IMG/VR virus record: IMGVR_UViG_3300047326_000043
Location: 1 to 32,477 of that record
Origin: a virus
DNA length: 32,477 bases
Direction: 5' to 3' (one strand)
Shown here: one piece after another, positions 1 to 32,477 of the stretch
Position numbering within the stretch: position 1 is the stretch's first letter
How the letters are laid out: each line of letters starts with the position of its first letter
Made by a program: the position numbers and the translations under genes
The notes under the pieces: generated by a model
Databases searched by the model: none
The model's input: only the letters and a program-made list of their open reading frames with translations
Told to the model about the DNA's origin: nothing

Positions 1-1511
1 CCGCCGGCTAACGGATTGGTGAACGTCTCCAAGTCGATGAACTTGAGGAACAGCTCGATGATCCCAGACAGCTCCTGGATGTGCCCGTCGATCTCGACGT
101 TGCGCACCGCGGGCCACTGCGCCGTCAGGCCTTCGTCATCGCGATAGAACGTCTTGTAGGCAGCGATCGCCGTCAGGTCCTGATCGGGCCGGAGCAGCGC
201 CGTGTTCATCTCGAGCATCGGGCCGCAGACCACCGAGGCATTGTCCAGGAGCATGCGCGTCGCCGCGGAGATGGACATCTGGGTGTCGCGGATCACATTG
301 GGCAGGCCGAAGCCGATCGGCGCCGTGTCGTCGCGGTCGAAGACGAAGTAGTGAGCCGTCTTCACATCCACGCCCAGATCGGCCCATGGGTTCATGATCG
401 CCCGGATGACATAGCCGTCCAGCAGCCAGACTTCAGCGTCCACTTGGTTGGCTAATTTGCTCTCGGGAACCTCGACGCCGCAGTTGATGAGCTGCGTCCC
501 GTCGACCTTCCCCTTCCAGATTATGATCTCGAACTTGGTCGTCTCGATCTTCGTCTCGTTGACGTTCATCTTGACGCCCATGGACCGCAGCTCGGTCTCG
601 AACTCCTGCGGCCGGTAGTTGCCGATCTGGTGGGACTTGAGATAGTCCTTGATCACATCCGCGAAAAAGTCCGGCCGGTCCGCCAGATCCCGCACCTGCG
701 AGCGGCTCATCACCTTGCGCTTGAAGTACCCGTCGCCGTCCTCGAGCCGCTTGGCAGCTAAATCAGGATAGAACTCCCAGACCGACAGGACATCGAACTG
801 AGGCATGTAGCTCTTGGTGCGCTTGCCGACCGGCTGCCCGCCCTGCATGGTCCAAGTGGTCGTCTCGACCTCGCGCGCGTAGGGACCCTCGAGAACCCCG
901 AGCCCATAGAGAATGCCCGAGGCCAGAGCCTCCTGATTGAGCGCGACATAGTCGTAGCTCTGATCGCCGCCCAACTCCTCGAGCTGGTCCTCGATCTCCG
1001 TCGCTAACGCGCGGGCGCGCTCAGTCGCCAGCTCTTGGATCGCCTCCATCACGTAGTCCATGTCCACGGTCGGGGGCGGGCCGCCGCTGGCTTGGTCCAG
1101 CGCTTGCTTCGCGGCGATGGCTTTCTGGAGGTCGTCCTTGGACATATCCGGGCTCGGCCGCGCCGCCAGCGTCCAGTTGCGATCGTCGGACGGAAACATC
1201 AGCTCCATGATCTGAGCCAGCATCGTGATGCACTTGACGCGGGTGATCTTGGGGAACGCGCGCGAGCGCTCGGCCGAGAGCTGGCTCTCGACCTCGGGGT
1301 CATAGTAGCCCAGGTACTGCCGCAGGTTGCGCAGCCAGCGCAGCTCCTGGATGCGGCGGTCGGAGCGATATTGGGTGAACAAATGGGTGAGGTTGTAGCC
1401 TAAAGCCTTGAGGGCCTCTGGGTTGATCTTCGCCGTAGGTGTGTCGTCGCCGGGCACGTCCACACCGGGCGGGCTGGCGTTGTTCATCATGACGGCTTCA
1501 GATTCACTCAT
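1..1511 (-). CDS. Phage portal protein (3' end beyond window)
   Basis: The minus-strand frame is open from an ATG at 1511 to the left edge (503 complete codons), so the C-terminus is missing. The start shares ATGA with the stop of the large terminase gene, which implies translational coupling. The portal is the dodecameric ring at the capsid vertex through which DNA is packaged. A motif around residues 395-425 (IGFGLPNVIRDTQMSIS then RMLLDN) is typical of P22-like and related podovirus portals, and the N-terminal half (RIQELRWLRNLRQYLGYYD, then KCITMLAQIMELMFP) fits the same family. Position right after terL is standard. The family call is by recognition of these motifs; whether it is P22-type or another portal type is uncertain. 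Confidence 0.82.
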   Translation of the reverse strand, partial: MSESEAVMMNNASPPGVDVPGDDTPTAKINPEALKALGYNLTHLFTQYRSDRRIQELRWLRNLRQYLGYYDPEVESQLSAERSRAFPKITRVKCITMLAQIMELMFPSDDRNWTLAARPSPDMSKDDLQKAIAAKQALDQASGGPPPTVDMDYVMEAIQELATERARALATEIEDQLEELGGDQSYDYVALNQEALASGILYGLGVLEGPYAREVETTTWTMQGGQPVGKRTKSYMPQFDVLSVWEFYPDLAAKRLEDGDGYFKRKVMSRSQVRDLADRPDFFADVIKDYLKSHQIGNYRPQEFETELRSMGVKMNVNETKIETTKFEIIIWKGKVDGTQLINCGVEVPESKLANQVDAEVWLLDGYVIRAIMNPWADLGVDVKTAHYFVFDRDDTAPIGFGLPNVIRDTQMSISAATRMLLDNASVVCGPMLEMNTALLRPDQDLTAIAAYKTFYRDDEGLTAQWPAVRNVEIDGHIQELSGIIELFLKFIDLETFTNPLAG

Positions 1512-3031
1512 CGAAAGTTATACCTCACGCCTCTCGAGATCGGCGGTCGCCGCCCCATCTCCGCGGCAACTTGACCGGGCCGAATGCCACGCTCCTGCTG
1601 CTTGTGGAAGTACCGGCACAAATACCCAAAACTGTCGCCGATGTGGGACGACTGGTTCTTCTCCGGCATCGCCTTCTGAGTGTCGTTTTTGGTCACAACC
1701 TCGAAGCGCCAACCGCCACGCAATGCCCGGATAAGCTGTGGGCACTGTTTCTCGTCTATCACAAGTGCGGGCTCGCCGTCCACCAGACGTGTCGTATAAT
1801 AGTCGATCGCGTCCAGGCGTCGAGGCAGTCGGTTGTCTGTCTCGATCTTCACACGACCCGGCCAGTGCTTCTTCAGCACATCCACAACCGCTCGAGCGTC
1901 GCTCTGCGCGCGGTTGGCGGCAGCCGGGTCCGGCGCAATGATCACCTCGGCGTTGGGGAACCGGCGGTTGAGGTAAGGACGAAGCTTCTCAGCGATCAGC
2001 CGCTCGGTCGAGTAGTCCTGCACCGCGATCTCGCCGAGCACCAGGAGCCGGCCGTCCATATCCTCCTGCCCGAAGACCACGCCCGTCCCCTCGAGACCGG
2101 GATCTAACCCAATGACCAGAGGATAAGCCGGTTGGAACAGCAGCGGGGATTTGGAAATGTGGAGCTTGGGGTTGAACGTGCTGACGACGGGCTTGCCCGC
2201 CGCGGAGAAGCCCCAGTTGCCATTGATGAACTGCTCGATCCACTCTTTGCTTTTGCCTTTGGCCAGATTTGTATAGTACGCCGGAGAGCCGTCGCGGGGT
2301 GGCAGGTTCTCCAGGTTCTCCGCGGTGGGGTCCAGGCCGCCGGGCTGCCGGAAATAGTGGACGTTGTTGGTGTCCTCGCGGTAAGGGCGCTCCCATTCGG
2401 CCCATTCGGCGTCGGTCAGCGTCGCGAAGTTGGGAGGAAGGTCCACACGGGTCACGGAAGGCCCGAATAGGTAGTCGTGCCACCAATTATCCTCGGTATC
2501 CGGGTTGGATGCGCCCCACATACCCCAGTTGGTGGCGCCGCCGTCCTTGGGGGCGGGGTATCGGCCTAAACGGCCGGACAGCGCCTCGACGATCGCACGG
2601 GGAATCTGGACGAACTCGTCCAAAATGGCGAAGGTCAGGTCCAAAGAGAGCACCCGGGTAATGTCGTCGGGGGTATCCAGAGGTCTGAAGAGGACTTCGC
2701 ACTCGACATCACCGAACCGGAGGGTGAAATTGCGCTCGGTAGCGCGCCATGTGCCCGCCTGCCCGTCCTTAAACCAGATGTTCCACGACGCGATGGTCGT
2801 ATCCTTGAGCTGCGGGGTGGTGTTTCGGACTATAACGCACTTCGTCCGGCGGATTTTGTCGTGTTGGGGGGCCTGGAGGGAGGCCATCCGCACCAGTTTC
2901 ATGAAAAGTCCGGTAGTTTTACCGCTGCCGTAGGGTCCGGTGATGAACGAATAGAACAACTCACGTGGGCGCATGTCCCGAATGAACTCGCGGACGGTCG
3001 GCGGGGGTGTATAGTCGATCAGCTCAGGCAT
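1508..3031 (-). CDS. terL: Terminase large subunit (ATPase-nuclease)
   Basis: This 507-aa packaging motor pumps DNA into the procapsid and cuts concatemers. The N-terminal ATPase has a Walker A motif GPYGSGKT at residues 32-39 and a Walker B with catalytic acid LTFAILDEF at 132-140, followed by a coupling-type motif GASNPD near 172. The C-terminal RNase H-like nuclease shows VIGLDPG (D309), IIAPDP (D367) and HIGDSFGY (D465), the expected acidic triad. I chose the ATG at 3031 because GGAGGGG lies six bases upstream and its A is shared with the stop of the preceding gene (TGATG); an in-frame GTG at 3052 would add seven residues. It is the second-last packaging gene, between terS and the portal gene. 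Confidence 0.95.
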   Translation of the reverse strand: MPELIDYTPPPTVREFIRDMRPRELFYSFITGPYGSGKTTGLFMKLVRMASLQAPQHDKIRRTKCVIVRNTTPQLKDTTIASWNIWFKDGQAGTWRATERNFTLRFGDVECEVLFRPLDTPDDITRVLSLDLTFAILDEFVQIPRAIVEALSGRLGRYPAPKDGGATNWGMWGASNPDTEDNWWHDYLFGPSVTRVDLPPNFATLTDAEWAEWERPYREDTNNVHYFRQPGGLDPTAENLENLPPRDGSPAYYTNLAKGKSKEWIEQFINGNWGFSAAGKPVVSTFNPKLHISKSPLLFQPAYPLVIGLDPGLEGTGVVFGQEDMDGRLLVLGEIAVQDYSTERLIAEKLRPYLNRRFPNAEVIIAPDPAAANRAQSDARAVVDVLKKHWPGRVKIETDNRLPRRLDAIDYYTTRLVDGEPALVIDEKQCPQLIRALRGGWRFEVVTKNDTQKAMPEKNQSSHIGDSFGYLCRYFHKQQERGIRPGQVAAEMGRRPPISRGVRYNFR

Positions 3032-3249
3032 CAGACCCCTCCATCCAGGCACATCGTGCCTATCAACAGGTCATTTCGGTCGTATCCGACCTGCATATCG
3101 AACATCAGGACCTGGAGAGCCTCGAGCTGGGGGGCGTCAGCGCATGTTTGGACCGGATAATGGCGTGCCTGGAGGGCCGTATCCAGGTCGCAGGCCTCCG
3201 GGCCGGGCGCAGCTAAGCAAATAATGACCAAAACCTCGGCTATACCCAC
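3031..3249 (-). CDS. Small protein between terS and terL, possibly exported
   Basis: A 72-aa protein with a GTG start at 3249, preceded by AGAAGA. Its stop overlaps the terL start (TGATG). The N-terminus MGIAEVLVIICLAAPGPEAC is short and hydrophobic and could be a weak signal or lipoprotein-like segment, with cysteines at about 11, 20 and 36. The rest is polar with no motif I recognise. Codon use is GC-rich in the third position, consistent with coding. A spanin-like role can be imagined from the hydrophobic N-terminus, but nothing else supports it. The 45-bp gap upstream, after terS, is entirely filled by one copy of the dispersed hairpin element. Confidence 0.6.
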   Translation of the reverse strand: MGIAEVLVIICLAAPGPEACDLDTALQARHYPVQTCADAPQLEALQVLMFDMQVGYDRNDLLIGTMCLDGGV

Positions 3250-3254
3250 TCTTC

Positions 3255-3296
3255 TGTGTCCCTCGTTGCGCGCCTCGCGGCGCCTACGGTCTCTTT
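3255..3296 (-). repeat. Dispersed hairpin element, copy a
   Basis: Read on the minus strand it runs AGAGACCGT, then a GGCGCC-GCGA-GGCGCGC inverted repeat, then GAGGGACACAG. It fills the whole gap between the terS stop and the start of the 72-aa gene, so it probably forms an RNA hairpin in that intercistronic region. Copies b to g share the same AGAGACCG / hairpin / GTGGGACA or GTGAGACA frame. Confidence 0.7.
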
Positions 3297-3729
3297 ATCT
3301 ATCCAGTTTGATGTTGATTTGGAACGCGGTGCGGTTGTCGTCGCCGCCTCCGGTGGCCTTCTGGTCGTATCCAGCCCATCGAATCGTCGCTTTGATCAGG
3401 TCCGCCTTGACCGAGGCCGGCACTTCGTCGCCTTTCGAGTGGATCATCGCCCAGGATGTGCGCAACAGGTCCACTGCCTGGAGCTTCGCGCGCATCTTGA
3501 AGTCCAAACCCTCCTCCCGGAGGGCCTCCATGACGCCGGCGACCTCGGCGATGAACGCCGGATGGACTTTGATCTGCTCCCACTCCTCGCGGGAGATGTT
3601 GTATTCCTCGCAGATCTCCTTGGGGGTGCCCGTGTGCATCGCGACTTCGATCGCGAAGGTGGGCGGCCACGCCAGGAGTGCGGGGTTACGGGCGTTCTCG
3701 AGACGCGCGAGCATAAGATCGTCAGGCAT
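3295..3729 (-). CDS. terS: Terminase small subunit (probable)
   Basis: A 144-aa protein two genes upstream of terL on the same strand, the usual place for the DNA-recognising small subunit. The sequence is largely helical, with a segment TGTPKEICEEYNISREEWEQ at residues 33-52 that reads as a helix-turn-helix, and a second helical region KMRAKLQAVDLLRTSWAMIH. The C-terminal stretch (KATGGGDDN, then QINIKLDR) matches the way many phage small subunits end. Start: ATG at 3729, with only GGGACACAAG upstream, which is a weak ribosome site. Two tandem hairpin elements sit just before it. The call rests on position plus the DNA-binding-like N-terminus. Confidence 0.75.
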   Translation of the reverse strand: MPDDLMLARLENARNPALLAWPPTFAIEVAMHTGTPKEICEEYNISREEWEQIKVHPAFIAEVAGVMEALREEGLDFKMRAKLQAVDLLRTSWAMIHSKGDEVPASVKADLIKATIRWAGYDQKATGGGDDNRTAFQINIKLDR

Positions 3730-3732
3730 TCT

Positions 3733-3773
3733 TGTGTCCCACGTCTCGGCCGGGGGGCCTCGACGGTCTCTTA
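3733..3773 (-). repeat. Dispersed hairpin element, copy b
   Basis: Minus-strand reading: AGAGACCGTCGAGGCC, then CCCCGGCCGAGACGTGGGACACAAG, ending four bases before the terS ATG. The hairpin arms here are GAGGCC and GGCC rather than GCGCC/GGCGC, so the arms differ from copy a while the flanks AGAGACCG and GTGGGACA are kept. It is tandem with copy c. Confidence 0.65.
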
Positions 3774-3777
3774 CTCT

Positions 3778-3818
3778 TGTCCCACGCTGCGCGCCTCGCG
3801 GCGCTTGCGGTCTCTTCC
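3778..3818 (-). repeat. Dispersed hairpin element, copy c
   Basis: Minus-strand reading: AGAGACCGCAAGCGCC-GCGA-GGCGCGCAGCGTGGGACA. It is adjacent to copy b, making a tandem pair upstream of terS. The 64-bp stretch 3819-3882 between it and the plus-strand gene shows no clear promoter. Confidence 0.7.
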
Positions 3819-3882
3819 TCTTGTCCTCTACTCTCTCCGATGGTAATACGTCAAGCTATCCGCCGAACTGAAGGGGTCTCCC

Positions 3883-4158
3883 TTGACCATAGACCCGTCT
3901 GACCTGGTCACAGGCCTTCTCGAGACGACCGCCGGGGTGTTCCAGTTCCTCAACTGCGCTCGGCTCCATCGCGACCGCGAGATCAAGGGGGTGTTCTGGC
4001 ACCTCACTTTCTTCTACACGGCGTGGAGCTTCTGGGATGTGTGGTACTTCGCCCATCTGAGGCAGTGGTGTGCCTGGGCCGGGACCTTCGTCATCTTGTC
4101 GGCGAGCTTGCTCTGGCTGACCTTGGCGATCCGATACCGTCGGGGGTGGGATGAGTGA
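3883..4158 (+). CDS. Small membrane protein, two predicted TM helices
   Basis: A 91-aa protein starting at a TTG, with GAAGGGG about five bases upstream and no in-frame ATG. Two hydrophobic segments, about residues 37-58 (VFWHLTFFYTAWSFWDVWYF) and 64-83 (WCAWAGTFVILSASLLWLTL), are followed by the positive tail RYRRG, suggesting an inner-membrane hairpin. A holin would fit the size and topology and the place near the terminase genes, but there is no diagnostic motif. The gene lies on the opposite strand from the packaging genes and overlaps the next gene by GTGA. Confidence 0.7.
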   Translation: MTIDPSDLVTGLLETTAGVFQFLNCARLHRDREIKGVFWHLTFFYTAWSFWDVWYFAHLRQWCAWAGTFVILSASLLWLTLAIRYRRGWDE

Positions 4159-4667
4159 TCAGCAAATACCCGCCGTACACCACGCCGAACCTGTCGTGCC
4201 CGCCGCGTGTCCGCTGGCGACTCATGAACCTGGTCTGGGTCTCTATACGGACCCGGTTGGATCACTGCGCAGTGTTTCCGCAGCGGCCACACGAAAGCAT
4301 GACTTCGCTGTTGCTACGGGGGCAGGCAGCCTTACTCCGATACGAACCGAGGAGTTCTCCGCCTATGGATGATTTCTGGTGGCGCCTAGAGGCGCGTGTG
4401 GACCGGTTCGCGAACTGGCTGATGGATGTCCGCCCCATCTGGGTCCGCCGGATGATCCAACTGGTGGTCTTCGGGATCTGCTACTGCATCGTCATCCCGA
4501 TAGCGCTGATCGACGTGGCCCAAGGTGCGATGACTTGGTCCGGGTTTCGCGAAACTCTGGTTGACATGCGCCACGACTTCATGATCGCGTACCGCCAGAA
4601 AGAAACCCGAACTGAGCGAAGGATTCGTGAATTGGTGCAAGGGAAGTCTGTTGACTTCGACATCTAG
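4155..4667 (+). CDS. Membrane-anchored phage protein of unknown function
   Basis: A 170-aa protein with a GTG start coupled to the preceding stop (GTGA). It has a basic N-terminal region of about 70 residues, one strong TM segment at about residues 97-120 (MIQLVVFGICYCIVIPIALI), and a charged C-terminal tail with KETRTERRIRELVQG. High GC at third codon positions across the first 200 bases supports this frame over the overlapping ATG frame at 4151. A second start at 4365 (MDDFWWRL), with GAGGAG ten bases upstream, could give a shorter 100-aa form. Two terminators follow, so this is the last gene of a two-gene plus-strand unit. The product may work with the preceding membrane protein. Confidence 0.65.
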   Translation: MISKYPPYTTPNLSCPPRVRWRLMNLVWVSIRTRLDHCAVFPQRPHESMTSLLLRGQAALLRYEPRSSPPMDDFWWRLEARVDRFANWLMDVRPIWVRRMIQLVVFGICYCIVIPIALIDVAQGAMTWSGFRETLVDMRHDFMIAYRQKETRTERRIRELVQGKSVDFDI

Positions 4668-4776
4668 TTAGGCCATAGTACTCAAATCACACGGCACCGG
4701 CTGAACAAGCCTAGAAGTGATCGGGCCAACCTCGGGACCACAGGGGCGCCCACGTACTCATCGCACTCACTGACTT

Positions 4777-4808
4777 GCGTCGTCACCCAAGGGTGGCGGC
4801 GCCTTTTT
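4777..4808 (+). terminator. Intrinsic terminator 1
   Basis: Stem GCGTCGTCACCC with GGGTGGCGGCGC (12 pairs, two of them G-U), a two-base AA centre in the DNA so that the closing C-G pairs must open to form a loop, then CCTTTTT. It follows the 4155-4667 gene by 110 bp. No T-run exists on the minus side, so it should act on plus-strand transcripts only. Confidence 0.85.
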
Positions 4809-4841
4809 GCGCCCTGCGAAGGCTTCCAGTTCAACTGACTT

Positions 4842-4873
4842 GCGTCGTCACCCAAGGGTGGCGGCGCTTTTTT
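4842..4873 (+). terminator. Intrinsic terminator 2
   Basis: This has the same stem as terminator 1 with a run of six T. A second identical terminator suggests that read-through toward the regulatory region must be kept very low. Confidence 0.85.
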
Positions 4874-4886
4874 GCGTCTCTCTTCT

Positions 4887-4927
4887 TTGTCCCACGTCTC
4901 GGCCTCCCCGGCTTCGACGGTCTCTTC
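4887..4927 (-). repeat. Dispersed hairpin element, copy d
   Basis: Minus-strand reading: GAAGAGACCGTCGAAGCC-GGGGA-GGCCGAGACGTGGGACAAAG. It begins inside the stop codon of the 51-aa helix-turn-helix gene, so it forms the 3' end of that transcript. As in copy b, the arms differ from the GCGCC/GGCGC type. Confidence 0.65.
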
Positions 4928-5081
4928 ACTTCCTCCAGTACCAGCCCCGCACCAGGGCATCGCCACGGTCGCCTTTGCGCAGGCGCGCATAGACGGCGGG
5001 TTGCTTCACGCCATACCTCTCGCAGATTTCCTTCACGGTGAGCAGCTCACCATGGATCTCGTAGCGGACCGGTGTCCTCAC
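4926..5081 (-). CDS. 51-aa helix-turn-helix DNA-binding protein
   Basis: Minus-strand GTG start at 5081, with GAGGAG seven bases upstream and the stop at 4926-4928. The translation reads YEIHGELLTVKEICERYGVK at about residues 7-26, then QPAVYARLRKGDRGDAL. This is a compact helix-turn-helix of the sort found in small phage regulators and in the DNA-binding modules of homing endonucleases, and it makes up nearly the whole protein. It sits beside the repeat-rich 5.1-6.4 kb region and is the best local candidate for a protein that binds there. It is the first gene leftward of that region. Function beyond DNA binding is not known. Confidence 0.7.
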   Translation of the reverse strand: MRTPVRYEIHGELLTVKEICERYGVKQPAVYARLRKGDRGDALVRGWYWRK

Positions 5082-5144
5082 TTTGTCGCTCCTCAGGTTC
5101 GAGATAGTTAGAATAGTGTACGGCGAGGGGACTCACAAGTCATA

Positions 5145-5153
5145 ATTATAACA
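5145..5153 (-). promoter_or_regulatory. Possible extended -10 promoter, leftward
   Basis: On the minus strand the sequence TGTTATAAT matches an extended -10 (TGnTATAAT). No good -35 is visible. It lies 64 bp upstream of the GTG of the 51-aa helix-turn-helix gene and could drive that gene leftward. Confidence 0.4.
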
Positions 5154-5190
5154 TTCTTAAAATTGGGCAAAAATGTGTGGGCGACCACGC

Positions 5191-5462
5191 GTTAACCATA
5201 CTTGTTAACCCTAATCCCCCAAAGGGGTATCAGCGCCCAAGTAATTCTTGTTAACCCTAACGGCTAACCACCCGAGCAGATAGTTGGGTGCGAGAGATTC
5301 GCGCGTTAAGGTTAATCATTCACACTAATGCGCGAAGCCGCCCGCCGTGCAGTCTTAACCCTAATCCAAGGCTCTTCTTCGATCGTGCGTTAACCCTAAC
5401 GCCTAACCTTAACATCAGTTAACCTCTACATACTAATGCGCATTAACCCTAACGCTTAACCA
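5191..5462. repeat. TTAACCCTAA repeat cluster (iteron-like)
   Basis: Five exact copies of TTAACCCTAA start at 5205, 5251, 5355, 5390 and 5443, mixed with partial forms (GTTAACC at 5191 and 5418, TTAAGGTTAA at 5306, CTAACC at 5264 and 5403, CTTAACC at 5455). ACTAATGCGC occurs twice (5324, 5432). TTAA pairs are spaced by 9 bp at 5192/5205 and 5443/5456. The 471-bp stretch 5082-5552 holds no convincing gene. Arrays like this bind an initiator, partition protein or repressor; which one applies here cannot be told from sequence. Confidence 0.75.
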
Positions 5463-5464
5463 TA

Positions 5465-5493
5465 TTACACTTCGGTATATTTACCGCTATACA
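5465..5493 (+). promoter_or_regulatory. Possible promoter with CGGTA-N4-TACCG inverted repeat
   Basis: A perfect inverted repeat CGGTA-TATT-TACCG spans 5473-5486, followed at once by a -10-like TATACA at 5488-5493. The -35 (TTACAC) is poor. It lies 60 bp before the RMF-like gene. The TACC/GGTA arms resemble the TACCA boxes downstream at 5.9-6.3 kb, so it may be a related operator. Confidence 0.35.
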
Positions 5494-5552
5494 CACGCGC
5501 CATTCGATGGTATGTCTTTCTGTATTGGTTGCTACTGTGAAAGGATTAGACC

Positions 5553-5768
5553 ATGGCATACGATACTGTCAGCCAAGCTCACAACGAAGGCCGCGCCGCC
5601 GCGCTGCGGGGCGAGCATGTCGGCGCATGTCCCTATCCGTACGGCGTGCCCGAAGAACGCCGGCAACGCTACGCTTGGCAGAAAGGTCACTCGCAAGAGC
5701 TACGGGCGCTGGCGCGTTGTAACAGAGGCGCCAAACGGGTCTTTATCCAGGTGACGGGATGCTCTTAG
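5553..5768 (+). CDS. Ribosome modulation factor / CrpP-like small protein
   Basis: A 71-aa protein. The pattern AHNEGRAAALRGEHVGACPY at residues 9-28, followed by R-RYAWQKGHSQE, matches the RMF/CrpP fold (G-AA-G--CPY----R--W--G). RMF dimerises ribosomes in stationary bacteria; CrpP-type relatives are common on phages and plasmids and mostly uncharacterised. The ATG has AAGGA seven bases upstream. The gene stands alone between the TTAACCC cluster and the TACCA array, a place usually held by a regulatory or host-takeover gene. Family membership is by motif; activity on ribosomes here is inferred. Confidence 0.7.
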   Translation: MAYDTVSQAHNEGRAAALRGEHVGACPYPYGVPEERRQRYAWQKGHSQELRALARCNRGAKRVFIQVTGCS

Positions 5769-5854
5769 TGTCCCACGTCGCGCGCCTCGCGGCGCTTGCG
5801 CTGGCGGCCCTGCTAGCCGCCAGCGCCGCAATCCTTGTAATATCAATGGGTTAG
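5759..5854 (+). other. Strong hairpin, or 31-aa membrane peptide ORF
   Basis: The 11-bp perfect inverted repeat GCGCTGGCGGC (5798-5808) and GCCGCCAGCGC (5816-5826) has a 7-base loop and could end the RMF-like transcript, though no T-run follows. The same DNA is an ORF that starts at an ATG overlapping the preceding gene's last codons and gives a peptide with one hydrophobic segment, LAALALAALLAASAAILVIS. A palindromic GC-rich repeat easily yields Ala/Leu-rich frames, so the peptide is doubtful. Confidence 0.4.
5769..5800 (-). repeat. Dispersed hairpin element, copy e
   Basis: Minus-strand reading: CGCAAGCGCC-GCGA-GGCGCGCGACGTGGGACA. It starts immediately after the stop of the RMF-like gene and is in the opposite orientation to it. 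The AGAGACCG end is missing and is replaced by the arm of the adjacent 11-bp hairpin. Confidence 0.6.
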
Positions 5855-6034
5855 CGATTAGTCCACTAAGTCTATAGACTATGTGCGAATACCAAAGATA
5901 CCAGGCGATACCAGGGTGGTACCCAGGTTTGGTATCTCAAAAGCTGTATACGCCAGTGCGATACTGCTGCAAGTTATAAAAAACCTAAGTGCTTGAAACC
6001 ACGGGGCTTTCTCTTTTTTATAGCTTTGTTCTCT

Positions 6035-6052
6035 TATATATATATATATATA
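6035..6052. repeat. (TA)9 dinucleotide tract
   Basis: Nine TA units stand directly before the second TACCA triplet. Such a tract melts easily and could serve as a DNA-unwinding element if this region is an origin. Confidence 0.6.
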
Positions 6053-6131
6053 GGAATACCAAAAATACCAAAAATACCAGGCTTTTTTATAACAACCCCC
6101 CGCGCGCGACCCCAAAACACTTTGAATGGTA

Positions 6132-6149
6132 CGTACAACACGTTGTACG
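6132..6149. promoter_or_regulatory. 18-bp palindrome CGTACAAC-AC-GTTGTACG
   Basis: Perfect 8-bp arms around a 2-bp centre, the shape of an operator for a dimeric helix-turn-helix protein. It lies 46 bp upstream of the -35 of the promoter at 6195. GTTATAAC, an 8-bp palindrome, follows at 6161-6168. Confidence 0.6.
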
Positions 6150-6194
6150 GAAAAGTTATAGTTATAACGTATTTTAAATACCATTTAAAAGGTT

Positions 6195-6223
6195 TTGACA
6201 GGCTCCCAGGCCTAAGTTATAAA
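6195..6223 (+). promoter_or_regulatory. Near-consensus sigma70-type promoter, rightward
   Basis: TTGACA at 6195-6200, a 17-bp spacer, then TATAAA at 6218-6223. This is a consensus -35 with a five-of-six -10 at ideal spacing. The start of transcription should fall near 6230, exactly where a triplet of TGGTA boxes begins (6231, 6239, 6248), so a protein bound there could block it. It would drive the tiny-gene region from 6382 with a leader of about 150 nt that also holds the last triplet. Confidence 0.75.
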
Positions 6224-6381
6224 AATAGCTTGGTATCTTGGTATTTTTGGTATCTCGATCGAGAAAAGCCAATAATATCAAGCACTTATAGAGATACCAA
6301 GCCTTCGGGCACCTTGGTACTCGCTGGTAGGGCTTGGTACTCACTTCGGCTAACCTATTGATATTATAGGAGAAACGGAAA

Positions 6382-6597
6382 ATGAGGAAAAAGACAGATA
6401 GGGGCTATAGGGAAAAAGCGCTGGTGCGGCTCGCCGCGGCGCATGAGTCGCATTGCATGGCCCTCCCGCACAGGCGAGAGTTGACCGGCCGTGAGCTGGT
6501 GGCGGCGGCCCTCGAGGCGCTAGACCGCTTAGCTATTGGGGCGGTCGAATTTCGGCGGCATGTGGAGTGCGCGATCGATGCGACGCAAGAGCGATAA
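6382..6597 (+). CDS. Small protein of unknown function, paralogue of next gene
   Basis: A 71-aa protein with an ATG start preceded by GGAGAAACGGAAA. It begins MRKKTDRGYREKALVRLAAA and is helical and basic at the N-terminus. The overlapping next gene starts MRRKSDKGCRAKAAAKWREA, so the two are tandem paralogues: both have an AH---C element around residues 18-25 and an ALEALD or ASLDAVD helix near the middle. It is the first gene after the strong promoter at 6195. I do not recognise a family. Confidence 0.65.
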   Translation: MRKKTDRGYREKALVRLAAAHESHCMALPHRRELTGRELVAAALEALDRLAIGAVEFRRHVECAIDATQER

Positions 6598-6775
6598 AGG
6601 GTGCCGGGCCAAGGCCGCCGCCAAGTGGCGTGAGGCACATGCGGCGTTTTGCCAAACGCGAGACGCTACCGCTGCGGTGGAGCTGATACGAGCTTCGCTT
6701 GACGCCGTCGATTGTGGCGTTCTTCACTGGGGAGATTTTTGTGTTTTTGCTGGCGAAGCTTTAACCTTTTGTTAA
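6578..6775 (+). CDS. Small protein of unknown function, second paralogue
   Basis: A 65-aa protein with an ATG at 6578 inside the 3' end of the previous gene (20-bp overlap) and GGAG ten bases upstream. It begins MRRKSDKGCRAKAAAKWREA, is related to the gene before it, and ends in a more hydrophobic Cys-containing tail (GDFCVFAGEALTFC). The TTAA-N7-TTAA promoter element overlaps its last codons. Function unknown. Confidence 0.6.
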   Translation: MRRKSDKGCRAKAAAKWREAHAAFCQTRDATAAVELIRASLDAVDCGVLHWGDFCVFAGEALTFC

Positions 6776-6807
6776 GAAGTTGGGTGTACGCTACAAAGAT
6801 CGAGAGA
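6761..6807 (+). promoter_or_regulatory. Promoter-like block with TTAA-N7-TTAA (copy 1)
   Basis: TTAA at 6761 and 6772 are separated by exactly 7 bp, the arrangement bound by the alphaproteobacterial regulator CtrA. The second TTAA opens a 36-bp block (TTAAGAAGTTG, GTACGCTACAAAGATCGA) that recurs at 7223-7258 with three differences. The block stands before the 6869 gene, with the hairpin element in between. Promoter activity and CtrA binding are inferred. Confidence 0.55.
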
Positions 6808-6809
6808 TA

Positions 6810-6849
6810 AAGAGACCGTAAGCGCCGATAGGCGCGCAGCGTGAGACAT
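6810..6849 (+). repeat. Dispersed hairpin element, copy f
   Basis: Plus-strand reading: AAGAGACCGTAAGCGCC-GATA-GGCGCGCAGCGTGAGACAT. It lies in the 5' leader of the 6869 gene and ends 19 bases before its ATG. It is in the same orientation as the gene it precedes, as with copies a, b and c. Confidence 0.7.
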
Positions 6850-6868
6850 CAGAAAGAAAGGTAATCCA

Positions 6869-7198
6869 ATGAGTGTTCATCTAACCCCGACCGGCCATGT
6901 CGTGCTAGTGTCCTCTTGGGGCCACGGCAAAGGCACACCCGCCAATGCGCGCCGCCCCGCTACGCTGATCGTCGACGATGGTGATGGCCACTATCAGCAG
7001 TGGAGGTACACCGGCACTCTAAACGATGCGCTGGTCACGCTGGCCCACCTAGAGAGGTCCATCCAAAGCGGCGATCGTGTTGCCCTCCGCGAAGGCAACG
7101 GCTATCGCGTCACTCGAGCTCCTGACGGTTTCTGGGTCGAGCAAGACGGTGAGTTTGTGCCTAACTTAGCCGATTATCCCAACGTGATCGCATTCTGA
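6869..7198 (+). CDS. Conserved-looking small phage protein, unknown function
   Basis: A 109-aa protein with an ATG preceded by AAAGG at 8 bases. It is rich in predicted beta strands (HVVLVSS, ATLIVDDG, QQWRYTG, YRVTRAP, GFWVEQDG), with a helical LNDALVTLAHLERSI in the middle, which suggests a compact alpha/beta domain. No catalytic motif is visible. It has its own promoter-like block and leader hairpin, so it is probably an independent early transcript. Confidence 0.65.
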   Translation: MSVHLTPTGHVVLVSSWGHGKGTPANARRPATLIVDDGDGHYQQWRYTGTLNDALVTLAHLERSIQSGDRVALREGNGYRVTRAPDGFWVEQDGEFVPNLADYPNVIAF

Positions 7199-7211
7199 AG
7201 CCGTGTGCGCA

Positions 7212-7258
7212 TTAACACTTTATTAAGAAGTTGCGGGTACGCTACAAAGATCGAAAGA
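7212..7258 (+). promoter_or_regulatory. Promoter-like block with TTAA-N7-TTAA (copy 2)
   Basis: TTAA at 7212 and 7223, again with a 7-bp gap, followed by the same 36-bp block as at 6772. Two upstream halves that differ (CCTTTTG against CACTTTA between the TTAA) with a conserved downstream half suggest a maintained promoter rather than recent copying. A leader with TGAGACATAGAAAGG follows, and the next gene starts at 7284. Confidence 0.55.
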
Positions 7259-7283
7259 GATGAGACATAGAAAGGTAAGACAA

Positions 7284-7493
7284 ATGAGCACGACAACCCT
7301 TAAAACCATCCACGATTGGATGCACGCGTTCAATCGCCAAGCTGCGCCGGGGAGCGAGTGCCGCGAGTGGCAAGAGTTTGTGGCGGAAAGCTACGCGCGG
7401 TACGGCATGGCACCGTGGGACGATCGCGCCGAAGACGTCGAGCCGTCACAGTCCTTTGTGGATCATTGGCTCGACAAGCTGAAGGGCGAGTGA
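7284..7493 (+). CDS. Small acidic protein of unknown function
   Basis: A 69-aa protein starting MSTTTLKTIHDWMHAFNRQA. The ATG at 7284 has AAAGG eight bases upstream and is preferred over an in-frame ATG at 7260 that falls in the conserved leader. It is acidic and helical with several Trp residues (WMHAF, WQEFV, APWDD, HWLDKL). It precedes the SprT-like gene by 7 bp and is probably co-transcribed with it. No family recognised. Confidence 0.6.
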   Translation: MSTTTLKTIHDWMHAFNRQAAPGSECREWQEFVAESYARYGMAPWDDRAEDVEPSQSFVDHWLDKLKGE

Positions 7494-7500
7494 GGCAAAG

Positions 7501-8169
7501 ATGAGCAACGAGAATATCACACGCGATACCTACACGCTTTTGAGTGAGGTATACGATCGTTATAACCGCGCGCTCTTTGATGGCCGCCTGCCGGACTGTC
7601 TCTTGACGTTGCGCGCCGGTCGCCGCTGCTATGGGTATTTCTCGCCGGGTAGGTTTGTGGCAGAGACCATCGCGGATGAGGAGCCCGAGAACGGCGGAGC
7701 GGTTCACGAAATAGCCCTAAACCCAGCCGGCTTCGCGCGCCCGTTGCTCGAGGTCTTTTCGACACTCGTCCACGAAATGGCACACTTGGAGCAGCAAGTG
7801 TATGGCAAGCCAAGCCGCAACGGCTACCACAACGCCCAATGGGGCACCTATATGGACCGCGTAGGGCTTACGCCGTCGCATGATGGTACTGCGACCGGCA
7901 AGCGGACCGGCCAGAACATGACGCACTACATTGTGCCCGGTGGCGCATTCGACACGCTCACGCGCATCATGTTAGCGTCCAGTGACTATTCGTTGCTGCG
8001 TGAGGTAGCGCAATGCGCCGCAAAGAAAAAGAGCAACAACAAGCTCACATATCAGTGCCCTTCGTGCGATGCAAAAGCCTGGGGTAAAGCCGGGTTGCGT
8101 ATTCTGTGTGAAGACTGTGATGCGCGCATGCAGTGCAGCGGCGAAGCGGAGGGCGATACCGATGACTAA
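7501..8169 (+). CDS. SprT-like zinc metalloprotease domain protein
   Basis: A 222-aa protein. The HExxH zinc motif HEMAH is at residues 91-95 and a third ligand is likely at H110 (GYHNAQW), matching the SprT/Spartan arrangement. Before it, YDRYNRALFDGRLPDC (residues 18-33) is the typical SprT opening helix and loop. A C-terminal zinc ribbon is formed by CPSC at 186-189 and CEDC at 203-206. Spartan-type proteases cut DNA-protein crosslinks, and phage SprT-like proteins are common but mostly unstudied. Its place among early genes suggests removal of DNA-bound host proteins. The family call is firm; the role is inferred. Confidence 0.85.
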   Translation: MSNENITRDTYTLLSEVYDRYNRALFDGRLPDCLLTLRAGRRCYGYFSPGRFVAETIADEEPENGGAVHEIALNPAGFARPLLEVFSTLVHEMAHLEQQVYGKPSRNGYHNAQWGTYMDRVGLTPSHDGTATGKRTGQNMTHYIVPGGAFDTLTRIMLASSDYSLLREVAQCAAKKKSNNKLTYQCPSCDAKAWGKAGLRILCEDCDARMQCSGEAEGDTDD

Positions 8170-8395
8170 GATGTTCACAAGCGATGGATTTGGGATTGAA
8201 GGATGGCTTACGAACGATGTAGAAGCGGCAACGCTTCTACGGGCCGCCGATGCGGCCTATTCAGAGGCACGCCTAGCCGCAATGCGTCTACCGTTAGCCG
8301 CGAAGGTCGAAGCGCTACGCGCCGCGAAACATGACTTGCTGGCCGCCTATGATGCGGCTCATTCTATTATCCGTGGGAGTGAGAGCAATGACTGA
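8162..8395 (+). CDS. Small Ala-rich helical protein, unknown
   Basis: A 77-aa protein starting MTKMFTSDGFGIEGWLTNDV. The ATG at 8162 overlaps the SprT stop by 8 bp and GGAGGG lies nine bases upstream. The remainder is Ala-rich with heptad-like helices (ATLLRAADAAYSEARLAAMR, then KVEALRAAKHDLLAAYDAAH), probably a helical bundle. No recognised family. Confidence 0.6.
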   Translation: MTKMFTSDGFGIEGWLTNDVEAATLLRAADAAYSEARLAAMRLPLAAKVEALRAAKHDLLAAYDAAHSIIRGSESND

Positions 8396-8789
8396 TTACC
8401 GGGAACGCCTGAACTATCGCCCGTCGGCACGCGAGTTAGATAGCGGCGATTGGTTGACGGCCAAACAAGCCGCATGCATCGATGAAACACGCTTGCGTGA
8501 CTTCGGCCTAGTGCTTGTGCCGATCTGCCAAGATTTGTTTGTCGCGACGCCTATCGCGACGCGCGAGCGTATCGAGGCGTACTTAGGTGAGCGCTACGTC
8601 CTTAATACCGCGCCTAGTGGTCACGCCGTCACGGTTTTGCGCGAGTGCGACGATCACGAAAGCGAACACTTGAGGGACCCTGATATGGAACCCAGCTTTG
8701 TTATTCAGGCGGATGACGGCTGGACTGGTATCGCCGACATGAGCGAATTAGGAGCGCTAGCCTCAAACACCGAAAGGAACCGATCATGA
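8388..8789 (+). CDS. Hypothetical phage protein
   Basis: A 133-aa protein with an ATG start overlapping the previous stop by 8 bp and GGGAGTGAGAG upstream. It begins MTDYRERLNYRPSARELDSG. A segment DSGDWLTAKQAACIDETRLR (residues 17-36) could be a helix-turn-helix-like helical pair; after it the chain is mixed alpha/beta with an acidic loop DDHESEH. No catalytic motif is seen and function is unknown. Confidence 0.6.
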   Translation: MTDYRERLNYRPSARELDSGDWLTAKQAACIDETRLRDFGLVLVPICQDLFVATPIATRERIEAYLGERYVLNTAPSGHAVTVLRECDDHESEHLRDPDMEPSFVIQADDGWTGIADMSELGALASNTERNRS

Positions 8790-8980
8790 TTATGACTGAG
8801 AGCGCCGATAGACGCGCGACGTGGAGCTTCGACGTGATCAATGGTGGCTTAGGCCACGACGACAAAGACTTAGCGATACGCCAGTACCGCCTCACGCGCG
8901 AACGCATTAAACCACGCTTGCGCGTGGTGCAGCCCATGTGCGTTGTTGTGCCGTACCTCACAAAAGAAAGGAGCATGTGA
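8786..8980 (+). CDS. Small basic protein, unknown
   Basis: A 64-aa protein with an ATG at 8786 preceded by AAAGGAAC; it shares ATGA with the previous stop, and an alternative ATG lies two codons in. It contains a basic stretch IRQYRLTRERIKPRLRVVQP. Its stop overlaps the start of the next membrane protein. No family recognised. Confidence 0.55.
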   Translation: MIMTESADRRATWSFDVINGGLGHDDKDLAIRQYRLTRERIKPRLRVVQPMCVVVPYLTKERSM

Positions 8981-9246
8981 TGAATAAGCTCACTAAGCAA
9001 ATTCTGACCGTTGCTGGATGCTGTATCGCCATTGAGCTGGCAGATGAGGCCGCCAGGACGCTGCTTATCATGCGCCCGCTCGGTTATGTTTTCGACGTGA
9101 TAACGTTGATCATCTTTGGCGTCGGCGTATGGGGCGCGTTCTATCTATCGGCGAAGTCATGGCGCGGCGATCCACTGGCGGGCGCGATCATGTGCGCTGG
9201 TATGGGCTTTGTAGGCTTCATCATCGGTCAAGCGCTATGGGGCTGA
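8980..9246 (+). CDS. Small membrane protein, two or three TM segments
   Basis: An 88-aa protein starting MNKLTKQILTVAGCC, with AAAGGAG upstream. Hydrophobic segments lie at about residues 5-17, 36-58 (VFDVITLIIFGVGVWGAFYL) and 68-86 (AGAIMCAGMGFVGFIIGQAL). The first of four consecutive tiny membrane or helical proteins joined by overlapping starts and stops. A role in superinfection exclusion or membrane takeover is possible but unsupported. Confidence 0.6.
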   Translation: MNKLTKQILTVAGCCIAIELADEAARTLLIMRPLGYVFDVITLIIFGVGVWGAFYLSAKSWRGDPLAGAIMCAGMGFVGFIIGQALWG

Positions 9247-9371
9247 ACCGCGGTGACGTAGGCGAAATGCTATCGGACCTTGGCGTTGTCCTGGGGCTTC
9301 TGCTCTTGGCGCTCGTTGGGAGTGTGGTAGCTATGGCGTTGGTTCTAACCATTGGAGCGCTCTTGCTATGA
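9237..9371 (+). CDS. 44-aa single-pass membrane microprotein
   Basis: The ATG at 9237 lies within the last codons of the previous gene. After the short polar head MGLNRGDVGEMLSDL comes one long hydrophobic helix (VVLGLLLLALVGSVVAMALV). No clear ribosome site is seen, so translation is probably coupled to the upstream gene. Confidence 0.5.
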   Translation: MGLNRGDVGEMLSDLGVVLGLLLLALVGSVVAMALVLTIGALLL

Positions 9372-9478
9372 TACCTCGTTATTATATCTCGGACACACTA
9401 CTCAATATCGGCGCGATCCTTGTGCAGCTTGTGATCTTCACTCTGGCTTTCGCCGCGTTGGCATGTGTGATGTTATGA
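9368..9478 (+). CDS. 36-aa membrane microprotein (paralogue 1)
   Basis: The ATG shares ATGA with the previous stop. The peptide begins MIPRYYISDTLLNIGAILVQ and has one hydrophobic helix. The same design returns at 9722 as MRPRYYLSDTILVQLAILVQ, also 36 aa, showing that PRYY-SDT and the membrane helix are conserved between the two. That conservation between two copies argues that both are real genes despite their size. Confidence 0.6.
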   Translation: MIPRYYISDTLLNIGAILVQLVIFTLAFAALACVML

Positions 9479-9702
9479 GTGACGTGCCGCATATCATAGC
9501 GCAGTTGAAGAGCTTGCGCGAAGCTATGCACTATGCGATAGCTGAGCCTGATATCGCATGCTTAGGCGTGCTATGGGATAAGCCCCCGCCGGCGTCGCGC
9601 GCCTTGCGCGGCCTCGCGTATTTAAATACCGCGATCGTCTTACTGGCCGCGTATGAAAAACTGAGCAATGAGGCCGCCAGCGCCGCGAGGCGCGAAGCGT
9701 GA
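9475..9702 (+). CDS. Small helical protein, unknown
   Basis: A 75-aa protein whose ATG shares ATGA with the stop of the preceding microprotein. It begins MSDVPHIIAQLKSLREAMHY and looks all-helical. The last codons (AASAARREA) are encoded by dispersed hairpin element copy g, so the element reads through into the gene's 3' end. No family recognised. Confidence 0.55.
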   Translation: MSDVPHIIAQLKSLREAMHYAIAEPDIACLGVLWDKPPPASRALRGLAYLNTAIVLLAAYEKLSNEAASAARREA

Positions 9703-9709
9703 GACATAG
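9676..9709 (+). repeat. Dispersed hairpin element, copy g
   Basis: Plus-strand reading: GCCAGCGCC-GCGA-GGCGCGAAGCGTGAGACATAG. It overlaps the end of the 75-aa gene and precedes the second 36-aa microprotein by 12 bases. Downstream AGAAAGG gives that gene its ribosome site, as it does after copy f and at 7261. Confidence 0.65.
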
Positions 9710-9721
9710 AAAGGGAAGCAT

Positions 9722-9832
9722 ATGAGACCTCGTTATTATCTCTCAGATACGATCCTAGTGCAGCTTGCGATCCTAGTGCAGCTTGCGATCCTCACGCTGG
9801 CTTTGGCCGCGCTGGCATACGTGATGCCATGA
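9722..9832 (+). CDS. 36-aa membrane microprotein (paralogue 2)
   Basis: Starts MRPRYYLSDTILVQLAILVQ, related to the gene at 9368. The ATG has AAAGGGAAG upstream. The coding DNA holds an 18-bp tandem duplication (ATCCTAGTGCAGCTTGCG twice, near 9751-9786), which repeats ILVQLA inside the membrane helix; length is nonetheless the same 36 aa because the unit replaces other sequence in paralogue 1. Confidence 0.6.
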   Translation: MRPRYYLSDTILVQLAILVQLAILTLALAALAYVMP

Positions 9833-9865
9833 ATAATACGAAAGACCTAACGAAAGGAACCTGAA

Positions 9866-11224
9866 ATGCCAAATAAATGGATTGTACAAAATGGTGAGCT
9901 TGCGTGGTATGGCGAACGGTTTGTTTTTGATACCATCAGCATGGCGCGCTGGTATGGCCAGCCAGTGCCCATTATCTATCACGCTTGGGAAGAGCGCGAA
10001 ACCAGGCGCATGCAGGACGAGTATGATTTGGTCGCGTGGAAGGATTGCCTGTTCTGGCAGCAAGGCTACGAGCGGCGTGCCGGGCATTACGTGCATGTTA
10101 GCAAACAGGACCTTAGCAAGTTAGCCTATACCGAGAACATGAGCAAAGGCGAGCGCGATATCCAAACGCAGATATCGCCCGGTCGATACCTGAAAAAGTT
10201 TTATGGCGATGTTTTGAGCGACGTGGAGATTGGCGCATTCGTCGCGATGCACAAAACTAAATATTGTGCGCCTCCACCCAAAGAGGTTGAAGTCTTATTT
10301 GCCTCTACAGCGGATGAGATTGAGGACATCTATCTAAGCGGTCCTGCGAGCTGCATGTCCAAAGAGGTCGAGCACTACCGCAGCAGCGTACATCCGGTTC
10401 GCGTCTATGGCGATAGCGATCTTAAGCTAGCGTACTACGTCGAGGGCTCAGTAGTTCAGGCGCGTTGCCTGGTGCGCCCTGACACAAAAGCCTACGGACG
10501 CACTTATTATCGAGTGCCGGCGAACGAAGCGCGCTTGCGCGTGGCGCTCGAGAAGATGGGCTTTACCCATTATCGAATCGGCAAGGGGTTCAATGGCGCC
10601 CACATTCGTTGCATTCGTGACCTTGACCATATCGTCGGACCCTACATCGATGGGGAGTGCGATAGGGGTGAAGTTGTCGTGCGCAATGGCGCCCAAATGA
10701 TCAAGCTTGGCAAACATGGCGATATCCATTTCAGCGAGACGACCGGCTTTGCCAAGACGGACGAGGATGACGACAATAGCGTTGAGTGTCCTGACTGCGA
10801 TGGGTGGTTCGATCCTGATCACATGACAGAGGTTCACATGTACCGGGGAACGCAGAGCGTCTGCCGGGATTGCCTGCATACTAACTATTTTCGATGCTCA
10901 GCGACCTATGAATGGTACGCAAACGAGTATTATACATGCGTCGACATCGACGGCTCAGATTACTGCTTCGAAGCCAACGAGGATGATATCTCCTTCTGTG
11001 GTTTTACAGAGGAATACTATTGGGCAAGCGACGCTGTCCGGGTCTATCAGGACCTAGAGCAATCCGATTACGTGTGCGCAAGCCCTGATATCGAGCATGG
11101 CCAGCATGGCGTGATCTATGATGAGGCGACAAACGCCTATTATGTGGCAGCGGTGCAAGCCGATATCGATGCGCGGGATAGCTTAGATGAAGAGGAGGTC
11201 GCTGAAAATGACGTTGCAGCTTAA
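9866..11224 (+). CDS. 452-aa Cys-containing phage protein, unknown
   Basis: A well-formed gene with AAAGGAACC before the ATG. The first third is Trp/Tyr-rich. A motif SGPASCM at residues 158-164, followed by HPVRVYGDSDLKLAYYVEG, looks like the core of a large-phage protein family I have met only as hypothetical. Two CxxC pairs, C308/C311 and C333/C336, plus C344 could bind zinc. The C-terminal 100 residues are very acidic and aromatic (DYCFEANEDDISFCGFTEEY), ending DSLDEEEVAENDVAA, which might mimic nucleic acid. Function is not known. It overlaps the peptidase gene downstream by 17 bp and probably forms one transcript with it. Confidence 0.75.
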   Translation: MPNKWIVQNGELAWYGERFVFDTISMARWYGQPVPIIYHAWEERETRRMQDEYDLVAWKDCLFWQQGYERRAGHYVHVSKQDLSKLAYTENMSKGERDIQTQISPGRYLKKFYGDVLSDVEIGAFVAMHKTKYCAPPPKEVEVLFASTADEIEDIYLSGPASCMSKEVEHYRSSVHPVRVYGDSDLKLAYYVEGSVVQARCLVRPDTKAYGRTYYRVPANEARLRVALEKMGFTHYRIGKGFNGAHIRCIRDLDHIVGPYIDGECDRGEVVVRNGAQMIKLGKHGDIHFSETTGFAKTDEDDDNSVECPDCDGWFDPDHMTEVHMYRGTQSVCRDCLHTNYFRCSATYEWYANEYYTCVDIDGSDYCFEANEDDISFCGFTEEYYWASDAVRVYQDLEQSDYVCASPDIEHGQHGVIYDEATNAYYVAAVQADIDARDSLDEEEVAENDVAA

Positions 11225-12122
11225 GACGAAAGCGTGGGAGGACCTACGTGATATCCTACGATGGGGCCGGCCCGCCGGCTCCGCATTGGAGCAACGTTTC
11301 TGCGAGGCTGTGATCGAGCCGACAGGCGCAACGGCGGACGCGTTCGGAAACTACTGGCTCGACGTTCTCACTCCGGAAGATGAGCACTCGCCCGTCATGT
11401 GGTCATGCCATACCGATACCGTGCACTCTAAGCCTATCAAAGCCGCGGTGCAGTATGACGGGCGATATCTGGAGCTGCATCCCAACTCGAGCGCTTCCTG
11501 CCTAGGCGCTGACTGTGGCACGGGTATCTGGATCATGCTTGAAATGATCAAAGCGCAGGTCCCCGGCCTTTACATATTCCACCGCGCCGAGGAAGTCGGA
11601 TGCCAAGGTTCGCGATGGATACGTGACCACGCGGCGGCGAGCCTCGAAGGTATCAAGTTTGCGATTGCCTTCGATCGCAAAGGTAACGATAGTATTATCA
11701 CTCATCAGGCGTCGGGGCGAACATGCTCTGAGAAGTTTGCGCGCTCGCTCATGCCATTTTTGCCCGGCTATAAGCTGGACCCGACCGGCATGTACACGGA
11801 CACGGACACTTATGCTGATCTTATCCCGGAATGCACGAACCTAAGCGTCGGGTATGAGATGGCGCATTCGTCAGCCGAGCGTCAAGACGTGCTGCACGCT
11901 TCGCGATTGTTAGACTACGTCAAGCAAATCGACCAGTCCAAGCTCATCGTCGATCGCGATCCGACCGTGGCCGCGTTCGATCGTTACGGCTGGAGCACAT
12001 GGGATGAGCCTACGGACCTGGAGGGCTGGGTCCGCGCCAATCCCGGGGCCGCAGCGGCAATTCTCGAAGACATAGGTTTCGATTTTCGCGAGTGCACGCG
12101 TTTGTGGGGTCCCTGCTCATGA
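11208..12122 (+). CDS. M20/M28-like zinc metallopeptidase
   Basis: A 304-aa protein starting MTLQLKTKAWEDLRDILRWG, with GAGGAGG nine bases upstream. Ligand motifs of the M20/M28/M42 di-zinc hydrolase fold are visible in order: CHTDTVH (H68, D70), LGADCGTG (D102), FHRAEEVGCQGS (E128 as general base, E129 as ligand), AFDRKG (D156), and AHSSAERQDVLH (H220 or H230). The dimerisation domain of M20 enzymes is absent, so it is closer in length to M28/M42-type aminopeptidases. The substrate is unknown; such enzymes remove N-terminal or acyl groups and are rare on phages. It overlaps both neighbours. Confidence 0.8.
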   Translation: MTLQLKTKAWEDLRDILRWGRPAGSALEQRFCEAVIEPTGATADAFGNYWLDVLTPEDEHSPVMWSCHTDTVHSKPIKAAVQYDGRYLELHPNSSASCLGADCGTGIWIMLEMIKAQVPGLYIFHRAEEVGCQGSRWIRDHAAASLEGIKFAIAFDRKGNDSIITHQASGRTCSEKFARSLMPFLPGYKLDPTGMYTDTDTYADLIPECTNLSVGYEMAHSSAERQDVLHASRLLDYVKQIDQSKLIVDRDPTVAAFDRYGWSTWDEPTDLEGWVRANPGAAAAILEDIGFDFRECTRLWGPCS

Positions 12123-12475
12123 TCTACGACATTGCGATGCAGTGGGTTGCCGCGCTACGCTCCAAACGATGGAAGCAAACGCAGGGCACCCTGAAAGACG
12201 AGCACGGCAATTGCTGCCTTGGCGTGCTTTGTGAAGTACTCAACAAAAGATACGTGCTGCGCGTCTACGATGGTAAATATGAATTTGATGGCTCCACCGC
12301 GACGTTGCCTCATGACGTGCGGCAGCGCGCGCAGATAAAGACAGGCGAGGCCGCGCCGTTCCGGCGCGTCACGATCGACGGTGCGACTTTTTATTCACTT
12401 GCCGACGCTAATGACGGCGGGTGCACGTTCGAGCAGATCGCCGATTGGATCGAAGAGCACTGGGAGGAACTATGA
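12119..12475 (+). CDS. CCLGV-family phage protein, copy 1
   Basis: A 118-aa protein whose start shares ATGA with the peptidase stop. The motif W-AALRSKRWKQTQGTL, then GNCCLGVLCEV and a C-terminal SLADANDGGCTFEQIADWIE, marks a family common in phages and described only as hypothetical. Copies 2 and 3 follow directly. The paired cysteines in CCLGVLC suggest a metal site. This copy is the most divergent of the three. Confidence 0.7.
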   Translation: MIYDIAMQWVAALRSKRWKQTQGTLKDEHGNCCLGVLCEVLNKRYVLRVYDGKYEFDGSTATLPHDVRQRAQIKTGEAAPFRRVTIDGATFYSLADANDGGCTFEQIADWIEEHWEEL

Positions 12476-12831
12476 ACGAAGCAGCAATGAAGCTCTGGGT
12501 TAAGGGTTTGCGGTCTGGCCTGTACACGCAAGGCAAACAGGCCCTATTGACTCTCGAAGGCGACTTCTGTTGTCTTGGCGTCGCCTGCCACATGTTAGGC
12601 GACGTGCCTGAGAAAGAACGGTATGCCTATTCTTTCTCGCTTGACTCGGGCGGCTTGCCGGAGTCGGTGCGCAGAGCGCTTGATATGTTCGATCATTTCG
12701 GCGGTCGCAGGGACGGCAAAGAGATCGAGATTGGCGGCTCGCTCTATTTCTCCCTGGCGGATGCCAATGACATGGGGCGCACATTCGAGGAAATCGCCGA
12801 CTATGTCGAGGCTAATTGGAGGTTCCTATGA
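12472..12831 (+). CDS. CCLGV-family phage protein, copy 2
   Basis: A 119-aa protein with an ATGA overlap with copy 1. It contains LWVKGLRSGLYTQGKQALLT at residues 7-26, then GDFCCLGVACHM, and ends SLADANDMGRTFEEIADYVE. It is much closer to copy 3 than to copy 1: the DNA over KGLRSGL is nearly identical, showing a recent duplication. Confidence 0.7.
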   Translation: MNEAAMKLWVKGLRSGLYTQGKQALLTLEGDFCCLGVACHMLGDVPEKERYAYSFSLDSGGLPESVRRALDMFDHFGGRRDGKEIEIGGSLYFSLADANDMGRTFEEIADYVEANWRFL

Positions 12832-13187
12832 AGAAAGAAGCAATGGAGTTGTGGGTTAAGGGGTTGCGGTCTGGCCTGCTTACGCAAGGCAAGTGCTCCC
12901 TTCTGAGCATCGAAGGCGACTTTTGCTGTCTTGGCGTCGCTTGCTACATGACCGGACGCGTGCCTGAGAAAGTGCAGGTCGGCTATGCCTTCGAGGGCGC
13001 TACCCAGTTCATCCCTCCCTCGATCCGGAATGAGCTAGGTATGTTCAGCCCTGGGGGACACCGTAGGGACCTCATGCCGATTGCCCTCGGAGAAACCAGA
13101 TATAACAACTTGGCGGGCGCCAATGATGCGGGATGCACGTTCGCGCAGATCGCCGACTATATCGAAGCCAACTGGGAGGCCCTATGA
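12828..13187 (+). CDS. CCLGV-family phage protein, copy 3
   Basis: A 119-aa protein with an ATGA overlap with copy 2. It contains LWVKGLRSGLLTQGKCSLLS, then GDFCCLGVACYM, and ends AGANDAGCTFAQIADYIEAN. The middle third (residues 55-90) differs strongly from copy 2 although the ends are conserved, so the central loop is the variable part of the family here. Confidence 0.7.
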   Translation: MKKEAMELWVKGLRSGLLTQGKCSLLSIEGDFCCLGVACYMTGRVPEKVQVGYAFEGATQFIPPSIRNELGMFSPGGHRRDLMPIALGETRYNNLAGANDAGCTFAQIADYIEANWEAL

Positions 13188-13366
13188 GAAAGAAACCAAT
13201 CTATCTAGTCGCGTATATCGATTATGACGGCGCCAATGGCACTTATGCTTGTGCGTTCTCGACGCGCCAGCTTGCGGAGGATTTTAGCCGTACTGTCGGT
13301 GGCAACGTCATCGAGACCTATGTGGATATCCACGCAGACCTTACCCGCAGACTGGAGCCTTTTTAA
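13184..13366 (+). CDS. 60-aa microprotein, beta-beta-alpha type
   Basis: Starts MRKKPIYLVAYIDYDGANGT, with an ATGA overlap with the previous gene. The layout of two strands (YLVAYIDY, TYACAFS) then a helix (TRQLAEDFSRTVG) and a strand (VIETYVD) resembles the microproteins at 14604-16191 and 23769-24439, but sequence identity is too low to call them paralogues. Function unknown. Confidence 0.6.
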   Translation: MRKKPIYLVAYIDYDGANGTYACAFSTRQLAEDFSRTVGGNVIETYVDIHADLTRRLEPF

Positions 13367-13368
13367 CC

Positions 13369-13407
13369 ATGTCGCAAATTACCCGATGCGCAGAGCGCAT
13401 GTCATGA
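13369..13407 (+). other. 12-codon leader ORF coupled to next gene
   Basis: ATG TCG CAA and so on encodes MSQITRCAERMS and stops with TGA overlapping the ATG at 13404 (ATGA). The next gene has no clear ribosome site of its own, so this mini-ORF may feed ribosomes into it. A similar 13-codon mini-ORF at 25612-25652 leads into the SNF2-like gene. Confidence 0.3.
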
Positions 13408-13604
13408 GGTACGACCTCCCCCCGGAGATCGCGGAGCGCCTGGAGACTATCATCCAGCAGGACGGCTATCTCCGCCCGAACCGACGAGGCGCGAAAGAGC
13501 TCTTCGGAGGATCACTCTTCGAGGACGCAAGCACATATGAGCTGATCGGCCCGCGCAAGCGCCGTCCCGGACCCAAGTCCATCACACGAAAGGAGAAACC
13601 ATGA
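13404..13604 (+). CDS. 66-aa basic protein, unknown
   Basis: Starts MRYDLPPEIAERLETIIQQD; an in-frame ATG at 13386 would add six residues. The N-terminal half is helical (PPEIAERLETIIQQDG) and the C-terminus is very basic and Pro-rich (GPRKRRPGPKSITRKEKP), which suggests nucleic acid or acidic-partner binding. It shares ATGA with the MoxR ATPase gene, so the two are translationally coupled. Confidence 0.55.
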   Translation: MRYDLPPEIAERLETIIQQDGYLRPNRRGAKELFGGSLFEDASTYELIGPRKRRPGPKSITRKEKP

Positions 13605-14623
13605 AAAAGCTTACCATTCCCCAAGCCAAAGAGTTTGCGCAGCACGTTGCTTTCCGGCACGGTGAGGCCGTCATGTGGTGGGGCGCACCCGGCGTCGGCA
13701 AGACCGCCGCGGCGGTGCAGTTAGCGGACGATATGGGTGCCTATCTCTGCAAGTTCCATCTCAGCCAATACGGGTCTATCGACCTACGCGGAGCGCTGGG
13801 TGTGCGTGAGGACAGGACCGTGTGGTTCCCGCCGGCGACTTTGCCCTTCGAGAAGAACGCCGATCGGTTCCCGACCGAAGACCCGATCTTGCTCTTCCTG
13901 GATGAGATCAACGCCGCTACCAAAGAAGTCTCGGCGGTCGCCATGCAGTTACTCCACGAGAAGCGGATCGGCGAGCACGTCCTTATGCCCAACGTCGTCG
14001 TCCTGGCCGCCGGCAACCGCGAGAGTGACCGTGGTGTTGCGAACCGCATGCCGACAACTGTCGGCAACCGCCTGACGCATGCAGAGGTGGTGGCGGACCC
14101 GGAGGCCTATCGCATCTACCGGCAGGGCAAAGGATGCACGCCCGAAGAGCTGGCGTTCTATCTGTGGAAGCCGGAACACCTGTTCGACTTCCAGCCGAAC
14201 CGCACCGATCCAAACTTCGCGACGCCGCGCAGCTCCGAGGTCGCCTGGACCTATTACCAAGACCCTGATATGCCGCTGCACACTAAGAAGGCCGCGATGG
14301 AAGGCGCGGTCGGCGAAGGCATCAACATCGAGATTTGGGGCTTCTTGGATATCTGGCGCAACGTGGTCCCGATTGAGAGCATCATTGCAGACCCGGAACA
14401 CGTTGCAGTCCCTCAGGAGCTTTCGCTTCAATATGCGACAGTTACTAACGTCTCGAGCCACATGGACGTGAAGAACATCAAACCCTTGACGGCTTACTTG
14501 GATCGGTTTACGCCCGAGATGGCGATCATCGCATGGCGCACAGCGCTTCAGCGTGACCCACGCCTTCACGATACGCAGAGCTTCATACATTTTGCCAAGA
14601 AGTATGGTGACTTGTGTGGCTGA
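13601..14623 (+). CDS. MoxR-type AAA+ ATPase
   Basis: A 340-aa protein with AAAGGAG eight bases before the ATG. Walker A WGAPGVGKT ends at residue 35 (K34), Walker B LLFLDEIN lies at 97-104 and sensor 1 VLAAGN at 134-139. After the core comes a helical C-terminal region, as in MoxR proteins. MoxR ATPases act as chaperones with VWA-domain partners, often to insert metals or remodel complexes. A VWA protein with a metallopeptidase-like N-terminus lies 1.5 kb downstream in the same gene string (16169-17302), the usual MoxR partner. Clamp-loader or helicase roles are less likely. The call is firm at the family level. Confidence 0.9.
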   Translation: MKKLTIPQAKEFAQHVAFRHGEAVMWWGAPGVGKTAAAVQLADDMGAYLCKFHLSQYGSIDLRGALGVREDRTVWFPPATLPFEKNADRFPTEDPILLFLDEINAATKEVSAVAMQLLHEKRIGEHVLMPNVVVLAAGNRESDRGVANRMPTTVGNRLTHAEVVADPEAYRIYRQGKGCTPEELAFYLWKPEHLFDFQPNRTDPNFATPRSSEVAWTYYQDPDMPLHTKKAAMEGAVGEGINIEIWGFLDIWRNVVPIESIIADPEHVAVPQELSLQYATVTNVSSHMDVKNIKPLTAYLDRFTPEMAIIAWRTALQRDPRLHDTQSFIHFAKKYGDLCG

Positions 14624-14831
14624 CGCAGCGTTTTTAGTCGAGTACAAAAGCGGCGGCCACGCGTTCTATAAGAACCGCGAGGTCGCAATCATCAAAGCCG
14701 CGCAGTGCGGCGGCACTCTGTGGCGCTGGGATACCAGCACGCAGAAGTGGCTGATCGACGGCGGAAAGCAAGAGGCACTGATGCGCTGGGATAAAGACCT
14801 TCAAGCGTGGCGAGAGGTCGTCGACGAATAG
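14604..14831 (+). CDS. Array microprotein 1
   Basis: A 75-aa protein starting MVTCVADAAFLVEYKSGGHA; the start could also be GTG 14616, as no strong ribosome site decides it. It overlaps the MoxR stop by 20 bp. Pattern: two strands, NREVAIIKAAQCGGTLWRWD at residues 25-44, then two WxxD-type strands. It aligns with the DETEARIA-RYGG core of array members 4-7. The 152 bp that follow (14832-14983) hold no gene I can support. Confidence 0.6.
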   Translation: MVTCVADAAFLVEYKSGGHAFYKNREVAIIKAAQCGGTLWRWDTSTQKWLIDGGKQEALMRWDKDLQAWREVVDE

Positions 14832-14983
14832 TTTCCACCGGCGGGCTGGTTCCTTCCTGCATCCGCGGCAGTCAACGGGCAAGCGTGCAAGGCGCTACAA
14901 GGTTTGGTTCGGTTCCGCTAGGTGGAGAGGTTCATCTGACCGTGAAACCAGACAAGGCTGCCAACTATTGAAAGAGAGAGCGC

Positions 14984-15220
14984 ATGACCTTACCGATCGA
15001 GCTCCCGGCGCATGACGCTTATGAGTGGTATGTCGAGAGCTGGACCGGCAAATATCGCAAATATAACAGCCGTATCCAAGCCGAGATTGCGTTTCGGCAC
15101 GAATCGAACCTGCACAAGTTGTGCTATATCGACTACGAGGGCCATTCGCACGTGGTGAAACGGCGGACGCGGTATGGTAATCTACTCTCGGCGGTCCGGG
15201 CGGAGGACATAGGTCTATGA
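14984..15220 (+). CDS. Array microprotein 2 (divergent)
   Basis: A 78-aa protein with GAAAGAGAGAG before the ATG. It begins MTLPIELPAHDAYEWYVESW and then has RIQAEIAFRHESNLHKLCYI, which occupies the same place as the DETEARIA-RYGG helix of its neighbours. Basic C-terminus (VVKRRTRYG). Membership of the array family is plausible but weaker than for the others. Confidence 0.55.
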   Translation: MTLPIELPAHDAYEWYVESWTGKYRKYNSRIQAEIAFRHESNLHKLCYIDYEGHSHVVKRRTRYGNLLSAVRAEDIGL

Positions 15221-15238
15221 TGGAGAAGTGGAGGCCGT

Positions 15239-15457
15239 ATGACATATGATGACGTTTTGTGGGGGTATCGAGCGCCGGATGAGGGCTACTTAGTCAAGCT
15301 CCCTGATGGCACGCGCCTTCTCTACAGCACTCTGGAGATTGCGCTCATCAAAGCGGCGCGATATGACGGGGTGGTCCTGGAGTACAATCGTAAACTGGCA
15401 AAGTGGAGCCGATATGACTTCAAGAGCAACAAAGTGGGCGCTCTTCTTCCCCTCTGA
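15239..15457 (+). CDS. Array microprotein 3
   Basis: A 72-aa protein with a GTGGAGG ribosome site. It contains GYLVKLPDGTRLLYSTLEIA at residues 16-35, then LIKAARYDGVVLEYNRKLAK; LEIALIKAARYDG aligns with REVAIIKAAQCGG of member 1 and with EARIAQVRYGG of members 4 and 7. It therefore bridges the two sub-types. Confidence 0.6.
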   Translation: MTYDDVLWGYRAPDEGYLVKLPDGTRLLYSTLEIALIKAARYDGVVLEYNRKLAKWSRYDFKSNKVGALLPL

Positions 15458-15680
15458 GCAGGCGGTGGAGGGGTGTGTGGGCCTCTACAGGATGTTCGAC
15501 ACGGTGGGGAAGGGCGTGGGCACCTACACGACGTTCGACGATGAGACCGAAGCACGCATAGCGCAGGTTCGCTACGGCGGCCGGCTCGAACGCCAAGTCG
15601 GGCAGTTCTGGGAGGTCGTCGTGGTCATGGAGGACATAGAAGGAGAAGCCGATGAGACCGCTGTGGCGCCTGAAGTATAG
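15414..15680 (+). CDS. Array microprotein 4
   Basis: An 88-aa protein with an ATG at 15414 and GGAG six bases upstream, overlapping member 3 by 44 bp. The start is supported by member 7: KWALFFPSEQ here matches RWGFFYPQTS there. The core DDETEARIAQVRYGGRLERQ lies at residues 43-62, then FWEVVVVM and an acidic tail. The DNA at 15540-15583 is 43/44 identical to 16069-16112 in member 7, a sign of very recent duplication or gene conversion. Confidence 0.65.
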   Translation: MTSRATKWALFFPSEQAVEGCVGLYRMFDTVGKGVGTYTTFDDETEARIAQVRYGGRLERQVGQFWEVVVVMEDIEGEADETAVAPEV

Positions 15681-15888
15681 TAATCCCCCGCCTGGACACG
15701 CGCCCTACAAAGCCTTCTACGATGAGACTGAGGCACGCATCGCGCATGCTCGTTGCGGTGGAACGCTAGAGTATCTGGAAGGCGAAGGGATGACCCCCAA
15801 GTGGGTACGAATTGAAGGAGGAACCGATGTGGAGAGTGAGCTACCCTCCGACCAGCACGATGAGTGGCTACCAAATCTTTACCGATGA
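15652..15888 (+). CDS. Array microprotein 5
   Basis: A 78-aa protein with AAGGAG before the ATG and a 29-bp overlap with member 4. Core YDETEARIAHARCGGTLEYL at residues 23-42, then KWVRIEGG and an acidic C-terminal extension that is encoded over the start of member 6 in another frame. Confidence 0.65.
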   Translation: MRPLWRLKYSNPPPGHAPYKAFYDETEARIAHARCGGTLEYLEGEGMTPKWVRIEGGTDVESELPSDQHDEWLPNLYR

Positions 15889-15991
15889 GACCCAGGCGCG
15901 TATCGCACACGCGCGCTATGGTGGTAAGCTTGAACGCAAGGCCGGCGTAACGTGGGCGACGGTCGCAACCAGCAGGAGGGGCGCATGCTGA
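15827..15991 (+). CDS. Array microprotein 6
   Basis: A 54-aa protein, the shortest member. The ATG at 15827 has GAAGGAGG at six bases, and the gene overlaps member 5 by 62 bp. It begins MWRVSYPPTSTMSGYQIFTD and continues DETQARIAHARYGGKLER, then TWATVATSRRGAC. Only the core and one following strand remain, defining the minimal fold of the family. Confidence 0.65.
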   Translation: MWRVSYPPTSTMSGYQIFTDETQARIAHARYGGKLERKAGVTWATVATSRRGAC

Positions 15992-16191
15992 AACCCGCCG
16001 AGCCAGTGCGATGGGGGTTTTTTTATCCTCAGACAAGCGCGCGCCGCTACGAATTCTGCTGCTTCGAGGATGAGACTGAAGCACGCATAGCGCAGGTTCG
16101 CTACGGCGGCCGATTGGTGGCTCTTGTGGATGGGCTTTGGATGCCCGTATTACCTAGAAAGGGACAAAATGCTGAAGCCGAAAACAACTAG
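15985..16191 (+). CDS. Array microprotein 7
   Basis: A 68-aa protein with AGGAGG at seven bases and a 7-bp overlap with member 6. It begins MLKPAEPVRWGFFYPQTSAR, with the core EDETEARIAQVRYGGRLVAL at residues 28-47 and WMPVLPRKG after. Its 3' end overlaps the start of the metallopeptidase/VWA gene by 23 bp. That gene also begins MLKPK, from a similar ATGCTGAA(A/G)CC start, suggesting that the start region was copied along with the array. Confidence 0.65.
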   Translation: MLKPAEPVRWGFFYPQTSARRYEFCCFEDETEARIAQVRYGGRLVALVDGLWMPVLPRKGQNAEAENN

Positions 16192-17302
16192 CCGAAACAT
16201 CATGGATGCCATTAAGGGCAAGCTAATCTTTCGGCACATCTTCTTCGCGGCGTTGGCGTGCCGCACGCCGATGATCGAGGATCGCAGCATCCCGACGCTT
16301 GCGACGGACGGTGAGTCCATCTACTACAATCCCGACTTCCTGGAGGCACAGACTGAGCCGGTTCGGCTCTTCGCGCTGCTGCATGAGCTTGTGCATATTA
16401 TCGCGTTCCATGCGACCACACGCGCGAAGGGGCGCGATCCGCAGAAGTGGCAGTGGGCGATCGATATGGCGACCAACTGCATGCTGAAAGACTTTGGTTT
16501 CACGCTATGGGACAAGTGTATCTATGATGCGACCTTACACGGCAAGAGCGCCGAGGAGCTTTACAAGATCGCGCCGGAGTTTCCGCCCGATGATGCGATG
16601 GGGAGAGATATCCGCCCTGGTGCAGATGGGCGTTCGCCGGCTGAACAGAGCGACCTCGAAGAGCGCATCAAGCAGAACGTCGTGGCCGCCGGCATTCTGG
16701 CGCGCGGCGAGAAAGCCGGTGTGATGACTGGCGCCATGTGGCGCTTCATCAACGGTGTGACGGAGCCGCAAGTCCCTTGGAACGAGCTATTGCGCGACTT
16801 CGCGATCGCCAGCATGAACCCGAACGAAGAGACCTGGAACAAGCAGAACCGCCGCATGACGGCGCTCTACCCGGACTTTGTGTTCCCCGACTCCGACGCC
16901 GAGATGGACCGCATGGGCGAGCTGGTGATCATCGGCGACACCAGCGCGAGCATCGGGCAGAAAGAGCTGGACCTGATCGCGACCGAGGCCGGTGCCATTG
17001 CTGAGCAGATGCACCCGGAGCGTGTTCGAGTGGTGTGGGCGGACGATACGCCGTGCTCGGCTGAGCAGGTCTTCGAGGAAGGCGAGTTGGAGCTGAGCGC
17101 CTTGCGGCCGAAAGGCGGCGGCGGCACTGACATGCGCAAGCCGCTGCGCTATATCGAGAAGTACGAACCGCGGGTGGCGATCTTGGTCACTGACGGCCTG
17201 ACGCCTTGGCCGGCTCAGGAGACGCCGTACCCGCTGATCATTTGCTGCACAACCAACGCGGAGTGCCCCGGATGGGCGAAGACCGTAAGAGTGAGGACGT
17301 GA
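16169..17302 (+). CDS. Metallopeptidase-like / VWA domain protein (DUF2201-type)
   Basis: A 377-aa protein with AAAGGGAC before the ATG. The N-terminal domain has HELVH at residues 72-76 (HExxH), then WQWAIDMATN (about 95-103), as in the putative metallopeptidase domain that precedes VWA in DUF2201 proteins. The C-terminal domain has a MIDAS-type GDTSAS at 256-261, GGGGTD at 316-321 and LVTDG at 339-343, as in von Willebrand A folds. Such proteins are encoded beside MoxR ATPases and are thought to act as their substrate-binding partners. Here the MoxR gene is separated from it only by the microprotein array. The pairing is well founded; its target in infection is unknown. Confidence 0.88.
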   Translation: MLKPKTTSRNIMDAIKGKLIFRHIFFAALACRTPMIEDRSIPTLATDGESIYYNPDFLEAQTEPVRLFALLHELVHIIAFHATTRAKGRDPQKWQWAIDMATNCMLKDFGFTLWDKCIYDATLHGKSAEELYKIAPEFPPDDAMGRDIRPGADGRSPAEQSDLEERIKQNVVAAGILARGEKAGVMTGAMWRFINGVTEPQVPWNELLRDFAIASMNPNEETWNKQNRRMTALYPDFVFPDSDAEMDRMGELVIIGDTSASIGQKELDLIATEAGAIAEQMHPERVRVVWADDTPCSAEQVFEEGELELSALRPKGGGGTDMRKPLRYIEKYEPRVAILVTDGLTPWPAQETPYPLIICCTTNAECPGWAKTVRVRT

Positions 17303-17664
17303 CGGGAGAGACCTGGGACGCAAGAAGTGCCCAAGAGCGTCTTGCGATCGCGATCCATAACAACATCATCCGACGCTCGACTAAGATCATCGGCGGCCTA
17401 TATCTGGACAACGACTACGGGCAAGTCTGGCACAACATGCTTGACCTCGGCCCGTCGAACCCCACGCCTGGGGACGTGGTCGAGTACATCTTCAGGTGCC
17501 ATACGCCGATCGTGGGATATTGTTTCGTGGTCTTCGGCCGCGAAGGCAGCTACACCGCCGCTTATGTGGACCGAACCAAAATGGGGCGGCGGATGACGTT
17601 CGAAGAGTTCGAGCCCGCGCTGATGTATGCGCGCATGCAACTGATGGAAGGATGGGAAAAATGA
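17272..17664 (+). CDS. Hypothetical protein after the VWA gene
   Basis: A 130-aa protein starting MGEDRKSEDVTGETWDARSA and overlapping the VWA gene by 31 bp, with GGAG nine bases upstream. Its middle (IHNNIIRRSTKIIGGLYLDN) and C-terminal half (IVGYCFVVFGREGSYTAAYV) look alpha/beta with an acidic end. No family recognised. It is tightly packed between the VWA and DUF3150-like genes, so it probably belongs to the same functional unit. Confidence 0.65.
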   Translation: MGEDRKSEDVTGETWDARSAQERLAIAIHNNIIRRSTKIIGGLYLDNDYGQVWHNMLDLGPSNPTPGDVVEYIFRCHTPIVGYCFVVFGREGSYTAAYVDRTKMGRRMTFEEFEPALMYARMQLMEGWEK

Positions 17665-18626
17665 GCTTGGCAAACGAGGCAATGGTCCTCAATCTCTCGA
17701 TCGGCCTGTGGTCCGGCCAGAAGTTCGATAAGAAGTGGACGCAGGACGCACTGGCGGACGCCGGCGCAGCGCCGCAGAGCGCACGCATGAACAAACACCT
17801 GATCCCCGAGGACGCCATGCGGCCGATCCTCACCGCGGCGAACGCGCTCCGGTCCAACTTCTACAAGTGGACTTTGCCGTGGAAGGACAATGGCGACCGG
17901 CTTCTGACGCGGCAGGCCTATACCGACTTCATGAACGACCATGCAGAGCGCAAGACAGCGTTCGAGCTGGCGGCCCGCACTTTTATTGAGGACGTGTACC
18001 CTATCGTCCTGGACCGGGCGAGCTTCCGGCTGGGCACGCGCTTCGATGAGGGCGACTACCCGGCGCCTGACCAGCTCTGGCCGCGCTACTATGCCGTCCT
18101 GAGCATCGATCCAGTTGCCGCGGCGGGTGACTTCCGGGTCAGGATCGATAAGGACCAAGCGGCGCGCGTTCGGCAGGCGATCGAGGTCGAGACCAACGAA
18201 CGGATCGCCCGCGCGCAGTTCGACGTGCTCCGGCGCCTCAACGACAGCCTGGGCCGTTTCGTGGCGGCGATCCGCGACGACGGGAGGCTCCGCAACGACA
18301 CTCTGGGCGCTCTCCAGGAGGTGATCCGCGTGCTCCCCATGCTCAACGTCACGGGCGACACCGAGATATCTGCAGCATGCGCCAAGGCGCAGGTGCTTGC
18401 ATCCGCACTGGATGGGCTTGACGGCCCCGCGCTCAAGAAGAATAATACGCTTCGGAGCCGCCTCAGGGAGCAGGCGGCCGAGATCATGGAAAGCATACAA
18501 GCCCATGGACATGACAGAGCGGCAGATCAAAGAGACGTTGGACCGGGTGCGCCGGATCGAGACGCGGCTGACGCGATACCTGGAGACGCAGGGCTTCGAT
18601 ACGCAGACGCAGCGGCCGGTGCTTGA
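17661..18626 (+). CDS. DUF3150-like protein
   Basis: A 321-aa protein starting MSLANEAMVLNLSIGLWSGQ, with an ATGA overlap and AAGGA upstream. The opening hydrophobic strand then WSGQK, the N-terminal helix pairs (AMRPILTAANALRSNFYKW) and the TRQAYTDFM region match my memory of DUF3150 proteins, which are found next to MoxR and VWA genes in phages and mobile elements. A long central helix (QAARVRQAIEVETNERIARA) suggests a coiled coil. The last 40 residues after EIMESIQAHG are Ala/Asp-rich and lie over the start of the next gene, so they look like out-of-frame sequence; a frameshift or a true long overlap must be considered. Confidence 0.7.
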   Translation: MSLANEAMVLNLSIGLWSGQKFDKKWTQDALADAGAAPQSARMNKHLIPEDAMRPILTAANALRSNFYKWTLPWKDNGDRLLTRQAYTDFMNDHAERKTAFELAARTFIEDVYPIVLDRASFRLGTRFDEGDYPAPDQLWPRYYAVLSIDPVAAAGDFRVRIDKDQAARVRQAIEVETNERIARAQFDVLRRLNDSLGRFVAAIRDDGRLRNDTLGALQEVIRVLPMLNVTGDTEISAACAKAQVLASALDGLDGPALKKNNTLRSRLREQAAEIMESIQAHGHDRAADQRDVGPGAPDRDAADAIPGDAGLRYADAAAGA

Positions 18627-18777
18627 ACCCGGCCCCGAACCGAAGATGCACATCCCGAGCATGCACATCTCGTTGAAGGATATGCTGGCCGCCATCCCCG
18701 CGGATTTGAATGGGTGGGAGGACATCGAAGTTCAGCACGCAGGGCGGCCAGTCGCCTATCTCTCGAGCATTAACTGA
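18505..18777 (+). CDS. Small helical protein, unknown
   Basis: A 90-aa protein starting MDMTERQIKETLDRVRRIET (or at the ATG two codons later), with GGAAAG upstream. The N-terminal helix reads as a short coiled coil; after a Pro-rich linker (QRPVLEPGPEPK) comes a segment SMHISLKDMLAAIPADLNGW. It overlaps the DUF3150-like gene by 122 bp in another frame, and its codon use looks the better of the two over that stretch. Function unknown. Confidence 0.6.
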   Translation: MDMTERQIKETLDRVRRIETRLTRYLETQGFDTQTQRPVLEPGPEPKMHIPSMHISLKDMLAAIPADLNGWEDIEVQHAGRPVAYLSSIN

Positions 18778-18874
18778 GTTCGGACTAAGTACATTCCGAG
18801 GGGTGCAACCTTTCGCATCTTCTGACATTATTCGGGCTGTTCGCACCACGCGAGCTTGCTGAAGGAGTTAGGAA

Positions 18875-19165
18875 ATGCAGTATTCGATCATCAAGAACGT
18901 CCCTCTGCCCGAGAGCGGTGCCCGGCAAGCTGCCCTGCGCGCCAAGAAGTATCCCTTCGACACGATGGAGCCCGGCGAGTGCTTCTTCGTGGAGGGCAAG
19001 CGCAAGAACACCTTCACGACCCGCACCTCTGTCGCGGCTAAGAAGCTGGGACGCAAGTTCGCGTCGCGGTTGGTCTACATGAGAGAAAAGAACGGCAACT
19101 GGAGCCTGTGCGGCCCCGACGTGCCCGGCGCGAAGCAAGGAGTGGGGGTTTGGCGGGTGGAATAG
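18875..19165 (+). CDS. Small basic phage protein, unknown
   Basis: A 96-aa protein with GAAGGAG before the ATG. It begins MQYSIIKNVPLPESGARQAA and has a strand-turn pattern KYPFDTMEPGECFFVEGKRK. This is the type of small protein that in many phages and bacteria precedes replication genes, with a basic middle (AAKKLGRKFASRLVYMREKN) that could bind DNA. Its 3' end overlaps the polymerase start by 16 bp and contains the polymerase ribosome site. Confidence 0.65.
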   Translation: MQYSIIKNVPLPESGARQAALRAKKYPFDTMEPGECFFVEGKRKNTFTTRTSVAAKKLGRKFASRLVYMREKNGNWSLCGPDVPGAKQGVGVWRVE

Positions 19166-21084
19166 ATGACAGGCTGGCGACGGCGCTATGCTTCGACGTG
19201 GAGACCCAGGGGAGTCGGCGCGAATACGCGCTGCAACCCTGGCGTCTTCGGAAACGCCACGCATGGCTCTCGACAGTCGCGACGACTTGGAACGAAGGCG
19301 ACAGCGTCGGCACGGACGGCGCTGTCATGCCGATCAGCAGAGACTGGCTGGTCAAGAATGTGCTCCAGCGCGCCATAGATGAAGATCGCTGGATCGTCGG
19401 TTGGAACGTCCAGTTTGACGTGTCGTGGCTCTTGGCCTACGAACTTCACGACTTGGTCTTCCGCGTCAAGTGGATTGACGGCATGCGCCTCTGGCGCCAC
19501 TTGGACCTCGAGCCCGAGTATGAAGCCACTAATGCCAGCCAGCGACGGAGTTACGACCTGAAGAACGCGGTGCGGGAGTTTCTCCCGCACATGGCGAATT
19601 ACGAGGCCGGGATCGATTATCAGGCGAACGACCCGGAGTCGTTAGAGCGGCTTCTCCATTACAACAAGCTGGATACGGTCGCGACGCTCATTCTTGCAGA
19701 GCGCTTCTGGCGGCAGCTCAACGATCAGCAGAAAGCCTGCGCGCGCCTAGAGGCGGACATGATCCCTTGGATCGCGGCCGCCAATTTCCACGGGGTGCAC
19801 GTCGATCACCAAGCCCTGCACGCGGCCGATGCGGCCATGTCGCAGCAGATCCTGGAGGCAAGCTCTCTCCTGGCGCCGCTGGGCGTCACTGAGGCGACGA
19901 TTGGTTCACCTGCGCAAATGGCAAAGGTGCTCTTCGAGGATTGGGGGTTGACGCCTATCAAGTTCAATTCGGCGCGTATCCTGAAGGACGGGACGCTAGC
20001 CACGTCACCGTCAACCGATAAGGAAGTGCTGCACGAGCTGGGACTGACCGATCCGCGAGCGAACGCGCTACGCAAGTGGCGTGAAGGCTTGAACCTCAAG
20101 TCCAAGTTCATCGGCGCGCTGACGGCCTCGACGGCCTATAATGGCGACGGGCGCACGCACCCGGAAGCTCGGTTAGCCGGGACATATTCGGGTCGCCTCA
20201 CCTACAGCTCGATGCAGCGTAGGGAAGGGCGCAAAGTCGCAGATATTCCCACCGGCTTCGCGCTGCACCAGATGAAGAGCGGCGGCCAGTTTCGCAAGAT
20301 GATCGTTCCGCCGGCGGGCTACGATTTGCTCGAGTTCGACGCCGCCTCGCAAGAGTTCAAGTGGATGGCTATCTTGTCCAAAGACCCGGCGATGCTCAAG
20401 CTTTGCATGCCCGGTGAGGACGCACATAGTTACATGGCGGCGCAGATCGATCCCGATCCGACGCACGATTACGCATGGGTCAAAGCCAACAAAGAAGGCG
20501 CAGGCAAAGGCATTCGTAAGTTGGGCAAGGTGGCGAATTTGTCATTGCAATATAGGACCCGACCGCCTAAACTCAGGACTGTTGCACGCGTTCAACACGA
20601 TATCCCTCTGGAACTTCCAGAGGCGCAGCGCATCACGAAGGTCTACCTCAAGACTTACGAGCTGGTCCCAGTCTACTGGGACCTGCAAATCGCACGAGGC
20701 AAACGGCTAGGCTACGTGGAGACGATCGCCGGCCGCCGTGTTCAGATCAAAGGCGCATGGGATCGCTCTAACGCGAACCTATGGTCTATGCAATCGACGG
20801 CAATCAACTTCCCGATCCAGGGCGCCGGCGCCGATCAGAAGTACCTAGCTGTTTCGTGTTTGCACGACTATTGTGTCTCACACGGTATCTATCTGGCTTG
20901 GGACTTGCACGACGGCCTGTACTTCTACTGCCCCAAGGACAAATCCGAGCGTGCGGCCTACGAGATGCGTGACATCTTAAACAACTTACCCTATGATAAG
21001 GCATGGGGCTTCACCCCACCCGTCCCGCTGACATTCGATGCCAAGATCGGTGCGTCGTGGGGTGACTTGAAGGAGATTGCGTGA
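19150..21084 (+). CDS. polA: PolA-type DNA polymerase with 3'-5' exonuclease
   Basis: A family A replicative polymerase of 644 aa. I place the start at TTG 19150, because AAGGAG lies exactly seven bases upstream and no in-frame ATG precedes the exonuclease motif. Exonuclease motifs: FDVET (D16, E18), GWNVQFD (N86, D90), YNKLD (Y171, D175). Polymerase motif A is LEFDAASQEFKW (D397), the O-helix is RKLGKVANLSLQYR (R456-R469) and motif C is DLHDGLYF (H587, D588). At the position of E. coli Phe762 there is Leu (L464), and motif C has HDG instead of HDE. No 5' nuclease domain is present. It presumably copies the phage genome with the primase-helicase at 29708. Confidence 0.93.
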   Translation: MAGGIDDRLATALCFDVETQGSRREYALQPWRLRKRHAWLSTVATTWNEGDSVGTDGAVMPISRDWLVKNVLQRAIDEDRWIVGWNVQFDVSWLLAYELHDLVFRVKWIDGMRLWRHLDLEPEYEATNASQRRSYDLKNAVREFLPHMANYEAGIDYQANDPESLERLLHYNKLDTVATLILAERFWRQLNDQQKACARLEADMIPWIAAANFHGVHVDHQALHAADAAMSQQILEASSLLAPLGVTEATIGSPAQMAKVLFEDWGLTPIKFNSARILKDGTLATSPSTDKEVLHELGLTDPRANALRKWREGLNLKSKFIGALTASTAYNGDGRTHPEARLAGTYSGRLTYSSMQRREGRKVADIPTGFALHQMKSGGQFRKMIVPPAGYDLLEFDAASQEFKWMAILSKDPAMLKLCMPGEDAHSYMAAQIDPDPTHDYAWVKANKEGAGKGIRKLGKVANLSLQYRTRPPKLRTVARVQHDIPLELPEAQRITKVYLKTYELVPVYWDLQIARGKRLGYVETIAGRRVQIKGAWDRSNANLWSMQSTAINFPIQGAGADQKYLAVSCLHDYCVSHGIYLAWDLHDGLYFYCPKDKSERAAYEMRDILNNLPYDKAWGFTPPVPLTFDAKIGASWGDLKEIA

Positions 21085-21276
21085 ATGGCCACGAAGATAT
21101 GCTTGGTGTCTACCGAGACCGGCCGTAAGTTCGAGGTGCTGTCCATCGGTGTGGATAAGAACGGCAAACAGATCGCGAAGCTCCGCGGTCAGTACGGCGA
21201 GTTCACTGAGGAATACACCAAAGAACGCATGCAGCATCTCAAGTACCGCTTGCAGAAAGTTGAAGTCGAAGACTGA
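21085..21276 (+). CDS. 63-aa protein, duplicated 3' end
   Basis: The ATG immediately follows the polymerase stop. It begins MATKICLVSTETGRKFEVLS and ends KERMQHLKYRLQKVEVED; the N-terminal half reads as a small beta barrel-like fold and the C-terminus as a helix. Its last 54 coding bases and the following spacer recur after the methyltransferase gene at 21772. There they encode MRERMQHLKYRLRKVEAGD in a fragment without its N-terminus. Function unknown. Confidence 0.65.
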   Translation: MATKICLVSTETGRKFEVLSIGVDKNGKQIAKLRGQYGEFTEEYTKERMQHLKYRLQKVEVED

Positions 21277-21293
21277 AGGAGGCACCTATGGCG
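21223..21293 (+). repeat. 71-bp direct repeat, left copy
   Basis: From GAACGCATGCAGCATCTCAA through the stop of the 63-aa gene to the ATGGCG that opens the methyltransferase gene. It matches 21772-21842 at 65 of 71 positions with no gaps. The two copies bracket the Dam gene. Confidence 0.9.
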
Positions 21294-21812
21294 CTACACG
21301 AACATGCTGTTGGTGCTACCGATGAGTGGTACACTCCACCTAAGGTTTTTAAGGCGCTTCAGTGCGAGTTTGATATGGATGTTGCCCATCCGGGACTTGA
21401 TGTGGTCGATTGGGTGCCTGCGAAGCGCGTCCTGACAATGGACAGTCTAGAGCGACCCTGGGAAGGCTTTGTGTGGATGAACCCTCCGTTTGGGGGTCGA
21501 AACGGTTTAGTCCCTTGGCTGCAAAAATTCATAACGCACGGCAATGGATTGGCGCTTGTGCCAGATCGTACATCAGCCCCGTGGTGGCAAGACGCAGTGC
21601 CGTATACGGATGCTTGTTTGTTTTGGCGTGGAAAAATACAATTTTTACGCCCGAATGGCGCTCCAGGTAAATCTCCGGCACAAGGCACTACCCTGTTTGC
21701 AATAGGCACTAAAGGTGTGCGCGCATTGCGATTAGCCTCTTCGAGCGGTATCTTTATGCAAGTTGATGCGCGAACGCATGCAGCATCTCAAGTACCGCTT
21801 GCGGAAAGTTGA
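21288..21812 (+). CDS. dam: Phage-type DNA N6-adenine methyltransferase (Dam)
   Basis: A 174-aa protein with AAGGAGG before the ATG. TDEWYTPPKVF at residues 11-21 and WMNPPFGG at 63-70 (the NPPF catalytic loop) identify the phage N-6-adenine-methyltransferase family (PF05869-like). It would methylate adenine in the phage DNA, perhaps at GATC, to avoid host restriction. Its codon use is visibly more AT-rich than its neighbours (GTT, GGT, CCA, TTT), a sign of separate origin. The last 13 codons are read out of the right 71-bp repeat in a frame different from that of the 63-aa gene, so the C-terminus was made by the insertion. Confidence 0.88.
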   Translation: MALHEHAVGATDEWYTPPKVFKALQCEFDMDVAHPGLDVVDWVPAKRVLTMDSLERPWEGFVWMNPPFGGRNGLVPWLQKFITHGNGLALVPDRTSAPWWQDAVPYTDACLFWRGKIQFLRPNGAPGKSPAQGTTLFAIGTKGVRALRLASSSGIFMQVDARTHAASQVPLAES

Positions 21813-21842
21813 AGCTGGAGACTGAAGGAGGAACCCATGGCG
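21772..21842 (+). repeat. 71-bp direct repeat, right copy
   Basis: Matches 21223-21293 with six substitutions. It includes a short remnant ORF (MRERMQHLKYRLRKVEAGD from 21766) and supplies the ribosome site GAAGGAGG and the ATGGCG start of the exonuclease gene. Confidence 0.9.
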
Positions 21843-22442
21843 AAACACTGTATGATTGACCTGGAGACGTGGGGCACCGGCCCCGACGCGCTGATTATTT
21901 CCATAGGCGCTGTGATGTTCGATACGAACGACGCCGGCGCCATCAACGTCGCCGCCATCGAGGCGTGGGACAAGTTCCACGTTGCCATCGACCCATGCAC
22001 CTGCACGAAGGCGCAGAGCATCGAGGCGGGCACGCTGATGTGGTGGATGGACAAGGACCGCCGCGAAGCCTTGGATAGCTGGCTGGGCATGGAGAAGCTG
22101 GACTTCCACACCGCGCTCGAAGGCTTCTCGATGTGGTACAACCACCACCGCAAGATGGTAAGCGCCGGCGCCCCTTTGAACATCCCGGTATGGGGCAACG
22201 CCTCGACCTTCGACAACGTCATCCTACGCCGTGCCTTCGACATGAGCGGCATCGCGTGCCCTTGGAGCTATCGGATGGACTCGTGCTATCGCACGATGCG
22301 CCGACTGTTCAAGGCGGCGGCGGACGTGTACGATATCCCTCCCTTCGACGCCGTTGCGCACAACGCGCTGAACGACGCGGTCTATCAAGCTGCCAATCTC
22401 TTGCACCTCATGCATCAGAACGGCATGGAGGAATTGGGATGA
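21837..22442 (+). CDS. DnaQ-like 3'-5' exonuclease (DEDDh, Rv2179c/ExoVIII-like)
   Basis: A 201-aa protein with AGGAGG before the ATG. Exonuclease I MIDLET (D8, E10), motif II WGNASTFDNVILR (D126) and motif III AHNALNDA (H175, D180) give a full DEDDh set. The GNASTFDN loop and the opening CMIDLETWG resemble the Rv2179c-like / RecE exonuclease VIII-like group common in phages. It could degrade RNA or DNA ends in recombination or in turnover of host nucleic acid. It shares ATGA with the next gene. Confidence 0.85.
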   Translation: MAKHCMIDLETWGTGPDALIISIGAVMFDTNDAGAINVAAIEAWDKFHVAIDPCTCTKAQSIEAGTLMWWMDKDRREALDSWLGMEKLDFHTALEGFSMWYNHHRKMVSAGAPLNIPVWGNASTFDNVILRRAFDMSGIACPWSYRMDSCYRTMRRLFKAAADVYDIPPFDAVAHNALNDAVYQAANLLHLMHQNGMEELG

Positions 22443-22825
22443 TGATTGATGGTGACACAATCGAAGACCCCAACTACGAATACCTCAGAGGGTATGCCCT
22501 GGAGCTGTTCTCGGACGAGGAGTCGGCGTTCTGGGTGACGGTAGATGCCAACTGCGCCGAAGACTTTCTGGCCGGTGTCAACCGTGGCAAGCACGCCAAG
22601 GATCACATGGCCGGCGGCCGGCGCGTCAGACCTTATTACTATGCGCACCGCGAAGCGCTCTACGAGTGGTTCCGCGGGTGGTTTCTGGCCTACCACGCCG
22701 TCGAGTTCAACAATTATGAGTTTCCCAAGTGCGAGGGCTGTAAGCAAGCGATACGGTTAGGACAGAAGGAGGGCTTCGGGCTGCTGCGGCAGGAATTTCT
22801 CGCTCAAGGTGGTGTGACGCACTGA
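22439..22825 (+). CDS. Hypothetical phage protein
   Basis: A 128-aa protein whose start shares ATGA with the exonuclease stop. It begins MMIDGDTIEDPNYEYLRGYA. It is aromatic-rich (FWVTVDANCAEDFL, RPYYYAHREALYEWFRGWFL) with a CxxC pair in KCEGCKQAIRLGQ near residue 100. No family recognised. The gene order exonuclease, this protein, coiled-coil protein, RecB-like nuclease suggests a recombination role, but that is only context. Confidence 0.6.
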   Translation: MMIDGDTIEDPNYEYLRGYALELFSDEESAFWVTVDANCAEDFLAGVNRGKHAKDHMAGGRRVRPYYYAHREALYEWFRGWFLAYHAVEFNNYEFPKCEGCKQAIRLGQKEGFGLLRQEFLAQGGVTH

Positions 22826-22836
22826 AGGAGGTTGGT

Positions 22837-23076
22837 ATGTTTGTGACGAAGATAGAGGCCGACAAATACATTGCGGAACAAAAGGTCGAGCTGATGAAGC
22901 TGCAAGCTCGGCTCAAAGAACTCGAGGACATGACTAGCCTTTGGTTCGATCACTTAGGCCGCAAGGTGGACGAGATCATCGAGAAGCACAACAACTTGGT
23001 CGATCACCTGATACCGGATACCCCCCGCACGTTCGACTGGGCGTATCGTCAAGCAAAAGGGATCTATGGCCGGTGA
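22837..23076 (+). CDS. Small coiled-coil protein
   Basis: A 79-aa protein with a strong GAAGGAGG site before the ATG. Residues 8-33 (DKYIAEQKVELMKLQARLKE and on) form clear heptads, followed by DHLGRKVDEIIEKHNNLVDH, a second helix. Probably an oligomerisation or adaptor peptide. Its stop shares GTGA with the start of the PD-(D/E)XK nuclease, which may be its partner. Confidence 0.65.
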   Translation: MFVTKIEADKYIAEQKVELMKLQARLKELEDMTSLWFDHLGRKVDEIIEKHNNLVDHLIPDTPRTFDWAYRQAKGIYGR

Positions 23077-23765
23077 CACCTAAACCTTGGTCCTTCTCGT
23101 CGCTCTCGACGTTCTGCAACTGCCCGAAGATGTACGCTGCACAGTACGTTTACAAAACGGTGCAGACGACGACAACGCCCGAGATGGCCTATGGGACTTT
23201 GGTCCATCGCCAGTTCGAGGACTATGTCAAGAAGGCGACCCCGCTGCCGCGGGACCTCCAGAAGCATAAGCAATATATCGACACCCAATTGGCGCCGCCC
23301 GCGAAACCACACACTGGCTACAGAGTCGAGACCGAACGCAAGGTCGGTCTCAGCCGAGCGATGGAGCCCGTGGGGTTCTTCGATAAGGGTGTGTGGTATC
23401 GCGGCATCATAGACGCCAGTCGTTACCATGTTGCGAATGACGGGGTTGTCTCGGCGAAGCTCTTAGATTATAAGACCGGAAAGGTTCGCGACGACAAACG
23501 GCAGCTCAAGCTGTCAGCGCTCTACTGCTTCGCAGAAGGGGTGCAGGTTGTGGACACCCGGTATTACTGGGCACAGACGATGACTGAGACGCGGGCGGTC
23601 TACACGATCGACCAGCAGGCAAGTCTGTGGAACGAGTTTGTGCCGGACCTGCACAACTATGCGCAGGCTTATAAGACTGAGGTCTGGACGGCGAAGCCGT
23701 CCGGGCTATGCAACGGCTGGTGCCCTGTGACTGACTGCCAGTTCTGGCGCCCGAAACGAAAGTGA
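23073..23765 (+). CDS. PD-(D/E)XK nuclease, RecB/Cas4-like
   Basis: A 230-aa protein with a GTG start coupled to the previous stop. Motifs in order: SFSSLSTFCNCPKMYA (residues 7-22, the usual SxSxxxxxxxCP opening), YGTLVHRQFED (40-50, H45), GIIDAS (D114), LLDYKTGK (D132, K134) and QLKLSALY (144-151). These are the RecB-family nuclease motifs. Cysteines C15/C17 near the start and C213, C217, C222 at the end could form an iron-sulphur cluster as in AddB and Cas4. Likely a 5'-3' or end-processing exonuclease in phage recombination. No Cas genes are nearby. Confidence 0.85.
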   Translation: MTPKPWSFSSLSTFCNCPKMYAAQYVYKTVQTTTTPEMAYGTLVHRQFEDYVKKATPLPRDLQKHKQYIDTQLAPPAKPHTGYRVETERKVGLSRAMEPVGFFDKGVWYRGIIDASRYHVANDGVVSAKLLDYKTGKVRDDKRQLKLSALYCFAEGVQVVDTRYYWAQTMTETRAVYTIDQQASLWNEFVPDLHNYAQAYKTEVWTAKPSGLCNGWCPVTDCQFWRPKRK

Positions 23766-23768
23766 AAG

Positions 23769-24059
23769 ATGCCACGGCGCAATCGTCGGAGCCGCGTTGA
23801 GCGACCCAAGTGCTTTCATGCCCACTGCGCTGACGGCCGCGTCGTTCCTGTGTATACGGAGCTACCAACCGCGCCCGAGTTTCGTTATCTGGTGAGGATG
23901 CGGTCGGGTTGCAGTCATATGTTCGAGGACCGGACCAGCGCGGAGTCGTGGTTCGCTAGGCACTCAACAGCGGTGACGCTGGTGGATAGACACGGCGTGA
24001 TAGGAACGAAACGGAAAACCAATGGTGTATCGAAAAGCTTCTTGCGCTCCCCAACCTGA
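23769..24059 (+). CDS. DRT-microprotein 1 (family of three)
   Basis: A 96-aa protein with a weak ribosome site (GAAAGTGAAAG). A basic N-terminus (MPRRNRRSRVERPKCFHAHC) precedes FRYLVRMRSGCSHMFEDRTS (residues 37-56) and AESWFARHSTAVTLVD. That core pairs with EFYVVLRTGAHHWFPDRTQA and EFYVLRGGKFHWFADRTLAE in the next two genes. It is the most divergent copy. Confidence 0.6.
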   Translation: MPRRNRRSRVERPKCFHAHCADGRVVPVYTELPTAPEFRYLVRMRSGCSHMFEDRTSAESWFARHSTAVTLVDRHGVIGTKRKTNGVSKSFLRSPT

Positions 24060-24240
24060 GTTCTACGTGGTGCTGCGCACCGGCGCGCATCATTGGTTTC
24101 CGGACCGCACACAGGCCGAGATATTCTTTGCTAGCGATCTTGACGCGAGAGACTTGGTCGACACCCGAAGGAACATTTATCTGAAGAGGAGGAGGGGCGA
24201 TGACCCGACGATCCGCAACCCGCGCCTCTCGTGCCAGTGA
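24022..24240 (+). CDS. DRT-microprotein 2
   Basis: A 72-aa protein overlapping copy 1 by 38 bp. Core EFYVVLRTGAHHWFPDRTQA at residues 13-32, then EIFFASDLDARDLVD and a basic tail KRRRGDD. The layout (strand, strand, DRT-A helix, strand) is the same as in the array proteins at 14604-16191, where a DETEA helix takes the place of DRTQA. Confidence 0.65.
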   Translation: MVYRKASCAPQPEFYVVLRTGAHHWFPDRTQAEIFFASDLDARDLVDTRRNIYLKRRRGDDPTIRNPRLSCQ

Positions 24241-24439
24241 GTTCTATGTGTTGCGGGGCGGCAAGTTCCACTGGTTCGCGGACCGCACGCTCGCCGAGGT
24301 ATTCTTTGCTCGCAATCCTGACGCGATAGAACTGGTCGACGTTCAAACGGGGATCGATATGAAAAGGAGAGAACACGATGACACTGAGACACCCTCTGGA
24401 ACGCGACGTGAAGAACGGCGTCAAGAAGATCTTCGATAA
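24200..24439 (+). CDS. DRT-microprotein 3
   Basis: A 79-aa protein with a strong GAGGAGGAGG site; it overlaps copy 2 by 41 bp. Core EFYVLRGGKFHWFADRTLAE at residues 14-33, then VFFARNPDAIELVD, then a charged tail that is coded over the start of the VRR-NUC gene. Copies 2 and 3 are clearly recent duplicates (ATATTCTTTGCT and GTATTCTTTGCT in the DNA). Confidence 0.65.
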   Translation: MTRRSATRASRASEFYVLRGGKFHWFADRTLAEVFFARNPDAIELVDVQTGIDMKRREHDDTETPSGTRREERRQEDLR

Positions 24440-24779
24440 GCACGGGTGCTTCTGGTGGGCGGCAGCGGCCGGGCAGTTCAGCCGCTCGGGGATCTCGGAC
24501 TTCAATGCGATCTGGCGCGGCGTCTTCTTCGCGGTCGAGGTAAAACTCGACGTAAAGAAAAACCCACCAACCAAGATGCAGAAAGCATTCTTGGCCTCTG
24601 TCGTGTCCGAGGCAGGGATGGGGTTCGTGGTGGATGCAGACCGTCTACCACTCTTTGATGAGTTTCTGACACTTTTCGGGGCGGCGGCTGAAGCGGCCAG
24701 TGCCGGCGAGCCTGAGAGCCCGGAGCGATCCGCGCGCCTGATAGACCTCACGCGCGCTCTTATGTGGGAAGTGACCTGA
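24378..24779 (+). CDS. VRR-NUC-type PD-(D/E)XK nuclease
   Basis: A 133-aa protein with AAAGGAG before the ATG. It begins LERDVKNGVKKIFDKHGCFW (E8 in the conserved helix), then GQFSRSGISDFNAIWRGVFF (D41) and AVEVKLDVKKN (E54, K56), then KMQKAFL (Q68). This is the layout of VRR-NUC/Holliday-junction-resolvase-like nucleases found in phage replication modules. The last 40 residues (EAASAGEPESPERSARLI) are an extra tail. Probable role: cutting branched DNA during recombination or before packaging. It overlaps the dCTP deaminase gene by one base (TGATG). Confidence 0.82.
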   Translation: MTLRHPLERDVKNGVKKIFDKHGCFWWAAAAGQFSRSGISDFNAIWRGVFFAVEVKLDVKKNPPTKMQKAFLASVVSEAGMGFVVDADRLPLFDEFLTLFGAAAEAASAGEPESPERSARLIDLTRALMWEVT

Positions 24780-25258
24780 TGATCTTATCTGCACAGACTA
24801 TTCAGTATAACTGCATGAACGACCGGAAGATGATTGAGCCGTTTCTCCTGCGCACTGTCTCTCAGGGGATGACGTATGGGCTGTCGGCGGCGGGCTACGA
24901 TGTGCGTATCGCTCAGAAGGTCGACTTAAGGCCCGGCGCGTTCGTCTTGGCGTCAATCATGGAGCGGTTGGTCTTGCCGAGCCACATCATGGCGATCGTG
25001 CATGATAAGTCGACCTGGGCGCGCCGGGGTCTTGCACTCCAGAACACGGTCGCCGAGCCCGGCTGGCGTGGACACCTTACTTTAGAGCTGTCGAACCACG
25101 GCCCTAGCACTCTGCAAATCGAGGCCGGATCGCCTATCGCGCAGTTGGTATTCCACCAGCTCGATCAAAAGACGCTGTTGCCTTACCAAGGCAAGTATCA
25201 GGACCAAGGCGACTATCCGCAGGCCGCCAAGTTCGAGCAGATGGAGCTGCCGGTATGA
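24779..25258 (+). CDS. dcd: dCTP deaminase (Dcd family)
   Basis: A 159-aa protein; the ATG at 24779 overlaps the previous stop (TGATG). Family motifs: GLSAAGYDVRI at residues 34-44, DKSTWARRGL at 76-85, the catalytic stretch NTVAEPGWRGHLTLELSN at 89-106 with E103, and QLVFHQLD at 122-129. It should deaminate dCTP to dUTP for dTTP supply; a bifunctional dCTP deaminase/dUTPase is possible. With the two purine pyrophosphohydrolase-like genes it points to active control of the dNTP pool. Slightly shorter than bacterial Dcd (about 190 aa). Confidence 0.88.
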   Translation: MILSAQTIQYNCMNDRKMIEPFLLRTVSQGMTYGLSAAGYDVRIAQKVDLRPGAFVLASIMERLVLPSHIMAIVHDKSTWARRGLALQNTVAEPGWRGHLTLELSNHGPSTLQIEAGSPIAQLVFHQLDQKTLLPYQGKYQDQGDYPQAAKFEQMELPV

Positions 25259-25476
25259 AGTTCGAGATCGACGACTATGTCGTCAAGCGCAATGGCTACA
25301 TCTTCCGCGGTGTGGTGCGTGCGTGCTTTCTGACAAAGAAGGGCGAAGAGCGATATGTCGTCGAGGCGGACTTCGCAGGCTTCGACGGGCTCTACCATAT
25401 CTTCTCTGCGGAGCAACTCAGGAAATGGAGTGATGGTTGTGATACAGGACGCCACGAACTGCAAGATGTGCGGTAA
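25255..25476 (+). CDS. Small beta-rich phage protein, unknown
   Basis: A 73-aa protein with an ATGA overlap with dcd and GGAG upstream. It begins MKFEIDDYVVKRNGYIFRGV, then RYVVEADFAGFDGLYHIFSA. This looks like an SH3-like small beta barrel (GD-V, G--F-G-V, RYVVE, HIFS pattern) seen in many phages as a hypothetical protein next to nucleotide-metabolism genes. The role is unknown. Confidence 0.6.
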   Translation: MKFEIDDYVVKRNGYIFRGVVRACFLTKKGEERYVVEADFAGFDGLYHIFSAEQLRKWSDGCDTGRHELQDVR

Positions 25477-25624
25477 ACGCTTTATTTACTATAAGGTGAG
25501 GCGCGGCCGCATCTACTGCGGTCCGTGTGCTATCGTAGCGCATCGGCTATCGGACACCATACGGCACCGCCGGGCGCGCGCTAAGAAACGACAGGCCATG
25601 GAGTTTAGACATGAAAGTCAGTGA
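25433..25624 (+). CDS. 63-aa zinc-ribbon protein
   Basis: The ATG at 25433 has GGAAATGGAG upstream. Two CxxC knuckles, CKMC at residues 10-13 and CGPC at 28-31, give a four-Cys zinc ribbon. A basic C-terminus (RHRRARAKKRQ) suggests nucleic acid binding. It overlaps the gene before it by 44 bp. A 13-codon mini-ORF at 25612-25652 links its end to the helicase start. Confidence 0.65.
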   Translation: MVVIQDATNCKMCGKRFIYYKVRRGRIYCGPCAIVAHRLSDTIRHRRARAKKRQAMEFRHESQ

Positions 25625-25648
25625 GACGGTTGCAGATGGCTGTCACCG

Positions 25649-27259
25649 ATGAACCTGGAAGTCCACGTTCCCACACGCACGCTGCTGCTCCAGCATCCCG
25701 ACCCCTTCGCGATCCGCGAGGTGGTCCAGCGGAGCCGTACCCTGGACCACGGCGAGCACAACCTCGCTGTGCGCCATGATGTCGAAGAGACCCGCATCCT
25801 GCGCAACATGGGGATCGAAGCGCCGAGCCCGATCTGCACATACTATAAATGGTCGGGCCGGCAGCCACCGTGGGATCACCAGCGTCTGATCTCCGAGTTC
25901 ATGACGATGCACTTCCGTTGCTTCAATCTCAGCGAGATGGGCACCGGCAAGACGCGCTCGGCGCTATGGGCGGCCGACTGGCTCATGCTCGAGGGTAAGG
26001 TCCGCAAGGCGCTGATCATCTGTCCGTTGTCGCTGACCGGCATGTGGCGCGAAGAAGTCTTCAAGACAGTGATGCACCGCACCGCGGCGGTCGTGCATGG
26101 TACGCGACAACACCGCATCGACATGCTGAAGTCTGACGTGGATTTCTACATCTTGAACAAAGACGGCTGCGCGATCGAGGAGGTGCATCGGAACATCCAC
26201 AACAACCCAGAGATCGACTTGGTCATCGTCGACGAAGGGTCCAACTTCTCGAACCACCTGACGGATATGTATCGCGGGCTCCAGGCGCTGTTGCGTCCCG
26301 ACATGCGCGTGTGGTGGATGACCGGAACGCCGTGTGCGAACAGCCCGGCGCAGGTTTGGGCGCAGGCCAAGATCATATCCCCTGAGCGGGTGCCGAAGCA
26401 TTTCGGCGGGTTCCGTCGCGCGGTGATGACCGAGATCGAGCTGCCCAAGCCGCTACCGGGTGGCCGGACCCTCAAGAAGTACGTGCCGAGGGCTGAGGGC
26501 TACGAGCTTGCCTACAGTGTGATGCAGCCGGCGATCCGGCTCCAGAAGAAAGACTGCCTGACTTTGCCGCCGTTGCTGCCACCTGTTTCGTGGGTCGCGC
26601 CGCTGACGCCGGAGCAGAAGCGGGCGTTCAAGGCTATGCAGGACGAGATGCTGGTCGAGCTGAAGAGTGGCGTGGAGATCAGCGCCGTCAACGCGGCCGA
26701 CCAGCTCAGCAAGCTGCGCCAGATCCTCTGCGGTGGTGTCCGCTTGGGAGACGAGAGCTACACGGTGCTGCCACACCAGCCGCGGACCAAGCTGGTGCTG
26801 GATGCGATCGAGCAAGCGCAAGCGAAGACTTTGGTGATCGTGCCGTTCAAGGGCATCATCCGGTCGTTAGCGACGGAGATCGGCAATACCCACAGTGTGG
26901 GCGTCCTGAATGGCGACGTTTCTTTGAAGGAGAGAGAGTCTATTATCCATAACTTCAAACATACTAGTGACCCCCAGGTACTTTTGTGTCATCCTAAGGT
27001 TATGGCACATGGGCTCAACTTAGTTGAGGCCGATATGCTTGTGTTCTACGCACCCATCTTCTCGAATGACGAGTATCAGCAAGTGGTGGAACGCTTCAAC
27101 CGGGCCGGGCAGGTCAACGTAATGAACGTCGTCCACATTGGGGCGCACCCTGTCGAGTGGGAGATCTATAAGACTCTTGACTCGCGCGCAGAGATGCAAT
27201 CTAACGTGCTCCGCCTTTATAAGATCGCAGTTACGCAAGGAGGCACCGATGGCACTTGA
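25649..27259 (+). CDS. SNF2-type superfamily 2 helicase
   Basis: A 536-aa protein. Motif I EMGTGKT is at residues 96-102 (K101), motif II VDEGSN near 194-199 (DEGS rather than DEAH), motif III MTGTP at 224-228, and motif VI VERFNRAGQ at 480-488. The RecA-like C-terminal half includes VIVPFKGII and HGLNLVEAD. No strong ribosome site precedes the ATG; coupling through the upstream mini-ORF, with which it shares ATGA, is likely. Phage SNF2-type proteins are thought to remodel DNA-protein complexes or work in recombination and replication. The final codons overlap the next gene's start and ribosome site. Confidence 0.9.
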   Translation: MNLEVHVPTRTLLLQHPDPFAIREVVQRSRTLDHGEHNLAVRHDVEETRILRNMGIEAPSPICTYYKWSGRQPPWDHQRLISEFMTMHFRCFNLSEMGTGKTRSALWAADWLMLEGKVRKALIICPLSLTGMWREEVFKTVMHRTAAVVHGTRQHRIDMLKSDVDFYILNKDGCAIEEVHRNIHNNPEIDLVIVDEGSNFSNHLTDMYRGLQALLRPDMRVWWMTGTPCANSPAQVWAQAKIISPERVPKHFGGFRRAVMTEIELPKPLPGGRTLKKYVPRAEGYELAYSVMQPAIRLQKKDCLTLPPLLPPVSWVAPLTPEQKRAFKAMQDEMLVELKSGVEISAVNAADQLSKLRQILCGGVRLGDESYTVLPHQPRTKLVLDAIEQAQAKTLVIVPFKGIIRSLATEIGNTHSVGVLNGDVSLKERESIIHNFKHTSDPQVLLCHPKVMAHGLNLVEADMLVFYAPIFSNDEYQQVVERFNRAGQVNVMNVVHIGAHPVEWEIYKTLDSRAEMQSNVLRLYKIAVTQGGTDGT

Positions 27260-27635
27260 CATGGAGAAAGCCGCGGCAGATTATCTGTCGCTCCGGGATG
27301 CAGCCCAGGCCATCATGCGCGAGGCGGAGACGAAGGCCGCCCATATCGAGCGGGTGATGGAGAAGATCGCAAACCAGATGCTGGCGGAGATGAACGAGAA
27401 CAACGCCAGTAGCATCCGCACGAGTGCGGGGACAATCATCCGACAAGAGGACATGAAACCGCGTGCGACGGACTGGGACGCATTCTACACATGGATCGGG
27501 GAGAACGACGCCTTCGAGTTTCTCGAGCGTCGCGTCACGAAGACTGCGGTCGCTGCCTACTTCAAGGAGCACGGCGAGCCGCCGCCCGGTGTGTCTGTCA
27601 TTCGCGAGCTGAAAGTTACGGTACGGAGGAAGTGA
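27249..27635 (+). CDS. Conserved phage protein downstream of the SNF2-type helicase
   Basis: A 128-aa protein with AAGGAGG before the ATG. It begins MALDMEKAAADYLSLRDAAQ; the first half is a long helix pair (AAHIERVMEKIANQMLAEMN) and the second half is alpha/beta, ending GEPPPGVSVIRELKVTVRRK. This C-terminal pattern (TK-AV--Y---HGE-PPGV, then basic end) is one I associate with phage proteins encoded beside SNF2-like helicases, all unannotated. It overlaps the next gene by TGATG. Confidence 0.65.
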   Translation: MALDMEKAAADYLSLRDAAQAIMREAETKAAHIERVMEKIANQMLAEMNENNASSIRTSAGTIIRQEDMKPRATDWDAFYTWIGENDAFEFLERRVTKTAVAAYFKEHGEPPPGVSVIRELKVTVRRK

Positions 27636-28204
27636 TGTTCGACCTGCTTGTCCACCTACGGCGCCAGCGTCTCTGGAGCCGGCAAACCTTCGGTCCCGGT
27701 AAACGTACCGGTGGCGTAATTGCGCATATCCGCAAGGAACTCGCCGAGATCGAGAAGGCGCCCTGCGACCTCACCGAGTGGATCGACGTGCTGCTCCTGG
27801 CGTTCGACGGTGCCATGCGTGCGGGCTATACGCCCGAGATGGTCTGCGCCGCCTTGGATGCGAAGCTCATGGTGAACGAAGCTAGGCAGTGGCCGGACTG
27901 GCGGAAGTTCGATGAGAACGCGCCAATCGAGCACGTCCACAAGCCCCACGAGAAGCGCATCCCGGTTGTGACTAAGCGCGCCTGCGACCATGGCTGTCGC
28001 CATTACAAGTCGCTTGCCGGGAAGCACCTCAAGCAACTTCACCCTGAGGGGATCTGCACCCACCCAGTCACCAGCAAGGACGATGGTGGGTGGCTCCCTC
28101 TGATCAGTATGCACCAGCGCGGCTGGTGCGCACCACCCGACCTGACGCTCTGGGAGATGCGGGTCAATGCGAAAACAGAAGAAGGAGAGTTGATAAATGG
28201 CTAA
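27635..28204 (+). CDS. dATP/dGTP pyrophosphohydrolase-like (DUF550) protein
   Basis: A 189-aa protein. The N-terminal domain (residues 8-90) carries WSRQTFGPGKRTGGVIAHIR, then KELAEIE with ExxE at 35-38, and EWID at 48-51 giving the ExxD half, the all-alpha NTP pyrophosphatase (MazG-like) signature. QWPDWR closes the DUF550 domain. It should hydrolyse purine dNTPs to dNMPs. Related MazZ enzymes serve 2-aminoadenine genomes, but no purZ is visible here. The C-terminal 95 residues (CDHGCRHYKSLAGKH, then GWCAPPDL) have four cysteines and may form a zinc site or a separate domain. Confidence 0.8.
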   Translation: MFDLLVHLRRQRLWSRQTFGPGKRTGGVIAHIRKELAEIEKAPCDLTEWIDVLLLAFDGAMRAGYTPEMVCAALDAKLMVNEARQWPDWRKFDENAPIEHVHKPHEKRIPVVTKRACDHGCRHYKSLAGKHLKQLHPEGICTHPVTSKDDGGWLPLISMHQRGWCAPPDLTLWEMRVNAKTEEGELING

Positions 28205-29207
28205 CGATATGACTGTCACTAAAGTCGGCGGGCGCAATCTGGCGGAGCTTTCTCCGATCCAGCGCAAGCTGCTCGAGCGCCTCGGCAATAACATCGCCGG
28301 GAACACCTCGGTCCCGTCCCTCACCTTCGCCGGCAAGGTGTGGACGATCAACGCCAACGGCGAGAAGAAGCAGGTGATGCGCGTCGTCGACGGCGAAGAG
28401 ATCCCCACCCCGATGGTGCGTGTCATCATCCTGGCGGCCGGTCAGAAGCGCGGTCGTGCGTATTACGAGGGTGAGTACGATCCGGCGAATATCTCCAAGC
28501 CGTTGTGCTGGAGCGTCGACGGCGAGAAGCCGGACACCGCGGTCCCGGAGCCGCAGCATACCAAGTGCGCGTCCTGCCCCAAGTCGGTCAAGGGCTCCAA
28601 GATCACGCCGCAGGGCAAGCCCAGCACGGCCTGCGCTCCGCATCGTATGTTGGTCGTCGTGCCGGCAAACAACTTGGACCACGAGCCGCTGCGCCTGAAG
28701 ATCGCTATCACGTCAGACTGGGACGCGAACAGCAAGGACCAGCAGCTCCAGGGCTGGTACGCGTTCTCGCAGTACAAGGACAACCTCCGGGCGAACGGTA
28801 TCTTCAACCTGCCGGGCGTCGTCACGCGGATCAAGTTCGACAACAACGAGAGCTATCCGAAGCTGCTCTTCAACTCGGAGTGTGAGATCGACGAAGCCGA
28901 GCTGGACAAAGTGTGCGATCTGGCGGAGAGCGAGAAGGTTCAGGAGCTTCTCAATGGGACCTACACGCCAGATGGTGCAGAAGGCACTCGAGTTGAATCT
29001 CCGGCTCGAGTCGATCAAAAGCCTCTCCCTGCGGCTGTTGCTGCTGTGCAGAAGGCTGCTGGGGCCGTGACTATGGACGAAGAGCCCGTGCAGCAGACCC
29101 CGGTCAAGGCCGCCCCCAAAGCGACCCCGAAGCCGGTTGGCGACGCCACCCCGAAGACCAAGGTGGATGATCCCGCGATCCAAGCTCTTCTGTCCGAGTG
29201 GGAGTAA
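28197..29207 (+). CDS. Putative single-stranded DNA-binding protein
   Basis: A 336-aa protein with AAGGAG before the ATG. Its central part (residues 40-240) is beta-rich and has CASCPKS at 124-130 together with C104 and C146, which could bind zinc as in T4 gp32. A flexible Ala/Pro/Lys-rich linker (APKATPKPVGDATPKTKV) leads to the acidic end DDPAIQALLSEWE, the typical shape of SSB tails that recruit partners. The position between the SNF2-type helicase and the primase-helicase, and the absence of another SSB in the module, support the call. No direct OB-fold motif can be shown by eye. Confidence 0.55.
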   Translation: MANDMTVTKVGGRNLAELSPIQRKLLERLGNNIAGNTSVPSLTFAGKVWTINANGEKKQVMRVVDGEEIPTPMVRVIILAAGQKRGRAYYEGEYDPANISKPLCWSVDGEKPDTAVPEPQHTKCASCPKSVKGSKITPQGKPSTACAPHRMLVVVPANNLDHEPLRLKIAITSDWDANSKDQQLQGWYAFSQYKDNLRANGIFNLPGVVTRIKFDNNESYPKLLFNSECEIDEAELDKVCDLAESEKVQELLNGTYTPDGAEGTRVESPARVDQKPLPAAVAAVQKAAGAVTMDEEPVQQTPVKAAPKATPKPVGDATPKTKVDDPAIQALLSEWE

Positions 29208-29210
29208 GCT

Positions 29211-29711
29211 ATGCCGTGTGCAAATTGTGATGGGTCCTGCAACAAAACGCAGAATGCCGCAGCCGAGTATGCGGCGCCGATGCTCAATCCAGTCCATGAT
29301 TATGGGCTGGAGGCGGCGATGGCCGGGGCCGGGCTGAACACTTATATGTTCGATGGTCCCTTTCAGGCGCCCACATACGAGATGAAGTTAGATCCGATGG
29401 TGCTCACGGCCCCCGTGTGCTCCACGGACCCGGTGACGCGCAAACAGACCCCTATGGCACGCGGCCTGCTAGACTACTTCCCTGACGCATTAGCCGCGGT
29501 GGCGCATGTGTCCTACGTGGGGAACGAACAGCACAACCCAGGGGAGCCCATGCACTGGGCCAAGGAGAAGAGCACCGACCACGCCGACTGCATCATCCGC
29601 CACCTCATCGATCGGGGTAAGGATGACGTGGACGGGCTCTCCCATACCGCGAAGGCCGCATGGCGCGCGTTGGCCCTACTCCAGACGGAGTTGGAGGGGT
29701 ATCGTCGTTGA
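29211..29711 (+). CDS. DUF5664-like dATP/dGTP diphosphohydrolase-type protein
   Basis: A 166-aa protein. Residues 83-160 carry ARGLLDYFPDALAAVAHVSY, then GNEQHNPGEPMHWAKE, HADCIIRHLIDRGK and DGLSHTAKAAWRALALL. This matches the pattern of phage proteins annotated as dATP/dGTP diphosphohydrolase N-terminal domains (K-R-DL-P--AL--VA-V---GA-KY, then RHL, then D---GL-H-AHAA). The N-terminus has CANCDGSC, a possible metal site. It would be the second purine dNTP hydrolase of the module. Its stop shares TTGA with the primase-helicase start. Confidence 0.7.
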   Translation: MPCANCDGSCNKTQNAAAEYAAPMLNPVHDYGLEAAMAGAGLNTYMFDGPFQAPTYEMKLDPMVLTAPVCSTDPVTRKQTPMARGLLDYFPDALAAVAHVSYVGNEQHNPGEPMHWAKEKSTDHADCIIRHLIDRGKDDVDGLSHTAKAAWRALALLQTELEGYRR

Positions 29712-32477
29712 TCGATGACGATGGGGTCCTAGACCCCGCGGCTGTCGCCGCGGCGGAAGCGTTCCTGCGCCGGGTCCATCCGGCGCAGGGCTTCCATTGT
29801 CTGGCTATGCGCCCGGTCGCATGGCCGAAGGATCGCCCTGGGTTTCTCCACACCAGCGTCGGCTCGCCTCTGGCTGCCGCGACGGTGGCGGTCGAGCATG
29901 CGTCATCCGATAACGTCTATTTCGCCGTCTGCACGATGCGCGAGAAGGAGTATGTCGGCGCCGACGGCAAGAAGCACTGGCGCGAGAAGTCCAACGCCTT
30001 CAAAGCGAAGGCGTTTGCGATCGACATCGATGTGGGTGCCACCGACGAGCAGATGGTCCGTGCGGCGACCCAGCGCGACGGCGTTGCTGCCATACTGGAC
30101 TTTGTCACCACTGCGCAAATCCCGCCGCCGAACATCCTCAACAACTCGGGCAACGGAGTCCATGTCTACTGGGTGATGCAGGACGACATGGAGGTCTCCG
30201 AGTGGCAGGCGACCGCCGAGAAGCTGGGCGAGCTGCTGCGCCATTACCAAGTCCCGCACGATCCCTCGAAGGTGTCTGACGCCTCGATGGTGCTGCGCGT
30301 GCCGGGCACCCTCAACAACAAGGCCGGACGGCCACCCAAGCCCGTCCTCACCCACACCGACGACGGCCAAGAGATCCCCAACGCCGAGTTCTATCGGGCG
30401 GTCTCCGATGCGCATATCCGCGCCGGGATCGTCACGGTCGCCAAGTCCACACGCAGCCCCTCCCCGACGAACCTGAATCCGATCCAGAGCCGTTTGCTCG
30501 CGACGTTAGGCGACAATACCAAGCGCGAGTATGATGGTCCCAAGGCGGACATCGAAGCACTGTGCCGGGCGTGCCCGTTTATTTATGACATGATGATGGA
30601 TCAAGCGAAACAGTCGCAGTCCGGCTGGTACTTCGCACTGTCCACCATCCGGTGCCTGGAGGACGGCGAGAACCTGATCCATGAGTTCTCGAAGGAGCAC
30701 CCCGACTACGACTATGACCATACGGAGCAGAAAGTCGCGCAGGCCATGCAGTATGGGCCGACCTCCTGCCTCAAGATGCACGAAGTTGGCGGCGGGAAGA
30801 CCTGCGAGGCGTGCCCGCACTGGGACCCCCAAGGCAGTGGCTTCCCGATCAACTTCGCCAAGCGCTATGTCGAGGTGGAGGCGCCGAAGTTAATTGTCGG
30901 CCTGACAGAGGGCGAAGAGGAAGAGATCGAGCTGGTCAACCCGCCGGATAATTACCGCCGGCAGTTGGGCCACGCTGGGATCGTGAAGATCGGCGTCGGC
31001 GCTGACGGCAAGAGCCGCGACGAGATGATCTATGACGGCGATCTGTACCCGATACGGCTGGTCCGTAACACGAGGACCCATGAGTATAGTGCGGACTTTG
31101 TGGCGTACCCGCCAAAGCGCGAGCCGGTGCAGTTCTCTGTGCCTATGAGCACGCTCTATCGGACGGACCTTCTCACTGAGCTACTTGCCAACCAGACCGT
31201 TTTGCCTGACCCTATGAAAGTGCAGGAGCTTAAACAGTACATGGTCGTCTATATCAAGAAGTTGCAGGCGTATGTCGAGGACCAGATGCAGCATACGCAT
31301 CTTGGGTGGACCGACACCTATGACGCTTTCGTGCTTCCGAAGCAGCTCATCCTGGCGGACCGCGTCAAGCGGGACCCGAACCTGACGAAGACCTGCCGCG
31401 AGGCCACCATGCACGTAGGTACTGACGACTGCGGCGGCACGCTGGAGCAGCAGTATGAGCTGCTGAAGTTTTACGCCAAGAAAAAGTACCTCAAGAACCA
31501 GTTCGTCATCGCCGCGAGCTTAGCCGCCTCCGTCTTCCACATGACCGACCACCATGGCGTGATCCTCAACCTCTACGGCCCGACCGGCGCGTCCAAGAGC
31601 ACAACCATGTTCGCCGCGGCCAGCTTGTGGGGGCACCCGGATAAGATGCCTTTGAACGGCCTCCAGTCAGGCATGACCGAGAACGGCCGCAACAGCCACA
31701 TGAAGACGTACTCGAACATGCCGCTCCTAGTGGACGAAGTCACGTTCATGGACCCGAAGCCGCTGCGCGAGATGTGCCTGAGCGTCAGCCAGACGCGGCC
31801 GGACAAAATCATGTCGTTGCGCAACGGCGACCTCAAGCCGGCGGTCAGCGACAGCAAGTCCGTCGTGATGATCACCACGTCCAACAGCGCTATCCACGCC
31901 AAGTTGGCGTTGGGCAACCAGTCTGGCACGGCCAGCTCTATGCGCGTCTTCGAGATCCACTTCCCTGAGCTGGTCTATGACAGCCTGGAGGCGCGGTCCG
32001 AAGCGGTGCTCGAGAGCAACGTGTTTCTCAGCAAGCTGCGCAAGTGCTACGGGCATATCGCCCCGCCGTTCATCCAGTTCGTCCGTAAGCACATGCCCGA
32101 GATCCAGCGACGCGTCAGTGAGAAACACGCAGCGTTAGTTCGCTTGGTCGGGTCGTCCGCGGCGGAGCGGTTCTGGGACGGGCTGGCAGCCGCCACCCTG
32201 GTCACTCTCGAGATCGCCGAGGCAGAGGGCTGGCTCCCGTTCAGCGCGGCCGAGGTCGAGGCTTGGTTCGTCAACGAGCAGCTTCCGATGATGCGCGACG
32301 ACATCGATGCACATTACGATTTGGCGACGGACACACTCTCCAACTTCCTGGCGCAGAACGTCGAGAACATTCTCTTGGTGCGCACGCAGGACAAGAGCGA
32401 GATGATCGTCGAGAACGCGAAGCGCAGCATCTATATGCGCTACAACGTGACCAATGGTGAGCTGCTGATCTCGCGTG
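29708..32477 (+). CDS. AEP-like primase fused to DUF927-type helicase (3' end beyond window)
   Basis: The frame is open from a TTG at 29708 to the right edge (923 codons). GGAGGGG lies about eight bases upstream and TTGA overlaps the previous stop; the first in-frame ATG is about 33 codons later. The N-terminal part has AFAIDIDVG (D106, D108), NNSGNGVHVYW (H152) and LRVPGTLNNKAGRP, the motifs of archaeo-eukaryotic-type primases. CRACPF and CEACPH pairs in the linker suggest a zinc site. The C-terminal part has Walker A LYGPTGASKST (K630) and Walker B LLVDE (D676, E677), as in DUF927 helicase-like proteins. It would prime and unwind DNA for the PolA-type polymerase. Confidence 0.85.
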   Translation, partial: MIDDDGVLDPAAVAAAEAFLRRVHPAQGFHCLAMRPVAWPKDRPGFLHTSVGSPLAAATVAVEHASSDNVYFAVCTMREKEYVGADGKKHWREKSNAFKAKAFAIDIDVGATDEQMVRAATQRDGVAAILDFVTTAQIPPPNILNNSGNGVHVYWVMQDDMEVSEWQATAEKLGELLRHYQVPHDPSKVSDASMVLRVPGTLNNKAGRPPKPVLTHTDDGQEIPNAEFYRAVSDAHIRAGIVTVAKSTRSPSPTNLNPIQSRLLATLGDNTKREYDGPKADIEALCRACPFIYDMMMDQAKQSQSGWYFALSTIRCLEDGENLIHEFSKEHPDYDYDHTEQKVAQAMQYGPTSCLKMHEVGGGKTCEACPHWDPQGSGFPINFAKRYVEVEAPKLIVGLTEGEEEEIELVNPPDNYRRQLGHAGIVKIGVGADGKSRDEMIYDGDLYPIRLVRNTRTHEYSADFVAYPPKREPVQFSVPMSTLYRTDLLTELLANQTVLPDPMKVQELKQYMVVYIKKLQAYVEDQMQHTHLGWTDTYDAFVLPKQLILADRVKRDPNLTKTCREATMHVGTDDCGGTLEQQYELLKFYAKKKYLKNQFVIAASLAASVFHMTDHHGVILNLYGPTGASKSTTMFAAASLWGHPDKMPLNGLQSGMTENGRNSHMKTYSNMPLLVDEVTFMDPKPLREMCLSVSQTRPDKIMSLRNGDLKPAVSDSKSVVMITTSNSAIHAKLALGNQSGTASSMRVFEIHFPELVYDSLEARSEAVLESNVFLSKLRKCYGHIAPPFIQFVRKHMPEIQRRVSEKHAALVRLVGSSAAERFWDGLAAATLVTLEIAEAEGWLPFSAAEVEAWFVNEQLPMMRDDIDAHYDLATDTLSNFLAQNVENILLVRTQDKSEMIVENAKRSIYMRYNVTNGELLISR

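Follow-up and report, generated by a model that had tools for sequence, protein, structure and literature searches.

Systems in which a MoxR ring works with a VWA partner include CbbQ-CbbO, NorQ-NorD and RavA-ViaA, which differ in their substrates. To our knowledge, the VWA partners CbbO, NorD and ViaA have neither a zincin domain nor DUF3150. In CbbQO the VWA protein acts as adaptor, its MIDAS site binding an acidic residue on the substrate, while the work is performed by the ring (PMC4660213); in viruses, p618 and p892 of ATV form an interacting MoxR-VWA pair (PMC4124505).

Pairs of MoxR and VWA-metallopeptidase genes have been described before, in N4-like phages and in jumbo phages. Escherichia phage N4 gp24-gp25, the core pair of Schitoviridae, belongs to the same PHROG 1297 and PHROG 1314 as the genes described here, also with MoxR upstream of VWA; among the core genes of N4-like phages gp24 was recovered by two of three methods and gp25 by one of three (PMC7650795). 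In the N4-like phages examined the two genes lie side by side or almost so; a DUF3150 gene and a microprotein array are both absent there, whereas our locus has both; our literature search found no function for these pairs. The VWA co-chaperone of group 2.2 jumbo phages is likewise fused to an N-terminal metallopeptidase; virion assembly is the role proposed for the pair, in a passage that describes no third component (PMC7824862). Finally, the MoxR-vWA ternary conflict systems (VMAP, iSTAND, FtsH) also combine MoxR and VWA with a constant third protein, and in some of them a small domain, DUF397, is repeated in tandem alongside (PMC7159879).

We analyzed an uncultured phage record, IMGVR_UViG_3300047326_000043, of 32,477 bases (the whole stretch is referred to as the window). 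The original prediction, made from these letters only, had named a MoxR gene, a VWA gene, a DUF3150-like gene and seven small ORFs between the first two; all of these are present at the places given, and the three large genes were confirmed by profiles and homologues (Table 1).

Genomic setting and gene content

No close relative of the window was found among the sequenced phages searched. The terminase gene is followed by a long plus-strand region encoding a family A DNA polymerase, exonucleases, a helicase, a dCTP deaminase and a DNA methyltransferase; the MoxR, microprotein, VWA and DUF3150-like genes are situated upstream of the polymerase gene. Further tandem paralogue groups are present outside the MoxR-VWA interval (12119-13187 and 6382-6775). 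Searches for promoters, terminators, RNA families and tRNAs gave nothing above chance. A relative, G001, was considered as evidence for a MoxR-less sister phage and proved unusable: its contig stops where the module would be.

Table 1. Features of the window (MP, microprotein)
Feature	Positions	Strand	Evidence or remark
Terminase gene	1508-3031	minus	
MoxR-type AAA+ ATPase, N4 gp24 homologue	13601-14623	+	PHROG 1297 (E 3e-78); Pfam AAA (E 1e-7), AAA_5
Walker A of MoxR	13682-13705		GAPGVGKT
MP1, 75 aa	14604-14831	+	Resembles MP3 (E 3e-7), MP5 (E 2e-4)
MP2, 78 aa	14984-15220	+	Unrelated; profile score inside shuffled range
MP3, 72 aa	15239-15457	+	Resembles MP1 (E 3e-7)
MP4, 67 aa, GTG start	15477-15680	+	Paralogue of MP5-MP7 (E 2e-8 to 5e-12); DNA repeat 15523-15589
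MP5, 78 aa, overlapping MP4 and MP6	15652-15888	+	Paralogue; DNA repeat 15704-15770
MP6, 54 aa	15827-15991	+	Paralogue; DNA repeat 15867-15933
MP7, 68 aa	15985-16191	+	Paralogue; DNA repeat 16052-16118
N4 gp25 homologue: VWA protein whose N-terminal domain is a zincin metallopeptidase	16169-17302	+	PF13203 metallopeptidase (E 1e-29); PF09967 VWA-like (E 1e-18); PHROG 1314 (E 1e-67)
HExxHxxxxH of VWA protein	16382-16411		HELVHIIAFH
MIDAS of VWA protein	16937-16951		DTSAS
130-aa protein between VWA and DUF3150 genes	17272-17664	+	No PHROG or Pfam family
Divergent DUF3150-like protein, completing the module	17661-18626	+	tblastn matches among phage and plasmid proteins, of which some carry the DUF3150 annotation

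The MoxR protein is 24-30% identical to the ATPases of N4-like phages and phage G; Walker A/B and sensor residues (P30, G33, K34, D101, E102, N139 and R157) are invariant in the alignment. Among solved structures the nearest were midasin and ClpA, midasin being the closest. A protein search of viral contigs with MoxR gave no confirmed match.

In the VWA protein the HExxH motif is accompanied by a third ligand, as in zincins (the match to the Pfam SprT-like family was weak, E 0.02), and the MIDAS residues D257, S259, S261, T320 and D342 are conserved. The protein is 377 residues long and ends with its VWA domain (252-374), with no C-terminal effector after it. This arrangement sets the locus apart from VMAP and the other ternary conflict systems: the N-terminal peptidase takes the place of their variable C-terminal VWA effectors, and the third protein is DUF3150-like. 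None of five window proteins matched the PADLOC models of defence systems.

The third protein is 25-33% identical to its relatives, which include phage and plasmid proteins annotated as DUF3150. It had no match in Pfam; the sole homologue with a match to PF11348, from a Cupriavidus plasmid, scored 22.1 bits, just under the gathering cut-off of 24.9. Because of the annotated relatives and this near-cut-off score we consider the label 'DUF3150-like' to be right, and, by sequence comparison, we place the predicted product in a divergent branch. A DUF3150 profile compared with solved structures produced no significant match.

Recurrence of the triad in phages and plasmids

Searches with tblastn detected relatives of MoxR in 802 phage records and of VWA in 528; DUF3150 relatives were encoded in 309 stretches of viral contigs. 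All three genes came together in 89 complete loci, 33 after dereplication at 60% DUF3150 identity. The carriers are Planktothrix phage Pag-Yong1, many viral contigs, and plasmids of Burkholderiales and Rhodovastum. Given this recurrence, plasmids included, and the pair described earlier from N4-like phages and jumbo phages, the predicted grouping of MoxR, VWA and DUF3150 genes holds: judged by gene content, they are one conserved unit. A DUF3150 search of genome contigs confirmed nothing, though plasmid records carry DUF3150.

Gene order in complete triads is nearly always MoxR-DUF3150-VWA. The order MoxR-VWA-DUF3150 is exceptional; it was seen in the window and in two other loci, L044 and L166. 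In a concatenated tree (built without L166) the window and L044 group together with support 0.81.

The functional motifs are retained almost everywhere: in the 33 dereplicated triads Walker A and HExxH are each found in 32, the third histidine and the MIDAS DxSxS in all 33, and the later MIDAS T and D in 32-33. The near-universal presence of HExxH, the third histidine and DxSxS suggests that the protease and adhesion functions of the VWA protein are both under selection.

In the window and in loci L022, L025, L026 and L028, genes for a DNA polymerase, a helicase or an exonuclease are found close to the triad. The plasmid triads (Cupriavidus, Robbsia, Simplicispira and Rhodovastum) adjoin PRTRC genes and, in Robbsia p3, VirB type IV secretion genes.

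Our literature search, which covered mostly journals open without subscription, found no report of a triad with DUF3150; we therefore judge it a new variation on the known MoxR/VWA pair. The novelty lies in the module with DUF3150, by which the known pair is extended, and not in the array.

The microprotein array

Genes MP4-MP7 code for close paralogues (pairwise E 9e-6 to 5e-12) that have in common F-x-D-E-T-[EQ]-A-R-I-A-x-x-R-[YC]-G-G, including an acidic DE pair absent from MP1 and MP3. The latter two are distant paralogues of MP4-MP7, linked to them via MP5, which scored against the MP1+MP3 profile above 5000 of 5000 shuffles. 'At least six clearly related' small genes, as had been claimed, is a slightly generous count: relationship is unambiguous for MP4-MP7 and only distant for MP1 and MP3, with MP2 standing apart.

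Four copies of a 67-nt repeat, at a spacing of 163-185 nt, underlie MP4-MP7, with 64-78% identity to the first copy. Most of the differences between them are at third codon positions, and the protein core DET-ARIA-GG is kept; for this reason MP4-MP7 look protein-coding. Ribosome-binding-like sites precede MP3-MP7, and open frames are maintained in all copies. Genes overlap along much of the locus: MoxR and MP1 share 20 nt, MP4 through MP7 overlap one another, and MP7 shares 23 nt with VWA. With its two ends joined in this way to MoxR and VWA, the array is probably translated together with the module, and a functional tie to it is possible.

AlphaFold2 predicts a beta-beta-alpha-beta-beta fold for MP7 with moderate confidence (mean pLDDT 76). 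No significant match to this fold was found in the PDB, the best being phage Dmd proteins (Foldseek E 0.45, probability 0.18); a loosely similar topology appeared in many small uncharacterised phage proteins. Substrates of midasin are ubiquitin-like (beta-grasp). A ubiquitin-like fold of the microproteins was considered, as the strand order fits, and rejected because no structure of this kind was prominent in the fold matches listed.

The family's 41-base degenerate motif hits all four copies in the window, where zero hits are expected, so the array is not a product of chance. The motif had no match in 2.9 million viral contigs and 10 matches in 84,980 genomes, all of them chance by translated context; a search of viral contigs with the microprotein alignment gave no confirmed relative. 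The microproteins thus appear to be an orphan family, confined to this phage in the collections searched; the family is new but may consist of ordinary accessory phage genes.

Does the array belong with the module?

Bracketing of an array by MoxR and VWA genes had been thought new. It is not unique: in three or more other lineages we saw independent examples of arrays that touch the triad, of unrelated families. Phage Pag-Yong1 (OL906435, locus L004) also carries the triad, and between its DUF3150 and VWA genes are three paralogues in tandem (111-115 aa). Locus L044 contains about two dozen paralogue genes of ~70-100 aa, some preceding the triad genes, others between them or following them; the confidently predicted fold of its array protein (pLDDT 93) is different from that of the window's. 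Locus L110 has about six array genes between MoxR and VWA, and smaller cases are L165 and L141. By hhalign there was no similarity between the L044 family and that of the window, nor between the L044 and Pag-Yong1 families; the arrays of L110 and Pag-Yong1 showed no detectable relationship to the window family (by blastp or inspection only). A search for the same arrangement in other phages, proposed with the original prediction, returned the triad, and arrays in other lineages, but not the array family itself.

On the other hand, 29 of the 33 dereplicated loci had no paralogue array inside the triad. For two tests of enrichment the module was slid along its own neighbourhood, on home-made gene calling that misses some small genes and under-counts L044. 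In 15 records the array was not concentrated at the module (3-4 observed, 2.0-3.6 expected, P 0.2-0.5). For the 33 triads we saw four loci with 4.5 expected (P 0.76; counted by genes, P 0.19); with the window, L044 and L004 removed, P was 0.96 by loci and 0.84 by genes. An apparent enrichment, 12 of 62 pairs against 39 of 1804, was discounted as carried mostly by the window itself.

Since the collections hold no relatives of the array, most triads are arrayless and enrichment is lacking, we regard the array as a lineage-specific add-on. The same results, together with the unrelated families elsewhere and the window's other paralogue groups, leave the suggested partnership between microproteins and ATPase unsupported so far; the comparisons likewise lend no support to a role as adaptors or in counter-defence. 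A real but weak association of array and module may exist, given the small genes missed; most simply, one accessory-rich region houses both the module and the small duplicated genes.

Possible function of the module

We give roughly an even chance to the following reading: the three genes specify an ATP-driven machine for remodelling and proteolysis, and the microproteins are a lineage-specific, probably host-directed addition to the operon that is not obligatory. MoxR would form an ATP-driven ring, and the VWA protein would bind targets via the metal of its MIDAS site. The extra zincin domain suggests that targets bound or remodelled in this way are cut or clipped. The DUF3150 protein might be a constant third subunit of the presumed complex, or a structural or adaptor piece. 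The microproteins, recently duplicated, specific to this phage and presumably transcribed within the same operon, would most likely be accessory factors directed at the host. As the triad adjoins replication genes in phages and PRTRC, transfer or type IV secretion genes in plasmids, its likely use would be to remodel or clear proteins of the host, or proteins bound to DNA, soon after entry, and not to build virions.

This early role has to be set against the virion assembly proposed for group 2.2 jumbo phages (PMC7824862), and against Pectobacterium phage CBB, where the MoxR-VWA pair is located amid structural genes. A module that acts in virion assembly or in processing of structural proteins would have a precedent in p618/p892 of ATV. 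Such a role would apply chiefly to phages of the CBB kind; the same triad is carried by plasmids, which have no virion, and this argues against a purely virion-related function. Moreover, the N4 pair has early RNA polymerase genes on one side and dCTP deaminase on the other, and in the group of the window the module is beside replication genes. We consider virion assembly rather unlikely for the triad. One could instead see the microproteins as working parts of the machine, i.e. interchangeable adaptors or decoy substrates for the VWA MIDAS, or regulators of MoxR, duplicated to broaden the range of targets. Gene overlaps on both sides of the array speak for it, as do the four lineages (window, L004, L044 and L110) that interleave the triad with arrays of different families, the unusual gene order of the grouped window and L044, the DE pair of MP4-MP7 (MIDAS sites bind carboxylates) and the tandem DUF397 genes linked to bacterial MoxR-VWA systems (PMC7159879). 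The absence of enrichment, the many triads with no array, the dissimilar sequences and folds of the compared array families, the loss of the acidic pair in MP1 and MP3, and the paralogue groups elsewhere in the window make this reading unlikely. Its broader form, a remodelling protease of phages and plasmids whose targets are picked by fast-evolving operon microproteins, with unrelated families recruited independently in each lineage, seems to us quite improbable.

Equally doubtful is the idea that the microproteins, with no relation to MoxR, are small proteins of the Dmd type that inhibit toxins or defence proteins of the host. Tandem duplication would suit diversifying host targets, and both the best PDB matches and the loosely similar phage proteins of like size point this way; however, the Dmd match is not significant, and MP7, the one microprotein scanned, had no PADLOC match. 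That the array is a decaying DNA repeat with chance ORFs and no genes would agree with the overlapping copies and with the spacing of the 67-nt repeat; it is hardly credible in view of the third-position bias, the conserved protein core, the ribosome-binding-like sites and the frames kept open.

The DUF3150-bearing version, which combines a conserved protease motif with presence in many phages and some plasmids, offers a tractable system for finding the targets. If the microproteins were true adaptors, the module would be a programmable, fast-evolving phage protease.

Small genes and paralogue arrays around the module

Directly upstream of the MoxR-microprotein region, the window carries another tandem paralogue array; its three proteins have a pairwise identity of 36-57% and the motif CCLGV, and a relative, likewise upstream of MoxR, was found in record L015. 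The small protein encoded immediately 5′ of MoxR looks microprotein-like (strand-strand-helix-GG-strand); however, sequence comparison with the microproteins gave no significant link to them. An M28-type peptidase gene lies upstream of the array region, and the window also holds two pairs of small paralogues, the members of each pair being near each other.

Genes in the window and in other records (L-numbers)
Record	Coordinates	Feature	Family (E-value)
Window	6382-6775	paralogue pair, 71/65 aa	
Window	9368-9832	paralogue pair, 36/36 aa	
Window	11208-12122	M28-type peptidase	phrog_4191 (1e-69)
Window	12119-13187	tandem array, three proteins, 118-119 aa	phrog_18067
Window	13184-13366	60-aa protein	
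L015	3552-3941	relative of phrog_18067 array proteins	
L021	4284-8841	six repeat-unit genes	
L023	4960-5615	three tandem paralogues	
L026	4036-19289	small proteins with RL-D/E tail	
L044	3440-15256	about two dozen paralogues, roughly 70-100 aa	
L110	7209-15786	about six related genes, 106-139 aa	

The paralogues of record L044 (predicted alpha-beta5-alpha, pLDDT 93) lie around and between MoxR, VWA and DUF3150. In L110, where the triad order is DUF3150-MoxR-VWA, related genes occupy the MoxR-VWA interval, with look-alikes around DUF3150 and 3′ of VWA. Many small proteins around the module of L026 have a similar C-terminal helix and tail, and differ from one another outside this end.

The L023 paralogues, downstream of the module, have low-complexity, glycine-tyrosine-rich tails (GYGYGYGD). 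In Bacillus phage G (L021), a repeated unit, LSEDFIREFxxxVDWxxISxYQ, makes up genes located a few genes upstream of MoxR. Two related proteins of 90-120 aa, encoded ∼1 kb apart upstream of DUF3150, recur in several viral contigs (L121, L152, L177).

MoxR-DUF3150-VWA triads were also seen on Burkholderiales and Rhodovastum plasmids (L056, L057, L058, L059). The triad is adjoined by PRTRC genes in L057 and L059 and by VirB genes in L057; in Simplicispira (L056), eight genes, mostly hypothetical, separate MoxR from DUF3150.
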